The position numbers and the translations under genes are program-made. A stretch of DNA of 64,000 nt from Actinoallomurus purpureus (GTDB lineage: Bacteria; Actinomycetota; Actinomycetes; Streptosporangiales; Streptosporangiaceae): the NCBI RefSeq assembly GCF_024055795.1, contig NZ_JAMXMY010000010.1:248001-312000 (forward strand), given 5' to 3'. Shown piece after piece: positions 1 to 64,000 of this stretch. Position 1 is the stretch's first letter; each line of letters begins with the position of its first letter. Under the pieces are notes generated by a model. The model was not told the DNA's origin. It saw only the letters and a list, made by a program, of their open reading frames with translations, and ran no database searches.

Positions 1-503
1 TGGTCCTCCCCGGCAGCGACCTGATCGGGGTGAAGGACCCGGTGATCCTCCGTCAGGGCGACAAGTGGCACCTGTGGGCGTCCTGCCACCCGCTCGCCGA
101 CCCGGAGGAGGCCGACCAGATGGTGACCGACTACGCGACCAGCGCCGACGGTCTGGAGTGGACCTGGCACGGCACGGTGCTGACGGGCCGTCCTGGGCGG
201 TGGGACTCCCGCGGCGTACGGATCTCGTCCGTGGTCACGGACGGCGGGGAGACCGTCGCCTACTACGACGGCCGGGCCAGCGCCGCGGAGAACTACGAGG
301 AGCGCACCGGGATCGCGACCGGCGACGGGTTCGGCCTGCTGGAGCAGCAGGGCACCGGCCCGGCGGCGGTCTCGCCGTACGCCGGCGGGGGCCTGCGCTA
401 CCTGACCGCCGTCCCCCTCGGGGACGCGGGGTGGCGGCTCTACTACGAGGCGACGCGTCCGGACGGTGCGCACGAGCTGCGCACCGAGTTCATCGCGGCT
501 TGA
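1..503 (+). CDS. Glycoside hydrolase family 43-like beta-propeller protein, C-terminal part
   Basis: The reading frame is open from the first bases of the window, so the gene begins upstream and only about the last 167 residues are present. The visible part has repeated aromatic blade-like strands (DKWHLWAS, LEWTWHG, WRLYYEAT) typical of five-bladed beta-propellers of the GH43/GH32/GH68 clan, which act on plant or microbial polysaccharides. A GTG at position 30 could start a short protein, but it lies inside the propeller pattern and has no ribosome site. The 3' end overlaps the tail of the convergent sulfotransferase gene by 14 bases. Assignment to the propeller fold is fairly good; activity and substrate cannot be told from this fragment. 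Confidence 0.6.
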   Translation, partial: VLPGSDLIGVKDPVILRQGDKWHLWASCHPLADPEEADQMVTDYATSADGLEWTWHGTVLTGRPGRWDSRGVRISSVVTDGGETVAYYDGRASAAENYEERTGIATGDGFGLLEQQGTGPAAVSPYAGGGLRYLTAVPLGDAGWRLYYEATRPDGAHELRTEFIAA

Positions 504-1404
504 GCCAGTCGCCGTAGTCCTCGCCCGTGACCTCTTGCAGCAGCCGGATGTCGTCGGCGAAGTAGGGGATCAGCCGCTGCCGGTCGTCCCAGGTCAGCGG
601 CTGCCGGGGGCGCCGCTCGCGGTGCAGCGCGGCGAGCAGCGGGCCGCGGGCGAGACGGCGGACGGGCAGCGGCATGTTCGAGCCGATCCGGGCCCCCGCG
701 CGCAGCACCTGCCGCAGGGCGCGGGTGCTCGGGGAGTCGGCCACGTGGTTGGTGACGTTCTCGCGGGGGATCGCGTCGATCATTCCGGTGCGCACGCCGA
801 GGAACGCGCAGATCCGGTCGAGGGTCGCCGCGGGTTCCTCGTGGATGCGCCGGTACCTGACCACGAGCACCTGGTCGCGCGGGAACACCTTGTACAGGTG
901 CTGGAGTTGTTCGCCGTACCGGCCCAGGTCGACGTACCGCCAGAACGCCGCCCAGCCCGCCGCGACCCGCTCGGGTTCGGCGGCGCACGCTTCGACGACG
1001 GTGCCGATCGGCTCCAGGCCGGCCGACCACAGGTGCGTCCAGTTGGAGTGGGCCCGTTCCACCGGGTCCCGGATCAGGGCGATCATCTTCACGTCGGGGA
1101 TCAGGGCGCGGATGCGGAGCTGGGCGTCCCGGTCGTGGAGGTAGAAAGGCGTGCTCTCCCCGCGCGGCGTCCCCTCGGGTGCGGCCGCGAACAGCGCCTC
1201 GTAGTCTTCGCGCCGCCAGATGTGCTCCCGGTAGGTCTGGGCGTCGCCGGGACCGCCGCGCGTGGGCGGAGGGCCGTCGCTGAGGAAGAACTTCGGCTCC
1301 TTGACCGGGGACATGAACAGGTCGGGGTGGCAGGCCAGTGCGGCGTGCAGTGCCGTGGTGCCCGCCTTGGGGGCACCGATCACCAGGAAGTTCGGAAGCG
1401 CCAT
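490..1404 (-). CDS. Sulfotransferase family protein
   Basis: A 304-residue protein expected to transfer sulfate from PAPS to a hydroxyl or amino acceptor. The 5'-phosphosulfate loop is at the N-terminus (VIGAPKAGTTAL, about residues 8-19) and a 3'-phosphate-type segment follows (IALIRDPVERAHSNW, about 110-125). The late segment with FLGVRTG and the basic C-terminal helix also fits the family. The chosen ATG has a strong GGAGG five bases upstream; an in-frame ATG 15 codons earlier lacks one and would put a charged extension before the P-loop. Its tail overlaps the convergent gene by 14 bases. Acceptor substrate unknown. Confidence 0.85.
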   Translation of the reverse strand: MALPNFLVIGAPKAGTTALHAALACHPDLFMSPVKEPKFFLSDGPPPTRGGPGDAQTYREHIWRREDYEALFAAAPEGTPRGESTPFYLHDRDAQLRIRALIPDVKMIALIRDPVERAHSNWTHLWSAGLEPIGTVVEACAAEPERVAAGWAAFWRYVDLGRYGEQLQHLYKVFPRDQVLVVRYRRIHEEPAATLDRICAFLGVRTGMIDAIPRENVTNHVADSPSTRALRQVLRAGARIGSNMPLPVRRLARGPLLAALHRERRPRQPLTWDDRQRLIPYFADDIRLLQEVTGEDYGDWLKPR

Positions 1405-1555
1405 CCAGTCCTCCCCATCAGGCGTCCACCGACGTTCTAATCGTTCCATACCTACCTAAAAAGCAGGGAAACACTTCTTATTGGCAGTGCCGGGATTCAG
1501 GAGGGAGCCACCGGCCCACGCCTTCGCCGAACGCGGTCGCCGGTCGGTCGGCCGG

Positions 1556-2329
1556 TCAGGTGTAGCTGTCGATGCCGAGTTTGACGGCCACGGCCACCCC
1601 GCACACGGCGACGAGGACGCGCAGCGCCTGGCCGGGGAGCCGGCGTACGAGCGAGGGCCCGATCCAGCCGCCGACGAGGAAGCCCGCGGCCAGCGGCAGG
1701 ACGGCGTCCCACCGTACCGGCCCGAACAGCGCGAACCCGGCGGCGGCGACGCCGTTGGCCAGCCCGGCGATGACGTTCTTCACGGCGTTGACGCGGACCA
1801 TCGGCAGGTCGATCATCGCGGAGAGCACGGCCAGCATGAGGATGCCGCCGGCCGCTCCGAAGTACCCCGTGTAGACGGCGACCGTGAAGAGCGCCACACG
1901 GAGGAGCCGGCTGTGTTCACCGTGGAAGCGTTCCGCGAGCCGGCCGGCCCTGGGTTGAAGGAGCAGGATCAGGGACGCGCCCGCGATCAGCCAGGGTGCG
2001 ATCAGCTCGAACGTCCGTGACGGCGTCACCATCAAAAGTGCCGCGCCGGTCGCGCCGCCGAGCGCGGTCAGCACGCCCAGCCGCAGCACCCGGCCGCGCT
2101 GCCCGGCGAGCTCCCGCTGTGAGCCGGCCGTCGCGCCCACCGCCGTGAACATCAGGGCGACCGTGTTCGTCACGTTGGCGCTGAGGGCCGGCAGCCCGAG
2201 CGCCAGAAGGGCCGGATAGGAGACGATCGACGCGAGGCTCACGACCGTGCTGACCACCCCGGCGAGGACGCCGACGCCGAACAGAACGGGCAGGTGGGCC
2301 GTGATCACCCCAATACCCAAGCACACCAC
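1556..2329 (-). CDS. TSUP (TauE/SafE) family membrane permease
   Basis: About 257 residues, almost entirely hydrophobic, with 7-8 predicted membrane segments and the family's internal duplication (two GlyGly-rich halves). The segment ALGLPALSANVTNTVAL and the following ELAGQRGR loop match TSUP proteins, which export or import sulfite, sulfoacetate or other small organosulfur anions. A paralogue with the same ELAGQRGR loop lies about 27 kb away in this window. Start choice is uncertain; GTG codons alternate at the N-terminus. It lies next to a sulfotransferase, which may hint at sulfur-compound handling, but the intergenic gap makes an operon unlikely. Confidence 0.8.
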   Translation of the reverse strand: MVCLGIGVITAHLPVLFGVGVLAGVVSTVVSLASIVSYPALLALGLPALSANVTNTVALMFTAVGATAGSQRELAGQRGRVLRLGVLTALGGATGAALLMVTPSRTFELIAPWLIAGASLILLLQPRAGRLAERFHGEHSRLLRVALFTVAVYTGYFGAAGGILMLAVLSAMIDLPMVRVNAVKNVIAGLANGVAAAGFALFGPVRWDAVLPLAAGFLVGGWIGPSLVRRLPGQALRVLVAVCGVAVAVKLGIDSYT

Positions 2330-2455
2330 GGGACGCCCGTCTGGTCGGCGGTGTCACCGGTGAGCGGATCTGGCCGGCGGTGTGGCCGCGGGTGGCACCG
2401 ATCGTCCGGAGGAACGCGTCACGCTGGCGGTGCCGCAAACGGGGACAATGGCGGC

Positions 2456-5400
2456 GTGCGCATCGCCATTCTCGGGCCGCTGGATGTGCGAGACGACGCC
2501 GGCGGCCCCGTCGAGATCGGGGGATCTCGGCTGCGCGCGCTGCTGATCCGCTTGGCGCTCGACGCGGGCCGTACGACCCCGGCCGAGCGGCTGATCGAGG
2601 ACCTGTGGGAGAACGCCGCCCCGGCCGGGGCGGCCAACGCGCTGCAGGCGCTGGTCTCCCGACTGCGTGGCGCGGGCGGCAGGGGCGTCGTCGCCTCGGT
2701 GCCGGGCGGCTACCGGCTGACCGTCGATCCCGCCGACGTCGACGCCGTCGCCTTCGAGCGTCTCATCGCGGCGGCCGGGGCCGAGGGCGACCCAGCGCGC
2801 CGGGCGGAGCTGCTGCGAGAGGCGCTCGGCCTGTGGCACGGTCCGGCGCTCGCGGACGTCGCGGACATGGCGTTCGCCACCGGTCCGATCGCGCGCCTGG
2901 AAGAGCTGCGGATCTTCGCCACCGAGGATCGGGTCGACGCGGAGCTCGCCCTCGGCGACGGCGCCGGGCTGGTCCCCGAGCTCGAAGAGCTCGCCGTGCG
3001 GCATCCTCTGCGCGAGCGCGTACGCGGCCAGCTCATGCGGGCGCTCTGTGCGGCGGGCCGGCGGGCGGACGCGCTGACGCTGTACGAGCAGACCCGGCGG
3101 CAGCTGGCCGACGCGCTCGGCGTCGACCCGTCGCCGGGGCTGACCGCCGTCCACCTGGCGATCCTGCGGGGCGAAACCGGCGTGTCGGCGCCCGACGGCA
3201 ACGGCCGGCCGGGTCACGCGGCACCGGAAGGGGCCGGGCGCACCGGATCACCGGCCTCCACCGGGCGCACCGGATCACCGGCGTCGATCGGGCGCGCCTC
3301 GTCACCGGCATCGGCCGATGGCTCGGGACGGTCCAAGGGCAGGAGTAACCTTCCGGCCCAGCTCACCAGCTTCGTGGGCCGGGAGGGTGAGCTGGTTCGG
3401 GTCGGTGGGCTGCTGGTCGGCTCGCGGCTCGTCACGCTGACCGGGCCGGGTGGAGCGGGCAAGACCCGGTTGGCGATCGAGGCGGCGGCCAGGGAGATCG
3501 CCGTGACGCCGGACGGCGTCTGGTTCGTTCCGCTGGCGCCCGTCCGGGACGCCGCCGAGGTGCCGCAGGCGGTGGTGGTCGCCATGGGCATCGCGGAGAC
3601 GGTCCGGCTCATCGACGCCAAGGAGATCGTGTGGCCGCTGGACCGGCTCGTCGACGCGCTCGCGGACCAGCGGCTCCTCCTCGTCCTGGACAACTGCGAG
3701 CACCTGCTGGAGGCGGTCGCGCGGCTGGCGGACCGGGTGCTGTCCACGGCTCCGGGCGTGCGGATCCTCATCACGAGCCGCGAGCCGCTCGGCATCACCG
3801 GCGAGTCGCTGTGCCCGGTCCCCTCCCTCCCGCTGCCTCCTGAGGACGCGGACGCCGAGACGGCCATGGCCCATGGTGCGGTCCGGCTGTTCGCCGACCG
3901 CGCGGCCGCCGTACGGCCCGGTTTCACGGTCGACGCCGACACGGTCGGCCCCGTGGTCCGGATATGCCGCGCGCTCGACGGGATACCGCTCGCCATCGAG
4001 CTGGCCGCGGCCCGGCTCCGGGCGCTGACGCCCGGGCAGGTGGCCGACCGGCTCGGCGACCGGTTCCGCCTGCTGACCGTCGGCAGCCGGACCGCGCTTC
4101 CGCAGCATCGGACGCTGCGCGCGATCGTGGACTGGAGCTGGGAGCTGCTGGACGACGTCGAACGCCGCGTGCTGAGACGGCTGTCGGTGTTCACCGGGGG
4201 TGCCACGCCTGAGGCCGCCGAGCGGGTCCTCGGCGACGACGTCATCGATGTGATCGCCTCACTGGTCGACAAGTCGCTCATGGTGGCGGAGGGCGACCGC
4301 GCGGTCCGCTACCGGCTGCTGGAGACCGTGCGGGCGTACGCCGCCGAACGCCTCGCCGAGGCGGGTGAGGAGAAGCGGCTGAAGGACGCGCACGCGGCGT
4401 ACTTCCTCGACCTGGCCGAGCGGGCCGAGCCGGAGCTGCGCCGTCGCGATCAGTTGTACTGGGCCGCGCGGCTGAGCGCCGAACGCGACAACTGCAACGC
4501 CGCGCTGCGCCATTCGATCGACGTCCGTGACGGGTCCACGGCGGTCCGCTTCATCGGGGCTCTGGCGTGGTTCTGGGTCCTCCAGGATCAGGAGACGGAG
4601 GCCGGTGGCTGGGCGGACGAGGTCTGGGGGTTCGTCGAGGACGACCCGCCGGACGGCATCGAGGACGCCTACGCCATCTGCGCCTTCACGGCCGCCATGG
4701 TCAGAGAGATGTCCCGGAACGACGGACCGCGGATGGACGCCCTGCGCCTGGTGATGGCACAGGTGGCCTCCGGCCTGCCCGAACTCCCGGCTCATCCGGG
4801 GCTCGCCCTGTGCCGGCCGCTCGCCGCCGTGTTCGGGGGCGACCTCGAGGGCTGCCTGCGCGCGTTGGACGTCGTCACCGAACATCCGGATCCGTGGGTC
4901 CGGGGTGCGGTGCACGCCTTCCGCGCGTTCCTGGCGGCGAACCACGGCGCGATCGACGAGTGCGGCGCCGAGGCAGCGGCGGGGTACGCGGTCTTCAGCG
5001 GCCTGGGCGAACGCTGGGGCATGGTCAGCTGCCTGAGCGCTCTCGCGGAGGTTTCGCTGGCGCGCGGCGAAGCCGAGGAAGCGGTGCGCGCGGCCCGGGA
5101 GGCCTACGGCTATGCGAGCGAGGGCATCAGCCCGGACCAGGGCGCCGCACTGCTGGTCCAGCTCGGCAGGGCGTACGGCCATACGGGTGACGTCGAGCGG
5201 GCCCGTACCGAGCTGCGGCGAGCGGTGCGTTCCGCCGAACGGACCGGGGAGCACAGCCTCGTCACGTACGGCCACGTCTGGCTGAGCGAGCTGGCGCGTC
5301 GATCCGGCGATCTGCGCGAGGCCCGGAGACTGCTGGAGCGGGCCCGGGCGGTCCTCGAGCCGAGGCGGGCCCGGGTCGATCTCGGAGTGTCGGCCGCGAC

Positions 5401-5758
5401 GACGTTCGGCAGGCTCGGTTGCCTCACCGAACAGGAGGGGGACCTGCGGGCCTCCGCCGACTGGCACGCCAAGGCCATGGCCGCGCTCACGGTCGTCGGA
5501 GAGCTGCCGATCGACCAGACGGTGGGCACCATCGTCGAGGGGTTCGCGGCACTGGCCGCGGCACGCGGCGAGCACACGCGGGCGGCCGAGCTCCTGGGAT
5601 GCGCGCACGCCCTGCAGGGCTTCGTCCCGCCGTGGAGTCTGGAGAACGACCGGGCCAGAGCCGCCGCGCTGGCCGCGCTCGGCACCGACGCGTTCGAGGC
5701 GGCGTACGCCCGGGGGCGCCGGATCACCCGTGAGCAGGCGCTGACGCTCACGCCCTGA
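2456..5758 (+). CDS. AfsR/SARP-type transcriptional regulator (winged helix-BTAD-NB-ARC-TPR)
   Basis: A 1100-residue STAND-type regulator. Order: OmpR-like winged helix (about 1-95), bacterial transcriptional activator domain (100-245), low-complexity Gly/Ser/Pro linker with a repeated GRTGSPAS-like unit (255-295), NB-ARC ATPase with Walker A GPGGAGKT (about 331) and Walker B LLLVLDNCEH (about 406), then long TPR-like helical repeats to the end. Such proteins activate secondary-metabolite or morphological genes in actinomycetes. The GTG start directly precedes RIAILGPLDV, the usual family N-terminus; the longer upstream frame is out of family. It is divergent from the TSUP gene. Target genes are not evident in the neighbourhood. 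Confidence 0.9.
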   Translation: MRIAILGPLDVRDDAGGPVEIGGSRLRALLIRLALDAGRTTPAERLIEDLWENAAPAGAANALQALVSRLRGAGGRGVVASVPGGYRLTVDPADVDAVAFERLIAAAGAEGDPARRAELLREALGLWHGPALADVADMAFATGPIARLEELRIFATEDRVDAELALGDGAGLVPELEELAVRHPLRERVRGQLMRALCAAGRRADALTLYEQTRRQLADALGVDPSPGLTAVHLAILRGETGVSAPDGNGRPGHAAPEGAGRTGSPASTGRTGSPASIGRASSPASADGSGRSKGRSNLPAQLTSFVGREGELVRVGGLLVGSRLVTLTGPGGAGKTRLAIEAAAREIAVTPDGVWFVPLAPVRDAAEVPQAVVVAMGIAETVRLIDAKEIVWPLDRLVDALADQRLLLVLDNCEHLLEAVARLADRVLSTAPGVRILITSREPLGITGESLCPVPSLPLPPEDADAETAMAHGAVRLFADRAAAVRPGFTVDADTVGPVVRICRALDGIPLAIELAAARLRALTPGQVADRLGDRFRLLTVGSRTALPQHRTLRAIVDWSWELLDDVERRVLRRLSVFTGGATPEAAERVLGDDVIDVIASLVDKSLMVAEGDRAVRYRLLETVRAYAAERLAEAGEEKRLKDAHAAYFLDLAERAEPELRRRDQLYWAARLSAERDNCNAALRHSIDVRDGSTAVRFIGALAWFWVLQDQETEAGGWADEVWGFVEDDPPDGIEDAYAICAFTAAMVREMSRNDGPRMDALRLVMAQVASGLPELPAHPGLALCRPLAAVFGGDLEGCLRALDVVTEHPDPWVRGAVHAFRAFLAANHGAIDECGAEAAAGYAVFSGLGERWGMVSCLSALAEVSLARGEAEEAVRAAREAYGYASEGISPDQGAALLVQLGRAYGHTGDVERARTELRRAVRSAERTGEHSLVTYGHVWLSELARRSGDLREARRLLERARAVLEPRRARVDLGVSAATTFGRLGCLTEQEGDLRASADWHAKAMAALTVVGELPIDQTVGTIVEGFAALAAARGEHTRAAELLGCAHALQGFVPPWSLENDRARAAALAALGTDAFEAAYARGRRITREQALTLTP
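3237..3312 (+). repeat. Degenerate in-frame tandem repeat in the regulator linker
   Basis: About three copies of a roughly 24-base unit encode successive GRTGSPAS, GRTGSPAS and GRASSPAS blocks. They sit between the BTAD and NB-ARC domains, where length change would be tolerated; slippage or unequal crossing-over is the likely origin. Confidence 0.7.
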
Positions 5759-5821
5759 CGCGGCCGCTTCCCGGAAAGCGGCATGATGGTGTCCCACCGC
5801 AGCGACCGATCGAGGGGCACG

Positions 5822-6106
5822 ATGGACGTCACCGTGACGCACACCGAGGGCCGGTACGAGGCATGGGCCGGCGACCGGCGGGCCGGCCTCATGGACTATC
5901 GGGACGAGAACCGCCTCATGGTCATCACCCACACCGAGGTGGCGCCCGAGTTCGAGGGGCACGGGGTGGGCGGCGCGCTCGTCCGTACGGCCCTCGACGA
6001 GTGGCGGAAGGAAGGGCGGCGGGTCCTGCCGCTGTGCCCCTTCGCCAAGGGGTGGATCGAGCGGCACCCCGACTACGCCGATCTCGTGAGCCGCCCGCGT
6101 TCCTAG
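5822..6106 (+). CDS. Small GNAT-family N-acetyltransferase (YjdJ/Yidj type)
   Basis: A 94-residue minimal GNAT fold. The acetyl-CoA pyrophosphate loop is GHGVGGAL and a family-typical ending CPFAKGWIERHPDY follows, as in the COG2388 short acetyltransferases. GAGGGG lies five bases before the chosen ATG; a longer frame starting 13 codons upstream has no better site. It stands 63 bases after the AfsR-type gene and is convergent with the acyltransferase gene. Substrate unknown; members of this group are often of unassigned function. Confidence 0.85.
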   Translation: MDVTVTHTEGRYEAWAGDRRAGLMDYRDENRLMVITHTEVAPEFEGHGVGGALVRTALDEWRKEGRRVLPLCPFAKGWIERHPDYADLVSRPRS

Positions 6107-6116
6107 AGATGGCCGG

Positions 6117-6845
6117 TCAGCTCGCCAGTTCCCCGCGCTTGGGGATCGGCGGCAGTTTCGCCAGCTCCGCCAGTGTCTTCTCGTCCAGCGGCGTCTCCGG
6201 GAACGGCGGGCTCCAGCCGGTCTTCGGGTCGTAGTGCCGGACCACCTTGGCGGGCACACCGGCGATGACGCTGTGGTCGGGGAACTCCCCGCGCACCACC
6301 GCGCCACCGGCGACGACGACGTTCCGGCCCAGGCGGGTGCCGGGCAGGATGATGGCGCCGGCGCCGAGCCAGCAGCCGCCGCCGATGACGACCGAGTCGT
6401 TGACCGGCCACTGCCGGCCCACGGGGACGTCCGGGTCGGCGTAGCCGTGGTTCTGGTCGGTGATGTAGACGTACGGTCCGGTGAAGACGTCGTCGCCGAT
6501 CTCGATCGACTGATGGCCGACGATGTGGCTGCCCCGTCCGATGGAGCAGGCCTTCCCGATCTTCACGATGGGGTCCGGACCCAGGTCGAGGCCGGGGCCG
6601 AAGCCCGCCGAGATCGTGACGTGCACTCCGACGAGCGTGTCGTCGCCGATGTGGATCCAGGGTTCACCGAAGAGCGCACCGGTGGGGAAGCCGATGCAGA
6701 CCCCTTTTCCCAGATGGCCGAACCGCCGCCCGGCGGGCGTGCTCGGCGTTATCTCGCCATGCCGGCGAAGCCACTCCCAGCCCCGGTGCAGAGCGACCGC
6801 CACCACCCTGCGGGTCGCGGAACCGATCAACGACCTAAGCGACAT
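6117..6845 (-). CDS. Left-handed beta-helix (hexapeptide repeat) acyltransferase
   Basis: 242 residues. A run of hexapeptide repeats (for example IHIGDDTLVGVHVTI, IGDDVFTGPYVYI, VVIGGGCWLGAGAIILPG) forms a trimeric LbH coil of the maltose/galactoside O-acetyltransferase or sugar O-acyltransferase kind. The catalytic-type His sits in DQNHGYADP. A C-terminal tail (WSPPFPETPL) resembles colanic-acid/lipopolysaccharide acetyltransferases. Likely transfers acetyl or a short acyl group to a sugar in the envelope or an exopolysaccharide. No strong ribosome site is visible at the ATG. Confidence 0.85.
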   Translation of the reverse strand: MSLRSLIGSATRRVVAVALHRGWEWLRRHGEITPSTPAGRRFGHLGKGVCIGFPTGALFGEPWIHIGDDTLVGVHVTISAGFGPGLDLGPDPIVKIGKACSIGRGSHIVGHQSIEIGDDVFTGPYVYITDQNHGYADPDVPVGRQWPVNDSVVIGGGCWLGAGAIILPGTRLGRNVVVAGGAVVRGEFPDHSVIAGVPAKVVRHYDPKTGWSPPFPETPLDEKTLAELAKLPPIPKRGELAS

Positions 6846-6919
6846 GCCGGAAACGGTACGGCATGGGATGTCCGCGTGTTCGCTGCGGAAGCATCACAGC
6901 GGCAGGCCGGGCGCGAGAC

Positions 6920-6955
6920 GGCGGCGAGCCCGGCCGGTGGGCCGGGCTCGCCGCC
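6920..6955 (-). terminator. Intrinsic-type terminator hairpin
   Basis: A perfect 16-bp stem (left arm GGCGGCGAGCCCGGCC) with a four-base loop lies 12 bases beyond the stop of the repeat-rich membrane protein gene on the minus strand. There is no T-tract, as usual in high-GC actinomycetes. Confidence 0.85.
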
Positions 6956-6967
6956 GATCAAGCGTCG

Positions 6968-7552
6968 TCAGGACGTGCGGGCACGCTCCGTGCTGTCGTC
7001 GTCCGACACCGACGAGAGGTGCTCGGCCGGCGCCGGCTCGGGCTCCTCGGCCTGCTTACGCGCGACGGTGCGACGCGTCGCGATCGCTCCGGCGGCACCG
7101 AGCGCGCCACCGGCCAGCAGCAGCGTCGCGGCGATGCCGCGCCGGGCACGCCGCGGTCGCGGCGGCTCGATCCTCTCGGCCGTCCGGCGCAGCATCGAGC
7201 CGACCCGGGGGCCCAGCTCCTCCTCGACGTACGCACCGGCCCGGTCGAGTCGCGGCGCCCCCCACATGCGGGCGTTCTGCACGCCCATGGAGGCCGCCTG
7301 GCGGGCCTGGCCCGCAGGGGGGCCGAGCCGCTGTGCGGCGCTCTGAGCGGCGCTCTGGGCCGACAGCGCGGCCGTCTGTGCCGACTGCGCGGTCCGCTGG
7401 GCCGTCCGCTGCGCTGACCGGACGGCACGCTTCTGCGCCCGGCTGAGCTCCGAGAGACGCAGCTGCCGCGCGCTGCGCATCGCGCGCTTCTGCGCCCGGG
7501 TCAGCTGTGAGCCTCGCAGCTTCACCTGCGGCTTCTTCGATCGTAGGGACAT
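6968..7552 (-). CDS. Repeat-rich membrane-anchored protein (DUF5324-like), unknown function
   Basis: 194 residues. The N-terminal half is made of near-repeats: RAQKRAMRSARQ, RAQKRAVRSAQR, then a run of Ala/Gln/Ser blocks (TAQ, SAQ, AAQ) that should form a long amphipathic helix. A middle segment (AYVEEELGPRVGSMLRR) precedes one membrane helix (GIAATLLLAGGALGAAGAIA, near 150-170) and an acidic C-terminus. The ATG has GGAGG seven bases upstream, which decides it against longer upstream starts. In Streptomyces a DUF5324 protein of similar build sits at the same place near the cyclophilin gene; assignment rests on this and on composition, so it is tentative. Confidence 0.6.
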   Translation of the reverse strand: MSLRSKKPQVKLRGSQLTRAQKRAMRSARQLRLSELSRAQKRAVRSAQRTAQRTAQSAQTAALSAQSAAQSAAQRLGPPAGQARQAASMGVQNARMWGAPRLDRAGAYVEEELGPRVGSMLRRTAERIEPPRPRRARRGIAATLLLAGGALGAAGAIATRRTVARKQAEEPEPAPAEHLSSVSDDDSTERARTS

Positions 7553-7791
7553 GGATACCCCTCCGTAATGTGCGGTCTCGACGAACCTCTTCCCTCGGAA
7601 GGCGACGTCAATCACCGGATCCGTGAGGATGCGGTTCGGCCGCGCGCCGCGTGCCGGCCCGGCCCGCCGACCCGGTGCAGCGCGCACGACGGGTCGTCCG
7701 GGCAAGCGGCGAAGCAAGTAGCGTTGGCTACCTCAGTGACATCCGAACGCGCCCGCCGAGGGCGCACTCCGATACCGAGGAGGCGGTCTCC

Positions 7792-8310
7792 ATGGCCGAA
7801 GAACTCATCGCGACCCTGCGCACGACCCTGGGTCCCATCGTCATCCGCCTGTTCCCCGCCCAGGCGCCCAAGACCGTCGACAACTTCGTCGGCCTCGCCG
7901 AGGGGACGATCGAGTGGACGCACCCCGAGACCGGGCAGCGGTCGACGAACCCGCTCTACAACGGCACGATCTTCCACCGGGTCATCGACGGCTTCATGAT
8001 CCAGGGAGGCGACCCGCTCGGCCAGGGCTTCGGCGGCCCGGGCTATGAGTTCGAGGACGAGATCCACCCGCAGCTGCGCTTCGACCGTCCGTACCTCCTG
8101 GCGATGGCCAACGCCGGCGCGAACACCAACGGCTCGCAGTTCTTCGTGACCGTCGTTCCCACGTCGCATCTGAACGGCCGCCACACCATCTTCGGTGAGG
8201 TCGTGCAGGGCAGCGAGGTCGTCGACGCGATCGCCAAGGCGGAGATCGGCCGTAACGACCGCCCGGTCAAGGACATCGTTCTGGAATCGGTGACGATCGA
8301 GCGTCGTTAG
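7792..8310 (+). CDS. ppiA: Peptidyl-prolyl cis-trans isomerase, cyclophilin type
   Basis: 172 residues of single-domain cyclophilin with no signal peptide, so cytosolic. Key sites: FHRVIDGFMIQGG (active-site Arg-Phe region), ANAGANTNGSQFFVT, and HTIFGEVVQG. It speeds proline isomerisation in protein folding. GAGGAGG lies nine bases before the ATG. The location next to rhomboid and crgA matches the mycobacterial ppiA (Rv0009) neighbourhood, which supports the symbol. Confidence 0.93.
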   Translation: MAEELIATLRTTLGPIVIRLFPAQAPKTVDNFVGLAEGTIEWTHPETGQRSTNPLYNGTIFHRVIDGFMIQGGDPLGQGFGGPGYEFEDEIHPQLRFDRPYLLAMANAGANTNGSQFFVTVVPTSHLNGRHTIFGEVVQGSEVVDAIAKAEIGRNDRPVKDIVLESVTIERR

Positions 8311-8341
8311 ACAGGTACCGGCCCACGACGAGAAGGCGACG

Positions 8342-9223
8342 ATGAGCACCGATCGGCCGCAGGCCCAGGCTCCCGGGGCATCGATGTGCTACCGGCATCC
8401 GGACCGGGAGACGTACGTCCGCTGCACGCGCTGCGACCGGCCGATCTGCCCGGACTGCATGCGTGACGCCTCGGTCGGGCATCAGTGCCCCGAATGCGTC
8501 CGCGAGGGCAACCGTACGGTGCGTGAGGCGCGTACGGTGTTCGGCGGCCGGATGCGGGGCCGCCCGGTGGTGACGCTGACGCTCATCGCCTTGAACGTCC
8601 TCGCCTACCTGGGGGAGCTGGCCTCGCCGGCGTTCGTCGGCCGGTTCGAGATGATCGGCGGGATGCCGGCGCACGGCCGGCTCCCCGGGTTCGGCGTCGC
8701 GGACGGCGAGTGGTACCGCCTGATCACCGCGGCGTTCCTGCACATGCCGATGAACGCGGGCGGGTTCGGCATCACCCACATCCTGTTCAACATGTGGGCG
8801 CTGTGGGCGCTCGGCCCGCAGCTCGAGCACGTGCTCGGCCGCGTGCGGTTCACGGTGCTGTACGTCCTGTCGGCGCTCGGCGGGAACGTCCTGCTCTACC
8901 TGGTGGACCCGACTCAGCCCGCCGTCGGCGCCTCCGGCGCGATCTTCGGGCTGTTCGCGGCGTTCTTCGTGGTCGGCCGCCGCCTGGGCGTCGACACGCG
9001 CGGCATCGTCTTCCTCATCGTGATCAACCTGATGTTCACGTTCACCTTCTCCGGGATCTCCTGGGAAGGGCACGTCGGCGGGCTGGTCACCGGTGCGGTG
9101 CTCGCGGTGGCGTTCGCCTACGCCCCGCGCCGGCGGCAGAAGGCCGTGCAGGTCGCCGCGTCGGCCATCGTCGCCGCGCTGCTCGTGATCCTCACCGCCG
9201 TGGCCACCGCGCTCGCCTCCTGA
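8342..9223 (+). CDS. Rhomboid-family intramembrane serine protease with N-terminal zinc finger
   Basis: 293 residues. A B-box-like Cys/His zinc ribbon opens the protein (CYRHPDRETYVRCTRC followed by CPDC and CPEC, about 15-60), then six membrane helices. The nucleophile is in GASGAIFG (Ser near 198) and the dyad His in GHVGGLVTG (near 242). A WALWALGP loop and HILFNMW after the second helix are family landmarks. Cleaves membrane proteins within the bilayer; substrates unknown. Starts 31 bases after ppiA, so likely co-transcribed, with GAGAAGG as ribosome site. Confidence 0.93.
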   Translation: MSTDRPQAQAPGASMCYRHPDRETYVRCTRCDRPICPDCMRDASVGHQCPECVREGNRTVREARTVFGGRMRGRPVVTLTLIALNVLAYLGELASPAFVGRFEMIGGMPAHGRLPGFGVADGEWYRLITAAFLHMPMNAGGFGITHILFNMWALWALGPQLEHVLGRVRFTVLYVLSALGGNVLLYLVDPTQPAVGASGAIFGLFAAFFVVGRRLGVDTRGIVFLIVINLMFTFTFSGISWEGHVGGLVTGAVLAVAFAYAPRRRQKAVQVAASAIVAALLVILTAVATALAS

Positions 9224-9228
9224 CGCCT

Positions 9229-9258
9229 CCTGGACGGCGGGCAGGCCCTCCGTCCAGG
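9229..9258 (+). terminator. Terminator hairpin after the rhomboid gene
   Basis: Arms CCTGGACGG and CCGTCCAGG (9 bp) with a 12-base loop begin six bases after the rhomboid stop codon. Confidence 0.65.
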
Positions 9259-9340
9259 CGTTCTCACGCAGGCGACGTCATCCGGCCGCGGACGGCGTTT
9301 CCGCCCGCGGCGTACGCGGCGAAGGGCTGGGGACGGGCGC

Positions 9341-9379
9341 TGTGGATAACCCACAGGGCGGTCCACAGGGTGTGGATAA
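9341..9379 (-). promoter_or_regulatory. Pair of perfect DnaA boxes
   Basis: Two exact TTATCCACA boxes read on the minus strand (9341-9349 and 9371-9379), spaced 30 bases, with a two-mismatch box CGGTCCACA on the plus strand between them. They lie in the gap between the convergent rhomboid and crgA genes. Sequence match is direct; DnaA binding is inferred. Confidence 0.7.
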
Positions 9380-9392
9380 CCGTGTGGGGAAG

Positions 9393-9650
9393 TCAACGCC
9401 AGCGCGTCGACAGCACCACGCCGACCACGATCACGCCGAATCCGATGAGCAGGTTCCAGTTGCTCAGGGAGGTGATCAGCGGCACCGTGGCGCTGACGCT
9501 CGCCGTGATGTAGTAGACGGCGATCCAGGCGAGGCCGAGCAGCCAGCAGGCCACCATCGTCGGCACCAGCCACCGGGGGCTGACCGCGACCTTCTGTGAG
9601 CGCTGCGGCGGGGTGTAGACGGCCTTCTTGCGTACCTTCGACTTGGGCAC
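9393..9650 (-). CDS. crgA: Cell division protein CrgA
   Basis: 85 residues with the family's basic N-terminus (PKSKVRKKAVYTPP), two membrane helices and the hallmark inter-helix segment SNWNLLIGFG. CrgA recruits and stabilises FtsI/FtsQ/CwsA at the septum and in Streptomyces restrains FtsZ ring formation. The GTG directly before PKSKVRK is preceded by AGGAGAG; an extension of 19 codons is out of family. It lies between ppiA and the pknB cluster as in mycobacteria. Confidence 0.95.
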   Translation of the reverse strand: MPKSKVRKKAVYTPPQRSQKVAVSPRWLVPTMVACWLLGLAWIAVYYITASVSATVPLITSLSNWNLLIGFGVIVVGVVLSTRWR

Positions 9651-9772
9651 GGTGGGTCTCTCCTCGGGGCGGAACGCGGCCGCACGCCGGGTCCGCGCAT
9701 GGGTCAATTTGTCAGTTAGCGTAGTCGCTGGTGTGCAGCGTACGACCTTATTGGGGGCGGTGGGGTGTCGCG

Positions 9773-10552
9773 ATGCGGCGAAAACCCGGTAACGGCGGGA
9801 TGAGCGGCGCCGGCCGGGCGTGGCGATACGCGATCCCCGCCCTGACGATCTTTGCCGGAACCCTCTTCACGGCCAGCGCGAGCACCGCGCACGGAACGGA
9901 CCTGCGCGGCGGCGGCCGTACGAAGATCACCGAGCTCATCGCCCAGGAACAGCGGCAGTACCAGGGCTCGCAGGCACACTACGGCCATCTGCGGCGGCAG
10001 GTGGAAGGCCTCGTACGGGCGGCCGGGCAGCGTGACGCCCGGGTGAAGGCCGCGCAGGAGGACGCCGACCGCCTCGCGGCCCGTACGGGCTTCGCCCCGC
10101 TCACCGGAGGCGGCGTCCGCGTCAGCCTCGACGACGCGCCTCCCGGCCGGCGGATCGCGGGCGACCCCGGCCCCGACGACCTCGTCGTCCATCAGCAGGA
10201 CGTCCAGGCCGTCGTCAACGCGCTGTGGACCGGCGGTGCCACGGGCGTGCAAATCATGGATCAACGTCTGATCTCGACCAGCGCCGTCCGTTGCGTTGGC
10301 AATACGCTCATCCTCCAGGGCGTCGTCTACTCGCCGCCGTTCCGGATCACCGCCACCGGCGATCCGGGTAGGCTGCGAGCGGCGCTGGACGCCTCGCCGG
10401 CCATTCAGGTCTACCGGCAGTACGTCGCCGAATACGGACTCGGGTACACCGTGACAACCCTCAAGAAGACCACGCTGCCCGCCTACACGGGCAACGTGCA
10501 GCCGAAGTACGCCACCGCCCAGGAGCCCGACGGTGCGAACGCTCATCCGTAG
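9773..10552 (+). CDS. DUF881 family envelope protein
   Basis: 259 residues: short cytoplasmic Arg-rich start, one signal-anchor helix (AIPALTIFAGTLFTASA), then a coiled coil (about 45-110) and the DUF881 domain with GGGVRVSLDD, DLVVHQQDVQAVVNALW and the ending HP-rich strand. Actinobacterial DUF881 proteins occur beside crgA and septal genes and are thought to act in the envelope or division; biochemical role unknown. The ATG at the start of MRRKP is chosen; an alternative is nine codons downstream. Its end overlaps the sortase start by 20 bases. Confidence 0.88.
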   Translation: MRRKPGNGGMSGAGRAWRYAIPALTIFAGTLFTASASTAHGTDLRGGGRTKITELIAQEQRQYQGSQAHYGHLRRQVEGLVRAAGQRDARVKAAQEDADRLAARTGFAPLTGGGVRVSLDDAPPGRRIAGDPGPDDLVVHQQDVQAVVNALWTGGATGVQIMDQRLISTSAVRCVGNTLILQGVVYSPPFRITATGDPGRLRAALDASPAIQVYRQYVAEYGLGYTVTTLKKTTLPAYTGNVQPKYATAQEPDGANAHP

Positions 10553-11183
10553 CCTCGGTGAACTCTGCATCACCGCCGGGGCCGTGCTGCTGCTGTTCGT
10601 CGCGTACGAGCTGTGGGGAACGGGCGCCTACACGCAGGCCGAGCAGCGCAAGCTGGACGGCGAGCTGACCCGCACCTGGGCCGCGCCCCAACGGAAGCCC
10701 TCGGGGGCCGTGACGGCCGAGCGCGTGCAGCTGGGGCACGGCCTGGCCCTGATCCGGATCCCCCGGCTGGGGAAGGGCTTCCACTACGTGATCATCGAGG
10801 GCGTCTCCGTCGCCGACCTGCGCAAGGGGCCCGGTCACTACCCGGGCACCGCGATGCCAGGGGAGATCGGCAACTTCGTCGTCTCCGGGCACCGGACGAC
10901 CTACCTGGCGCCGTTCAACCGCATCGGCGAGCTGCAGGCCGGTGACAAGATCCTCATCGACACCCGGACCCGGCAGTACACCTACAAGATCACCGGCAAG
11001 ACGGTCGTCTCGCCCTCCGACGTCAGCGTCGTCGCGCCGGTGCCGGAGCACCCGACCAAAGACCCGACCGACCGGCTGATCACTCTCACCACCTGCCACC
11101 CGAAGTACTCTGCGGCCCAGCGGCTCATCGTGTTCGGGCGGATGGTCGGCTCGATCCCACGGGTGAACGGAGCATCTTCCTGA
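10533..11183 (+). CDS. Class E sortase
   Basis: 216-residue cysteine transpeptidase with one N-terminal membrane helix (about 10-28). The catalytic His is in VVSGHRTTY, the Cys in TLTTCHP and the Arg in AQRLIVFGR. Class E sortases attach LAXTG-type proteins, such as chaplins in Streptomyces, to peptidoglycan. The GTG start overlaps the DUF881 gene and has AGGAG seven bases upstream. Translationally linked to the following small membrane protein by TGATG. No sortase substrate gene is in the window. Confidence 0.93.
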   Translation: MRTLIRSLGELCITAGAVLLLFVAYELWGTGAYTQAEQRKLDGELTRTWAAPQRKPSGAVTAERVQLGHGLALIRIPRLGKGFHYVIIEGVSVADLRKGPGHYPGTAMPGEIGNFVVSGHRTTYLAPFNRIGELQAGDKILIDTRTRQYTYKITGKTVVSPSDVSVVAPVPEHPTKDPTDRLITLTTCHPKYSAAQRLIVFGRMVGSIPRVNGASS

Positions 11184-11389
11184 TGTACACCTGGCTGTGG
11201 CGTCACCTGCCCGGCGGACCGCTGACGCGGGTCTACACCGCCGTGGTCTGCCTGCTCGTCGCCGGCGCCCTGCTCTGGTACATCGTCTTCCCCTGGTTCG
11301 AGCCCAAGATTCAGTTCGATCACGGGACGGTCGATGACGGCGGCACGTCGGCTACGGCACCCCCGACCCCGGGCGCGAAACACCGGTAA
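11183..11389 (+). CDS. Small single-pass membrane protein of the sortase operon
   Basis: 68 residues: WLWRHLPGGPLTRVY, one membrane helix (AVVCLLVAGALLWYIVF), FPWFEPKIQFD, then a short Thr/Pro tail. Its ATG shares a base with the sortase stop (TGATG), so it is translationally coupled. Similar short proteins sit between sortase and trpG/pknB in many actinomycetes; here trpG is missing and this gene closes the operon. Function unknown. Confidence 0.8.
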   Translation: MYTWLWRHLPGGPLTRVYTAVVCLLVAGALLWYIVFPWFEPKIQFDHGTVDDGGTSATAPPTPGAKHR

Positions 11390-11444
11390 AAAGATTATTG
11401 GGAGACCGTGTAACGCCAGGGGGGGTCAAGGCGGATCAACGAGT

Positions 11445-11483
11445 GAGGGCTTCCGCCGTTGCCCCCGAGCGGCGGAAGCCCTC
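11445..11483. terminator. Perfect 13-bp hairpin terminator
   Basis: Arms GAGGGCTTCCGCC and GGCGGAAGCCCTC enclose a 13-base loop, about 55 bases after the sortase operon. It can serve that operon and read-through from the convergent pknB side. The rest of this roughly 300-base gap shows no gene. Confidence 0.85.
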
Positions 11484-11635
11484 CCTCATGTCCGGAGCGT
11501 CGCCGTCGTGAACCCGCGCGGCCGGAATCACGATGTGCGCCCGGCGGCCCCGCCTTCGGCGGAGGCGGGCGACCCCCGTACGACGGACTCGCGGTCCTGT
11601 CGGGCGTCCCCACGACGCGACCCCGGCACGAACAC

Positions 11636-11672
11636 GACGGCGTCTCCACCCCCGAGGGGTGGAGACGCCGTC
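11636..11672. terminator. Strong 17-bp hairpin terminator of the pknB operon
   Basis: Left arm GACGGCGTCTCCACCCC pairs fully with the right arm across a three-base loop, 18 bases beyond the pknB stop on the minus strand. It probably ends the seven-gene fhaA-pknB operon. Confidence 0.9.
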
Positions 11673-11690
11673 GCGTTCGATCGGTGTTCC

Positions 11691-13487
11691 TCAGAAGCGC
11701 GGCCAGCCGGTGCCTCCGGTGTCGCTCGGGTCCGGGCTGGTCGGCGGTTGCTGCGGCTGCTGCTTGGCGACGACCAGGACGACCGTGCTGCTCTTGTTGG
11801 CCGTGTCGCCGTCCTTAGGGCTCTGGTCGACGACGGTCCCGGGGACCTGCCCGTCCTGGGCGGTCACGTAGGTCACGCTGGCCCTGAAACCGTTACTCCT
11901 CAGGTCGGCCTTGGCGTCGCTGAGCTGCTTGCCGACCTCGTTCGGCACGGTGGTCTTGCCAGGACCGTCGGAGACGATCAGATTGACCTCGGTGTCCTTC
12001 GCGACCTTCGTGCCGGCGGTCGGATCAGATTTGATCACGTAGCCCTTGGGCACGGTGGAGCTGTTCTCCTTGTCCGAGGAGCCGGCCTTGAGGCCGACGT
12101 TCTCCAGGGCGTTCTTGGCGTCGTCCTCGCTCTTGCCGCGGAGCGTTGGGACCGTCACCTTGGGCTTGCCGGTCGAGACGACCAGGGTCACCTCGGTGGT
12201 CGCCACCTTGGTCTTGTCGATCTTGGTGTTCTCGTTAGGCGTGACGCTGATGACCTTGCCGCTGTCGACCTGGTCGCTCGACTTCCGCTTGGTGTGGATG
12301 TGGCCGTCGGTGATGCCGATGCCCTCCAGTTGCTGCTTGGCGGCGTCCTGGTCGTTGCCGACGACGCCGGCCGGGATGGCGACGGTCGTGGCGTCCTTCT
12401 GTGCGCCACCGCCATCGTTGAACATGACGAACAGAGCCGTCACCGCGCCCACGGCGAGCAGGCCGACGACCACCCACAGCGCGATCTTCTTGCCGGGGCC
12501 CTCGGACTTCTCCGGCTCCCCGTAGTTCACCGGGGGCAGGTCGTAGCCCATCGTCGCCGGGCGCGCCGCATGGGTCTGCGGGCCGCCCTGCATGACCTGG
12601 GTGCCGCCGTTCATCGCCATGGTCGGGGCGGAGACCGGCATGCCCTGCAACGCGCGCTGGATGTCGGCGCGCATCTCCGCCGCGCTCTGGTACCGGTAGT
12701 TGGGGTCCTTCGTGAGCCCCTTCATGACGATCGCGTCGGCCCAGTGCGGGATCGACGGGTCGATGCGCGACGGCGGAGGTGGCTCCTCCCGCACGTGCTG
12801 GTAGGCGATGGCCACCGGCGAGTCGCCCTGGAACGGCGGGCGCCCGGTGAGCAGCTCGAACAGCACACAGGCGGTGGAGTAGAGGTCGCTGCGGGCGTCG
12901 ACCCGCTCGCCCCGCGCCTGCTCCGGCGAGAGGTACTGCGCCGTGCCGATGACCTGCGCCGTCGCGGTCATCGTGGCGGCCGAGTCGGCGAGCGCGCGGG
13001 CGATGCCGAAGTCCATGACCTTGACCTCGCCGCTGGGGGTCAACATCACGTTGGCCGGTTTGATGTCCCGGTGCACGATCCCGCCGCGATGGCTGTAGTC
13101 CAGCGCGCGCAGGATCCCGTCCGTCATCTCCATGGCCCGCTCGGGCGACAGTTTCTGCTCGTCGCGCAGGACGTCGCGGAGCGTGCGGCCCTCGACGTAC
13201 TCCATGACGATGTACGGCACCGGGTTGCCGTCGATCACGTCTTCGCCCGTGTCGTACACGGCGATGACGGATGGATGGTTCAGCGATGCGGCGGACTGCG
13301 CCTCCCGGCCGAACCGCGCCTGAAACGTCGGATCCCGGGCAAGATCGGCCCGAAGCGTCTTGATCGCGACAATTCGATCAAGACGAAGATCTCGAGCTCG
13401 GTAGACCTCGGCCATGCCACCACGCCCGATGACACCATCGAGCTCGTAGCGACCACCGAGTAGCCGAGGCTGAGTCATGTCACGCAC
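11691..13487 (-). CDS. pknB: Ser/Thr protein kinase PknB with three PASTA domains
   Basis: 598 residues. N-terminal kinase: Gly loop GRGGMAEVY, Lys43 (VAIK), HRDIKPANV (139-147), DFG at 159-161, and activation-loop Thr in TMTATAQ. A Pro/Met-rich juxtamembrane stretch leads to one membrane helix (near 334-352). Outside are three PASTA repeats (each starting with a VP-like motif and ending VxLxVS) and a Pro/Asp tail; mycobacterial PknB has four. PASTA domains sense muropeptides/lipid II, and the kinase controls cell-wall growth and division. Last gene of the operon. GTG is used as start; an ATG three codons later is equally possible. Confidence 0.95.
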   Translation of the reverse strand: MRDMTQPRLLGGRYELDGVIGRGGMAEVYRARDLRLDRIVAIKTLRADLARDPTFQARFGREAQSAASLNHPSVIAVYDTGEDVIDGNPVPYIVMEYVEGRTLRDVLRDEQKLSPERAMEMTDGILRALDYSHRGGIVHRDIKPANVMLTPSGEVKVMDFGIARALADSAATMTATAQVIGTAQYLSPEQARGERVDARSDLYSTACVLFELLTGRPPFQGDSPVAIAYQHVREEPPPPSRIDPSIPHWADAIVMKGLTKDPNYRYQSAAEMRADIQRALQGMPVSAPTMAMNGGTQVMQGGPQTHAARPATMGYDLPPVNYGEPEKSEGPGKKIALWVVVGLLAVGAVTALFVMFNDGGGAQKDATTVAIPAGVVGNDQDAAKQQLEGIGITDGHIHTKRKSSDQVDSGKVISVTPNENTKIDKTKVATTEVTLVVSTGKPKVTVPTLRGKSEDDAKNALENVGLKAGSSDKENSSTVPKGYVIKSDPTAGTKVAKDTEVNLIVSDGPGKTTVPNEVGKQLSDAKADLRSNGFRASVTYVTAQDGQVPGTVVDQSPKDGDTANKSSTVVLVVAKQQPQQPPTSPDPSDTGGTGWPRF

Positions 13488-13520
13488 TTTCCCTCGTCGT
13501 CTACACCGTGCTCTCCGAAC

Positions 13521-15026
13521 CTATCCGCCTGGAGAGCTGCTGACAGGCGGCTGTTCCGGAGAGGTCGACGGCGATTCCGCCGCCGGTGTGGTAGGCGTCG
13601 TTTTCGGGGTTCTCCTCGTTCTGGTCGGTTTCGGGATGGGCGCCGAGCTCGTCGCCGAACTCGGCGTCGATCCGGGAGTCGTCCGTTCGAATGTCGAACC
13701 CGAGGGTACGGGTCGATACGTCGGCTCGCCAAGATGGGGCCGTCGGGTGTGCCTCGCCGGAGCGGTACGGCCCGCCGGCTGGACCCGGTTGCCGTCCACG
13801 AGCTTAGTGTGGTCGGGGGCCTTCCACAGCGCTCCGACGGTGAACACGCCAGCGCCGATGACGATGACGGCGGCGGCTCCCACCAGAACGAACCGGCCGG
13901 TGCGGCCGCGCCGGCGCGCGTGGGAGCCCCGTGCCGTCCCGGCCGCGGACGCGCCGATCTGCTCGGTCGCGAAGCCGGGCTGCTGGTATCCGGCCGCGTC
14001 GTCGGCCGGCCACGGCCGGGCCGCCGGGCTCCCTCCGGTCCACGAGGCTTCGGCCGACCACGGCTGAGATGCCGGGCTCTCGCCGGTCCAGGACGCCTCG
14101 GCCGACCACGGCTGGGACGCCGGACCCTCCGCCGCCCATTCCCCGGCGACGGGACTCTCGACCGTCCACCCGTACGCCGCGGCGGTCTCCTCGGCGGCGG
14201 CGGCGTCCCCGAGGCCCAGCGCGTGCCGGATGGCGTAGGCGCCCTCGGCGACCTCCTGTGCCGAGCTCGGCCGGTCGTCCGGGTGCTTGGCCAGCAGTGC
14301 GCCGACCAGGCCGCGGACCGCCGGCGGCATCGATGTCGGCAGCGGCGGCGGCTCCTCCCGCACGTGCTTGAGGGCCAGCGCGACGGGGGTGTCGGCGACG
14401 AACGGCGGATGCCCGGACAGGCATTCGTACGCCACGACGCCGAGGGCGTAGAGATCGGCGACCGGGGTCACCCGCTTGCCCGTCGCCTGCTCCGGCGCGA
14501 CGTACTGCGCGGTGCCCATCACCATGCCGGTCTGGGTCATGGAGCTGTCACCGCCCCGCGCGATGCCGAAATCGGTGATCTTCACGGTGCCGTCGTCGGT
14601 CACCATCAGGTTGCCGGGCTTGATGTCCCGGTGGATGATGCCCGCCGAGTGCGCGATCTGCAGCGCCCGCGCGGCCTGCCCGATGAGGTCCAGTGTCGCG
14701 TCGACCGACAGCCGCCCGTCGCGGGCGAGGATCTGCGAGAGCGTCTCGCCGAGAACGAGCTCCATGACGAGGTAGGCGAGGTCGTCCTGCTCGCCGTAGT
14801 CGTACACCTGGGCGATGCCGCCGTGCTGGAGCCCCGCGGCGAAACGCGCCTCGGCCCGGAATCGGCCACGGAACGTCTCGTCGTCGAGGTACTGCTGTTT
14901 GAGCAGCTTGACCGCCACCGGCCGGCCGAGGAGCCGGTCGGTGGCCTTCCAGACTTCGCCCATCCCGCCGACGGCCAGACGCTCGTCAAGCACGTAACGG
15001 TCGTTCAGGACGTCTGGGGGGGTCAT
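13521..15026 (-). CDS. pknA: Ser/Thr protein kinase PknA
   Basis: 501 residues: kinase domain with AVGGMGEVW, Lys40 (VAVK), HRDIKPGNL and DFGIARG; then a variable juxtamembrane region containing tandem ASQPWSAEASWTGE-type units, an Arg-rich stretch, one membrane helix (FVLVGAAAVIVIGAGVFTVG) and a Thr/Ser/Pro-rich outer tail without PASTA domains, as in PknA. Phosphorylates division and elongation proteins together with PknB. The ATG lies two bases after the pbpA stop, and the stop is 33 bases before pknB. Confidence 0.93.
   Translation of the reverse strand: MTPPDVLNDRYVLDERLAVGGMGEVWKATDRLLGRPVAVKLLKQQYLDDETFRGRFRAEARFAAGLQHGGIAQVYDYGEQDDLAYLVMELVLGETLSQILARDGRLSVDATLDLIGQAARALQIAHSAGIIHRDIKPGNLMVTDDGTVKITDFGIARGGDSSMTQTGMVMGTAQYVAPEQATGKRVTPVADLYALGVVAYECLSGHPPFVADTPVALALKHVREEPPPLPTSMPPAVRGLVGALLAKHPDDRPSSAQEVAEGAYAIRHALGLGDAAAAEETAAAYGWTVESPVAGEWAAEGPASQPWSAEASWTGESPASQPWSAEASWTGGSPAARPWPADDAAGYQQPGFATEQIGASAAGTARGSHARRRGRTGRFVLVGAAAVIVIGAGVFTVGALWKAPDHTKLVDGNRVQPAGRTAPARHTRRPHLGEPTYRPVPSGSTFERTTPGSTPSSATSSAPIPKPTRTRRTPKTTPTTPAAESPSTSPEQPPVSSSPGG
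13992..14118 (-). repeat. Tandem repeat in the PknA juxtamembrane linker
   Basis: Two nearly identical units of about 48 bases (each giving SQPWSAEASWTG) and a third decayed unit (ARPWPADD) follow each other in frame, between kinase and membrane helix. The length of this linker is therefore likely to vary between strains. Confidence 0.75.
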
Positions 15027-15028
15027 GG

Positions 15029-16471
15029 TCAGCGCACCGCCTGGGCGATTCTCAGGGCGATCGGCGCCGAGAACTTCGCACCGGTCGAACCGGTCGGTCC
15101 CTCGGTGACGACGGCGAAGGCGACCTTGGGATTGTTCTTCGGGGCGAAGCCGACGAACCAGTCCTCGTTGACGGACGTTCCCGTCTCGGCCGTTCCGGTC
15201 TTGCCGGCGATGTCGTTGCCGCCGATCGTGCTCGCCGCCGTACCGTGGTCGACGACCGCGCGCATCATCTCCTGCAGCTGTTGGGCCGTGTCGGCGCTGA
15301 TCGGCTGGCCGATCTGCTTCGGGTCGGCCGTCACCAGCTCGGACTGGTCCTGGGCGGTGACCCGCTTGACGAGGTACGGCTTCATCATCTTGCCGTCGTT
15401 GGCGATCGCCTGCGCCACCATCGCCATCTGCAGCGGCGTCGCGGTCACGACCTCCTGACCGATGCCGCTGCGGGCGAGGGAGTCGCCGCCGATGGTCTTG
15501 GTCGGGTAGACGCTGGAGGCGCTGGACATGTCCTTCTCGACCTGGACGCGCTGGTTGAAGCCGAACTTGGCCGCCATCGCGCCGAGCTGCTGCTGTCCCT
15601 GCTTGATCGCGAGCCGGCCGAACGTCGAGTTGCAGGACGCCGCGAAGGAGTTGATCAGGGACGGGGCGCCGCTGCACTTGGCCTCGTCGCCGTCGGAGTT
15701 GGGCAGTGTGCGGCCCGACTCGGGCAGCTTCAGCTCACTGGCGTCGAACGACGAGTCCTTGTTGAGAAGCCCGCTCTCGATCGCCGCCGCCGAGTTGACG
15801 ATCTTGAATGACGAGCCCGGCGCGAACGTCTCGTTCATCGCGTAGTTCAACATCGGGTCCGGCTTCTGATGCTGCAGCGACGTGAAGGCCTTGTTCGCCT
15901 TGACCCCGTCGTGGGTCGAGACGTCGTTCGTGTCGTACGACGGGAAGGACGCCATCGCGAGGATGGCTCCCGTCTTGACGTCCAAGGCGACCGCCGCGCC
16001 ACGCTTGATCGTCCTGTTCTTGACGCCGCTGTAGGCCGCCTGCTGCGCGCCCGGGTCGATGGTCGTCTGTACGGTGGCGCCGGCGGCCTTCTTGCCGACC
16101 AGGGCGTCGAACCACTTGTGCAGGGCCAGCCGCTTGTCCGTGCCGTCCAGCAGGCCGTTCTGCGCGCCCTCCAGACCCGTACGGCTGAACACGCTGACGT
16201 AGCCGGTGATCGGCGAGTACATCGTGCTCTCGTTGTAGTGCCGCTGGTAGTTCTTGCCGTCCTTGTCCGTCTTCGTCGAGAAGGCGAGCGTGACCTTCCC
16301 CGCCATGATCGGGCCGCGGTTGTACTGCCACTGCTGCGCGAACTGACGGGAGTTCAGCGGGTCGGTCCTCAGCTTGTCGGCCTGCGACCCCTGGATGTAG
16401 TTGACGTTCACGATCAGGACGACCACCAGCAGCAGGCCGGCGACCGCGACCTTGCGGAGCGGCTTGTTCAC
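15029..16471 (-). CDS. pbpA: Class B penicillin-binding protein PbpA
   Basis: 480 residues: one N-terminal membrane helix (VAGLLLVVVLIVNVNYI), a dimerisation domain, then the transpeptidase. Active-site motifs are SSFK (in FAPGSSFKIVNS), SCN (in FAASCNSTF) and KTG (in AGKTGTAE). It cross-links peptidoglycan, probably as partner of the adjacent RodA. The GTG start overlaps the rodA stop (GTGA), indicating coupled translation. Confidence 0.95.
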   Translation of the reverse strand: MNKPLRKVAVAGLLLVVVLIVNVNYIQGSQADKLRTDPLNSRQFAQQWQYNRGPIMAGKVTLAFSTKTDKDGKNYQRHYNESTMYSPITGYVSVFSRTGLEGAQNGLLDGTDKRLALHKWFDALVGKKAAGATVQTTIDPGAQQAAYSGVKNRTIKRGAAVALDVKTGAILAMASFPSYDTNDVSTHDGVKANKAFTSLQHQKPDPMLNYAMNETFAPGSSFKIVNSAAAIESGLLNKDSSFDASELKLPESGRTLPNSDGDEAKCSGAPSLINSFAASCNSTFGRLAIKQGQQQLGAMAAKFGFNQRVQVEKDMSSASSVYPTKTIGGDSLARSGIGQEVVTATPLQMAMVAQAIANDGKMMKPYLVKRVTAQDQSELVTADPKQIGQPISADTAQQLQEMMRAVVDHGTAASTIGGNDIAGKTGTAETGTSVNEDWFVGFAPKNNPKVAFAVVTEGPTGSTGAKFSAPIALRIAQAVR

Positions 16472-17964
16472 TGGGTACTCACCACCTGGGTCATTCCTTC
16501 GTCCTGGATGGGCTGCGGGGCGGGTCGCCGCGCGCCGTCACTGATGCGGATCAGAATGGCGATCAGAATCCAGTTCGCGAGCAGCGACGATCCGCCCTGG
16601 GCGAGGAACGGAGTGGTCAGACCGGTCAGCGGAATCAGCTTCGTGACACCGCCGACGATCACGAAGACCTGCAGGGCGAAGACGAACGACACGCCGCCCG
16701 CGAACAGCTTCGCGAAGTTGTCCTTGGTCGCCAGCGCGGCCTTCATGCCCCGCTGCACGATCAGTGCGTACACGATGAGGATCACCATGACGCCGGTGAG
16801 TCCGAGCTCCTCGCCGAAGGACGTGAAGATGAAGTCGCTGTAGGACAGCGGAGTGCGCCACGGCTCGCCCTGGCCGAGGCCGGTGCCCAGCACGCCCCCC
16901 TGGCCCATCGAGAACAGGCCGAACATCAGCTGACTGCTGTCGGTGATGTAATGACCGCCCTTGGCCACACAGACGTCGTAGTGGGTCTGATTGACGATCT
17001 TGCCGGCGATCTGACAGCCGCCGTCGAAGTAGGCCCTCGGGTCCATCCAGGCGTCGATCCGCTGCGCGACGTGGGGGATCATCGGCGCGACGAGGCAGGC
17101 GCAGGCCAGCAGCAGCGCGCCGATGACCACCCATATGAAGCGTTCGGTCGCGACGTACAGCATGCTGACGAACAGCCCGAAGAACAGGATGGCCGTTCCG
17201 AAGTCGTTCTCCAGGGCGAGCACGCCCAGGCAGATCACGAAGATGACGAGGATCGGGCCGAGGTCACGGCCGCGGGGCAGATTGACCGGCCCGATCTTCT
17301 TCCCGACGATCGACAGCGTCTGGCGCTTGTTGACCAGGTACCCGGCGAAGAACGCCACCAGCGCCAGCTTGGAGAACTCGCTGGGCTGGATTGAGAAACC
17401 GCCGATGCGGATCCAGATCTTCGCGCCCAGCGCGCCACTGATCGATGACGGCAGGAAGCCTGGGAGGGCGAGGAAGAACAGGCCGACGGCGCCGATGGTG
17501 TACATGTAGCGCTGCAGGACCTTGATCTCCTTCAGCACCAGCAGCGTCACGGCGAAGAAGATGATGCCGAGCGCGGTCCACATGAGCTGGTTGGTCGTGG
17601 AGGGCCCGATGTAGGAGATCTTCTTGCCCTCGGCGATCGCCTTCTTCTGGTCCAGGCTGGTCTTGAGGTCCAGCCGGTAGATCATGGCCAGGCCGATGCC
17701 GTTGAGGAACACGGAGAGCGGCAGCAGCAGCGGATCGGCGTACGGTGCGAACCGGACCACGACGAAGTAGGCGCCGGCCGCGAGGATTCCGAGGCCGATA
17801 CCGTATCCGTACATTCCAGCAGGCAGGCTGCCGTCTCGCGCCAGTCCGACCTGCGCGAAGCCCGCGATGGTGATGACCATCGCGAAGATCAGCAGGCTGA
17901 GCTGGGCGCTCCGCCGGGGGCGGGTCGCGATCTGAACCTCGGGTTCGGCGGCTACAGAGGTCAT
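16468..17964 (-). CDS. rodA: FtsW/RodA/SpoVE family peptidoglycan polymerase
   Basis: 498 residues with about 12 membrane helices and the SEDS landmarks: IRIGGFSIQPSEFSKLALV, a large outer loop ending in GLGQGEP, FIFTSFGEELG, and GLTTPFLAQGGSSLLANW. It polymerises lipid II into glycan strands with PbpA. The ATG shares a base with the pstP stop. The outer loop near residues 305-330 contains two Cys, which could form a disulfide. Confidence 0.95.
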   Translation of the reverse strand: MTSVAAEPEVQIATRPRRSAQLSLLIFAMVITIAGFAQVGLARDGSLPAGMYGYGIGLGILAAGAYFVVVRFAPYADPLLLPLSVFLNGIGLAMIYRLDLKTSLDQKKAIAEGKKISYIGPSTTNQLMWTALGIIFFAVTLLVLKEIKVLQRYMYTIGAVGLFFLALPGFLPSSISGALGAKIWIRIGGFSIQPSEFSKLALVAFFAGYLVNKRQTLSIVGKKIGPVNLPRGRDLGPILVIFVICLGVLALENDFGTAILFFGLFVSMLYVATERFIWVVIGALLLACACLVAPMIPHVAQRIDAWMDPRAYFDGGCQIAGKIVNQTHYDVCVAKGGHYITDSSQLMFGLFSMGQGGVLGTGLGQGEPWRTPLSYSDFIFTSFGEELGLTGVMVILIVYALIVQRGMKAALATKDNFAKLFAGGVSFVFALQVFVIVGGVTKLIPLTGLTTPFLAQGGSSLLANWILIAILIRISDGARRPAPQPIQDEGMTQVVSTQ

Positions 17965-19523
17965 CAGTGAGTGCTGTTCGACTTGGGAGGACACCCGTTT
18001 TTGCCCGGGTGGCTGTGGCACGCGTCGGCCTGGTCGCGCAGCTCCAGCACCTTGGTGCGCGCCTTCTGCACGTCCGGTACGACGATGCCCTTGTGCACGC
18101 TTTCCTTGACCGGTTTGGGGAGCTCGCTCGTCTGCACTGGCGGACTCGACGCCTCGAGGACGGTCTCGTCGCAGCCCTGCTGCTTCTGCCCCTTGCCCTT
18201 CCAGATCGTCACGACGCCCTGGGTGTTGTCGGACACGACGATGTGGCAGACGCTCTGCCGCAGCTTGTCGACGGTGCTTCGGGCCTTCGTCAGACTGCTC
18301 AGGTTGTCGATCGTCCGGGTCACCGAGTCCCGTGCCGTCGGGGTCAGGTCCGCGACCTTCAGCGCCGGGCTCGGGTGCTCCTTCAGGTGGGACAGTTTGA
18401 GCCCCAGAACCGATTGGTTCATCCCCTGGAAGATGGCGACCTGACCACCGTCCGCGGCGACGTAGTACTGCCCCTGGACGGTGCTCCAGGTGACGTACGA
18501 CCCGCCGGCGGCCAGCAGGACGACCGCACCGGCCGCCGCCACCACCCACGGCCAGCGACGCCGTCGCCGCCCCACCGCCATCTGCGGCAGCGTGTCGTCG
18601 GGCTGCCGGCCGATCGCGGGCATGTCCGCGACGGTCACCGGCGACGGCTGCTGCTGCGGCTCCCGCAACGCGGCCGCCCGCTGCGCCGGCGTCTCCGCGG
18701 CCATCGCGCCGGGCGGCGGCATGTCCGCCTCGCCTCGACCCACGCCTGAGCTGTGCGCGGCGCCCGCGGTGATCGAAGCCGACGGCGGGCCGTGCTGCTG
18801 CTCCAGCTCGACGACGTCGGCCACCACACACGTGATGTTGTCCGGTCCGCCACCGCGGTTCGCCAGATCGATGAGCTGGCGTACGGCCTGGTCCGGCTCT
18901 GCCACCGTGCTCAGCGCGTGGTGGATCGTCTCCGCGCTCACCACCGTGCTCAGCCCGTCGGAGCACAGCAGGTAGCGGTCGCCGAGCTGCGCCTCGCGCA
19001 GCGAGATGTCCGGGTCGACCTCGCCCCGCCCGTCCAGCGCCCGCAACAGAAGGGAACGCTGTGGGTGAGAAGCGGCCTCGTCCAGGCTGATCCGGCCCTC
19101 GTCGACGAGCGACTGCACCAGCGTGTGATCATGGGTGATCTGGAAGAGCTCGCCGTTCCGGAGGAGGTACGCGCGGGAGTCCCCGATGTGGACGAGGGCG
19201 AACTGCGGGCCGTTCCAGAGCATCGCGGTCAGGGTGCAGCCCATGCCCTGCAGGGACGGGTCACCCTCGACGATGCTGTGCAAGGTCTCGTTGGCGCGGT
19301 GCACCGACTGCTCGAGCACGCCGACCAACTCTTGTGGCGGGACGTCGTGGTCGAGCGGCTTCAGGGTCTCGATGGCCGCGGCGCTGGCGATCTCGCCGCC
19401 GACATGGCCGCCCATGCCGTCGGCGACCGCGAGCAACCGGTACCCCGCGTACGCCGAGTCCTCGTTGCCCTCGCGAAGCATGCCGACGTCCGACCGGGCG
19501 GCGAAGCGAATTCCGATGGTCAT
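17964..19523 (-). CDS. pstP: Ser/Thr protein phosphatase PstP (PP2C/PPM)
   Basis: 519 residues. PPM phosphatase domain 1-240 with metal-binding signatures NEDSAY, VADGMGGH, GDSRAYLLR, CSDGL and GGGPDNITC. Then a Pro/Gln-rich linker, one membrane helix ([18 protein letters not shown]) and an outer domain of about 190 residues. Removes phosphates from PknA/PknB and their targets. Its ATG overlaps the fhaB stop (ATGA), which decides the start over a longer frame running 42 codons upstream. Confidence 0.95.
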   Translation of the reverse strand: MTIGIRFAARSDVGMLREGNEDSAYAGYRLLAVADGMGGHVGGEIASAAAIETLKPLDHDVPPQELVGVLEQSVHRANETLHSIVEGDPSLQGMGCTLTAMLWNGPQFALVHIGDSRAYLLRNGELFQITHDHTLVQSLVDEGRISLDEAASHPQRSLLLRALDGRGEVDPDISLREAQLGDRYLLCSDGLSTVVSAETIHHALSTVAEPDQAVRQLIDLANRGGGPDNITCVVADVVELEQQHGPPSASITAGAAHSSGVGRGEADMPPPGAMAAETPAQRAAALREPQQQPSPVTVADMPAIGRQPDDTLPQMAVGRRRRRWPWVVAAAGAVVLLAAGGSYVTWSTVQGQYYVAADGGQVAIFQGMNQSVLGLKLSHLKEHPSPALKVADLTPTARDSVTRTIDNLSSLTKARSTVDKLRQSVCHIVVSDNTQGVVTIWKGKGQKQQGCDETVLEASSPPVQTSELPKPVKESVHKGIVVPDVQKARTKVLELRDQADACHSHPGKNGCPPKSNSTH

Positions 19524-20005
19524 TTGCGCAGCTCTATGACGGTCTTCCCGATGCGGATCGGTACGCCGACGGGGACGGGTTCCGGCCTGCTCACCTTGGC
19601 TCGCCCGAGAAAGGTGCCGTTCGTCGAACCGAGATCCTCCACGAACCACTGACCGTTCTGCGAGAAGAGCCGGGCGTGCCGTCCCGAAGAGTAGTCGTCT
19701 CCCAGAGGCAACGTGACGTCATTGGCACGACCCATCGTGATCTCCGTGCCGGCGAGATCCATCGTCGTGCCGGCCCGGGCTCCTTCGGTGATGACGAGCT
19801 TGGTCGGTTCCGCCCGCCTGGCGCGCGGCGGCGCCGCCGACCGCGGCGGGCGGGCGGGTTGGGCGGCCTTCCGGGGCCGTGCCGCCTTCGCGGCGGCCTT
19901 CGAACCCCACAGGTCGGCACGGATGACGCCCGCGGCCGCGATGACGAACAGCCAGAGTACGGCTAGGAACGCCACCTTCATGAGCGTCAGGGTGATTTGG
20001 TTCAT
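19520..20005 (-). CDS. fhaB: FHA domain protein FhaB (FipA)
   Basis: 161 residues: N-terminal membrane helix (LMKVAFLAVLWLFVIAAAGVI), Ala/Arg/Pro-rich linker, and a C-terminal FHA domain with GRANDVTLPLGDDYSSGRHA and DLGSTNGTFLG, the phosphothreonine-binding loops. In mycobacteria FhaB binds phosphorylated FtsZ/FtsQ partners and supports division. It starts 11 bases after fhaA. Confidence 0.93.
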   Translation of the reverse strand: MNQITLTLMKVAFLAVLWLFVIAAAGVIRADLWGSKAAAKAARPRKAAQPARPPRSAAPPRARRAEPTKLVITEGARAGTTMDLAGTEITMGRANDVTLPLGDDYSSGRHARLFSQNGQWFVEDLGSTNGTFLGRAKVSRPEPVPVGVPIRIGKTVIELRK

Positions 20006-20016
20006 CGGAGTCGGAG

Positions 20017-20757
20017 CTACTCCCTATCGCGGCGGAACACCAGGGTTGTGCGGCCAAGCGTCACCCGTGCGCCGTCGTGCAACGTCACACGGCGGATCGG
20101 CTGGCCGTTCACGAAAGTGCCGTTTGTCGACCCTAGATCAACCGCAACCACCTCCGGGCCCTCGACTCTGATCTCGGCATGGTGCCGGGAAACGCCCGGA
20201 TCGACAAGCCGAAGATCACAATCGGTGCCCCGGCCGAGCAGTGTCACCGGGGTGGTCAGGTCGTACATGTGACTCTTCTGGCCCTCGGTGCTGACCAGCA
20301 GTCGCGGCCGGCCGCCGGCGAACCCGCTCGGCGGTGGCGGCATGTCGCTCATCGGCTGGCGGATCTCACCGCCCTCGACCGTGGAACCACGGATGACGCC
20401 GGAACGGATCCGGAACATCCCCGTCCGCAGGTCATCGGCGTTCTCGAACCGCACCCGCACCGGGCCGACGAAGGAGTAACCCTGCTCCTTCGCGTGCTCA
20501 CGGGCGAGGTTGGCCAGCTCCTGGCTCAGGCTGTCGGCGTACACCTCCAGCCGCTCACCGTCCGGATGTGAGATCTCGACGACGAAGTCGTTCGGCACCA
20601 GCGTGCGACCCTGCGCCACGATCGCGGCGCGTTCGTCCATCTCGCGCTGAATGGCGCTGGCGACCTCGACGGGCTGGAGTTCCGACTTGAACGCCCGCGC
20701 GAAGGCACCCTCGACCATGCCCTCGAGCCGACGCTCGAAGCGCTGTAGGACACCCAC
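20017..20757 (-). CDS. fhaA: FHA domain protein FhaA (DUF3662 + FHA)
   Basis: 246 residues. DUF3662 (about 1-110, RFERRLEGMVEGAFARAFKS), a Gly/Pro-rich linker, then a C-terminal FHA domain with GRGTDCDLRL, SRHHAEIR and DLGSTNGTFVNG. FhaA binds phosphorylated targets such as the MviN pseudokinase in mycobacteria and restrains peptidoglycan synthesis. The second of two in-frame GTG codons gives the family N-terminus GVLQRFERRLEG and stands seven bases after GGGGAG; the first abuts that site. First gene of the seven-gene operon. Confidence 0.93.
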   Translation of the reverse strand: MGVLQRFERRLEGMVEGAFARAFKSELQPVEVASAIQREMDERAAIVAQGRTLVPNDFVVEISHPDGERLEVYADSLSQELANLAREHAKEQGYSFVGPVRVRFENADDLRTGMFRIRSGVIRGSTVEGGEIRQPMSDMPPPPSGFAGGRPRLLVSTEGQKSHMYDLTTPVTLLGRGTDCDLRLVDPGVSRHHAEIRVEGPEVVAVDLGSTNGTFVNGQPIRRVTLHDGARVTLGRTTLVFRRDRE

Positions 20758-20864
20758 GTGCACCTCCCCTCTCCACTGCTAGACGATCGTATCTGTGCGC
20801 TGGTTCGTCCCGAGCAACCGATTCGGACCACGCAGGGAATGGTGCTAACCTTTGGACGCGCCCG

Positions 20865-20947
20865 GGGCGGGTGGCGGAACGGCAGACGCGCACGGTTCAG
20901 GTCCGTGTGTCCGAAAGGACGTGAGGGTTCAAATCCCTCCTCGCCCA
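20865..20947 (+). tRNA. tRNA-Leu (anticodon CAG)
   Basis: Full class II cloverleaf: acceptor GGGCGGG pairs with CTCGCCC (one G-U), anticodon stem CACGG/CCGTG encloses TTCAGGT (anticodon CAG), a long variable arm TGTCCGAAAGGACGT follows, and the T-arm is GAGGGTTCAAATCCCTC. Discriminator A, as expected for leucine; CCA is not encoded. Decodes CUG, the dominant leucine codon in this genome. Confidence 0.96.
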
Positions 20948-21044
20948 CTCGGTGTCGGGGTCAGTGTGGTCGGAAGCGGGGGCTTCCTCCCTCTGACCCC
21001 TTCGTCATTTCCTCCGGGGGGACGACCCCCCGGGCCCCCCGATG

Positions 21045-21250
21045 TGGGGGGGCTTCGCCCCCCACGCCCCCCTGCGCGGGCTGGGGTTGGCGGGTCCGGG
21101 TGCTGGTGGGGGTTTCGCCCCCCACGCTCCCCCCTGCGCGGGCTGGGTGGCGGTCCGGGTGCTGGTGGGGGCTTCGCCCCCTGCACCCCCCGCCCAGGCT
21201 GGAGCTCGTGGTCCGGTTGTCCGGGACTGTTCTGTGGGGGCTTCGCCCCC
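21045..21250 (+). repeat. Four tandem GC-hairpin repeats downstream of tRNA-Leu
   Basis: Four copies of GGGGGCTTCGCCCCC or its TTTCG variant occur near 21046-21063, 21108-21123, 21167-21181 and 21236-21250. Copies 1-3 lie in an imperfect 60-70 base unit with TGCGCGGGCTGGG and GTCCGGGTGCTGG. Each forms a hairpin with a very short loop. This fills most of the 455-base gap between tRNA-Leu and the response regulator gene; no protein gene is supported there. Confidence 0.85.
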
Positions 21251-21395
21251 TACCCCCTGCTCGGGTTGGGGCTGGGGGCTTCGGGTGGGTGGCCGCGAAA
21301 AGATTTACGTGGTTGGTTCGTGTCGAGTGCGTCCTCGCCGGAGCTGAGATCACGGAGTTCTCTGTTGTTTCAGCTCCATCCCTTGCGATGGGGAC

Positions 21396-21427
21396 TCGCG
21401 GGCTACGAGTCGACGATCCCCGCGTCG
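21396..21427. repeat. 32-bp direct repeat, copy C (3' end of response regulator gene)
   Basis: Identical over 32 bases to 26555-26586. It covers the last codons (DAGIVDS), the stop codon and a few following bases of the response-regulator gene. Confidence 0.9.
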
Positions 21428-22053
21428 TGCGCGAGTAGTCCGGCCTGGGTGCGGTTGACGCACCCCAGCTTGTCCAGGGTGCGTGACACATAGCCCTTGA
21501 TGGTGGCCTCGGAGAGGAACAGCCGTGCCGCGATCTGCGCGTTCGACAGGCCCTCGCCGAGGCCGGCCAGCACTTGGGCCTCCCGCTCGGTCAGCGAGCC
21601 GACCAGTTCGCGCGCGCGTTCCCGGGCCGCCAGGTTGTCCGTCGACACCGCGACGAGTCGGCGGGCGGCGGCGGGCGACAGGACGGTGTGCCCCTGGGCC
21701 GCCGCGCGCACCAGCCCGATCAGCTCCTCCGGCGGCGTGGACTTGACCAGGAAGCCGGTCGCCCCGGCCCGCAGGGCACGCAGCACATACGGGTCGGCGT
21801 CGAAGGTCGTCAGCACCACGACGTTCGGCGGGTCCGCCAGCTCGTTGATGCGCTGGATCGCGGTCAGGCCGTCCATGCCCGGCATGCGCAGGTCCATCAG
21901 GACGACGTCCGGGCGGTCCTGCTGGACGGCTTGGAGGCCGGCCGCCCCGTCGTGTGCCTCAGCGACGACCTCGATGTCCTCGGCCGAGCCGAGGATGGTG
22001 CGCAGAAACACGCGCACCATGGGCTCGTCGTCCACTACCAGCACTCGGGGCAT
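21403..22053 (-). CDS. NarL/LuxR-family response regulator
   Basis: 216 residues. Receiver domain with acidic pocket (VVDDEP), phospho-acceptor Asp in VVLMDLRMPG (near 54), and the conserved Thr/Lys (TTFDAD, LVKSTPP). C-terminal LuxR helix-turn-helix with LTEREAQVLAGLGEGLSNAQ. Two bases separate it from the sensor kinase stop, so the pair forms one system. Likely controls the adjacent genes, perhaps the ABC exporter, but that is inference. Confidence 0.93.
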   Translation of the reverse strand: MPRVLVVDDEPMVRVFLRTILGSAEDIEVVAEAHDGAAGLQAVQQDRPDVVLMDLRMPGMDGLTAIQRINELADPPNVVVLTTFDADPYVLRALRAGATGFLVKSTPPEELIGLVRAAAQGHTVLSPAAARRLVAVSTDNLAARERARELVGSLTEREAQVLAGLGEGLSNAQIAARLFLSEATIKGYVSRTLDKLGCVNRTQAGLLAHDAGIVDS

Positions 22054-22055
22054 TC

Positions 22056-23252
22056 TCACACCGTCAATTCCGCGGTAGGTACGTGCGCGGGCAGCGTCGC
22101 CTCGACGCTGAACCCGCCGTCGGGACCGGGTCCGGCACGCAGTCTGCCCTGCACCAACTCGACGCGCTGCCGCAGGTGGGGGATGCCCAGACCGGAACCG
22201 GAGCCGGCGAGGGCAATGCTGGGTCTGCTGGTCGGTGGCGTGTTGTGCACCGTGAGCCGCAGCCGCGCCTCCTCGTACTCGACCCGCACCGTCACCCGCG
22301 CGCCGGGCGCGTGCTTGCGCACGTTGGTAAGAGCCTCGCGCAGTACGCGGTAGGCGATGCGCCCCACCACCGGTGAGGCGAGTGCAGGGTCGCCCTCCTG
22401 GATCAGTTCGGTGGGTATCCCCACCGCGACCGACTCGGCGATCAGGTTGTCGAAGCCTCCCACCGAGGGCGTGTGATCGCCGTCGGACGCGGCGCGCAGG
22501 ATGCCGACCACGTCGCGCAGCTCGTCCAGTGCCTGGCAGCCCGCCGCCCGCAGGTCCTCCGCGGCCTGCCGGGTCGCCTCGTCCTTGGCGGTCACGCGCA
22601 GCGCGCCGGCTTGCAGCACCATCAGGCTCACTCGGTGGGTGACCACGTCGTGCATTTCGACGGCCAGCCGCGCGCGCTCCTCCGCGCGCGCCTGCTCGGC
22701 CAGCAGGTGCTGCTCCCGCTCGGCCCGCTCGGCCCGCTCCACCAGGGCGCAGACCATCCGCCGGCGGGCATCGAAGTACAGCGCCAGCAGCGGGCCGACC
22801 GCGGTGCGCAGCAGCCCTATCGTCATGACCGTCACCGACGGGTCCCAGGGCCGCATGACGACGACGGTCAAGGCGGCGACCGCGACGAGCGCTCTCCTGC
22901 GGTTGTGCCGGTAGAACAGCGGACCGTACGCGGCCAGCACGGTGGAAAAGGGGGCCCAGGAATTCTCGTGGTGCGCCGGCGTCAGCGCGCCCACCGGTGA
23001 GATCAGCAGCGTCACCGCCAGCGTGAACGTACCGAGCACGCCGACGACGGTGAGCGGGGCGGTGCGGCGGACGGCCAGCGAGCCGCAGGCGAGCGCCTGC
23101 ACGCCCAGCATGACCCAGGCGAGGGTGCCCGGGTGATCCGGCCACCACGTGGCGCCGACCAGCGTCACGCCGGTGTCGAGCAGCCCGAAGGCGACCGCGA
23201 TCGCCACGTCCAAGGCGACCCGGTGCACTCGGTACCACGGTGCCTCTGCCAT
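22056..23252 (-). CDS. NarL-type sensor histidine kinase (HisKA_3)
   Basis: 398 residues: N-terminal half with about six short membrane helices and little outside loop (intramembrane-sensing type), coiled coil, phospho-acceptor His in MHDVVTHRVSLMV, and a degenerate ATPase domain with GSGLGIPHLRQRVELV. Partner of the response regulator just downstream. GGAGG lies unusually close (one base) to the chosen ATG, so the actual start may be the in-frame GTG at codon 9. Confidence 0.92.
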   Translation of the reverse strand: MAEAPWYRVHRVALDVAIAVAFGLLDTGVTLVGATWWPDHPGTLAWVMLGVQALACGSLAVRRTAPLTVVGVLGTFTLAVTLLISPVGALTPAHHENSWAPFSTVLAAYGPLFYRHNRRRALVAVAALTVVVMRPWDPSVTVMTIGLLRTAVGPLLALYFDARRRMVCALVERAERAEREQHLLAEQARAEERARLAVEMHDVVTHRVSLMVLQAGALRVTAKDEATRQAAEDLRAAGCQALDELRDVVGILRAASDGDHTPSVGGFDNLIAESVAVGIPTELIQEGDPALASPVVGRIAYRVLREALTNVRKHAPGARVTVRVEYEEARLRLTVHNTPPTSRPSIALAGSGSGLGIPHLRQRVELVQGRLRAGPGPDGGFSVEATLPAHVPTAELTV

Positions 23253-23431
23253 GCCTCCTACCGTAGGGAATGCGGGCTGTCGTATCGCCCGAACGGGAAT
23301 CGCTCAGTACGTCCGTCTTGGGCGCACCATGCGAAAGTCGTATGCCACTCCCTGCGAACAGCCCCTTCGTCGCTCCCGGAACCGACGGCCGGCCCTGTCG
23401 CGCGAGGGTCCGCCGACATGAGATTAGGGGC

Positions 23432-23947
23432 ATGGCTACGACGAACAACCCCGTCACGACGACCCCCCGGCTGGGCCGCTACACGATCGACACGAACCGC
23501 TCCTCCATCACGTTCAGGAGTCGCCACTTCTTCGGCCTGCTGCCGGTGAAGGGCACCTTCGCGATCCGCAGCGGAACGATCGAGGTGGCCGAGCCGCTCG
23601 CCGAGTCGAGCCTTCGGGTGGAGGCCGACGCGGCGAGCTTCCACACCGGCAACGACCAACGGGACGCGCACGTACGGTCGGCGGCGTTCCTCGACACCGG
23701 CCGCCACCCTCTGATCACGTTCGTCTCCGACGGCGTGGACACCACCACGGTCTCCGGAACGCTCACCGTGTGCGACGTCTCGCAGCCCGTGAGCCTGGCG
23801 ATCGTGCACTCCGAGGTGGCCGCGGAGACCTTCACCGTGCGTGCCACGACCCGGGTCGACCGCCACGACTTCGGTGTGACGGCGTCCCGCCTGATGGCCG
23901 GGCGGCACCTCGACCTGACGCTGGAGGTCACCTGTGTGCATCGCTGA
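23432..23947 (+). CDS. YceI-family lipocalin-like protein
   Basis: 171 residues of the YceI fold: GRYTIDTNRSSITFRSRHFFG at the start, SFHTGNDQRDAHVRSAAFLD, and HDFGV near the end. No signal peptide, so cytosolic unlike E. coli YceI. The family binds isoprenoid or amphiphilic ligands and often sits beside transport or stress genes. Divergent from the histidine kinase and 39 bases before the ABC genes, so possibly in one operon with them. Confidence 0.88.
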   Translation: MATTNNPVTTTPRLGRYTIDTNRSSITFRSRHFFGLLPVKGTFAIRSGTIEVAEPLAESSLRVEADAASFHTGNDQRDAHVRSAAFLDTGRHPLITFVSDGVDTTTVSGTLTVCDVSQPVSLAIVHSEVAAETFTVRATTRVDRHDFGVTASRLMAGRHLDLTLEVTCVHR

Positions 23948-23986
23948 CCTCGACGACCGCACACCACCGAATCACCGGAGACGACC

Positions 23987-24928
23987 ATGACCAACGCGGT
24001 CGTGGTGGAAAGTCTGCACAAGGCCTACGGCACGGTACGGGCCGTGAACGGCGTGACCTTCACGGTCGAGCACGGCGAGATATTCGCGCTGCTGGGCCGC
24101 AATGGTGCAGGCAAGACCACCACCATGGAGATCCTCGAGGGTTTCCGCACCAGGGACGGCGGGCGTGCCGAAGTGCTCGGCCTCGACCCGGGCGACCCGG
24201 CCACCAAGCGACGGCTGAGCGAGCGCATCGGTCTCGTGCTGCAGGACATCGCGGTCGAGCCGTACCTGACCGTCCGCGAGACGATCGCCCGCGACGCGGG
24301 CTACTACTCGGCGCCGCGCGACATCGACGAGGTGATCGGCCTGGTCGACCTCGTCGGACATGAGAAGAAGAAGGTCCGCACGCTCTCCGGCGGCCAGAAG
24401 CGCCGCTTGGACCTCGCACTGGGAATCATCGGCGACCCCGATCTGCTCTTCCTCGACGAGCCGACGACCGGGTTCGACCCGAACGCCCGCCGGGGCGCCT
24501 GGCGGCTGGTGCGGAATCTGCGCGACGCGGGGATGGCCATCCTGCTCACCACGCACTACATGGAAGAGGCCCAGGCGCTGGCCGACCGCGTGGCGGTGAT
24601 CGCCGCCGGGCGGATCGTGGCCGAGGGCACCCCCGACGCCCTCGGCGGACGCAATACCGCGCAGACTCGCATCCGTTTCGAGCTGCCTCCGGCGTGCGCG
24701 GTCACCGATCTGCCGGTGGCCGCCGTGCCGGGCGATGACGGCCTGGTCACCGTGGAGTCCGCGGAGCCGACCGAGATGCTGCACCAGCTGACCGGCTGGG
24801 CGCTGGGCCGCGGTGCGGTGCTCGCCCGGCTGACCGTCGACCGGCCCAGCCTGGAGGACATCTACCTGCATCTGACCGGCGATGACCGGAGTGCGCCGGA
24901 ACGCACGCTGGAAAGGAGCGCACCGTGA
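23987..24928 (+). CDS. ABC transporter ATP-binding protein, drug-export (DrrA) type
   Basis: 313 residues: Walker A GRNGAGKTTT (near 37), Q-loop, signature LSGGQKRRLDL (near 132), Walker B LLFLDEPTTGFD, and a DrrA-type C-terminal extension (GRGAVLARLTVDRPSLEDIYLHLTG). Powers the adjacent ABC-2 permease, most likely exporting a drug or lipid. GGAG precedes the ATG; its stop overlaps the permease start by four bases. Confidence 0.94.
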   Translation: MTNAVVVESLHKAYGTVRAVNGVTFTVEHGEIFALLGRNGAGKTTTMEILEGFRTRDGGRAEVLGLDPGDPATKRRLSERIGLVLQDIAVEPYLTVRETIARDAGYYSAPRDIDEVIGLVDLVGHEKKKVRTLSGGQKRRLDLALGIIGDPDLLFLDEPTTGFDPNARRGAWRLVRNLRDAGMAILLTTHYMEEAQALADRVAVIAAGRIVAEGTPDALGGRNTAQTRIRFELPPACAVTDLPVAAVPGDDGLVTVESAEPTEMLHQLTGWALGRGAVLARLTVDRPSLEDIYLHLTGDDRSAPERTLERSAP

Positions 24929-25725
24929 CCGTTGCGGTTCCGGGCGCGGGGCACCGCGCACCTCGCCGCGGGGTCGGCCTGTTCTGGCACCAGATTCGCT
25001 ACGAGCAACTGACCTTCTGGCGCAACCCGCAGAGCGCGTTCTTCACCTTCGTGTTCCCGGTCTTGGTCATCTCGATCTTCGGCGGGTTGTTCGGTGACGT
25101 CAAGGACAGCTCTTTCTACTATGGCGGGGACGCGCTCCAGTACTACGTGTCCACGATCATCGCGATGTCCGTACTGGGCTCCTGCTACAGCCAGTTGGCC
25201 ATCGTGCTCGCGACCCGGCGCCAGAACGGGATCCTGAAGCGGGTCCGGGCCACACCGCTGCCCGCCTCCGTGTACTTCGTGGGCCTGCTGGCGCACTGCG
25301 TCCTGGTGAGCTTCGTCGACGTCCTGCTCATCATCGTGGTCGGCCGGTTCTACGGGCTCTCGCTGCCCGCGTCCTCACAGTGGCTCCCGATTGTCGTATC
25401 CCTGGCGCTCGGCGCGACGGCCTACTGCGCGCTCGGCGCCGCCGTGGCCTCGGTGATCAAAAACGCGGACGCCGCGCCGGCCGTCGTGCAGTTCGTCCTG
25501 TTCCCACTAGTGATCATTTCCGGCACCATGGTGCCGATCCACGGCGCCATCGGCACCATCTCCAGCGTGCTGCCGGTGAAGCCGTTGAACGACGCGCTGC
25601 TGACCGCCTTCACCGGCAGCGGCTCCGGCTTCCGGTGGCATGACTACGGCACTCTGCTCGTGTGGGGTGCGGTCAGTGCGGTGGTGGCCATCCGCCGGTT
25701 CCGCTGGGACCCACGGCCGGAGTAG
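24925..25725 (+). CDS. ABC-2 type transporter permease
   Basis: 266 residues with six membrane helices and the ABC-2 layout: N-terminal YEQLTFWRNPQSAFFTFVFPV coupling helix, then LATRRQNGILKRVRATPLP, and a late SVLPVKPLNDALLTAF. Partner of the DrrA-like ATPase, start coupled by GTGA. Together with the NarL two-component system this resembles antibiotic-sensing exporters, but the substrate is unknown. Confidence 0.92.
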   Translation: MTVAVPGAGHRAPRRGVGLFWHQIRYEQLTFWRNPQSAFFTFVFPVLVISIFGGLFGDVKDSSFYYGGDALQYYVSTIIAMSVLGSCYSQLAIVLATRRQNGILKRVRATPLPASVYFVGLLAHCVLVSFVDVLLIIVVGRFYGLSLPASSQWLPIVVSLALGATAYCALGAAVASVIKNADAAPAVVQFVLFPLVIISGTMVPIHGAIGTISSVLPVKPLNDALLTAFTGSGSGFRWHDYGTLLVWGAVSAVVAIRRFRWDPRPE

Positions 25726-25894
25726 ATCGATCCCGAAGCCGTTCCACCGCCGTTCGGTCGGCGACATGCCGATCGTCACGGAGGCGGGCGTCTTGCTCCG
25801 CGGTGTCTACACAGACGAGAAAGATGCTCGCGTGGGTAGATGCCGCTGAACGAGGCGTCCCGCCCCCTGGGGGACGTCGCGCCACGGTCCTCCG

Positions 25895-25928
25895 GCGTCG
25901 GGGTGGGAGGGGGCGATGGGTCCCGTCA
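25895..25928. repeat. 34-bp direct repeat, copy A
   Basis: Matches 26581-26614 with one mismatch in 34 bases. It lies in the roughly 350-base gap between the ABC permease and the SnoaL-like gene; that gap holds no supported gene. Confidence 0.85.
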
Positions 25929-26017
25929 AGGCGCGCGGGACGGCGCTCCTTGCGGCTATCTCGGCTGCCCGCAGGTGAGAATTGTCAGCGCCGCGGGCCT
26001 GACATCTCTGGGTGCTG

Positions 26018-26034
26018 TGTTGTCGTACTAGTGA
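26018..26034. promoter_or_regulatory. Possible shared operator half-site upstream of the SnoaL-like gene
   Basis: The 17 bases read TGTTGTCGTACTAGTGA and match 15 of 17 bases of 27318-27334, upstream of the TetR gene. No other role for the match is evident. Confidence 0.4.
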
Positions 26035-26071
26035 GAAGTCAAGGTTCCACACCGAATGGGGATGGGTAGCG

Positions 26072-26512
26072 ATGCCTACGCAACGCGAGGTAGACGAAGC
26101 CAAGGTCAGGCGGCAAGTCGACAAGATAGTCGAAGGAATCCGAGCCAAGGATCTCGAGGGCCTGAAGCAGCTTTACGCAACGGACGTCGTGTCCTTCGAC
26201 GTCGAGCCACCGCTGCAGCATGTAGGAATAGCGGCGAAATTGAAGAACTGGGCGAATGTGTTCACGTTCTTCCAGGATGCGACTTATGAGGTGCGCGACC
26301 TGACGCTCACCGTGGGCGACGAAGTGGCATTCGGGCACTGCTTCGGTCGGCTCAGCGGCACGCTGAAGAACGGGACGGCGACGAGCGGTATGTGGGTCCG
26401 GGGCACTTTCTGCTTCCGGAAGATCGACGGCAATTGGTTGATCGTGCACGACCAGGCTTCTGTGCCGTTCGATATATCGAGCGGCAAAGGAGTGACAGAC
26501 CTCGAGCCCTGA
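26072..26512 (+). CDS. SnoaL/NTF2-like fold protein
   Basis: 146 residues of a cone-shaped alpha+beta barrel as in SnoaL/ketosteroid-isomerase-like proteins: IVEGIRAKDLEGLKQLYATD near the start, a long central helix region, and ending strands GTFCFRKIDGNWLIVHDQ. Members act as small isomerases, cyclases or ligand binders. GGGATGGG precedes the ATG at normal distance. AT content is visibly higher than in neighbouring genes, and it is flanked by direct repeats A and B, so it may be acquired. Specific role unknown. Confidence 0.82.
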   Translation: MPTQREVDEAKVRRQVDKIVEGIRAKDLEGLKQLYATDVVSFDVEPPLQHVGIAAKLKNWANVFTFFQDATYEVRDLTLTVGDEVAFGHCFGRLSGTLKNGTATSGMWVRGTFCFRKIDGNWLIVHDQASVPFDISSGKGVTDLEP

Positions 26513-26554
26513 CGAGTCGCAGAAGTTGGGACCGGCACGCAGCTCTGACGCTTT

Positions 26555-26614
26555 TCGCGGGCTACGAGTCGACGATCCCCGCGTCGGGGTGGGAGGGGGC
26601 GATGGGTTCCGTCA
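26555..26614. repeat. 60-bp mosaic repeat, copy B
   Basis: The first 32 bases equal the 3' end region of the response regulator gene 5.2 kb away, and the last 34 equal the repeat 0.69 kb away (one mismatch); the two matches overlap by six bases (GCGTCG). It lies just after the SnoaL-like gene, before the TetR gene tail. Confidence 0.88.
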
Positions 26615-26626
26615 GGTGTCGCCGGC

Positions 26627-27262
26627 TCATGAGGGTTCGGCGAAGGCGCCGGCGGACGCGGCGAGGGCGGCGGTTCTGGCCGTCTGGTCGGGCAGGTGCG
26701 GGTCGGGTGGCGTGCGGAGAAGCACCAGCTGGTGGTACAGCGGTGCGGTGGCGGCGATGAGCAGTCGCCGAGCGTTGGTGTGCGGCGGGAGTTCGCCGCG
26801 CCGGATGGCCCGGCTGACGATGATCTCGCAGCGGGCGTACCGGTCCTCCCAGAGTCGCCGTTGGGCGCGGTCGGCCTTCTCGGAGCGGAATGAGGCGGCG
26901 ATCAGGGCCGCCGCGATCGGCGGCTGTGCGGTCAGTGCGTCCTGGATCTCATGGTTCAGTGCCGCCAGGTCTCCTTCCAGCGAGGCGGTGTCCGGAGGTT
27001 GCCAGGCGTCGTCGCTCGCCGCGTCGAGGACGTCGGCGAGCAGGCCGCCGACGTCTCCCCAGCGCCGGTACACCGTTGCGCGGTGCACGCCGGCACGGGC
27101 GGCGACGGCCTCCATGGTGAGCCCGTCATAGCCGTGCTCTCCGAGCTCCGCGAGGACCGCGTCGAGTACCTGCGTACGGATACGGGCGGTGCGGCCGCCG
27201 GGGCGGCGTCGGGTCGGTGGCACGGGCCGGGTGTCCTCCGGTCGTGGTGCTGGGGGAGTCAT
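26627..27262 (-). CDS. TetR/AcrR family transcriptional regulator
   Basis: 211 residues. N-terminal helix-turn-helix: RTQVLDAVLAELGEHGYDGLT, MEAVAARAGVHRATVYRRW, i.e. the usual TetR recognition helix. C-terminal ligand-binding part with LADVLDAAS and the LYHQLVLL helix of the TetR_C_11/16 kind. Likely autoregulates and may control the SnoaL-like gene, since a similar palindromic element lies before both. Ligand unknown. Confidence 0.9.
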   Translation of the reverse strand: MTPPAPRPEDTRPVPPTRRRPGGRTARIRTQVLDAVLAELGEHGYDGLTMEAVAARAGVHRATVYRRWGDVGGLLADVLDAASDDAWQPPDTASLEGDLAALNHEIQDALTAQPPIAAALIAASFRSEKADRAQRRLWEDRYARCEIIVSRAIRRGELPPHTNARRLLIAATAPLYHQLVLLRTPPDPHLPDQTARTAALAASAGAFAEPS

Positions 27263-27308
27263 CGCTGGTGGTCCGGTTGCTCGGTGGGACGGCGTCGTGG
27301 CATCATCT

Positions 27309-27330
27309 TAATGCAGCAGTTGTCGCACTA
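27309..27330. promoter_or_regulatory. Candidate TetR operator upstream of the TetR gene
   Basis: A 22-base imperfect palindrome of the form TAnTGCnnCAnnTGnnGCAnTA (8 of 11 pairs complementary) lies 47 bases before the TetR start. Its size and position fit a TetR operator; direct evidence is only the symmetry. Confidence 0.4.
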
Positions 27331-27522
27331 GTGATGATCGATGCTCTTCCGAGCGTTCGCCCGGCCGTGCGGCCCTTGACGCCGCCTTGTCGCGCCTGTT
27401 CGCCGTCGCCGATGCCTGACGCCCCCCCCGCGAACACCCCTCGCAGGAAGGAAACGATTGGTGATGTCAACCGTTCCCGCCGACCCGACCGTGGTGCATC
27501 CGATGCCCGAGCAGCCGCGTGC

Positions 27523-27770
27523 CGTCCCGGCTCGCTCGATCGCGGCCTCGGATCCGAGGGCCGCGCGGAGCCGGGACACCTGGGACTGCAGGGCGTGCAC
27601 CGACAGTGCACCGTCGGAGTCGATCTCGTCGGCCAGCCGGTCGGCCGAGACGACCTCACCGGGGCGGACCAGCAGCAGCGTCAGGAGCGCGCGGCGGGCC
27701 GGTCCGCCCAGCGGAACCTCGGCGCCGTCGCCGCGCCACGCCGGGTCTCGCCGAGGATTTCGAATCGCAT
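27523..27770 (-). pseudogene. Broken SARP-type regulator fragment
   Basis: An ATG followed by RFEILGETR gives the canonical SARP/BTAD start, but the next recognisable block (AWRGDGAEVPLGG, then ARRALLTLLLVRPGEVVSADRLA and SQVSRLRAALGSEAAIERAG) is in another frame. One added G after the CGG codon near 27741 would restore the join. Homology stops after ERAGT: the rest of the winged helix, the BTAD and any later domain are gone. It lies downstream of the SDR gene on the same strand. Confidence 0.75.
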
Positions 27771-27824
27771 GCCGGTGATTATTCATCCGCGATCACGTGC
27801 GGGTGATCGGGCCCGTGGTGGTGA

Positions 27825-28592
27825 TCACGGGGCGATCGGACCGAGGTAGGTGCCGCCCGAGACGTCGACGGTCTGGCCGGTGACCCACCGCCCCTGCGGG
27901 CCCGCCAGGAACCCGACGACGTCGGCGACGTCCTCGGGTTCACCGAGCCGCCCGAGCGCGGTGATCGCCTCCAGGCCGGCGACGACCTCGGGGATGGAGG
28001 TGTACCCGGCGGTCAGGTCGGTCCGCACCGCGCCCGGCGCGACGGTGTTCACGGTGATGCCACGCCTGCCGAGCTCGTTGGCCAGCGACGGGGTCATCGA
28101 CTCCAGCGCCGCCTTGCTGATCGTGTAGCCGATCTGGGTGGAGACCGCGAACCGGCTGGCCGTCGAGCCCATGTTGATGATGCGGCCGCCGTCGTTGAGC
28201 AGCGGTAGCGCGCGCTGGATCACGAAGAACGGCGTGGTGACGTTGATCGTGAGCAGCCTGTCGAGCTCCTCCGGGGTGACCTGCGCGATCGGGCTGCCCG
28301 AGCCGATGCCCGCGTTGTTGACCAGGATGTCCAGGCCGCGTCCGGCCAGCTCCGGGGTCAGGCGCTCGAACAGCCGGTCCACGGCACCGTCGTCGCCGAA
28401 CCGGGCCCGGACGGTGAACGCCCGGCCGCCCGCCTCCTCGATCCGCGCCACGGTCTCCTTGGCCGCTGCGTCGTTGCCGCCGTAGTGGACGGCGACGAGC
28501 GCGCCCTCGGCGGCCAGCCGCAGCGCGACCGCCCGCCCGATTCCCCGCGAGCCACCCGTCACCAGCGCGGTCTTACCGGTCATCGTGCCCAT
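27825..28592 (-). CDS. Short-chain dehydrogenase/reductase (FabG-like SDR)
   Basis: 255 residues with Rossmann fold: TGGSRGIG cofactor loop (near 13-20), NNAG strand, catalytic Ser in MGSTASRF, YTISK dyad, and the C-terminal GQTVDVSGGTYLG. The HYGGN after strand two resembles NADP(H)-using members. GAGGAG lies eight bases before the chosen ATG; a second ATG is three codons later. Reduces or oxidises an unidentified alcohol/ketone. Divergent from a TSUP permease across an AT-rich region. Confidence 0.92.
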   Translation of the reverse strand: MGTMTGKTALVTGGSRGIGRAVALRLAAEGALVAVHYGGNDAAAKETVARIEEAGGRAFTVRARFGDDGAVDRLFERLTPELAGRGLDILVNNAGIGSGSPIAQVTPEELDRLLTINVTTPFFVIQRALPLLNDGGRIINMGSTASRFAVSTQIGYTISKAALESMTPSLANELGRRGITVNTVAPGAVRTDLTAGYTSIPEVVAGLEAITALGRLGEPEDVADVVGFLAGPQGRWVTGQTVDVSGGTYLGPIAP

Positions 28593-28715
28593 TGCCTGAC
28601 TCCTCGCTCCTGTCCGGTCCTCGGTGGATCCGGCGATGGAGCAACAGTGGCGGCGGCCGCTCACCGGACGCTCACCGCGCGCTCACCGGAGATCGACCAG
28701 GAGACGGCGCGAGAG

Positions 28716-28746
28716 TTATCTCACTAGATGAGGTGCATTATCTTAT
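28716..28746. promoter_or_regulatory. AT-rich divergent promoter region with inverted repeat
   Basis: Between the divergent SDR and TSUP genes, ATCTCA and TGAGGT arms flank a five-base centre (28718-28734), with TTATC copies at 28716 and 28738 and TTATTTT after. This is far more AT-rich than its surroundings and probably holds -10 elements and an operator. Confidence 0.45.
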
Positions 28747-28777
28747 TTTGTGGGACGTGGAACTAAAGTCGCCGACC

Positions 28778-29611
28778 ATGAGATCCCCCGATCGCTGGGC
28801 CGTTGTGGGCCTGACCGTTGCCGTACCGGGTGCCGGATGCGTCGCGATCTTCGAGTTGTCCGCACGGCCGTGGGCGATGGTCGCCGTGCTCGCGGCGGGG
28901 GTTGTGGCCGGCGCCATGAATGCGATCATCGGATCGGGCTCCCTCATCACCTTCCCCACGCTGCTTGCCGTGGGACTGCCGCCGATCACGGCGAACGTCT
29001 CGAACAACATCGGCCTGGTGCCCGGCGGGGTCACCGGTGTCCTCGGATACCGGCCCGAGCTCGCGGGTCAGCGTGGTCGTCTCGCTCGGCTGGTCCCGGC
29101 CTCGGTGGCGGGTTCGCTGATCGGCGGGTTGCTGCTGCTCAATCTGCCGGAACGCGCCTTCACGGCGGCCGTCGCCGTGCTGATCGGGCTGTCCTGCGTG
29201 CTGGTCCTGACCCAGCCCGTGATCAGCCGCCGGCTCGCCGACCGGCCCCGGCGGGCGCACGGCGGGCCCTGGCTGTGGCTGGGAGTGTTGGCGGCCGGCG
29301 TCTACGGCGGCTATTTCGGTGCGGCACAGGGCGTGCTCCTGGTCGGCCTGTTCGGCGTCTTCCTGGATGAAGACCTGCAACGCGCCGTCGCCGCCAAGAA
29401 CGTCCTGACGCTGCTGGTGAACGCCACGGCGGCGGTGCTGTACGTGCTGGTCGCGAAGGTCGACTGGTGGGCCGTGCTGCTCGTCGCGCTGGGTTCGATG
29501 GTCGGGGGCCTCCTCGGCGCGAGGGTGGGGCGTAGGCTCCCGCCCCCGGTTCTGCGCGGTGTGATCGTCTGCGTGGGCGTCGCGGCGGTGGTCAAGCTTC
29601 TCAGCGGTTGA
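28778..29611 (+). CDS. TSUP (TauE/SafE) family membrane permease, second copy
   Basis: 277 residues, eight predicted membrane helices in two related halves. NAIIGSGSLITFPTLLAVGL and TANVSNNIGLVPG are the family core, with the ELAGQRGR loop shared with the first TSUP gene of this window; the second half repeats YGGYFGAAQGVLLVGLFG. Exports or imports small sulfur-containing or carboxylic anions. The ATG has no strong ribosome site; a GTG seven codons upstream is an alternative. Confidence 0.85.
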   Translation: MRSPDRWAVVGLTVAVPGAGCVAIFELSARPWAMVAVLAAGVVAGAMNAIIGSGSLITFPTLLAVGLPPITANVSNNIGLVPGGVTGVLGYRPELAGQRGRLARLVPASVAGSLIGGLLLLNLPERAFTAAVAVLIGLSCVLVLTQPVISRRLADRPRRAHGGPWLWLGVLAAGVYGGYFGAAQGVLLVGLFGVFLDEDLQRAVAAKNVLTLLVNATAAVLYVLVAKVDWWAVLLVALGSMVGGLLGARVGRRLPPPVLRGVIVCVGVAAVVKLLSG

Positions 29612-29630
29612 TGAGCGACCGGCGGCATGG

Positions 29631-29945
29631 TCAGAGGTGGTCGGCCAGGTCGGCCAGGAGCCGGCGCTTGGAGCGGGCACCCATGATCTGCTGGACCACC
29701 TGGCCGTCGCGGTAGAGGTTCAGGGTGGGGAAGCCCATCACGTCGTACCGCTCCACGATCTCCGGGTTCTCGTCACCGTTGATCTTCGCGATCCGGATGC
29801 GGTCGCCGTACTCCGCCTCGATCTGCTCGAGGATCGGGGCGATCATCCTGCAGGGCGGGCACCACTCCGCCCAGAAGTCGACCAGTACCGGCTTGTCGGC
29901 GCGGAGTACCTGCTCGTCGAAGTTCTCGCTGGTCAGCGTGATCAT
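29631..29945 (-). CDS. trxA: Thioredoxin
   Basis: 104 residues, a complete thioredoxin with VDFWAEWCPPCRMIAP; the redox pair is CPPC rather than the commoner CGPC, which shifts the redox potential in known variants. The cis-Pro is in MGFPTLNLY. GGAGG precedes the ATG by seven bases. The 5' part is overlapped in another frame by the end of the MerR gene, which suggests a coupled regulator-thioredoxin unit. Reduces protein disulfides in the cytosol. Confidence 0.94.
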   Translation of the reverse strand: MITLTSENFDEQVLRADKPVLVDFWAEWCPPCRMIAPILEQIEAEYGDRIRIAKINGDENPEIVERYDVMGFPTLNLYRDGQVVQQIMGARSKRRLLADLADHL

Positions 29946-30321
29946 TTGTTGCCTCCGGAAACAGGGCGCAGCCGGGCCGGGCCCGCGCCAGTTGGTCGGC
30001 CACTTCGGCACGCCGCCTGATCAGGGCGCGGATGTCGGCGTCGATCTCGGCGAGCTTGCGCCGGTAGACGGCGACCGACTCCGGGCACGAGGCCCCCGTC
30101 GACTGCCCCGACCGCAGGCAGTCCACGAACGGCCGGGCGTCCTCCAACGTGAACCCCGCCGTCAGCAGCGAGCGGATCTCCACCACCAGACGGAGATCCG
30201 ACTCGTCGTACTCCCGATAGCCGTTCGCGGCGCGGCGTGCCGGGAGCAGTCCCTGCTGCTCGTAGTAGCGGAGCGCCCGCGTGCTCACCCCGGCCCGCTC
30301 GGCCAGTTCCCCGATCCGCAC
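29773..30321 (-). CDS. MerR-family transcriptional regulator, C-terminus running into trxA
   Basis: The first about 125 residues are a normal MerR protein: winged helix MRIGELAERAGVSTRALRYY, GLLPARRAANGYREYD, dimerisation coiled coil ending ADQLARARPGCALFPEA. Two Cys (CLRSGQSTGASC) could sense thiols or metal. The frame then continues 173 bases through trxA in another frame, adding a basic, Arg-rich tail of about 57 residues unlike the family. A TGA at the trxA start lies one frame away, so one inserted base would give the usual ATGA coupling. Either the tail is real or this copy has an indel. Confidence 0.8.
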   Translation of the reverse strand: MRIGELAERAGVSTRALRYYEQQGLLPARRAANGYREYDESDLRLVVEIRSLLTAGFTLEDARPFVDCLRSGQSTGASCPESVAVYRRKLAEIDADIRALIRRRAEVADQLARARPGCALFPEATNDHADQRELRRAGTPRRQAGTGRLLGGVVPALQDDRPDPRADRGGVRRPHPDREDQR

Positions 30322-30360
30322 CGGTTCCTCCCTGATCCGTGGCCGTCAGCGACGGTACGC

Positions 30361-30384
30361 CTTGACACCGGCGTCAATGTCAAG
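30361..30384 (-). promoter_or_regulatory. Candidate MerR operator/promoter
   Basis: CTTGACA and TGTCAAG form a perfect inverted repeat around a 10-base centre, with an inner TTGAC/GTCAA pair. The site is 40 bases before the MerR start and includes a TTGACA -35-like hexamer on both strands, as in MerR-controlled promoters. Confidence 0.6.
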
Positions 30385-30483
30385 CAGCGGCGGTGGCCCG
30401 ATATGCCCGTAGGCGTCGTGTCGGCGGACCCGCCCGGCACGCGGCGTGGATCTCGCCGGCGTGCCGGGCGGGCCCCGTCCCCG

Positions 30484-30905
30484 TCAGGGCCCCAGACCAT
30501 AGGCGTGGACGGTGCCCTTGGCGATGCCCAGAGCGGACTCTGCGCGCTCACGCGTTCGGCGACGCGCTCGCTCGGGGACTCGATCGCCGGGTCGACGCCG
30601 GTCCGGGAGATGAGCCGCCAGAAACGGTTCTCCGCGCGGTGGTGCCGCCCGACCAGGTGGGTGGCGATGCCATAGAGCCAGGGCCGGGCGTTCGCGCACG
30701 TCAGGTCGTAGCGGTCCCGTTGCCGGAAGGCGATCAGGAAGGTCTCGGCCATGAGGTCGTCGGCCTCGTCGCGGCCGAGCCTCCGTGCGATGTACCGGTG
30801 GATCGTCGGGTGGTGCCGGTCGTACAGGACGGCGAACCGCTCCGGTTCGCGCAACGAGACCTCGATCACCTCGGCATCGGTCTCGGCGCGCAGTTCGCCC
30901 CTCAC
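30484..30905 (-). pseudogene. Broken ECF sigma factor gene
   Basis: The first 120 codons give an intact region 2 (LYDRHHPTIHRYIARRLGRDEADDL, FLIAFRQRDRY, WLYGIATHLV). Near SERVAERVSA the frame loses similarity, while the neighbouring frame shows ESALGIAKGTVHAYGLGP and a stop, a remnant of the region 4 helix-turn-helix (compare ALGIPVGTVRSRL in the intact ECF of this window). Roughly 40-50 codons joining regions 2 and 4, and everything after the helix, are missing. It directly precedes the MerR gene. Confidence 0.8.
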
Positions 30906-31031
30906 GGGCGTCTCGTTTCAGGCATGCGACCTTCTCGGGTGGCGGGGGATGTCACCTGTTGTTGCCGCGACCGGTGACGCCGCTTCCCCGGGTGCCGCGA
31001 GCCGTACCGATGACCGTCTCCGGTGGGGCTC

Positions 31032-32117
31032 TTACGGGCGCGAATCTCGCCGTCTGAGCAGCGGTCTGCGCCACAGGCGGAGGTGCGGGGCGACTTCCTC
31101 GCCGTCGACGAGGGTGGGTACGGTGGCCGGTTCGATGCCGGTCGCACGCCGGAGCAGGGTCCACAGGTGGCGGTTGACGTCGGCGGCGCGCTCGAGGGTC
31201 AGCAGGTGGCCGGCGCCGGGGATCACCACGAGGTCGGCTCCGGGGATCTGCGCGGCCAGGGCCTCGGCGTGCTGTACGGGCGTGAGCAGGTCCCGGTCGC
31301 CGACCATGACGAGGACGGGCACGCGGCCGAGCGCGGGCAGGGCCGCTCGCTTGTCGTACGTGATGAGCTCCGCGTAGAAGTCGGCGATCACCTCGAGGGG
31401 GACGGACGCCATCAGCCGGGTGGTCACCTCGGCGACCTGCTTCGACACGTGGGCTCCGAAGAGGTACGAGCGGGTCAGCAGGAAGGACATTCCGCCGAGC
31501 GGTCGTCGCGCGGCGTCGATGAGCCGGGCCTGGCGGCGGAGCGTGGCGAGCGTGACGGGGACCATCCGGTGCAGGACGCGCGCGGTGCGTTCGGGGAGCC
31601 CGATCGTGATGGAGGACAGGTCGCCCGAGGAGGTCGACGCGAGGAGCACGCCGGCGATCCGGTCGCCGAACAGCTCGGGATGCGCTTCGGCGAGCCCGAG
31701 GATGGCCATGCCGCCCATCGAGTGGCCGACCAGCACGACGGGCCCCTCCCGCGCGGCCGTCTCCAGCACCGCGTACAGGTCACGGCCGAGCTGGTCGATG
31801 GTGGCGTTCGGCGGGGTGCCCCACCCGGATCGGCCGTGTCCGCGAAGGTCCCAGAGCACGACGCGGACCCGGCCGGCCAAAGTGTCGCGCTGGACGTGCC
31901 AGCTGGTGGAGTTCAGCAGGAATCCGTGGCAGAACACCACGGTCACGTTCGCCTCGGGAGACTCGCGCACCTCGACGTGCAGCCGGACTCCGTCGTCGGC
32001 CGTCACCGCCAGTGTCCGGAGATCCGTGGCGTCCCGATGCCGTGTGTCGCGGTCGGGGGCTCCGCTCATCCACCAGCTGTGCCTGCTCAGGACCCTAGTG
32101 ATCTCCGTGAACGACAT
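31032..32117 (-). CDS. Alpha/beta hydrolase
   Basis: 361 residues: strand VVFCHGFLLN with oxyanion site, nucleophile elbow GHSMGG (Ser near 135), lid region with many Leu/Arg, acid residue in MVGDRDLLTP and catalytic His in PGAGHLLTLE. Resembles esterases/epoxide hydrolases of COG0596. The C-terminus has an Arg-rich tail. GGAGGCGGCC precedes the ATG. Substrate unknown. Confidence 0.9.
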   Translation of the reverse strand: MSFTEITRVLSRHSWWMSGAPDRDTRHRDATDLRTLAVTADDGVRLHVEVRESPEANVTVVFCHGFLLNSTSWHVQRDTLAGRVRVVLWDLRGHGRSGWGTPPNATIDQLGRDLYAVLETAAREGPVVLVGHSMGGMAILGLAEAHPELFGDRIAGVLLASTSSGDLSSITIGLPERTARVLHRMVPVTLATLRRQARLIDAARRPLGGMSFLLTRSYLFGAHVSKQVAEVTTRLMASVPLEVIADFYAELITYDKRAALPALGRVPVLVMVGDRDLLTPVQHAEALAAQIPGADLVVIPGAGHLLTLERAADVNRHLWTLLRRATGIEPATVPTLVDGEEVAPHLRLWRRPLLRRRDSRP

Positions 32118-32222
32118 GGCCGCCTCCGCCCGTTGCCGCTCCCAGCTGTTTACGGTGGCCCCTAACTCCAGTTTGAGTCATGGTGAAGGCATCGTCAAAG
32201 AGAGAGGCCGTGCCGAAGGAGC

Positions 32223-32627
32223 TCACGGACCGGGCGGTGGGGTACGCCAGGTCAGGGCGACGGACAGCGCGGACGTGCGCGGGCCGATCGTGATGGAGTA
32301 CCCGTTGGCGCCGAGCCCGACCGCCGCGTGCCGTAGGGGACGCCTGAGGCGGCGGCCGATCCGCTGGACGCCCGCGGCCACCGCCACGGGCACTCCCGCA
32401 GACCGGTCGTGGGTGCGGTAGAAGGCGGCGACGACGTCCGAGCAGAGTGCGGTCCATGACGACACCGCGGCGTACACGGCGACGGGATCCTCGCTCTGAT
32501 TCCTGTCGTCGATGGCGTGCTCGACCTCGGCGAGCACCGATGCGAGCCCGTCCTCATCGGCGTTGGCCGTGATCTCGCGTACGCGCTCGGCGATCTTCTC
32601 CCGGAAGACGTCCGCTGGTCCTTCCAT
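32223..32627 (-). CDS. Hypothetical protein
   Basis: 134 residues with no recognised domain. The first half is acidic and helical (VFREKIAERVREITANADEDGL), the middle has SSWTALCSDVVAAFYR, the end is a beta-rich stretch (GYSITIGPRTSALSVALTW). GGGGGG lies at normal spacing before the ATG and codon use is normal, so it is likely real. Gaps of about 110 bases separate it from both neighbours. Confidence 0.6.
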   Translation of the reverse strand: MEGPADVFREKIAERVREITANADEDGLASVLAEVEHAIDDRNQSEDPVAVYAAVSSWTALCSDVVAAFYRTHDRSAGVPVAVAAGVQRIGRRLRRPLRHAAVGLGANGYSITIGPRTSALSVALTWRTPPPGP

Positions 32628-32739
32628 CGTTCCCCCCTGAAGCCGGCTGCTGTCTTCATCGTGTGCGGCCCCACGCGAGCGGCAGGACGGCCGATCGTCC
32701 CGAACGACCAGGGACTTTCGCCCCTTGAGACGGCGGAGC

Positions 32740-33717
32740 TCAGGTGCCCGGTGCCGGGTGGGCCACCACGAGGCGTCCGTCCTCGTCCGTCACGGTCGTA
32801 CCGAACGTCGCGCAGGCGGTGGTGAAACGGTCGCGGATCCAGGCGCGGTCGGTGCCGGTGGCGAGGCGGGTACGGGCGGACTCCAGCGCCAGTGGGACGG
32901 CCGTGAGCCGGACGAACCCGCGCCCGGCGAGAGTGGCGAGGAACAGCAGGCCGAGATCGTTGCGCAGGGCGGGGTCCACCGCGTAGTCGTCGATGAGATC
33001 ACCGAGGTCGTACAGCACACGGCCCGACACGCCGTGGAAGACGTGCGCGGAGTGCCCGGCGACCAGGGTCGCCCCGGCGTCGACCAGGACCCGCGCGGCC
33101 GCCCGTACGTATCGCGGGGGGTCGATCGTCATGTTGGGTCCCCAGTGAGCCAGCACGAGCACGCGTGCACCGCCGGCGGACAGATTGCGGATTCGCACGG
33201 TGAGCCAGGCCGGGACCTCGTGGCGCAGGTCGGCGTACGCGACCCCTGGCCGGTCCTCGCCGGCGGCGAAGTCGTTCGGATGGTCGGTCACGCCGAGGAC
33301 GGCCACCTGCCCGTCCGCGGTGTCGAACAGGGCCGGCTCCCGCGCCCGCCACACGTCCGTACCCGCCCCGACGACGCGTACGCCCGCGCGGGCCAGGTGG
33401 TCGAGCGTGTCCGTCAGGGCCTCGGGGCCGTAGTCCAGCGCGTGGTTGTTGGCCAGCGTCACGCAGTCGATCCCCAGATCGGCGAGCGTGTCCGCCGCCT
33501 GGGGCGGGGCGCGGAAGTGGAACGGCTTGTCGGGCGCCCGCCACGGCTCGCCGCGCGCGGACACACAGCACTCGAGGTTGACCAGGGACAGGTCGGCGGA
33601 ACGGAAGATCTGCCGCACGTCGTCGGCGAACAGACCGTACGGGCCGAACGCGGCGATCTGCTCTGCGACCCCGCGTCCGAGCATCGTGTCGCCGCCCAGG
33701 GCGACCGTGATGGTCAC
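32740..33717 (-). CDS. CapA-family metallophosphatase-like protein
   Basis: 325 residues of the CapA/PgsA fold: GGDTMLGRGV at the start, SLVNLECCVSARGEPW, NNHALDYGPEAL, VLAHWGPNM and GHSAHVFHGV, i.e. the metal-binding Asp/Asn/His set of calcineurin-like enzymes. CapA proteins work in poly-gamma-glutamate capsule formation or export; isolated actinobacterial copies, like this one without pgsB/C, are of unsure role. GTG start with GGGAG upstream. Confidence 0.88.
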   Translation of the reverse strand: MTITVALGGDTMLGRGVAEQIAAFGPYGLFADDVRQIFRSADLSLVNLECCVSARGEPWRAPDKPFHFRAPPQAADTLADLGIDCVTLANNHALDYGPEALTDTLDHLARAGVRVVGAGTDVWRAREPALFDTADGQVAVLGVTDHPNDFAAGEDRPGVAYADLRHEVPAWLTVRIRNLSAGGARVLVLAHWGPNMTIDPPRYVRAAARVLVDAGATLVAGHSAHVFHGVSGRVLYDLGDLIDDYAVDPALRNDLGLLFLATLAGRGFVRLTAVPLALESARTRLATGTDRAWIRDRFTTACATFGTTVTDEDGRLVVAHPAPGT

Positions 33718-33835
33718 GCCGAACTCCCGTCTTCAGGATGGCCGCGCCGACCGGGTCCGGCCAAGGGCCGAAGGTCCCGCGCCGACCCCGGCCGGGATCG
33801 TCCACACCCTGTGGACGGAGTCATACCCTGAGACC

Positions 33836-34696
33836 ATGCCCGAACTGCCGGAGGTCGAGTCCCTCGCCGCCTTCCTGCGCGAGCACGCCGTCGGGCGGGC
33901 GGTCGCGCGGATCGACGTGACCGCCATCGCGTCGCTGAAGACGTACGACCCGCCGATCACCGCGCTGAACGGCCTCACGATCACCGCGGTGGAGCGCCAC
34001 GGCAAGTTCCTCGATCTGGACGTCGACGGCCTGCACCTGGTCATCCACCTGGCCCGCGCGGGCTGGCTGCGCTGGAAGGACGCGCTGCCTCCGGCGCCGC
34101 CCCGGCCGGGCAAGGGCCCGCTGGCCATGCGCCTGCATCTCGACGACGGCTCCGGATTCGACCTGACCGAGGCCGGCACCCAGAAGAGGCTCGCGGTGTA
34201 CGTCGTGCGGGACGCCGCGGAGGTGCCGGGCATCCGGTCGCTCGGCCCCGACCCGCTCGGCGACGGCTTCACGGTCGACACGCTGAAGGGCATCCTCGAC
34301 GGGCGGCGCACCCAGATCAAGGGGCTGCTGCGCGACCAGAGCGTGATCGCCGGGATCGGCAACGCCTATTCCGACGAGGTGCTGCACGTGGCGCGGATGT
34401 CACCGTTCAAGCCGGCCTCGAGCTTCACGGACGAGGACGTCGCGACGCTGTACGACGCGATCGTCGGCACGCTGGGCGACGCCGTCGAGCGCTCCCGGGG
34501 GCTGGCCGCCAAGGACGTGAAGGGCGAGAAGAAGGAGGGCCTGCGGGTGCACGGCCGGGCGGGGCAGAAGTGCCCGGTGTGCGGCGACACGATCAAGGAG
34601 GTGTCGTTCGCCGACTCCGCCCTGCAGTACTGCCCGACCTGCCAGACGGGCGGCAAGCCCCTGGCGGACCGCCGGATGTCCCGCCTGCTCAAGTGA
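33836..34696 (+). CDS. Fpg/Nei-family DNA glycosylase/AP lyase
   Basis: 286 residues: catalytic Pro2-Glu3 in MPELPEVE, helix-two-turn-helix with QSVIAGIGNAYSDEVLH, conserved Lys in HGKFLDLDVD, and C-terminal zinc finger CPVCGDTI with YCPTCQTGG. Excises oxidised bases and nicks the abasic site. The KDVKGEKKEGLRVHG insert before the finger is typical of the actinobacterial Nei-like subgroup that is distinct from mutM. Divergent from CapA. Confidence 0.93.
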   Translation: MPELPEVESLAAFLREHAVGRAVARIDVTAIASLKTYDPPITALNGLTITAVERHGKFLDLDVDGLHLVIHLARAGWLRWKDALPPAPPRPGKGPLAMRLHLDDGSGFDLTEAGTQKRLAVYVVRDAAEVPGIRSLGPDPLGDGFTVDTLKGILDGRRTQIKGLLRDQSVIAGIGNAYSDEVLHVARMSPFKPASSFTDEDVATLYDAIVGTLGDAVERSRGLAAKDVKGEKKEGLRVHGRAGQKCPVCGDTIKEVSFADSALQYCPTCQTGGKPLADRRMSRLLK

Positions 34697-34723
34697 GCCC
34701 CGGCGGCCGCCCTGCGTCGACGC

Positions 34724-35263
34724 TCAGCGAACGGGCGGGTGGGAGCCGAGCAGCAGGCCGGCGGTGGCCCACCGTTTGATCTCGCAGCCGTTCCTCCGGC
34801 TGAACGTCGTGTCGATCTTCTTGCCGTTCCAGGTGCCCGTCACGGTGGCGGTCTCCGGGCCGCCGTAGATCTGGGTGCACATCTGGTCCTTGGGCGTCGG
34901 CGCGAACGGGTCCTTGCCCGCGGCGGCCGCCGCGGCGAGCGCCGCGCACGCCTCCTTGGCCTTGGGCAGGTCCCCGCCGACGGGGTCACAGGTGAGCGTC
35001 CAGGTCTTCGGCTGTGACGTCTGCGACGCGCGTTCGGTGATGTTCAGCCGGGTCTTGGCCGCCGATCCGGTCTGCCCGGGCGCCGTCGGGGAGGTCGTCG
35101 GCGCCGGTGTCCCGGGCGACGACGAGGTGGGGGTGGTCGAACCCTCGCTCGGCGAAGCCGTCGCGGATCCGTCTCCGTTCTTGCAACCGCCCAGCGCGAG
35201 GGCGGCGACGATGCCGGGGATGGCGACGGCCGCTGGTCCCAGTCTGGAGAGAGATTGCCTCAT
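34724..35263 (-). CDS. Lipoprotein with subtilisin-inhibitor-like (SSI, I16) domain
   Basis: 179 residues: signal peptide with lipobox LALGGC (Cys near 27), Ser/Thr/Pro spacer (30-75), then an SSI-like domain with four Cys in the family positions (LTCDPVGG, KEACAAL, MCTQIYGGP, NGCEIKRW). The reactive-site loop differs from classic SSI: the P1 position would be Gln in CTQIY. A membrane-attached inhibitor is unusual, since classical SSIs are freely secreted. Possible role: protecting the surface from proteases; inhibition is unproven. No clear ribosome site. Confidence 0.85.
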   Translation of the reverse strand: MRQSLSRLGPAAVAIPGIVAALALGGCKNGDGSATASPSEGSTTPTSSSPGTPAPTTSPTAPGQTGSAAKTRLNITERASQTSQPKTWTLTCDPVGGDLPKAKEACAALAAAAAAGKDPFAPTPKDQMCTQIYGGPETATVTGTWNGKKIDTTFSRRNGCEIKRWATAGLLLGSHPPVR

Positions 35264-35305
35264 GACGATTCGACGCCGGGCGCCGGCTCGTGGTTCCTTT
35301 GACGT

Positions 35306-35644
35306 GTGAATGCTTTCAGGGAACAGGTCCCCGCGGTGGAGGTCGCCAAGGTTCCGGACGACGCATACCTCCTGGACGTGCGTGAACTGGACGAATGGCA
35401 GGCCGGCCACGCGCCTCGTGCCGTGCACATCCCGCTCAGTCAGCTCGGTGCCCGCGCGTCCGAGGTGCCCACCGGTGAGGACGTCTTCGTCATCTGCCGG
35501 TCGGGGGCTCGTTCGGCGTCGGTGGTCGTGGCGTTCAACAACGCCGGCTGGAAGACCGCGAACGTCCAGGGCGGCATGCACGCGTGGGTCCAGGAGGGCC
35601 GTCCGATGGTCAGTGAATCGGGTGGGGAGCCATACGTCGCCTGA
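35306..35644 (+). CDS. Single-domain rhodanese-like sulfurtransferase
   Basis: 112 residues with DAYLLDVRELDEWQAGHAPRA, then the catalytic loop CRSGAR (Cys near 69) and GGMHAWVQEGRP. Transfers sulfane sulfur to thiol acceptors in the cytosol. The GTG start has no Shine-Dalgarno; it may be leaderless. It lies 42 bases from the divergent lipoprotein gene and just before the TPP riboswitch region. Confidence 0.9.
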   Translation: MNAFREQVPAVEVAKVPDDAYLLDVRELDEWQAGHAPRAVHIPLSQLGARASEVPTGEDVFVICRSGARSASVVVAFNNAGWKTANVQGGMHAWVQEGRPMVSESGGEPYVA

Positions 35645-35674
35645 CGGGGTACATTAACGGCGAAAAAGTTCAGA

Positions 35675-35768
35675 CCGCGGGAGCTCGGACGACGACCGGG
35701 CTGAGAGGGCGGCTTCCTACGTGCCGCCGACCGCTCGAACCTGACCGGGTAATGCCGGCGTAGGGAGT
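35675..35768 (+). promoter_or_regulatory. Thiamine pyrophosphate (TPP) riboswitch
   Basis: The conserved THI-box blocks occur in order: CGCGGGAGCTC, CCGGGCTGAGAGGG, a GC-rich P3-type arm, then GAACCTGACCGGGTAATGCCGG and GTAGGGAG. The last block contains the GGGAG used as ribosome site by the next gene, so TPP binding probably blocks translation initiation. This directly links the downstream permease to thiamine metabolism. Confidence 0.95.
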
Positions 35769-35773
35769 GTGCC

Positions 35774-37102
35774 TTGAGCACTGCCGTCGACGAACGTTCG
35801 CGCAACGAGGCCCCGTACACCCTCAACGAACCCCCGCCGAAGGTTCTCAGCTTCTGGGACCAGAGCGCCTTCTGGGCCAACCTGGGCGTGAGCCTCCTCG
35901 CCTTCTCGGGCGCCTACACGGTGCTCGCCCCGGACGCCGACGGCACGCCCCGGCTCCCGATCATGGCCGGGATCGTCGCGATGATCGTGGGCACCGCGAT
36001 CGGCGGGATCATGCTCGGGCTGGCGGCCGTGCCGGGCACCCGCGCCGGGGTCCCGGCCATGATGCTGCTGCGCGGCCTGTTCGGCACCCGCCTGTCGTAC
36101 GTCCCCACCGTGCTGAACATCCTCCAGATGATCGGCTGGGGAACGTTCGAGCTGGTCACGATCGCGAGCGCGGCCGAGCAGCTCATCGGCGGCGGCCCGC
36201 ACTGGGCGTACGTCATCGTCGCCGGCGTGGTGACGACCGTGCTGACGATCTGGCCGCTCGGCTCCGTCCGGATCCTGCGCCGGTACGTCACCGTCGCGGT
36301 CGTCCTCGCCCTCGCCTACTTCTACGTCCAGCTCGCCCGGCAGCCCCTGCCGAACCTGAACCACGGGTCCTGGAGCCACTTCTGGATCGGCGCGGACGCC
36401 GCGCTGGCCGTGTCCATCTCCTGGGTGCCGATGGCCGCCGACTACACCCGGCACTCCCGCTCGGAGCGGGCCGCGTTCGGCGCCGCGAGCGTGGCGTACG
36501 GCGTGACGCAGGTCGTCGCGTACATCCTCGGGCTCCTGGCGCTCGCGCTCGTCGCCGGCGACTCCTCGAAGGTGTTCGGCCCGTTCCAGCACGTCGCCCT
36601 CGGCACGCTGTTCTTCGCGGTGTTCGTCCTGCGCGAGGTGGACCAGTCGTTCGCGAACGTCTACTCGACGGCGGTCTCGATCCAGAACCTCGTGACCCGC
36701 GCGGACCGGCGGGTGCTCACCATCGCGCTGGGCGCGCTGACGACGGTGCTGGCCCTCGCGCTGAACATGAACAATTACGCGGGCTTCCTGACGCTGATCG
36801 GGTCGGTGTTCGTGCCGATGCTCGGCGTGCTGGCCGTGGACTTCTTCTGCTTCACCGGGCGGCGCGGCTGGGACGTCTCCGACCGCGCCCCGGCCCGCTG
36901 GGGGATGGTCGTCGCGTGGGCGGCGGGCATCGCGACGTACCAGCTCATCAACCCGGGCCAGGCCGGCTGGTGGTCCCGGATGTGGACGCACGCGCAGAGC
37001 GCGCTGCACTTCACTCCGGCGGACTGGATGAGCGCCTCGCTCCTGTCCTTCGCCGTCGCCGCCGCGGTCACCGGGGCGATCGGCGCTCTTCGCCGCCGAT
37101 GA
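35774..37102 (+). CDS. cytX: NCS1-family permease, putative hydroxymethylpyrimidine transporter (CytX-like)
   Basis: 442 residues with 12 membrane helices, NCS1 cytosine/purine permease type: AFWANLGVSLLAFSGAYTV, YVPTVLNILQMIGWGTFE, SWVPMAADYTRHS and NNYAGFLTLIGSVFVP. The TPP riboswitch immediately upstream places it in thiamine precursor (HMP) uptake, as for CytX. TTG start, six bases after GGGAG in the riboswitch. Substrate is inferred from regulation, not from residues. Confidence 0.9.
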   Translation: MSTAVDERSRNEAPYTLNEPPPKVLSFWDQSAFWANLGVSLLAFSGAYTVLAPDADGTPRLPIMAGIVAMIVGTAIGGIMLGLAAVPGTRAGVPAMMLLRGLFGTRLSYVPTVLNILQMIGWGTFELVTIASAAEQLIGGGPHWAYVIVAGVVTTVLTIWPLGSVRILRRYVTVAVVLALAYFYVQLARQPLPNLNHGSWSHFWIGADAALAVSISWVPMAADYTRHSRSERAAFGAASVAYGVTQVVAYILGLLALALVAGDSSKVFGPFQHVALGTLFFAVFVLREVDQSFANVYSTAVSIQNLVTRADRRVLTIALGALTTVLALALNMNNYAGFLTLIGSVFVPMLGVLAVDFFCFTGRRGWDVSDRAPARWGMVVAWAAGIATYQLINPGQAGWWSRMWTHAQSALHFTPADWMSASLLSFAVAAAVTGAIGALRRR

Positions 37103-37176
37103 CTGCCCCGATTCGCACGTCACGGCGGCGTTATGCCCGTCATGATGAGAGTACGGAGCGCGGGGAGGCGATCACG

Positions 37177-37263
37177 ATGGCGCAATGTGATCACGACTGG
37201 GTGCAGACGGCACCGAACCAGAAACGATGCCGCAAGTGCGGATTGGTGCTGACCTTCGCGTAG
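37177..37263 (+). CDS. 28-residue zinc-ribbon-like microprotein
   Basis: The ATG follows GGGGAGG at ideal spacing and gives MAQCDHDW, then QKRCRKCGLVLTFA. One Cys-x-His pair plus a CxxC pair could bind zinc. It lies between the CytX gene and the sensor kinase. Short actinobacterial proteins with this CxxC end occur, but role is unknown; being so short, it needs peptide evidence. Confidence 0.6.
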   Translation: MAQCDHDWVQTAPNQKRCRKCGLVLTFA

Positions 37264-37284
37264 GCGCGTCGTTCGGGTGGCACT

Positions 37285-39150
37285 ATGGGCCCCGTGGGCT
37301 CCTCGGACGCGATGATGCGCGCGGCGGTGGCCTCCTCCGCCGACGCAATGATCGCGGTGGGGGCCGACCTGACCGTCCGCCTGTGGAATCCGGCCGCCGA
37401 GCGGACGTTCGGCTGGAGCGCGGACGAGATGCTCGGCCGGCCGCTGCGCATCGTGCCCGAAGAGCACACCGCGGAGCACCGCGCCGTGCTCGAGCGCGTC
37501 CGCGAGGGCGGCCACATCTCGTTCCTGACCCGGCGGCTGCACCGCGACGGCCGACTGCTCGACATCCGGGCGGTCGTCAGCGCCATGCAGGACGAGGACG
37601 GTGAGTTCCTGGGCTGGGTGGGCCTCTACCGTCCGGTGCGCGAGGACGAGGCCGTCCAGCACCAGACCGCCGAGCGCATCCGCCTCGTCCGGCGGCTCAA
37701 CGACGTGGTGGCCGACCTCAACGCCGCGCTGGAGAGCCCGGCGGTCCTCGACCGCGTCACCTCCGGCCTCATCGAGCTGACCGGCGCGGACGCCGCCGGC
37801 TTCGTCGTCATCGAGCACGCGACCAACACCCTGCGGCTCGTCAGCATGACCGGACTGCCCCCGCGGCTGCGCGACTCCACGGCCGACCTCCGCGCCAGCC
37901 TCGTCGGTGAGCTGCTGCGCTCCGGGCGCACGGTGATGCTGGCCACGTCCGACACGCGCAGCCTCGGCGACCTGATCTGGTCCGAGCTGGAGGGCCTGCA
38001 CACGATCGCCGTGGGCATCTCCAACGTCCAGGGCAGTCCGTACGGCGCGCTGTACGCCCTGTTCTCCGGGCGGAAGGCCGGTCACATCGAGCTGGAGCTG
38101 CTCGAGCTGTTCGCCGGGCACGCCGGCGTCGTCCTCGGCAACGCCATGAACTACGCGGAGGTGGTCCGGCAGCGCAGGCACGAGCGGGCGGTGATCGAGG
38201 CGAGCGCGGACGGCATCGCGGTGCTCGACCACGACGGCGTCGTCCAGCGGTGGAACCTCGCCGCGCACCAGATCACCGGCCTGGCCACCGAGGACGTCAT
38301 CGGCCGGCCACTGCCGTTCCCGCTGCCCGCCCCGGGCGGCGAGCCGACGATCCAGCTGGAGTCCGGCACCTGGCTGAGCGTCCTGCACACCGAGATCGAG
38401 GGGCATGACGAGGTCGTCGTGGACTTCCGCGACGTCACCGAGGCCAAGTCGCTCGAGGAGGCCAAAGACCTCTTCCTGTCCATGACCAGCCACGAGCTGC
38501 GCACCCCCATCACGGTCGTGCAGGGATTCGCCAAGACGCTGGTCGACCGGTGGGAGAAGCTCGACGACGTGGACCGGCGGCGAGCGGTCGCGACGATCGC
38601 CGACCGCGCGGACGCCCTCGGTCGTCTCGTCGACAACCTGCTGTACTCCCGCGCGGTGCCGGACGGTCTCTCCGTCACCAGCGAGCCGTTCGACCTGGCC
38701 GGGCTGCTGCGCGGCGCGGCGTACGGCTTCCGTGGCGTCTCCGAGCGCCACATCGTGGAGCTGCGGGTCGCCGACGACCTGCCTCCCGCCCTCGGGGACT
38801 CCATGGCCACGGACATCATCGTCGGCCAGCTGCTGGAGAACGCCGTCAAGTACTCCCCGGACGGTGGCGTCATCACGGTGCGTGCGGAGGTCGCGGACGA
38901 TGTCATCGCGGTGACGGTGGAGGACGACGGGATCGGGATCGCCGCCGACGACCGGGAGCGGGTGTTCGAGCGCTTCGTCCAGGGAGACGCGGGGGACCGC
39001 CGTCGTTTCGGAGGCCTGGGACTGGGCCTCTACATCGTGCGCCGGCTGGCCCGGGCGCAGCAGGGGGACGTCTCCGCGCACCCGCGCGCGGACGGCCTGG
39101 AGGGCACCAGCATGCGGTTCACCCTCCCCCGCTTTGATGACCCTGCGTAA
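37285..39150 (+). CDS. PAS-GAF-PAS sensor histidine kinase (cytosolic)
   Basis: 621 residues without membrane helices. Order: PAS (about 10-115, ADAMIAVGADLTVRLWNPAAE), GAF (140-290), second PAS (300-390), HisKA with SHELRTPITVVQGF (His near 401), HATPase with LLENAVKYSPDGG, DDGIGI and GGLGLGLYIVRRL. Senses a cytosolic signal, perhaps redox or small molecules. No response regulator is adjacent, so it is an orphan in this window. The ATG is fixed by the closeness of the microprotein gene. Confidence 0.93.
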   Translation: MGPVGSSDAMMRAAVASSADAMIAVGADLTVRLWNPAAERTFGWSADEMLGRPLRIVPEEHTAEHRAVLERVREGGHISFLTRRLHRDGRLLDIRAVVSAMQDEDGEFLGWVGLYRPVREDEAVQHQTAERIRLVRRLNDVVADLNAALESPAVLDRVTSGLIELTGADAAGFVVIEHATNTLRLVSMTGLPPRLRDSTADLRASLVGELLRSGRTVMLATSDTRSLGDLIWSELEGLHTIAVGISNVQGSPYGALYALFSGRKAGHIELELLELFAGHAGVVLGNAMNYAEVVRQRRHERAVIEASADGIAVLDHDGVVQRWNLAAHQITGLATEDVIGRPLPFPLPAPGGEPTIQLESGTWLSVLHTEIEGHDEVVVDFRDVTEAKSLEEAKDLFLSMTSHELRTPITVVQGFAKTLVDRWEKLDDVDRRRAVATIADRADALGRLVDNLLYSRAVPDGLSVTSEPFDLAGLLRGAAYGFRGVSERHIVELRVADDLPPALGDSMATDIIVGQLLENAVKYSPDGGVITVRAEVADDVIAVTVEDDGIGIAADDRERVFERFVQGDAGDRRRFGGLGLGLYIVRRLARAQQGDVSAHPRADGLEGTSMRFTLPRFDDPA

Positions 39151-39249
39151 CCGGTCATACTTGGGCATACCGCCCAAATGGGCTTGACCTTCTTAGCGTG
39201 GCGGAGGTCACAGTTACACGTGGTGTTGGTAACAGATTCCTGTGGCGCG

Positions 39250-39274
39250 GTTTCCGCGATTTTTAAGTGGGCAT
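39250..39274 (+). promoter_or_regulatory. Possible stress sigma (SigB/SigH-type) promoter
   Basis: GTTT followed after exactly 15 bases by GGGCAT approximates the actinomycete GTTT-N15-GGGTAT promoter, 66 bases before the RsbW-like gene. Last block has one mismatch; hypothesis only. Confidence 0.3.
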
Positions 39275-39339
39275 TTCGGTCGTTACCGGGGTGACCAAGT
39301 TACGGGGAGTATCCGGGGTAGCCGCCCGGGGAGGTGAGG

Positions 39340-39792
39340 GTGTCGAGCGTCGTGTTCCTGCCACACGCGCCGTCCAGCGTCTCGGACGTGCGAAAGCGCC
39401 TGTGCGCCGACTTGCGCGCGTCCGGCGTTTACGAGGAGGTCGCCGACGACGCGGCCGTCATCATCAGCGAACTCATCAGCAACGCGCTGCGCCACGCGCG
39501 TCCCCTGCCGTCCGGCGAGATCCGCGTGTCCTGGACCCGCGAGGGCGACCTCATCCAGCTGGCCGTCAGCGACGGCGGCTCCATGACCGAGCCGCGCCGT
39601 ACGCGCGCTGCCCTGTCCTCGCTCGGCGGCCGCGGCCTCAGCATCGTCGAGACGCTGTCGGACGGATGGGGCGTCTCCCACGAGGACGACGGCACCACCG
39701 TCTGGGCGAACCTCCGCGCCACGCAGCAGGCCAACGGCCACACCGTGCCCATGGTCAAGCCGATGCGGATCGCCTTCGATCACTCCGCCTGA
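39340..39792 (+). CDS. RsbW/SpoIIAB-like ATP-binding regulatory protein
   Basis: 150 residues of a single HATPase_c_2 domain: SELISNALRHARPLPSGEIRV (N-box), SDGG (G1) and RGLSIVETLSDGWGV (G2). Such proteins act as anti-sigma factors or regulatory kinases; many actinomycete copies are orphan. The second of two GTG codons stands five bases after GGGGAGG and is preferred. A STAS protein that could be a partner lies 8 kb away in this window. Confidence 0.9.
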   Translation: MSSVVFLPHAPSSVSDVRKRLCADLRASGVYEEVADDAAVIISELISNALRHARPLPSGEIRVSWTREGDLIQLAVSDGGSMTEPRRTRAALSSLGGRGLSIVETLSDGWGVSHEDDGTTVWANLRATQQANGHTVPMVKPMRIAFDHSA

Positions 39793-39908
39793 GTCCGAAG
39801 AGCAGGCACGCGCGTCTCGCCGTGTATCTTGACCGCCTATCACCTTGATGGTTGCGCGCCTTGGACGAACGCGGCCGGCCGTAGCACCCGCCGGCTCCTC
39901 GGGCTGCT

Positions 39909-41102
39909 CTAGAGCGGGTCGCGGAGGATGGGACAGGACATGCAGCGCGGGCCGCCGCGGCCGCTGCCCAGCTCGCTGCCCTGGATCCGGATGACCTCGA
40001 TGCCGGCCGCCTCCAGGCGGGCGTTGGTCTCCACGTTGCGCTCGTACGCGACCGCCAGGCGCGGCCCGACCGCGAGGGTGTTGTTGCCGTCGTCCCACTG
40101 CTCACGCTCGGCGGTCACCGGGTCCAGGCCGGTGTCGATCACCCGTAGCCGGTCGATGCCCATCGCCTCGGCGGCGGCCTCCAGGAACGGCCGCGCCCGC
40201 GAGACGCGCAGGTCGCCGTTGTCCTTCGTCACCGTGTAGGCGACCAGGGAGTAGGCCACGGCCGGGTACATCACGACCTTGTCGACGTCGACCATCGTGC
40301 AGATGGTGTCGAGGTGCATCGTCGCGCGTTCCTGCGCGATCGGCACCGCCAGGACCGTGTGCGCCAAGCCGGCGTAGAACGCCCGGCGGGCGATCCGCTC
40401 CACGCCCGCGGGCGTCGTACGCTCGCCGGTGCCGATCGCCAGCACGCCCGGGGCCAGCAGGAGGACGTCGCCGCCCTCGATGTGCTCCAGGCCCGGGTCG
40501 TACAGCTGCTTCGTGCCCTCGAACCGGGGGTGGTGGCGGTAGATCACGCGGGTGAGGGCGGTCTCGCGCCGGCGCGCCCTCATCGCGAGGCTCGTCACCG
40601 CGACCTGGTCACCGACCCACAGGCTGGAGTCGCGGGTGAACAGGACGTTCGGCAGCGGATCGATGACGAAGTCGTGCCGGTCCATCAGCTGGTACACCAG
40701 GCCACGGCCGGTCTTCAGCTCCTCGTGGGCGAGACCGGCCACGAGGACCTGGGTGAGGTCCTCGGTGGTCAGGTCGGCGAGGTGGCTCTCCAGGATGGTG
40801 CGGAGCCGGTCGCCGAGCCGCTGGTCGCGCAGGACGTCGGCGATGGCCTCGCTGCGCGCGTCCTGGTACTCCAGCGTGTCCTGGAGGAGTTCGGTGAGGT
40901 ACAGAACCTCGACGCCGTGGTCGCGCAGGGCCTGGGCGAAGGCGTCATGCTCCTGCTGGGCGCGGCCGACCCAGGGGATGCCGTCGAAGAGAAGCTGATC
41001 GTTGTTGCGGGGGGTGAGTCGCTTCAGCTCTGGGCCCGGCCGGTGCAGAAGGACTGTGCGAAGGCGACCGACCTCGCTGTCGACGCGGTGCGCATGAGTC
41101 AC
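39909..41102 (-). CDS. arcA: Arginine deiminase
   Basis: 397 residues. Active-site signatures: [28 protein letters not shown] (catalytic His) and CMSCPI with the nucleophilic Cys near the C-terminus. Converts arginine to citrulline and ammonia. Neither arcB, arcC nor arcD is adjacent, so this copy probably serves nitrogen, pH or arginine turnover rather than a full ATP-yielding pathway. GTG start; no clear ribosome site. Confidence 0.95.
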
Positions 41103-41235
41103 ATGAGGAGCTTAACCCGGCTGATTAGCCCCTGACCCCTTCAGATCGCCTTGAACCGGCCAAAGAGTCTGCAATGGGATGTATGGGGCGGGGTCTGGCA
41201 GCGCTCCTCGACCCAGTGCGGACCTGTGACAGCGA

Positions 41236-41269
41236 CGGGACCCGCGTGATCCATATGACGCGGGTCCCG
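41236..41269 (-). terminator. 12-bp hairpin terminator
   Basis: Arms CGGGACCCGCGT and ACGCGGGTCCCG enclose 10 bases (loop with ATATG). It probably ended the sigma/CU044_5270 operon before the mobile element was inserted between stop codon and terminator. Confidence 0.75.
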
Positions 41270-41283
41270 CCAGGGCGCCCTAG

Positions 41284-41444
41284 GGGCCTGTCTCAAAGCC
41301 CCGCTGTCCTACTGCGCGGCGCCCAGGTGGCGCCTCGCCGCGTTGTCGTCGGTCGCCAGCCAACACCGGGCTGACTCCCTCCTCCGCCTTGCGAGGCACC
41401 ACCTGGACACCGCTCGCTACGGACGGGGACTTTGAGACAGGCCC
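41284..41444. mobile_element. MITE-like element with 15-bp perfect inverted repeats
   Basis: 161 bases bounded by GGGCCTGTCTCAAAG and its exact inverse (41430-41444), flanked by the target duplication TAG (41281-41283 and 41445-41447). Inner arms continue as CCCCG/CGGGG with one added base. No open frame of useful length; a 3-bp TAG duplication fits IS5-group transposases acting in trans. One end forms the last base of the stop codon of the adjacent gene. Confidence 0.85.
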
Positions 41445-42466
41445 TAGCGGGGCAGCACCTTCGTCCATTCGGCGACGATGGTGGCGCCACCCGGGACGAA
41501 GACCTCCGCCCCATCCGGAGTGACGAAGAAGTTCGTCTCATGTACGCGCCCGGTCGCCGGATCGACCACCAGTCTGTCCCGATCGCGCCGCGCCTGGCCG
41601 CCGCCGGCGGGGGCCTGCGGGGGCGGTGCCGGGTGCTCGGAGGCGATCTCCAGAGCCTGCCCGCCGCTCACGGCACCCAGGTTCTTGACGTTCGGGTAAG
41701 TGGCGATCGCGCGGAAGGCCGCAGCACGGACCTTCGGCGTGGTCGGCAATGCCGAGACCAGGGAGACCAATCCCTCGAAGACGGCCTGCCGCTGGTCGTC
41801 GGCGTTCAGTCGGCCGGCGCTGCTCCTGACGTCACCGTGTTTCACGATATCGGCGATTCGCGCCTTGAGAGCGTCCGGTGTGGCCGGCAGCTTCTCGAGC
41901 TGCGCGAAGCTCACATCGGCGCCCCCCAGCCGGAACGGAACGGGCTGGACGGTCCTTACCACCTTGCCGCCCGACTTCTTTCCTCTGAACCACTCCTGGC
42001 CGTCGCGCCGGGTCCAGCTCTCCCACTGGAACGGAGGAGCGCCCTTCGCGTCCTTGGTCACCGTCTTGATGTACCAGTAGGTGCCCGAGCCCACGGAAGT
42101 CCGTTCCGCGGTCGTGGCGGCCGCGAGCAGGACCTGCCGCGCGGACAGCGACGCCGTCGTACGGCCCGCCGTATGGCCGCCCGGTCCGCCCGCCGGCTTC
42201 CCGGAGTCTCCGGTACTGATCACGACAGTGGTGGCCGTCGCGCCGGCGACGGCGGCCAGCGCCGCGGCCAGGAAGACGGGGCGACGCTTCCGCGTACGGC
42301 GCGGGGCCCGCTCGGCCGGCTGCAGGTCCTGGTGGATCTGGCTCATCACGAACTCCTGGAGTCGTTGGTGACGGCCGCTCTGCAGGTCCCGTTCCGTCGG
42401 CCGCGGAAGCAGCCGGGCCAACTCGTCACGATCGTCGTGGTCGGGCTGAGTCGGGGTGGTGTTCAT
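41444..42466 (-). CDS. CU044_5270-type membrane protein, partner of ECF sigma factor
   Basis: 340 residues: cytosolic N-terminus (RDELARLLPRPTERDLQSGRHQRL), one membrane helix (PVFLAAALAAVAGATATTVVI), and an outer domain (YWYIKTVTKDAKGAPPF, WTRRDGQEWFRG) with the family's late PATGRVHETNFF strand. CU044_5270-type proteins follow ECF sigma genes and may act as anti-sigma factors or sensors, though this is unproven. Start coupled to the sigma stop by ATGA. The MITE-like element supplies the last base of its TAG stop without altering the protein. Confidence 0.85.
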   Translation of the reverse strand: MNTTPTQPDHDDRDELARLLPRPTERDLQSGRHQRLQEFVMSQIHQDLQPAERAPRRTRKRRPVFLAAALAAVAGATATTVVISTGDSGKPAGGPGGHTAGRTTASLSARQVLLAAATTAERTSVGSGTYWYIKTVTKDAKGAPPFQWESWTRRDGQEWFRGKKSGGKVVRTVQPVPFRLGGADVSFAQLEKLPATPDALKARIADIVKHGDVRSSAGRLNADDQRQAVFEGLVSLVSALPTTPKVRAAAFRAIATYPNVKNLGAVSGGQALEIASEHPAPPPQAPAGGGQARRDRDRLVVDPATGRVHETNFFVTPDGAEVFVPGGATIVAEWTKVLPR

Positions 42467-43098
42467 CGGGTGTTCTCCTGAGCGGACCGGACCGCGATCT
42501 CGCGGTCACCTTCTCCCTGTCCTTGGCCGGCGTGCGGTTCCCGATCTTCTCCGGGCGGCCGGATCTTCCCGGTGGCGACGAGTCTCTGCAGCTTCTTGCG
42601 GGCCCTCGACAGCCGGGAGCGCACCGTGCCGACTGGGATTCCCAGCGCCTCCGCGGCCTCGGCGTAGTCGAGACCGGACCACACGCACAGGGCCAGCACC
42701 TCACGCTCGTGCTTGCGCAGCGCCGCCAGGGCCGTACGCACGAGGGCGAGGCGTTCCCGGTCGTCGATGCGCCCCGTGACCTCCTCGGCGAAGTCCGGGA
42801 CCGCCTCCTGCCGCGGAAGACGGGCCAGCGCGCCGTCGTATCGCCGGGCGGCCCGGCGTACGTTCCGTGCGACGTTGGTGGCGATTCCGAGGAGCCAGGG
42901 GCGCAGCGAACCGCCGTCGGCGTCGGCGTCGACCCGGTCACGCAGCCGCCAGGCCTCGAGGAAGGTCAGCGACACCACGTCCTCCGCCGTCGACCAGCTG
43001 CCCGTCAGACGGAAGGCATGGTTGTACACCGAGCGGACGTGCTCGTCGAACAGTTCTCTGAACGCATCCGGATCTCCGGCGCGCACGCGGGCGCGCAT
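42463..43098 (-). CDS. ECF-subfamily RNA polymerase sigma factor
   Basis: 211 residues: region 2 (FDEHVRSVYNHAFRLTGSWSTAED), WLLGIATNVARNVRR, and region 4 (LRKHEREVLALCVWSGLDYAE, ALGIPVGTVRSRLSRARKKL). The C-terminus is charged. GGAG precedes ATG at six bases when the RARVRAGDPD start is used; an upstream GTG gives 12 more residues. Directs transcription of a small regulon together with its membrane partner. Confidence 0.92.
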   Translation of the reverse strand: MRARVRAGDPDAFRELFDEHVRSVYNHAFRLTGSWSTAEDVVSLTFLEAWRLRDRVDADADGGSLRPWLLGIATNVARNVRRAARRYDGALARLPRQEAVPDFAEEVTGRIDDRERLALVRTALAALRKHEREVLALCVWSGLDYAEAAEALGIPVGTVRSRLSRARKKLQRLVATGKIRPPGEDREPHAGQGQGEGDREIAVRSAQENTR

Positions 43099-43169
43099 AC
43101 TCATCTCCACGGCCCAGGACTGTCCGGTCGACACCGTACGGTTCCCGTGACCTGGATCACACCGTCGGG

Positions 43170-43985
43170 TCAGGGCAGGAAGACGGCGTACTCCGCGATC
43201 TCGGGCATGAGGTCGGGGTGCAGGTCGGAGGTCGCCGCGAGCTCCTCCGCCGAGGAGAAGCCACCGACGTGGTCGCGGACGCGGGCGATGTGCTCGGCGA
43301 GCTCCGGCGTGACGCCCGAGAACATCGTCAGCACCTGCGGCGGCACGTGGTTGACGTCGATCAGCCCGCCGTCGTCGTAGTGCCGGGGCAGGTCGGGACG
43401 GCCGATCCGCAGCTCGCGAGCCAGCACGACGTCGGTCGCGGCCTGCTCCCGGGCCTTGCGCCGCAGGTCACGCCGGAAGTTGGCGGCGGCGACGGCCTGC
43501 GCGTTGACATTGCCCGGCGGCGGTCCGGGGAGAGGACCGACCGGCCCCACGGGCCCCACCATCGGTCCCACGGGCCCCATCGGCGGAACGGGGCGGCCGT
43601 TGAACAACAGGACGCCGTACGGGTCGACCGCGATGGTCAGGCGCTTCTCGGTGCCGGTGATGGCGAGGATGACCCAGACGGGCAGCCACAGCCCGCACAG
43701 CAGGAGCGTGATGAGCAGGTGCAGGACATGGTTCACCTGGCCGCCGCTGACCATCACCGCCTGCGCGTCGAACTGCGCCTGTACACGCCAGCCGAGAGAC
43801 GCCTGACGCATGATCGCGTTGTTCAGGATGGCCTGGAGCTGTTCGGGCGGGAGCGGCTGCCGCACCGGCGGACCCGGCGGCCCTCCGGAGGGACCCGGCG
43901 GCAGCCCGAGCGGACCCGGTGGGCCTTGGGGCGGACCCGACGGACCGGATGGTGTTCCGGGCGGTCCGGGCGGAAACGCGTTCAT
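43170..43985 (-). CDS. Proline-rich membrane protein with helix-hairpin-helix domain
   Basis: 271 residues. N-terminus nearly all Pro/Gly (about 1-40), then a short helical domain, two membrane helices (HVLHLLITLLLCGLWLPVWVI), a second Pro/Gly/Val run (GPVGPMVGPVGPV), and a C-terminal ComEA-like HhH segment (IDVNHVPPQVLTMFSGVTPELAEHIA). HhH domains bind DNA backbones or mediate protein contact. Membrane-plus-HhH suggests envelope DNA handling, but this is speculation. Confidence 0.75.
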   Translation of the reverse strand: MNAFPPGPPGTPSGPSGPPQGPPGPLGLPPGPSGGPPGPPVRQPLPPEQLQAILNNAIMRQASLGWRVQAQFDAQAVMVSGGQVNHVLHLLITLLLCGLWLPVWVILAITGTEKRLTIAVDPYGVLLFNGRPVPPMGPVGPMVGPVGPVGPLPGPPPGNVNAQAVAAANFRRDLRRKAREQAATDVVLARELRIGRPDLPRHYDDGGLIDVNHVPPQVLTMFSGVTPELAEHIARVRDHVGGFSSAEELAATSDLHPDLMPEIAEYAVFLP

Positions 43986-44006
43986 ATCTCCCCCTGGATT
44001 ATGCGC

Positions 44007-45539
44007 TCATCGAACGGCGCGGTTCTCGTGCTCCCAGTACGGCTTGCGAAGGTCGCGTTTGAGCACCTTGCCGGTCGGGTTCCGCGGGATGGAGTCCGTC
44101 CACTCGACGGAGGTCGGGCACTTGAAGTGCGCCAGCCCGCTCCGGCAGAAGTCGATCAGCTCGCGTTCGCCGACCTCCCCGTCGCGGACGACGATGGCCT
44201 TGGGCGTCTCGCCCCACTTCTCGTCCGGCACACCGATGACGGCGCAGTCGGCCACGGCGGGATGACTCATCAGGACGTTCTCCACCTCGGCGGGGTAGAT
44301 GTTCTCCCCACCAGAAATGATCATGTCCTTGACGCGGTCGTGAATGTAGAGGTAGCCGTCCTCGTCGAGGTAGCCGGCGTCACCGGTGCGCAGCCAGCCG
44401 CCGGGGAGCATGGCGTCCCTGGTGGCCTGCTCCAGGGACCAGTAGCCCTTCATGTTCTGCGGAGAGCGGCAGACGATCTCGCCGACCCGCCCGGTCGGCA
44501 CCGGCTCACTGGTCGCCGGGTCGATGATCTTCAGCTCGGTGCCGGGGTTGGCGATGCCCGCGCTGCGCAGCCGGGTGCCGTCGGGCATGTGGTCGGCCGG
44601 GGGCAGGTGGCTGATGGCCCCGGTCGTCTCCGTCAGGCCGTACACCTGCATGAAGTCGCACGAGGGCAGCATCCCCATCGCGCCGCGCAGGACGTCCTCG
44701 CTGATCGGCGAGGCACCGTAGATGAGCAGGCGGAGGCTGGACAGATCCGCCTCCCCCACCTGCGGGAGTTGCTGCATGAGCAGCAGGAGGACCGGGACGA
44801 GGAAGACGTGGGTGACCTTGTGCGCCTCGACGGCCCTGGCGATCCTGACCGGATCGGGCTCCCGGACGATCACGCAGGGGATGCCGTCATAGATCGCGCA
44901 GACGGTGAGGATGCACCCGGCGATGTGGTACATCGGCATCGCGACCATCAGCGCGCTGTCCGGGCGGAGGTTCCAGATCTCCTGGCTCATCGGCACCGCG
45001 GTCAGGAAGTTCTCGTGGGTCAGCATGACCCCTTTGGGGCGGCCCGTGGTGCCCGAGGAGTACAGCTGGACGAACACCTCACCGGACTCGTCGCCGCGTT
45101 CGGCGTCTCCATCGGTCCACGTGTCGTAGTCGGTGTAGCGGTGATCGGTGCCGCCGACGACGATGAGGTGTTCGGTGTGTTCCAGGCGATCCGCGATGGC
45201 GTCCAGCATCGGCAGGAATTCATGCCCCACGACGAGCACCGGTGCCTTGGAATTGTCGACGATGTAGGCGATCTCGTCGGCGGACAACCGGTAATTGATC
45301 GGGACCTGCACGGCTCCGGCCCGCGCCGCCCCGAACAGAACCTCGGCATAGGCCAGGGAATTCTTGTCGAGCACGGCGACCCGGTCGCCCGGGCGTACGC
45401 CGGAGGCCCGGAGGGCCGTCGCGACCTGGTCCACCCGGCGGTCGAACTCCCCGTACGAGACGCGGACGCCTTCGTGGATCAGGGCGGTCGCGTCCGGCCG
45501 CTCGGCCGCCCGGTCCCGGAGGATGCCCGTCAGGTTCAT
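44007..45539 (-). CDS. Acyl-CoA synthetase (AMP-forming)
   Basis: 510 residues of the ANL superfamily: P-loop YSSGTTGRPKGVMLT (near 158), MYHIAGC, YGLTETTG, GWLRTGDAGYLDEDGYLYI, DRVKDMIISGGENIYP and the C-terminal Lys in NPTGKVLKR. Activates a carboxylic acid with ATP and loads it on CoA. Resembles the FadD13-type medium/long-chain ligases. The ATG is preceded by GGATGA. Follows the HhH gene by about 20 bases on the same strand. Confidence 0.94.
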   Translation of the reverse strand: MNLTGILRDRAAERPDATALIHEGVRVSYGEFDRRVDQVATALRASGVRPGDRVAVLDKNSLAYAEVLFGAARAGAVQVPINYRLSADEIAYIVDNSKAPVLVVGHEFLPMLDAIADRLEHTEHLIVVGGTDHRYTDYDTWTDGDAERGDESGEVFVQLYSSGTTGRPKGVMLTHENFLTAVPMSQEIWNLRPDSALMVAMPMYHIAGCILTVCAIYDGIPCVIVREPDPVRIARAVEAHKVTHVFLVPVLLLLMQQLPQVGEADLSSLRLLIYGASPISEDVLRGAMGMLPSCDFMQVYGLTETTGAISHLPPADHMPDGTRLRSAGIANPGTELKIIDPATSEPVPTGRVGEIVCRSPQNMKGYWSLEQATRDAMLPGGWLRTGDAGYLDEDGYLYIHDRVKDMIISGGENIYPAEVENVLMSHPAVADCAVIGVPDEKWGETPKAIVVRDGEVGERELIDFCRSGLAHFKCPTSVEWTDSIPRNPTGKVLKRDLRKPYWEHENRAVR

Positions 45540-45581
45540 GTCGGAATCATCCGTGCCATCCACAGGCCGGCACAAGGCCCG

Positions 45582-45752
45582 CTATCGGCTCTTCGCCATT
45601 CTGCTGATCACCGTCACGATGATGGCGCCCACGACCGCGAGAACACCGAGCCAGAGCAGGAACTTCAATGCGGCGATGAGCATTCCGAGGACCGTGAACA
45701 ACAGCCAGATCGCCAGCAGTATCCCGATGATGGTGAGAATCGTCCGCCCCAT
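45582..45752 (-). CDS. Small two-helix membrane protein
   Basis: 56 residues: GRTILTIIGILLAIWLLFTVLGMLIAALKFLLWLGVL and VVGAIIVTVISRM give two membrane helices, ending in a positively charged MAKSR. Many actinomycetes have such short hydrophobic proteins of unknown role. An ATG near the start of the hydrophobic part is chosen; the upstream frame is low-complexity and out of family. Confidence 0.7.
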   Translation of the reverse strand: MGRTILTIIGILLAIWLLFTVLGMLIAALKFLLWLGVLAVVGAIIVTVISRMAKSR

Positions 45753-45852
45753 GGGGTGAGCGTACGCGTTCGGGCCGCGATGACAGGGCATATCGGGCCG
45801 ATGCCGGTCACGATCTTCGTCGCGCCGCGCGCTGCCACCCGACGGGTGCGGC

Positions 45853-45995
45853 TGTGGACAACCGGTGGACAACTCGTGGAGAACACCGGGTCGTGAGCCG
45901 GCGGACCGATCGGGTGGGGCCTCTCATCCCTGGTCGGCGCGGCTCTTCTCCCGCCGTGTTTCCTGTGGACGGCGGAATCCACAACCTGTGGACAA
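45853..45995 (-). promoter_or_regulatory. DnaA-box cluster in a 385-base intergenic region
   Basis: Two exact TTGTCCACA boxes on the minus strand (45853-45861, 45987-45995), a one-mismatch box at 45864-45872, and looser copies near 45873, 45964 and 45975. The region between the small membrane protein and the lipoprotein gene holds no supported gene. TTGTCCACA is the actinomycete-preferred DnaA box; clustering suggests DnaA binding. Confidence 0.7.
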
Positions 45996-46137
45996 CTCGC
46001 CTCGATGAGTCCGTTGGTCCGCTCGCGAGTCATCGGGCCGCCTCCTGTCCGGAGGTGGCGGCCCGACGCGTCAGGGAGCCTGTACGGCGGAGGTCGCCGG
46101 CCTGGCGGGTGACGGCGAGTCGGTCACCGCGAAGCGA

Positions 46138-46677
46138 TCAGCAGGACTTGCCCCACACCTTGGCGAGAGCGCTCGGCACCTTGCTGCAGACGTCGCCTCC
46201 GGTGTCGCCCTCGTAACCCCAGTCGGTTCCGTTCGGGCTCTTCCATACGTGGGGGCCGTCCTGCTTGGACGCCGGGTCGTCCTTGAACGAGATCTCACCG
46301 ATGGCGTAATAGACGCCACCGACCTTTCCGTAGTGCGTTTCCGTCGGGCCGACGAGGTTGGCCTGCTTCTCCTTCCGGTGTGTTTCCATCGCCTTCGTGA
46401 GGAAGGCGTCGCGCAGCGCCGAGCGGACCGACGCCGTCATCGGCAATACGGTCGCTCCCTTGCCGGATGACTGGCTCTTTCCGCCGGTGGATTTCCCGCC
46501 GGACTTCCCGCTCGATTTCGACGGGGTTCCGGCGCCGGCGGAGCCGGAGGCGGAAACGCTCGCGCTCGGCTGCGCGTCAGCATTTTCCTTGGACTTGGAA
46601 CCGCATCCGGTGACGACCAGAGCGGACAGGCTGATGGCGGCGGTGAACCCCATGGCCTTGGACATCGTTTTTGTCAT
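46138..46677 (-). CDS. Predicted lipoprotein
   Basis: 179 residues: signal peptide and lipobox LVVTGC (Cys near 25), a Ser/Gly/Lys-rich spacer of about 50 residues, then a compact domain (VRSALRDAFLTKAMETHRKEK, HVWKSPNGTDWGYEG) with a closing CSKVPSALAKVWGKSC, whose two Cys may pair. No recognised family; similar short lipoproteins are common in Thermomonosporaceae-like genomes. Anchored on the outer face of the membrane. Confidence 0.75.
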   Translation of the reverse strand: MTKTMSKAMGFTAAISLSALVVTGCGSKSKENADAQPSASVSASGSAGAGTPSKSSGKSGGKSTGGKSQSSGKGATVLPMTASVRSALRDAFLTKAMETHRKEKQANLVGPTETHYGKVGGVYYAIGEISFKDDPASKQDGPHVWKSPNGTDWGYEGDTGGDVCSKVPSALAKVWGKSC

Positions 46678-46745
46678 GCATCGGTAGATGCGCCAAGATC
46701 ACGGTTGGTTTGGAGTGATCGATAACGAAATGATCGCGGGCGCGG

Positions 46746-47147
46746 TCAGGACCCCGGGGTCCGGTCGACGGCGTCCTGGATGGCGCGGAAGGTCGGGCAC
46801 GGCCAGCGCCACATGCAGGCCCGGCACCGGCACAGGGGGTTGTCGGTGTCGCTGGTGAGGCCGCCGGCGTCGCGCGGCTGGTGCAGGTCGATGAGGCGCA
46901 GCGTCATCTCACAGAAGGCGATGACGTCGTCACGGGCGGAGGCGAGGAATACGATGTCCTCTCGGGCCAGCCGGGCCTTTATCGGAACGAATCCCTCGCG
47001 ATTGACCAGGCGCGAAACGTACTGCGTCATTGACCGCCATGAACTGGATTTCTCGGACCTGGCGCGAATCGTCTCCAGGCGCTCACGGACACGGTCGTGT
47101 CCGAAATTGCCGAACATGTCGGAGGTCATCGAGCGTCGTGTCACCAT
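46746..47147 (-). CDS. Hypothetical protein with C-terminal Cys cluster
   Basis: 133 residues, unknown function. Helical N-terminal part (HDRVRERLETIRARSEK), a central REDIVFLASARDDVIAFCEMTLRLIDLH, then a C-terminal PLCRCRACMWRWPCPT motif with four Cys and a final RAIQDAV. The Cys cluster may bind zinc. Start uncertain: ATG codons occur at four nearby places (47162, 47147, 47129, 47117), with GAGAAG before the one used. Confidence 0.6.
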   Translation of the reverse strand: MVTRRSMTSDMFGNFGHDRVRERLETIRARSEKSSSWRSMTQYVSRLVNREGFVPIKARLAREDIVFLASARDDVIAFCEMTLRLIDLHQPRDAGGLTSDTDNPLCRCRACMWRWPCPTFRAIQDAVDRTPGS

Positions 47148-47369
47148 CACAGCTTCTCGCATGGCGACGCGCCGGTGGACGGATTCGCGGACTTCCACGG
47201 CGATAATTGAGAAGATCTCCCTGTCGCCGCGCCGTGGCCGGAATTGGCGGACATTTCCGTCGTAAGGTGCAGAAGTCACGGGCACCTTGGCAAAGCGCGA
47301 GCCACAGCCCGGCAACGGCCGGTCCCTAATCCCGCTCGGCTCTGGTTCGCCCGCTCGGAGAGCGCTAGT

Positions 47370-47714
47370 GTGCGGCACGTGGAGCTAAAGGTCTCGACCG
47401 CATCTCAGGGGGGTCACGCCGTCGTATCCGTCTACGGCGAGGTCGATCTCTATACGGCACCCAGATTGCAAGCCGAGCTGGCCTCGCTCGTACGCGACGG
47501 AACCGGCCGGGTCGTGGTGGACCTGAGCGGGGTCGAGTTCTGCGACTCGACCGGGATGAACGTCCTGCTCTCGGCCATGAAACGACTCCGTGAACACGGC
47601 GGCTCGCTCGAGCTGGCGTCACCACGTCCGGCGGTCCGCCGCATCCTTCAGGTCACGGGTCTCGACACGGTGTTCTCCGTGCACGATGCCCTACCGGCCC
47701 TCGAAGGCACCTGA
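47370..47714 (+). CDS. STAS-domain anti-sigma factor antagonist
   Basis: 114 residues: SVYGEVDLYTAPRLQAEL, VVVDLSGVEFCDSTGMNVLL with the phosphorylatable Ser in DST, and the RPAVRRILQVTGLD helix. Such proteins bind SpoIIAB/RsbW-type ATPases and release sigma factors. GGAG lies nine bases before the GTG. A potential partner ATPase is encoded 8 kb away. Transcribed in the same direction as the mannosyltransferase genes. Confidence 0.9.
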   Translation: MRHVELKVSTASQGGHAVVSVYGEVDLYTAPRLQAELASLVRDGTGRVVVDLSGVEFCDSTGMNVLLSAMKRLREHGGSLELASPRPAVRRILQVTGLDTVFSVHDALPALEGT

Positions 47715-47734
47715 CCGCCACTACCATCGCCTTC

Positions 47735-48463
47735 ATGCAGGCGGATACGGCCGTCATCATCGCGGCCAAGGATGAGCAGGACCGGATCGCCGCGACGGTG
47801 GAGGCGGCGGCGTCGCTGCCCGGCGTCGACCTCGTCGTCGTCGTGGACGACGGGTCCACCGACGCGACGGGACGGCTGGCCGAGGGCGCGGGCGCGAAGG
47901 TCGTACGACACTCGCGCAACCGCGGCAAGGGCGCCGCGATGGAGACGGGTGCCGCCGCGGTGCGGCTGCTGGACGGCGACGTCCCCCGCCACCTGCTGTT
48001 CCTCGACGCCGACCTGGCCGAGACGGCCCGGCAGGCGGGGCCGCTGATCGAGCCGGTCCGGACGGGTGCCGCCGCCATGACCATCGCCGTGTTCTCCGAG
48101 CGGGTGAAGCTCGGCGGCCACGGCTTCGTCGTCCGGCTGTCCCGCGAGGGCGTCCAGCGCCTGACCGGCTGGGCCCCCACGCAGCCGCTGAACGGCCAGC
48201 GCTGCCTCACGCGCGAGGCGTTCGAGGCGGCCCTGCCGCTCGCCCCCGGCTTCGGGGTCGAGACCGGCCTCACGATCGACCTGCTGCGCCAGGGCTTCAA
48301 GGTGACCGAGGTCGAGGTCCCTCTCGCCCACCGCGCCACCGGCACCGACTGGCGGGCCCAGGTGCACCGTGCCCGGCAGTTCCGCGACGTCGGGCGGGCG
48401 CTCGCGGCCCGGGAGCCCGCCGTGGCCCGCAGGCTGGCCCGGCTGCGCCGTGCCACGCGCTGA
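47735..48463 (+). CDS. Family 2 glycosyltransferase (polyprenol-phosphate sugar synthase-like)
   Basis: 242 residues, single GT-A domain: VIIAAKDEQDRI, VVVDDGSTDAT, RNRGKGAAM, FLDADLAE and PLNGQRCLTREAFE. No membrane helices. Similar to dolichyl/polyprenyl phosphate mannose or glucosyl-3-phosphoglycerate synthase-type enzymes; placed next to an MptB-like transferase that uses polyprenyl-phosphate mannose, so it may supply that donor. Overlaps the next gene by 14 bases. Confidence 0.85.
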   Translation: MQADTAVIIAAKDEQDRIAATVEAAASLPGVDLVVVVDDGSTDATGRLAEGAGAKVVRHSRNRGKGAAMETGAAAVRLLDGDVPRHLLFLDADLAETARQAGPLIEPVRTGAAAMTIAVFSERVKLGGHGFVVRLSREGVQRLTGWAPTQPLNGQRCLTREAFEAALPLAPGFGVETGLTIDLLRQGFKVTEVEVPLAHRATGTDWRAQVHRARQFRDVGRALAAREPAVARRLARLRRATR

Positions 48464-50051
48464 TCGACTGGGCTTCGCGGGGCTGTCCGCCGCCGCGCTC
48501 GGCCTGGCCTGCTTCCTGACCGTCGCCCTGCTCGGCCCCTCGGTGATGGAGCCCGCCCTGCCCGGAGCCCCCGGCCAGCCTCCCTTCTCCCTCGTCGCGC
48601 ACCCCTCACCACACCTCGTCATCGCGCTCACCGCCGCCGGCGTCGGGCTCTCCGCGCTCGGTCTCGGCCTGTGCCTGTACGCGTCCCGGCGCGGTTGGTG
48701 GATCCGGCCGCGGATCCTCCTGATCGCGGGTGCCGTCGCGGCGGTCGCGTTCATGTTCATGCCGCCCATCGGCTCGGCGGATCACCTCAACTACGCCGCG
48801 TACGGCCGGATGGCGGTCACCGGTAACGACCCGTACGCCACCGCGGCCCGCGACCTGCCCGCCGACCCGGTGATCGGCGCGGTGCAGGACTGGCGGGCCG
48901 CCCCCACGCTCTATGGCCCGATCGCCACGGCGCAGCAGACCTTCGCGTCGTTGATCGGAGGGCGTTCGGTCCGGCTCACCGTCTTCGCGATGTCGGTGAC
49001 CGAGGTGATGGCCTTCCTGATCGTCGGCCTGCTGCTGTCCCACGCGGCGCGCGGCGACCGGGACCGCCGGCTGCGCGCCGCGCTGCTGTGGTCGGCCAAC
49101 CCGCTGATGCTCTACGCGATGGTCGGCGGGGCGCACAACGACGTCCTCGCGCTCGCGTTCGCCGTGGCCGGGCTCGTGGTGTTCGCGCTGCCCGACCCGC
49201 CGTGGTCGCGCCAGGCGGACGCCCGCACGCTCGGCCGCTGCGTCGTCGCCGGAATCCTCATCGGGGCCGGCGCCGCAGTGAAGATCAACGTGGCGATCGT
49301 CGGAGCCGGACCGGCCTGGATCCTGCTGCGCGACTGGTGGGAGGCCCGCCGGACGGCCGGACCCGCGCGGCCGGCGGCCCGGACCGGCGCCGGCCCGGCG
49401 GCCGTGCGACTGGCGGCGCTGGTCGCCTCGGCCGCGCTCGTCACCGGCCTGGCGTATCTCATGGCCGGACCGCACTCGTTCGACCAGCTGGGCCGCGCGT
49501 CACGGGCGGTCGCCCTGGCCACGCCCTGGCACCTGTTCGCCGGGGCCGGGGGCGGGCTCCTCCTGACGATGCCGCGCTCGGCCGTCCAGCGCGCGGCCGT
49601 CGCCCTGACCGTCGTCCTGGCCGTCCTGCTGCTGCGCGCCGCCCCCCGGCCGCGCGTGCGCGACATCGGCGTGATCGGCGACCCGGACGGCGAGGACGCG
49701 CTCCGGATCACTGCGGTGGTGGCGATCGCCTGGCTGTTCGCCGCGCCGTACGCCCTGCCCTGGTACGACGGCCTCGGCTGGGCGATGCTCGCGATGGTGC
49801 CGTGGTCACGGATCGACGGTCTGCTCCTCGCCCGTACGAGCGTGCTGGCCCTCGCCTACCTGCCGGCCCGCGATCCGCGTCTCGCCGGACTCCCACACTC
49901 GCTCGACTGGCTGGTCACCGGTGTGCGGTCGCAGGTCACCCCTTGTGTGCTGACGGCTCTTCTGATCGCTCTGGTCGCGGTGGCCGTTCGCTCGCGCCGA
50001 GTTCCAGCGCCCGTACACTCGCCGCGAGCGCAAGCGGGACCGCGATCGTGA
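48450..50051 (+). CDS. Alpha-(1->6)-mannosyltransferase, MptB-like
   Basis: 533 residues with about 12-13 membrane helices. The first outer loop has SADHLNYAAYGRMAVTGNDPY, like the Asp-containing loop of MptA/MptB (GT-C), followed by PTLYGPIATA and a later SANPLMLYAMVGGAHND. Adds mannose from polyprenyl phosphate to lipomannan-type glycolipids. The GTG start overlaps GT2 by 14 bases; the tail overlaps the convergent phosphatase-like gene by 116 bases. Confidence 0.9.
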   Translation: MPRADRLGFAGLSAAALGLACFLTVALLGPSVMEPALPGAPGQPPFSLVAHPSPHLVIALTAAGVGLSALGLGLCLYASRRGWWIRPRILLIAGAVAAVAFMFMPPIGSADHLNYAAYGRMAVTGNDPYATAARDLPADPVIGAVQDWRAAPTLYGPIATAQQTFASLIGGRSVRLTVFAMSVTEVMAFLIVGLLLSHAARGDRDRRLRAALLWSANPLMLYAMVGGAHNDVLALAFAVAGLVVFALPDPPWSRQADARTLGRCVVAGILIGAGAAVKINVAIVGAGPAWILLRDWWEARRTAGPARPAARTGAGPAAVRLAALVASAALVTGLAYLMAGPHSFDQLGRASRAVALATPWHLFAGAGGGLLLTMPRSAVQRAAVALTVVLAVLLLRAAPRPRVRDIGVIGDPDGEDALRITAVVAIAWLFAAPYALPWYDGLGWAMLAMVPWSRIDGLLLARTSVLALAYLPARDPRLAGLPHSLDWLVTGVRSQVTPCVLTALLIALVAVAVRSRRVPAPVHSPRAQAGPRS

Positions 50052-52224
50052 ACGCCATGGCGGGGATCGCAACGCCGGAGTCGTTGACGAGCATGCCGAC
50101 CACCGACGTGACGAGCACGGAGGCGAGCGTGGCCCGCAGCGCGGGGGCGCGCTCGTAGGCCATGTGCAGCGCGGCGGCGCGCCAGGCCAGCGGCCGGAGC
50201 AGGGCGAAGAACAGGAAGCCGATGGCGGCCACGGCGATCACCGACAGCTTCCAGTTGCCGAACGTGCCGATCATGCCGCGGAACTTCCGGAAGATCACCG
50301 TGCCGGCGTCCCCGCTCGTCAGGCTGTTCCAGAACTCCCCGATGTGGGTGGGGTTCGCCCGGAGCGAGTCGAGGAAGGAGACGCCCAGGATGAGCACGGC
50401 GCCGGCGGCCAGCACCGCGATCACCCGCGTGGGCCGGGCCCGGCGTCCGCTCAGCATGAACGCGAACACCGCGAACCCCGGGAACGTCGCGATCAGGCCG
50501 CCGAAGTCGGCCCCCCACATCGGCGCGCCGTCGACGACCAGCGCGGCCAGTCCCGCGCCGACGACCAAGGCGACGGGGGCGAGGCGGCGGTCGCCCCGGC
50601 GGGCGATCAACCGGCCCGCCAGCGCACCGGCCGCGATGATCACCCCGGTGATCCACAGGGCCCACGTCGTGTTGCCGAAACCGTAGAACCGGCCGGCGAC
50701 GACCGGGGTGTAGCCGAGCACGCTGCAGGTCTGCAGGTGGTTCCCGGTCATCACGTCCAGCGCCAGGAACAGCGCGGTGGCCCCGGCGACGACCGCGCCC
50801 GGCCCGGTCACGGACCGGCGCCACGGCCCGGCCGCCGCGGCGGCCGTGATCACCGCGACGCCGAGGAGGATCAGCACGGTCAGCATCAGCGCCGGCTGCC
50901 CGCTCGCCCACCACGGGACGGCGTTCGCCAGGAACGACGCCACGGGCAGCGCCCCCGCGGCCAGCGCCACCACCTTCGTGGCCGCCAGCAGCCGGTGCGC
51001 CTTGCGGCGCAGCGCGACCGTCGCGAAGGCGTACAGCGCGATCTGCACCGCGATCAGCGCCAGGTAGAAGGGGAAGACGAAACGGCCGTACGCCTGCGCG
51101 GCGGCGTCCCTGTCCTTCAGCGCGCGTACGACGCGGGACACGGACGCCGACTTCCGCCCGTCCAGGCGCCACGGCGAGCCCACCGCGTCCTTCGGCTGGG
51201 CGACGCCGAGGGTGTGCAGGATCGTCGACGTCACGTCGGTGAGCGTCACCAGGCCGCCCGTACGCGTGGAGTTCGCCGTCAGGTAGCGGGGGCCGTACCC
51301 CGGGCCGGTGGCCATGGCGACGTGCAGGCGTGAGGTGTGCGTGTTGTCGGACAGCCCGGCCAGCAGCACGGTCGTGCCGGCGGGCGCCGACCGGAGGATC
51401 CGGCCGACCTGCGCGTCGGCGGCCGAGGCCGCCGCGGCGCGGTCCTTCGAGGTGACCCGGACCTGCCGGCCGTCCACGTCCACCCCGGCGTTGACGGAGG
51501 CCCGTACGACGTCGTCGACGTCGACCACCGTGAGCGCGCAGCGCGACCACGCGTCGGCCGGCGCCTTGTCGACCGAGGGGGCGTAGCCGTCCACGCGACC
51601 GGTGCCGTCCGCCACGCCGACCGCCGCGCCCGGACCGATCGCCATCGTGCAGCCCCCGGCGCGGTGCACCGCGTCACCGAGGAGGCCCAGCTTCGAGCCG
51701 TACTTATTGTGCGCGTTGTCCTCGCGCAGGCCGGGGAAGCCCGGGACCGTGGTGGTGCCGGTCGTCGGCGCGGGCGGCAGGCCACAGCCGCCATTGCGCA
51801 ACTGTGCCCGCTGGCCGGCCGAGATCGTCAGCCAGCCGTCGATCGGGCAGGTGTGCCCGGCCACCGTCTTCACCGACAGCGAGCCGACTGCGGCCTGGCC
51901 GGTCAGGTTCCAGAGGTTCGGGGTGCCGGTCCGGCGGATGTCGTCCCAGCGCAGCCCCGGTACCCCGATCAGCAGCACCCGTCCCCGCGTCTTCGAGCCC
52001 GTGCCCGCAGTCGGCGTGCCCGCGGTGGGGGCCGAGGTGGGGGAGGCCGCACCCGAGGCCGACGTCAGGGGGGCGGCGATCGCGGTGCCCGGTGCGGGCT
52101 CCGCCGTCTGCGGCGCGGCGGTCGCGGTGGCCGGCAGCAGGCCCAGCAACGCGGCCGTGAACCCCACCAGCGCGGCGGCCCCGGCGCTCAAACGGTGACG
52201 TTCCGCCTTTCGTGGCCGTGCCAC
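49936..52224 (-). CDS. Large membrane protein with alkaline-phosphatase-like outer domain
   Basis: 762 residues: signal/anchor helix, Ala/Thr/Pro spacer, an extracytoplasmic domain (about 75-370) beginning GRVLLIGVPGLRWDDI and including TPNLWNL and TSTILHTLGV, the pattern of the alkaline phosphatase/sulfatase superfamily with several metal-ligand residues missing, then about 10 membrane helices. GTG with GGAGG five bases upstream fixes the start. Probably acts on or flips a surface polymer or lipid; divergent from the GT87 gene. Confidence 0.75.
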   Translation of the reverse strand: MARPRKAERHRLSAGAAALVGFTAALLGLLPATATAAPQTAEPAPGTAIAAPLTSASGAASPTSAPTAGTPTAGTGSKTRGRVLLIGVPGLRWDDIRRTGTPNLWNLTGQAAVGSLSVKTVAGHTCPIDGWLTISAGQRAQLRNGGCGLPPAPTTGTTTVPGFPGLREDNAHNKYGSKLGLLGDAVHRAGGCTMAIGPGAAVGVADGTGRVDGYAPSVDKAPADAWSRCALTVVDVDDVVRASVNAGVDVDGRQVRVTSKDRAAAASAADAQVGRILRSAPAGTTVLLAGLSDNTHTSRLHVAMATGPGYGPRYLTANSTRTGGLVTLTDVTSTILHTLGVAQPKDAVGSPWRLDGRKSASVSRVVRALKDRDAAAQAYGRFVFPFYLALIAVQIALYAFATVALRRKAHRLLAATKVVALAAGALPVASFLANAVPWWASGQPALMLTVLILLGVAVITAAAAAGPWRRSVTGPGAVVAGATALFLALDVMTGNHLQTCSVLGYTPVVAGRFYGFGNTTWALWITGVIIAAGALAGRLIARRGDRRLAPVALVVGAGLAALVVDGAPMWGADFGGLIATFPGFAVFAFMLSGRRARPTRVIAVLAAGAVLILGVSFLDSLRANPTHIGEFWNSLTSGDAGTVIFRKFRGMIGTFGNWKLSVIAVAAIGFLFFALLRPLAWRAAALHMAYERAPALRATLASVLVTSVVGMLVNDSGVAIPAMAFTIAVPLALAASVRALELGASERPPRPERSEEPSAHKG

Positions 52225-52386
52225 GATCACCTCCGGAATCTTGGGACGACCCCAGGCTAATGCCGCGTCCGTCATGCTCGCCGGTGTACTCGCGTTTGCG
52301 GATCTTGGGTTCGTGGCCGGTGTGCGCCACCCTCACCGGCCTCGTCCGGTTCCATGGCACCCCCCGACGTGGGACAGGATGGACCC

Positions 52387-53637
52387 ATGGCTGAGCGAAG
52401 GACGAAACGCGAGATCGCGATGGTCGTCGCGGGTCTCGCGATCGTCGTGGCCGCGGTCGGGCCGCTCGCGCTGCACTGGCTGACCAACCCGCCCGACCAG
52501 CGGATGGTCGACCTGGACGTCTACCGGTCAGGTGGGCAGGCGGTCCTGCGCGGCGCACCGGTCTACGACTTCATGACCCAGCCGCCGCAACTGCTGCCGT
52601 TCACCTACCCGCCCTTCGCCGTGCTGCTGGCGGTGCCGCTCGCCTTCGTCCCGTGGACCGTCGCCCAGTGGCTGTGGGTCGCGCTGGTCCTGCTCGCGCT
52701 GACCATCACGGTGCGCTACGCCTTCCGCCCCCTGCTCGACAGGTTCCGTCCCTGGGCGCCGGTGCTCACCGGGGTCATCGTCGCGCTGTGCGCGTACCCC
52801 ATGCCGCTGCGGGACCAGATCCGGTTCGGGCAGGTCGACGTCTTCCTCGTGGCGATGTGCGTGGCGGACTGCGCCGCGCGGCGGCCGCGCTGGCCCCGCG
52901 GCCTGCTCATCGGGCTGGCCACCGCGATCAAGCTGGTGCCGGGCGTCTTCATCATCTACTTCCTCGTCACCGGCCGCCGCCGGGAGGCGGGCACGGCCGT
53001 CGCCGGCGCCGCGATCGCAACGCTCGGCACGTTCCTCGTCCTGCCGGTGGACTCCGCCGACTACTGGTTCCGTGCCCTGTTCGACAGCGAACGGCTCGGT
53101 TCCAACACCGCCACCACGAACCAGTCGATCCGCGGCATGCTCCTGCGGACCTACCTGCCCGACTCGATCACGGCCGCGCTGTGGCTCGCGTGCGCCGGGC
53201 TGATCGCCTACTTCGGCTTCCGCGCCGCGCGGCGTACCGCGCTGGAGGGCGACGAGATCGGCGGCATCGCGATCACCGGGCTGGTGGCGGTGCTCATATC
53301 GCCGGTCTCCTGGATCCATCATCTCGCCTGGCTGGTCGTCGTCCTCGGGGCGCTCGCCGGATCCGGCCGGGGCCGCCGCGCGCTGGCGCTCGCGGCCGGG
53401 GTGTGGCTGTTCTACGTCCTCACGATCCCGTGGTGGGGCATCACCATGCTCGCCCACCACGTCGGCCCGCGGGCGATCGGCCGCATCGTCCAGGACGCGT
53501 ACGGCCTGGGGGCCGTCGGGCTTCTCCTCGTGTTCCGTCGCCGACGGCCCGAGAGGGCGGCACCGGTAAGAGAATCTCAACGTGATCGCGTGGACACGTC
53601 GCGTCAGGAGCCCCAGGTGGGTACGCTCGGACCGTGA
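52387..53637 (+). CDS. GT87 family mannosyltransferase (PimE-like)
   Basis: 416 residues, about 10 membrane helices. The first loop has DLDVYRSGGQAVLRGAPVYDF with the catalytic Asp and a TYPPF motif; later NQSIRGMLLR and WIHHLAW. GT87 enzymes use polyprenyl-phosphate mannose to add alpha-1,2-mannose to phosphatidylinositol mannosides or related glycans. Works plausibly with the GT2 and MptB-like enzymes nearby. Start coupled to DUF4446 by GTGA at its end. Confidence 0.9.
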   Translation: MAERRTKREIAMVVAGLAIVVAAVGPLALHWLTNPPDQRMVDLDVYRSGGQAVLRGAPVYDFMTQPPQLLPFTYPPFAVLLAVPLAFVPWTVAQWLWVALVLLALTITVRYAFRPLLDRFRPWAPVLTGVIVALCAYPMPLRDQIRFGQVDVFLVAMCVADCAARRPRWPRGLLIGLATAIKLVPGVFIIYFLVTGRRREAGTAVAGAAIATLGTFLVLPVDSADYWFRALFDSERLGSNTATTNQSIRGMLLRTYLPDSITAALWLACAGLIAYFGFRAARRTALEGDEIGGIAITGLVAVLISPVSWIHHLAWLVVVLGALAGSGRGRRALALAAGVWLFYVLTIPWWGITMLAHHVGPRAIGRIVQDAYGLGAVGLLLVFRRRRPERAAPVRESQRDRVDTSRQEPQVGTLGP

Positions 53638-54089
53638 TCCTCATCACGCTCGCCCTGACCGGTGTCGGCGTTGGCGGACTCGGTCTCTACACCGGGCTGA
53701 CCGCCCGGCGCCGCGCCGCGCAGGCCGTCGAGGAATGCGCCGAGATGATGCGTCGCCGCCTGGAGGTCAGTGCGGGCGTCGCCGACAACCGTGCCATCCG
53801 TGACGTCGCGATCGTCCACTACGACGCGCTCCGGGAGGAGTCCGGCGGCCTGTCCTTCTCGCTGGCCCTGCTCAACTCCGGCGGTGACGGGATCGTGCTC
53901 ACTTCCATCAACGGGCGCACCGAGACCCGCACCTATGCCAAGATCGTTCAGAGTGGCCGCAGCCTCCAGTTGCTCTCTCCAGAAGAGGACCAGGTCGTGC
54001 GCGCGGCCAAGCTCGGTCAGGGGCCGCAGATCCGGCTCGACGACGGGCGCGACATCGGCGTGAACGGGCGATCCCCCATGTCCACGTGA
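53634..54089 (+). CDS. DUF4446 family protein
   Basis: 151 residues: one N-terminal membrane helix (LITLALTGVGVGGLGLYTGL), helical linker, then the DUF4446 core with RDVAIVHYDALREESGGLSF and VLTSINGRTETRTYAK. Family of unknown function, also found near spoIIIJ/parB-type genes in Firmicutes. GTG start overlaps the mannosyltransferase stop by four bases. Confidence 0.88.
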   Translation: MILITLALTGVGVGGLGLYTGLTARRRAAQAVEECAEMMRRRLEVSAGVADNRAIRDVAIVHYDALREESGGLSFSLALLNSGGDGIVLTSINGRTETRTYAKIVQSGRSLQLLSPEEDQVVRAAKLGQGPQIRLDDGRDIGVNGRSPMST

Positions 54090-54175
54090 CCCGGGCCCAC
54101 GGTGCGTTCCAGGCCGAGACCAGCCTTAACCTGGGATGACGCCGGACCTGTACAGCAGTGGCATGAGGGGACTCC

Positions 54176-55150
54176 GTGATCGACGACAGCCCGCGAGACG
54201 AGGCGGCACCGGCCGACCGGCCCGAACGGTTCGCCTACTTCGGCCCTGAGGGCACTTTCACCGAAGCCGCCCTCCTCACTCTTCCCGAGGCCCGGCAGGG
54301 CATCCGCGAGCCGTTCTCCACGGTGCCGATGGCCCTCGACGCGGTCCGCCGCGGCGACGCGGCCGCCGCGATGGTGCCCCTGGAGAACTCCGTCGAAGGC
54401 CCCGTGACCACGACCGTCGACGAGCTCGCCGACGGCGACGTGCTGCTCATCACCGGCGAGGTCCTCCTTCCCGTCGAGTTCGAGCTGCTCGTCCGGCCGG
54501 GCACCGCGATGGAGGACATCAAGAACATCTGCACCCACCCGCACGCGCACGCGCAGTGCCGTCGCTGGATCGCCCGTACGCTCCCGCATGCCCAGGTGGC
54601 GACCGGGACGTCCACCGCCGGTGCCGCCATGGCGGTCGCCGACCCGACCTCGGGCTACGACGCCGCGATCGCCGCGCCCATCGCCGGTGAGCGGTACGGC
54701 CTGGTGGCCGCCGCGCGGAGCATCGCCGACCGCCCCGGCGCGGTCACGCGGTTCGTCCTCGTCCGGCCGCCCGGCCCGCCCGCCGCCCCCACCGGCTTCG
54801 ACCGCACGTCGCTGATGGCCTACCTCACCGACGATCATCCGGGAGCGCTGCTGGAGTTCCTGACGGAGTTCGCGGTGCGCGGCGTCAACCTGACGCTCAT
54901 CCAGTCCCGGCCGACCGGTGACGGCTTCGGCCGCTACCGCTTCTGGATCGACTGTGAGGGCCACGTCGCGGACGCACGGGTCGGCGAGGCGCTCATCGGC
55001 CTGCGCCGCATCTGCTCCGACGTGCGCTTCCTCGGCAGCTACCCACGAGCCGACCACGGGCGCACCGAGATCCGCCGTGGCACCCACGACAGCGACTTCG
55101 CCGAGGCGTCCGCCTGGCTGCACGCCATCCGCTCCGGCCACGACCTGTGA
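54176..55150 (+). CDS. pheA: Prephenate dehydratase
   Basis: 324 residues: catalytic domain with YFGPEGTFTEAALL, PLENSVEGPV and VTRFVLV (TRF motif near 190), then an ACT regulatory domain (205-285) with HPGALLEFL and ESRP-like QSRP. Converts prephenate to phenylpyruvate for phenylalanine synthesis, feedback-inhibited through the ACT domain. GTG start. A short hairpin follows the gene. Confidence 0.95.
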   Translation: MIDDSPRDEAAPADRPERFAYFGPEGTFTEAALLTLPEARQGIREPFSTVPMALDAVRRGDAAAAMVPLENSVEGPVTTTVDELADGDVLLITGEVLLPVEFELLVRPGTAMEDIKNICTHPHAHAQCRRWIARTLPHAQVATGTSTAGAAMAVADPTSGYDAAIAAPIAGERYGLVAAARSIADRPGAVTRFVLVRPPGPPAAPTGFDRTSLMAYLTDDHPGALLEFLTEFAVRGVNLTLIQSRPTGDGFGRYRFWIDCEGHVADARVGEALIGLRRICSDVRFLGSYPRADHGRTEIRRGTHDSDFAEASAWLHAIRSGHDL

Positions 55151-55169
55151 CCCCGGGCCCTGCCCGGGG
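55151..55169 (+). terminator. Short hairpin after pheA
   Basis: CCCCGGGC and GCCCGGGG pair across CCT immediately after the pheA stop, in the gap between two convergent genes. Confidence 0.6.
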
Positions 55170-55187
55170 CCACCGCCGTGATCCGTC

Positions 55188-56225
55188 CTACCTGACGTCG
55201 ACGTAGTCGCCGCTGGTGGCGATCGGCAGGTACGGGTCCTTGCGCAGGGCCGTGGCGTACCAGGTGCCGTCCCTGGCGGCCTTGAACTTCTTCTGCCACC
55301 GCCCGTATCGGTCGGAGGTCACCGTCGCCATCTTGGTCATGGCCGTCGAACCGGACTTTTTGAAGTAGACGGCCACACTGACCCCCTTCAACGGGCGCCA
55401 GGTCTTCGTCTTCGCGTACCACTGCAGGGTGCCGCGGACCGTCAGCGTCCTCCCCTTCTTCACCGGCTCCGGCCCGGCGTCGAACCCGACGATCCGGGTC
55501 CGGTAGTAGGAGAGGAACAGGGGGGCGCTCGAGGCTTGGGCGGTCCGGTAGGGGCCGGTCCCGCCGTCGTAGTCGTCGACCAGGATGCGTCCGTTGGATC
55601 CGGGAATGGCGACCGGAATCTGGTACGTCCCATCGGACGTGGAGTGCGTGGTGGCGATCGGCTCGGGAGACTGCGTGTCGCTCGGGACATAGAACACCCG
55701 CACCGGCTGACTCGGCACGACGACCCACGAGCCGTCCGGCCGTACTCGCTCGACGACACCGGAGACGGTGACCTTGTCGCCGATGAACTGCGGCTTCGGC
55801 GCGAGACTCATCGAGATCCGGCTGGCGACCTGAATGGGGTAGACCTGGACGTCATTCGACGTCGCGTAGTAGTAGTTCGATCCGGACGGCGGCTCGTACC
55901 GCATGACCAGCGACCCGACGTGGGCGTAGTTCACCGATCCGGAGAAACGACCGTCACCGTCGGTCGTCGTCGTGCCGAGCGGGACCCAGGTGAGGCGGTT
56001 CTCCTCCTGTAGCGACACGGTGGCCCCGGCGAGCCCGTGCTCGGTGCCGCCAGCGTCCTTGTAGACCAGGCGTCCCTGGTACGTCCGCGGGTGGTCGATG
56101 TCCGACTGCAACGGGGTGACGCCGAACTCGGTGAACTGTGTCCGGATCGATGCGGCGTGGGCAGTGCCGGGTACGGCGAGCGCGGCCATCGCCAGGCCGG
56201 CGACGATCGCCAGCGATCTGCGCAT
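55188..56225 (-). CDS. Secreted Ig/Big-like multidomain protein
   Basis: 345 residues: signal peptide (RRSLAIVAGLAMAALAVPGTAHA), then three or four beta-sandwich modules, each with a GxVT(V/L)SG-like strand (KVTVSGVVERV, TLTVRGTLQWY) and a DG(R/T)(F/Y/W) turn (TDGDGRFSG, TSDGTYQIPV, SDRYGRWQKKF). Actinomycete exported proteins of this kind may be adhesins or envelope proteins. GGAGGA seven bases before the ATG supports this start over an upstream one. Confidence 0.8.
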   Translation of the reverse strand: MRRSLAIVAGLAMAALAVPGTAHAASIRTQFTEFGVTPLQSDIDHPRTYQGRLVYKDAGGTEHGLAGATVSLQEENRLTWVPLGTTTTDGDGRFSGSVNYAHVGSLVMRYEPPSGSNYYYATSNDVQVYPIQVASRISMSLAPKPQFIGDKVTVSGVVERVRPDGSWVVVPSQPVRVFYVPSDTQSPEPIATTHSTSDGTYQIPVAIPGSNGRILVDDYDGGTGPYRTAQASSAPLFLSYYRTRIVGFDAGPEPVKKGRTLTVRGTLQWYAKTKTWRPLKGVSVAVYFKKSGSTAMTKMATVTSDRYGRWQKKFKAARDGTWYATALRKDPYLPIATSGDYVDVR

Positions 56226-56362
56226 GCGGTGTTCCTCCGATGAGATGTCGTCGTGGCCCACGCATCATCCACCGGCGGCGAGTGCATGATCAATTCGTTC
56301 GATCGAGCGGGAAAACCGGGCAGGATGCTCGGTGAACGCAGCCCCGAAGCCGAACGATTCGC

Positions 56363-57202
56363 CTAAACGGCGCTCCTGCCGTCGCCTTCACCGAGGGTTT
56401 CGTCCGGCGGGCGGGAGAGCAGCGCCAGCACCTCGTCGTGCAGGAGTCCGTTGGTGACGACGGCGCAGTTCCGGTCGATGCGGGGCTCGCCCGCCAGGTC
56501 GCTGAACCGTCCGCCGGCCTCCTCGACGATCACCTGGATCGGGGCGTTGTCCCAGATCTTGGCCCGGGGGTTGAGGCTGACGTCGCAGCGGCCCTCGGCG
56601 ACCAGCATCTGGCCCCAGAAGCAGGCCGAGGCGAACTCATAGCGCGCGGCCTTCGACAGCTGGATGAGCCCGGGCACGAGACCACGCCGCTCCCAGTGGT
56701 CCAGCGCGGCGTACGAGAGGTGGACGTCGGCGAGGTCGTCGACGTCCGACACGCGCATGCGCCTCGCGGACTGCGCACCGTCGGCGCCGTTCCAGGGCGG
56801 CCCGCTGGTGTGGGCGCCCTGACCGCGCGACGCCCACCAGCGGCGGCCCATGGCGGGAGCCGACACCACGCCGACGGTGATCCGCCCCTGTTCCTCCAGC
56901 GCGATCAGGGTCGCGAAGACCTCGATGCCCCGCGTGTAGTTGTCCGTGTGGTCGACGGGGTCGAGGATCCATCGGCGACCTTCCCCCGGCGTCTCGTCGA
57001 ACTCCTCACCGACGATGCCGTCGCCCGGCCGGTGCTCGGCGATGAGCGATCGCAGCGCGCGCTCGGTCGCGAGGTCCGCCTCCGTCACCGCCGACCGGTC
57101 CGGCTTGGTCCGTACGTCGAGGTCGGCGTGCCGGAACCGGCTCATCGTGATCGTGTCCGCCCGGTCCGCAAGGAACAGTGCGAAGGAGAGGTCGTCGTCC
57201 AT
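56363..57202 (-). CDS. hisN: Inositol monophosphatase-family protein, histidinol-phosphatase (HisN)-like
   Basis: 279 residues. Metal ligands in VGEEF, WILDPVDHTDNYTRG and KIWDNAP, with ADLATERALR earlier. In this family the second block is normally DPIDGT; here Gly is replaced by His in DPVDHT while both Asp and the Thr remain. Likely removes phosphate from histidinol phosphate or inositol phosphates in a Mg-dependent way. Symbol is by similarity to actinobacterial HisN and is tentative. Confidence 0.85.
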   Translation of the reverse strand: MDDDLSFALFLADRADTITMSRFRHADLDVRTKPDRSAVTEADLATERALRSLIAEHRPGDGIVGEEFDETPGEGRRWILDPVDHTDNYTRGIEVFATLIALEEQGRITVGVVSAPAMGRRWWASRGQGAHTSGPPWNGADGAQSARRMRVSDVDDLADVHLSYAALDHWERRGLVPGLIQLSKAARYEFASACFWGQMLVAEGRCDVSLNPRAKIWDNAPIQVIVEEAGGRFSDLAGEPRIDRNCAVVTNGLLHDEVLALLSRPPDETLGEGDGRSAV

Positions 57203-57365
57203 GCCCGTGACTCTCCCATCCGCGCCGCACCGGCCGGTGAACGGACGGCGCATCGCCGACGACATCGTCGCCTCACCGCCCGTCGCGCGGCCACCTTCGG
57301 CATCGGCTCCGGGATGATCGGTTATTGGGTCGGTGCGGGGCGGGCCGGGCGGTAGCCTCGTCTCT

Positions 57366-58625
57366 GTGATTGACCTGCGAGCCCTTCGAAACGATCCCGA
57401 CCGGCTGCGCGCGAGCCAGCGCGCCCGGGGCGAGGACGAGGCCGTCGTCGATGCGCTGCTCGATCTGGACGAGCGGCGCCGTTCCGCGCTGAACGCCTTC
57501 GAGTCGCTGCGCGCGGAGCAGAAGAGTTTCGGCAAGTCGGTGTCGAAGGCGCAGGGTGAGGAGCGTCAGAAGCTGCTCGCCCGGGCCAAGGAGCTCGCCC
57601 AGCAGGTCAAGGAGGCCGACGCCGAGGCGCAGCGGCTCGACCAGGAGCTGCAGACCGTCCTTCGAACCGTGCCGAACATCGTGGAGGAGGGCGCGCCCGC
57701 CGGCGGCGAGGAGGACTACGTCGTCCTGGAGACGGTCGGCACGCCGCCTGCGTTCGACTTCGAGCCGAAGGACCACCTGGAGCTCGGCGAGCGGCTCGGC
57801 GCCATCGACATGGAGCGCGGGGCGAAGGTGTCGGGCGCCCGGTTCTTCTTCCTGACCGGGGTCGGCGCGCAGCTGCAGATGGCGCTGCTCAACCTCGCGA
57901 TGGAGCAGGCGATCGAGGCCGGGTTCATCCCGATGATCCCGCCGGTCCTGGTGAAGCCGGAGGCCATGGAGGGCACCGGGTTCCTCGGCGCGCACGCCTC
58001 GGAGGTCTACCACCTGCCCGAGGACGACCTGTACCTCGTGGGCACCTCCGAGGTGCCGATGGCCGCGTACCACCGCGACGAGATCGTCAATGCCCTGCCC
58101 CGGCGCTACGTCGGCTGGTCGTCCTGTTTCCGGCGGGAGGCCGGCTCGTACGGCAAGGACACGCGCGGCATCATCCGGGTGCACCAGTTCGACAAGGTGG
58201 AGATGTTCTCCTACTGCGATCCGGAGGACGCGCATGAGGAGCACCTTCGCCTGCTGAACTGGGAGAAGGAGATGCTCGCCAAGGTCGAGCTGCCCTACCG
58301 CGTGATCGACGTCGCGGCGGGCGACCTGGGCACGAGCGCCGCCCGCAAGTACGACTGCGAGGCCTGGGTGCCGACGCAGAGCCGTTACCGTGAGCTGACC
58401 TCGACCTCCAACTGCACGGAGTTCCAGGCGCGCCGGCTGTCCGTCCGCTTCCGCGACGACGATGGCCGGACCCGTCCGGTGGCGACGCTGAACGGCACGC
58501 TGGCCACGACGCGGTGGATCGTCGCGATCCTGGAGAACCACCAGCAGGCCGATGGTTCGGTGCGTGTCCCGCAGGCGTTGCGCAAGTACCTCGGCCGTGA
58601 GGTGCTCGAGCCCGTGGCGCGATGA
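57366..58625 (+). CDS. serS: Seryl-tRNA synthetase
   Basis: 419 residues: N-terminal long coiled coil that grips the tRNA variable arm (about 25-100), class II motif 2 [15 protein letters not shown] and motif 3 [18 protein letters not shown]. Charges tRNA-Ser, one of which is encoded 4.6 kb away. GTG start with no evident ribosome site. Stop overlaps the HAD gene start by four bases. Confidence 0.97.
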
Positions 58626-59440
58626 CCCGTCCGCGGGTGGTCGCCACGGACCTGGACGGCACCGTCGTTCGCAGTGACCATACGGTGTCCGAGCGCACCG
58701 TGGCGGCGTTCGCCCGCGTCGAGCGGGCGGGTGCCGTGCTCGTGCTGGTGACGGGCCGCCCGCCGCGCTGGATGCGGCCCGTCGCCGACGCGGTCGCGCA
58801 CCGTGGGCTGGCGATCTGCGCGAACGGCGCGATCGTGTACGACCTGCACACGGAGCAGGTCGTCGACACGCACCTCATCCCGGTCGACGCGCTCCGTACG
58901 GCCGTAGAGGTGCTCGGCGAGGCACTGCCGGGGCTCGGCTTCGCGGTGGAGAACGGCGACGGTCTCGCCTACGCCGACGGCTTCCCGCTGTCCTACTGGG
59001 ACTCCCGTACGCCGCGGACCCCCGTCCCGATCGACGAGCTGGTGGCGCGGCCCGCGGCCAAGCTGCTCGCCCGGCATCCGGAGCTGGCGGCCGACGCGCT
59101 GCTCGCCGAGGCGGTGAAGCTGGTCGGCGGCGTCGTTCTGCCCACCCACTCCAACGGCGACCGGCTGATCGAGATCAGTGCGCTCGGGGTGTCGAAGGCC
59201 AGCACGCTCGCCGAGCTGTGCACGCGCCACGGCGTCGACGCGGCCGACGTCGTCGCCTTCGGCGACATGCCGAACGACCTGCCGATGCTGAACTGGGCGG
59301 GCCGGGCGTACGCCGTCGCGAACGCGCACCCGGAGGTGCTGGCCGCCGTCGACCACAAGGTGGCCGCCAACGACGAGGACGGCGTCGCCCGGATGATCGA
59401 GGAGCTCTTCCCGGAGGACCAGGCCCGCGTCACTGGGTGA
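58622..59440 (+). CDS. HAD-superfamily phosphatase (Cof type)
   Basis: 272 residues: motif [11 protein letters not shown], motif II VTGRPP, motif III Lys and motif [12 protein letters not shown], i.e. a Cof/IIB-type sugar phosphatase with a large C2 cap. Acts on an unidentified phosphorylated sugar or nucleotide. Overlaps serS by ATGA, so expressed with it, as in many actinomycetes. Confidence 0.93.
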
Positions 59441-59487
59441 AGAAGGACGGCGGGTGGTGGCACAGCGTGGCAGACGCCACCGGCGGC

Positions 59488-59520
59488 CGACGGGGACCGG
59501 CTTCTCGCCGGTCCCCGTCG
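59488..59520. terminator. Bidirectional 14-bp hairpin terminator
   Basis: Arms CGACGGGGACCGGC and GCCGGTCCCCGTCG flank TTCTC between convergent genes, 48 bases after the HAD stop and about 20 bases beyond the bpa stop. Confidence 0.88.
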
Positions 59521-59541
59521 TGGGCGTACGGACCGGGCCGG

Positions 59542-60078
59542 TCAGAGGTACGGGCCGGAGGAGCGGCCGTTGTCCGACTCGTCCTGCTGCGGGATGACGC
59601 CCGGAGGAAGGGCCCGCCGCATCTGCTCCAGCTGGGCGCGGGCGGCCATCTGCTGGGCGAACAGCGTGGTCTGTATGCCGTGGAACAGCCCTTCGAGCCA
59701 GCCGACGAGCTGCGCCTGGGCGACGCGGAGCTCGGCCTCGCTCGGGGTGACGCCGTTGTCGGTGAACGGGAGGGAGATCCGCTCCAGCTCCGCGATCAGC
59801 TCAGGGGCGAGGCCGTCCTCGAGCTCCTTGATCGAACGCTGGTGGATCTCCGCCAGGCGGGCCCGGCTGGCCTCGTCGAGCGGCGCGGCGCGCACCTCCT
59901 CCAGGAGCTGCCGGATCATGCTGCCGATGCGCATGACCTTGGCGGGCTGTTCGACCATCTCGGTGATCGGTCGTTCCTCCGACTCGCCCTCGCCCGTGGT
60001 CTCCCCGGCCCCGAGGGGCAGGCCGTCCGGGCCGACGACGACGATCTGCGGGTCTTCGCTGCTCAGTGGATTGTTCAT
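59542..60078 (-). CDS. bpa: Bacterial proteasome activator Bpa
   Basis: 178 residues. The conserved core PAKVMRIGSMIRQLLEEVR, HQRSIKELEDGLAPEL, QLVGWLEGLFHGIQTTLFAQ forms the four-helix bundle that stacks as a 12-mer ring on the 20S proteasome. The C-terminal docking motif, normally GQYL, is GPYL here. It opens the ATP-independent gate for unfolded proteins. ATG with GAATCT region upstream has no strong ribosome site; it sits 12 bases after the quinone oxidoreductase on the same strand. Confidence 0.94.
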   Translation of the reverse strand: MNNPLSSEDPQIVVVGPDGLPLGAGETTGEGESEERPITEMVEQPAKVMRIGSMIRQLLEEVRAAPLDEASRARLAEIHQRSIKELEDGLAPELIAELERISLPFTDNGVTPSEAELRVAQAQLVGWLEGLFHGIQTTLFAQQMAARAQLEQMRRALPPGVIPQQDESDNGRSSGPYL

Positions 60079-60090
60079 AGATTCCCAGTC

Positions 60091-61050
60091 TCACACCGTT
60101 AGAACGATCTTTCCGACGTGCCCGCCGTCCTCCATCACGCGATGCGCCTCGGCGGCCTCCGCCATGGGCAGCGTACGGTCCACGACGGGGCGTACGGCGC
60201 CGGACTCGACCAGCGGCCACACGTGCTCGCGGACCGCGGCGACGATCTGGGCCTTCTCCTCCAACGGCTGGGCGCGCAGTGAGGTTGCGTGGACCGCCGC
60301 CCGTTTCGTCAGGAGCGTGCCGAGATCGAGCTCTCCTACCCGGCCGCCCTGCAGTCCGATGACGACGAGCCGGCCGCCGGTGCCCAGGGCCTCGATGTTG
60401 CGGGGGAGGTACTCGGCGCCGATGTTGTCCAGGATCACGTCGACGGGCCGGGCCGCCTGGACGAAGTCCTCCGTGCGGTAGTTGATGGCGACGTCCGCGC
60501 CGAGCCGCCGGCACTGCTCCAGTTTCTCCGCGCTGCCGGCCGTGCACAGCACCCGCGCCCCGTGCGCCTTGGCGAGCTGGATCGCCATCGTCCCGATCCC
60601 GCCGGCGCCGCCGTGCACGAGGAACGACTCGCCGGGACGGAGCCGGGCCAGCATGAACACGTTGGACCACACGGTGCAGGCGATCTCGGGCAGCGCGGCG
60701 GCCTCGACCAGGCTCAGGCCGCGCGGGACCGGCAGGAGCTGGCCCGCGGGCACGGCGACGCGGGTGGCGTAGCCGCCCCCGCTGAGGAGCGCGCAGGCCT
60801 CGTCGCCCACCTTCCACCCGGTGACGCCGGCACCGACCGCGGCGACGCGCCCGGACGCCTCGAGGCCCGGATACTCCGGTGCCCCTTCCGGCGGCGGATA
60901 GAATCCACGCCGTTGCATGAGATCGGCGCGGTTGACTCCCGCCGCAACGACGTCGAGCACCACCTCGTCATGGCCGGCGACGGGGTCCGGGACCTCGGTC
61001 CAGCGCAATACGTCGGGGTCGCCCGGTTTTTCGATGACGATGGCATGCAT
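60091..61050 (-). CDS. NAD(P)H-quinone oxidoreductase, zeta-crystallin type
   Basis: 319 residues of a medium-chain dehydrogenase: HAIVIEKPGDPDVLRW, GVNRADLMQRRGFYPPP, GHDEV-type groove, and the NADP loop VHGGAGGIGTMAIQLAK (near 140). No zinc-binding Cys, as usual for quinone reductases. Reduces quinones or enones. Co-directional with bpa and probably in one unit. Confidence 0.92.
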   Translation of the reverse strand: MHAIVIEKPGDPDVLRWTEVPDPVAGHDEVVLDVVAAGVNRADLMQRRGFYPPPEGAPEYPGLEASGRVAAVGAGVTGWKVGDEACALLSGGGYATRVAVPAGQLLPVPRGLSLVEAAALPEIACTVWSNVFMLARLRPGESFLVHGGAGGIGTMAIQLAKAHGARVLCTAGSAEKLEQCRRLGADVAINYRTEDFVQAARPVDVILDNIGAEYLPRNIEALGTGGRLVVIGLQGGRVGELDLGTLLTKRAAVHATSLRAQPLEEKAQIVAAVREHVWPLVESGAVRPVVDRTLPMAEAAEAHRVMEDGGHVGKIVLTV

Positions 61051-61171
61051 GGGTTTGACGGTACCCGGGGATGCTCAAGCGACACGGTATTGGTCAAGGC
61101 CTGTGGTGGCTTAGGCTGCGGATGAACATATCGTGTTGATTCATCCACTGCGCGTCCGCGAGGGGGACCTG

Positions 61172-63178
61172 GTGGCCAAGAACGATCAGGATAAAACGGG
61201 CCGTTCCCTTGAGGAACAGCTCGCGTCTCTTGATGCCATGAACAGCGAGTCCGCCGAGCCGCGGGACGACGCGGCGGAGGAGGATCCGGCCCCGGCCAAT
61301 CCCTGGACGAACACCCCTCCGGCGCCGACGTTCCCGGCGTCGTCCCCCGATCCGTCGGCGCAGCCGTCCGGTGAGGGGCAGCCGCCGTACGGCTTCGGGG
61401 CCCCGGGGTACCCTCCGCCGCCGGACTTCGGCGCGCCCCCGCAGTACCCGAGCGCGCCGGCCGCGGAGTACGGCCCCGCCTTCGCGCCGTTCCCGACGCA
61501 GGGTTTCGGCCCCGTCTCCGCGCAGGACGCGCAGGACACCGGGGCGCCCGACCAGCGGGGCGGCGCGCAGCACCCTGGCGAGGGTTCCGCGCAGCCGTAC
61601 GACGCGGGCCCCGCCGATCCGGACGACGGCTCCGCGCCGTACGACGTGCAGCAGCCGTCCCCGCCGGCCGAGCCGGAGGACGATCAAGGCGTCGCCGACG
61701 CCGAGCGCACGCAGCTGGTGGAGCAGCAGCGCCCCGCCGCCGAGGCCACCCAGGCCGACGGGTTCGAGATGTACGGCGACGGGGGCTACCCCGGTTATCC
61801 GCAGTACTCCGCTCCGGCGTTCGGCGGCCCACCGCAGTATTCGCCGCCGCCGACCGGTTACCCGGTCCCTGGAGCGGAGCAGGGGCAGCCCTATCCGGAC
61901 TACGGGCCGCAGTACCCCGGAGCACCCGACTACGCGGCCCAGTACCCCGGTCGGCCGCCGGGTCCCGAGCAGCAGGAGCCGCGTTTCCCCGGCCCGCCGC
62001 CCACCGACCACCCGGGGCAGTCCTACGCCCCACCGCCGTACGGCCGGCAGCCCGAGGCCGCTCCGTACGGCCGGCAGCCGGAGGCCCCGGGCTTCCCGCC
62101 GCAGCCCGAGGCGCCGCCGTACGGCCGTCAGCCCGAGGCGTTCGCCTACGGTCGGCAGCCGGAGGCGCCCGCGTACGTCCAGCAGCCCGACGAGGGGCCG
62201 CCCTTCGCGCCGCTGCCGGAGGCGTACGGCCAGCCGCAGAGCGGTGCGCAGACGGCCGACAGCCTCAGCGCCGACACGCTGCTGCGCGGCCGTCGGCAGG
62301 CGCCCGCCAACGGCTGGCGCCGCGCCCTGTACAAGGCGTCCGGTGGGACCATCCACCCCGGCGAGTCCCCGGCCGAGCTGCGCCGCCGCGAGCTGCTGGC
62401 CCGTGCCCGCACCCCGGTGGCCGGCGGCCACCATCGGGTCGCGGTGATGAGCCTCAAGGGCGGCGTCGGGAAGACCACCACGACGGTCGGCCTGGGCGCC
62501 ACGCTCGCGTCGCTGCGCGGCGACCGGGTGATCGCGGTCGACGCCAACCCCGACCGGGGCACGCTGTCGGACAAGGTCCGGCTGGAGACCGCGACGACCG
62601 TCCGCGACCTGCTCAACGAGCACGAGCAGATCCAGCGGTACGCCGACGTGCGGGCCTACACCTCTCAGGCCTCCTCCCGGTTGGAGGTGCTCGCCTCCGA
62701 CCGAGACCCGGCGGTGTCCGAGGCGTTCAGCGAGCAGGACTACCGCACGGTCTCCCACGTCCTGGAGCACTTCTACTCCATCTGCCTCACCGACTGTGGC
62801 ACCGGACTGCTGCACTCGGCGATGGCGGGCGTCCTCGGCCTGGCCAACCAGCTCGTGCTGGTCAGCTCCCCGTCGGTGGACGGCGCCCGGTCGGCCTCGG
62901 CGACGCTCGACTGGCTGGAGGCGCACCACTACGGCGAGCTGGTCCGAAACGGGGTCGTCGTGCTGTCGATGGTGCGGTCCCGGAGCAGGAGCACGGTCGA
63001 CCTCGACCGCCTGCAGGGCCACTTCGAGAGCCGCTGCCGCGCGGTCGTCCGCATCCCGTACGACCCGCACCTGGAGGAGGGCGCCGAGGTGGAGCTGGAG
63101 CAGCTGTCCGCCGCCACCCAGGACGCCTACCTGGTCCTGGCCGCGACGGTCGGCGACGGCTTCGCCTGGCCCCGCTGA
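61172..63178 (+). CDS. Proline-rich MinD/ParA-like ATPase (EspI-like)
   Basis: 668 residues. The first 380 are disordered, rich in Pro, Gln, Tyr and Gly, with many PPYGRQPEA-type units (about 290-350). The C-terminal third is a deviant Walker A ATPase: SLKGGVGKTTTTVGLG (near 428), VIAVDANPDRGTL, and later TDCGTGLLHSAM. The plan fits EspI/Rv3876-like ESX accessory ATPases, but no ESX genes are in the window. GTG start chosen for GAGGGGG seven bases upstream; MLIHP-type longer start is weaker. Confidence 0.85.
   Translation: MAKNDQDKTGRSLEEQLASLDAMNSESAEPRDDAAEEDPAPANPWTNTPPAPTFPASSPDPSAQPSGEGQPPYGFGAPGYPPPPDFGAPPQYPSAPAAEYGPAFAPFPTQGFGPVSAQDAQDTGAPDQRGGAQHPGEGSAQPYDAGPADPDDGSAPYDVQQPSPPAEPEDDQGVADAERTQLVEQQRPAAEATQADGFEMYGDGGYPGYPQYSAPAFGGPPQYSPPPTGYPVPGAEQGQPYPDYGPQYPGAPDYAAQYPGRPPGPEQQEPRFPGPPPTDHPGQSYAPPPYGRQPEAAPYGRQPEAPGFPPQPEAPPYGRQPEAFAYGRQPEAPAYVQQPDEGPPFAPLPEAYGQPQSGAQTADSLSADTLLRGRRQAPANGWRRALYKASGGTIHPGESPAELRRRELLARARTPVAGGHHRVAVMSLKGGVGKTTTTVGLGATLASLRGDRVIAVDANPDRGTLSDKVRLETATTVRDLLNEHEQIQRYADVRAYTSQASSRLEVLASDRDPAVSEAFSEQDYRTVSHVLEHFYSICLTDCGTGLLHSAMAGVLGLANQLVLVSSPSVDGARSASATLDWLEAHHYGELVRNGVVVLSMVRSRSRSTVDLDRLQGHFESRCRAVVRIPYDPHLEEGAEVELEQLSAATQDAYLVLAATVGDGFAWPR
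62035..62180 (+). repeat. Tandem PYGRQPEA-coding repeats
   Basis: Five or six successive units of 24-30 bases encode (P/A)(Y/F)GRQPEA with variation, within the disordered part of the EspI-like ATPase. Prone to length change. Confidence 0.75.
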
Positions 63179-63196
63179 GGTCGCCGCGAGAACGCG

Positions 63197-63230
63197 AAAG
63201 GCCGTCGCCCCTTACGGGCGGCGGCCCTTT
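63197..63230 (+). terminator. Hairpin terminator after the EspI-like gene
   Basis: AAAGGCCGTCGCCC pairs with GGGCGGCGGCCCTTT (one bulge, one G-U) 18 bases after the stop, just before the tRNA-Ser tail on the other strand. Confidence 0.75.
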
Positions 63231-63237
63231 CGGTCGG

Positions 63238-63326
63238 CGGAGGGTGTGGGATTCGAACCCACGAGGACTGTCCCCAGCCCTGGGCGCTTTCAAGGCGCCT
63301 GCACTCGTCCACTATGCGAACCCTCC
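63238..63326 (-). tRNA. tRNA-Ser (anticodon TGA)
   Basis: Class II cloverleaf: acceptor GGAGGGT pairs with ACCCTCC, anticodon stem GGCGC/GCGCC encloses CTTGAAA (anticodon TGA), long variable arm CCAGGGCTGGGGACAG, T-arm GTGGGTTCGAATCCCAC and discriminator G73, typical for serine tRNAs. Reads UCA-type codons, rare in this genome. Confidence 0.96.
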
Positions 63327-63494
63327 AGGCGATGACCACCATAGCGGGCCGGACGGGGCCACGCGCGCGGGACGCGTGTCCCCAGGCTGTGGACGGCGGC
63401 CGCGGTCGGCGAGCCGGTGCGCGCGTCGCGATGCACAGGCGTGGACGGCGGTCGCATCCGGTTGTGCGTCGCGGTGCACAGGGTGTGGACAGGG

Positions 63495-64000
63495 TCAGGG
63501 CCGGCCCGTGCGCCGGCTCACGCGCTGCTTCGTCTCCTCCGGCAGGGCGGCGGCCGCCGCCAGCCTCGGGAGCAGGTCGGGTTCGGACGTGAGGGCGCGG
63601 AAGGTCAGCGCGACCGTCACATCGTGCGCCGGCCGGTGCTCGACCGTGATCCGGTCCCCGGCCTGGATCTCGCCCGGCTCGATCACCCGAAGGTACGCAC
63701 CGGGCACGGCGGACCGGATGAAGCGCTTGGTCCAGCCCTGGTCCCCTATCCAGCCCTGGAAGGTGGAGCAGGGGATGCGCGGGCACGAGACCTCGAGCAC
63801 GACCTGCTCACCGACGCGCCAGCGCTCGCCGATCAACGCGCCGTTCACGTCGAGGCCGGACGTGGTGAGGTTCTCGCCGAAGGCGCCGTCGGGGAGCTCG
63901 CGCCCGAGTTCCGCCGCCCAGCGGTCCAGGTCCTCGCGCGCGTAGGCGTAGACCGCCTGGTCGTCGCCGCCGTGGTGCTTGACGTCATACACACGATCTC
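63495..64000 (-). CDS. MOSC domain protein, N-terminus beyond window
   Basis: The frame is open to the window end, so the start is missing. The visible 168 residues include HHGGDDQAVYAY, GAFGENLTTSG, SCPRIPCSTFQGW (with the sulfur-carrying type Cys) and GDRITVEHRPAHDV: the MOSC fold of molybdenum-cofactor sulfurase-related proteins (YiiM type). Likely handles activated sulfur or reduces N-hydroxylated compounds with Moco. Confidence 0.88.
   Translation of the reverse strand, partial: DRVYDVKHHGGDDQAVYAYAREDLDRWAAELGRELPDGAFGENLTTSGLDVNGALIGERWRVGEQVVLEVSCPRIPCSTFQGWIGDQGWTKRFIRSAVPGAYLRVIEPGEIQAGDRITVEHRPAHDVTVALTFRALTSEPDLLPRLAAAAALPEETKQRVSRRTGRP

Follow-up and report, generated by a model that had tools for sequence, protein, structure and literature searches.

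The window, that is the whole 64-kb stretch of DNA that was analyzed, carries a tRNA-Leu gene at 20865-20948 followed by a series of genes recognized by their Pfam families. A response regulator and a histidine kinase are found on the minus strand, and YceI, an ABC ATPase and an ABC permease on the plus strand (21403-25725 altogether). To the right of them come a SnoaL-like gene (SnoaL_3, Pfam E 2.4e-16) on the plus strand at 26072-26512 and, on the minus strand at 26627-27262, a gene for a TetR-type regulator (TetR_N and TetR_C_11), whose downstream flank would be the target of the event described here. Three related segments are scattered along these genes. We have called them A (21396-21427), C (25880-25928) and B (26555-26614).

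We have compared the tRNA-Leu side of the region with six genomes of the same genus (a seventh, G004, gave no such hit). In the six the alignment ends at 20950-21184, before the 32 bases of A. It resumes at 28752-28764 in two of them and at 32836-32983 in three, and the sixth gave no further match to the window between 21.1 and 40 kb in the stretch examined. The stretch from 21.1 to 28.75 kb is thus a variable region made of pieces with different histories. A GC-rich repeat follows the tRNA-Leu gene on its 3' side (20949-21075) and matches eight more places in the own genome. Of the nine, seven, among them the present one, are found on the 3' side of a tRNA gene (Leu, Ala, Phe, Ile or Ser), no more than about 150 bases away. 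At the other end of the region, 27458-27525 matches the opening codons of a gene, presumably acetyltransferase-like, that lies at L116 3463-4314 beside TetR in G081, a genome of another genus. In the window this match is interrupted, and it overlaps a fragment in which a Trans_reg_C domain was recognized.

The mosaic repeat and the regulator gene end

The original prediction had described B as a mosaic of two pieces that meet at GCGTCG, and we could reproduce its coordinates and identities. The left piece, B-left (26555-26586, plus strand), is identical to A over 32 of 32 bases. The right piece, B-right (26581-26614), matches 25895-25928, within C, at 33 of 34 bases, and at the single mismatch it is C that has the base of G081. 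Both halves of B overlap in the six bases GCGTCG, located at 21422-21427 in A, at 25895-25900 in C and at 26581-26586 in B, and B-left consists of 26 further bases plus this hexamer. At the other end of these 26 bases (26555) no microhomology was seen. As exact repeats, the A/B and C/B pairs (32 and 27 bases) were the two longest in the window in a census of repeats of at least 17 bases on both strands, the third one having 22. In order-3 Markov copies of the window (20 copies), the longest repeat was between 17 and 22 bases.

We have searched the own genome (9.25 Mb in 52 contigs) with the 100 bases around B (26535-26634) at E<=0.001. Four places matched: B itself, C (37 bases, 95%), A (32 bases, 100%) and a stretch of contig C17 (29 bases, 90%, E 7.8e-4), the inspection of which provided no lead. 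The joined form is therefore single in this assembly, and the many joined copies that would point to a common dispersed repeat, and away from a local rearrangement, are absent.

Segment A, on the minus strand, comprises the last codons of the response regulator, its stop (21403-21405) and 7 bases beyond. In relatives of this regulator, for example the one in Streptomyces albus (L067), the gene finishes in a similar tail; the regulator ends of G190 and G016 are the same as those of L070 and L071, the last being Actinomadura alba, which points to Streptosporangiaceae in the GTDB sense as the family of the window. Since the tail belongs to the gene in these relatives, A is the native sequence and B-left is the copy, a stray gene end as had been foreseen from the letters alone.

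The genes that start with this regulator have been found together elsewhere. At L067, L068, L069, L070 and L071 the DNA match begins close to the stop of the regulator and extends as far as the ABC stop, and at L072, L073, L074 and L075 it is partial; in S. albus (L067) the match comes in two pieces, with 84.5% and 77% identity. In none of these nine loci, of 11-17 kb each, was DNA similarity to the SnoaL part detected (E<=1e-6, more than 60 bases). Judging from these alignments, the regulator, kinase, YceI and ABC genes are a unit of their own, which appears elsewhere without SnoaL. The original prediction had put a two-component system, YceI, an exporter and a SnoaL-like gene into one cassette between the outer repeats A and B. 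The gene content is as it stated, but the repeats do not bound a single cassette, since the match to the unit stops at the ABC stop in the relatives and SnoaL is located elsewhere in other genomes.

The same data bear on another explanation, in which 21396-26586 would be an integrated mobile element flanked, near a tRNA gene, by direct repeats of 32 bases that resemble attachment sites. Perfect direct repeats of this length do flank 5.2 kb, the tRNA-Leu gene is about 450 bases from the left one, and the genomes of the genus vary between about 21.1 and 28.75 kb. An empty site with a single copy of the 32-mer was not seen, the tRNA-side alignments of the six genomes ending short of it. However, the left repeat is a gene end with a similar tail in its relatives, the match to the unit elsewhere finishes at the ABC stop, and the repeat lies outside the tRNA. 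Besides, no integrase or transposase family was found among the six proteins of the interval (21403-26512) nor in the three just to the right. We regard such an element as extremely unlikely.

The TetR flank in relatives

Genes related to the TetR regulator occur elsewhere in the family. We have compared the downstream flanks of 20 relatives (18 loci plus L041 and L042), and for most of them the stretch adjacent to the gene was the only one in common. In G081 the flank is continuous, running through the sequence that corresponds to C and to its left side (C-left) into TetR. The C stretch (25880-25928) matched this flank with an E of 6e-7. When 25848-25928 was joined to 26615-26640, leaving out what lies between, positions 33-107 of the 107 bases of the query aligned to G081 with 83% identity (E 1.1e-14), and a longer join of C-left and B-right also aligned to G081 without a break. 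In G316 the joined sequence aligns likewise, with more differences, and provides a weaker second case.

The left side of the switch point was examined separately. In the 15 bases to the left of it (25880-25894 in the case of C), a length picked after the alignment was seen, C agrees with G081 at 14 positions and B at 2. A match of 14 out of 15 was reached by one of 200000 shuffles and by one plus-strand 15-mer of the window. When the 42 bases of C-left were aligned locally on their own to the 20 TetR flanks, the scores were not above those of shuffled sequences: 57 of 1000 shuffles were as high for G081, and between 104 and 996 for the other 19 flanks. With B-left alone the corresponding numbers were 89 of 1000 for G081 and 210-998 for the others.

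Extended to the family, the joined query had some match in 41 of 341 genomes, the own one included, and a strong match spanning the junction in one of the 340 others, G081. The remaining matches were short, one-sided or away from TetR wherever the places were compared. Specifically, G158 (E 1.9e-7) covered query positions 49-106 only, to the right of the switch point, and in G003 the alignment does not start until the right end of the TetR flank. None of the seven other genomes of the same genus matched the joined query. The unbroken site seen in G081, and more weakly in G316, probably represents the locus as it was before the event, a reading that depends mainly on one genome. As C-left fits the flank of G081 and the join aligns without interruption, C and B-right have the appearance of a single target that was split in two and duplicated over some 34 bases around the SnoaL insert. 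C would be the left half of the split flank, with 25895-25928 as its duplicated portion, and B-right the second copy, which runs on into the TetR downstream flank as G081 does.

This arrangement has consequences for the origin that had been suggested for B, namely that A and C had recombined, or had lost the DNA between them, so that the left side of A became attached to the right side of C. The form of B, with A sequence on the left and C sequence on the right of a common hexamer, is what such an event would produce. However, the DNA between A and C is still in place, C and B-right seem to form one split site, and only 26 bases of A are present in B, the sequence left of 26555 being different from the one left of A. 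The original prediction was right in seeing at B a rearrangement junction, which is local and single in the genome; that an exchange between A and C had created it is very unlikely.

The SnoaL insert

Between the two target copies there is an insert (25929-26580, plus strand) that is absent from the TetR flank of G081. It is made of a flank, the SnoaL unit (about 25980-26532), 22 bases and the 26 bases of B-left, called filler from here on. The limits of the unit are those of the sequence common to SnoaL loci, and the unit sits at other places in the family. A query with 25700-26640 gave some match (E<=0.001) in 118 of the 341 family genomes, including the own one; many of the matches fall in SnoaL, and some concern other short stretches of the query. 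In G081, G316 and G003, SnoaL and TetR were matched on different contigs. At the DNA level the SnoaL gene is 92% and 91% identical to the copies of G141 and G205, which belong to other genera, and 84% and 81% to those of G007 and G003, of the same genus. That the two copies from its own genus are the more distant ones suggests that the gene was horizontally acquired. Upstream of it, at 26000-26027, there is a TGACAT box followed by a GTC-containing box, seen in SnoaL upstream regions, that we take to resemble an ECF sigma promoter. TGACAT was present in 20 of 21 SnoaL upstream rows by eye, and in 16 of 21 with a narrower script pattern.

We have analyzed the direct repeat that flanks the insert by comparing it with 20 other SnoaL loci, taking 250-base flanks. 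In the window none of 300 shuffles gave a repeat as high. At the other loci a repeat as high was given by 5 of 300 shuffles in the lowest case and by 33 and 34 in the next two, the remaining counts going up from there. With no comparable repeat at these 20 places, the repeat would belong to this event and not to the SnoaL unit. We had also considered the SnoaL unit itself to be mobile and to generate duplications of this kind, an idea that was dropped as no repeats stood out at the other 20 places.

The two short pieces that accompany the unit were searched as well. Within the window, neither 25929-25978 nor 26533-26554 had a source match above shuffles (on the minus strand, the best window match of the latter equals the best of 20 shuffles). 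In the own genome, no source was found for the first one with 25726-25995 as query, save weak hits at the left edge, nor for the second with 26535-26634. Further to the left, 25784-25883 (plus strand) is a 100-base intergenic-like piece with 83% identity to another place of the same genome (G000:C8:185821-185920), and shorter, weaker matches to it appear also in other genomes of the family.

Probable gene capture during break repair and known end-joining systems

We propose that B is probably the right-hand scar left by the capture of a gene during the repair of a chromosome break. The break would have happened just downstream of TetR and would have been staggered by about 29-34 bases, unless its ends were copied in another way. 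A fragment of about 0.6 kb, containing the SnoaL-like gene and its upstream region, would then have been joined in. With the right side still open, the end on the TetR side would have annealed through GCGTCG to the terminal part of the response regulator gene, about 5 kb away, and 26 bases would have been copied from the regulator before release and joining to the SnoaL side. Fill-in would have left the target duplicated on both sides, as C and B-right. Segment A would be the source of the filler, as its identity with 26555-26586 and the similar tails of the related genes indicate.

The machinery involved was most likely Ku/LigD end joining. Genes for Ku and for the LigD Prim-Pol are present in contig C12, about 1.5 kb apart. 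The locus has several features of end-joining scars: a switch point with a short microhomology (GCGTCG), a short inserted copy of own-genome sequence (that of 21396-21427), an unbroken site in a relative (G081) and a host that possesses Ku and the LigD polymerase. A stepwise switching of replication templates between A, C and the SnoaL donor, in which no double-strand break was end-joined, would account equally well for copies with a short common sequence at the switch point, and from the sequence alone the outcome would look the same. However, inserts made during break repair have been shown experimentally in another actinomycete, in the part of that study drawn on here (PMC5869714), and we consider template switching unlikely. 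Returning to break repair, we put forward more tentatively that bacterial end joining may have integrated here a single, horizontally acquired gene without homology, together with filler from about 5 kb away and a duplication of about 34 bases.

The scar is real, local and single in the genome, and it is of a known kind, ordinary but unusually readable. It shows how single genes may enter the genomes of actinomycetes with neither homology nor a mobile element. Its signature, a split and duplicated target plus a local templated filler, is countable across genomes, and such counts could gauge how often end joining adds to gene gain.

Polymerase-theta end joining in Drosophila reportedly gives templated insertions, in which microhomology primes the copying of filler from nearby. 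That is a eukaryotic enzyme, unlike the bacterial case described here. The closest comparison is with the I-SceI breaks repaired in Streptomyces ambofaciens. In the sections of that paper considered here (PMC5869714), microhomologies of 1-6 bases were found in 50% of the scars. Three clones had received inserts, of 42 or 83 bases when the source was near the break and of 30 when it was a transposase gene, and five insertion events were counted, from 30 bp to 18.8 kb. Its authors speculate about a role of end joining in the integration of foreign DNA, and the locus, if our reading is true, would be a natural, readable example for their suggestion that it helps such DNA to enter. The likeness lies in the short microhomology, in the small size of the insert, 26-32 bases against the 42, 83 and 30 of S. 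ambofaciens, and in its origin from a nearby region, as in two of the three clones. Unlike those scars, which followed an I-SceI break and received own-genome inserts, the one studied here would come from a natural event with a gene-sized, foreign-looking insert. The target duplicated over about 34 bases, which speaks against our reading, is also much longer than the fill-ins of 1-4 bases that the same sections give for S. ambofaciens, and the filler here would be a templated one.
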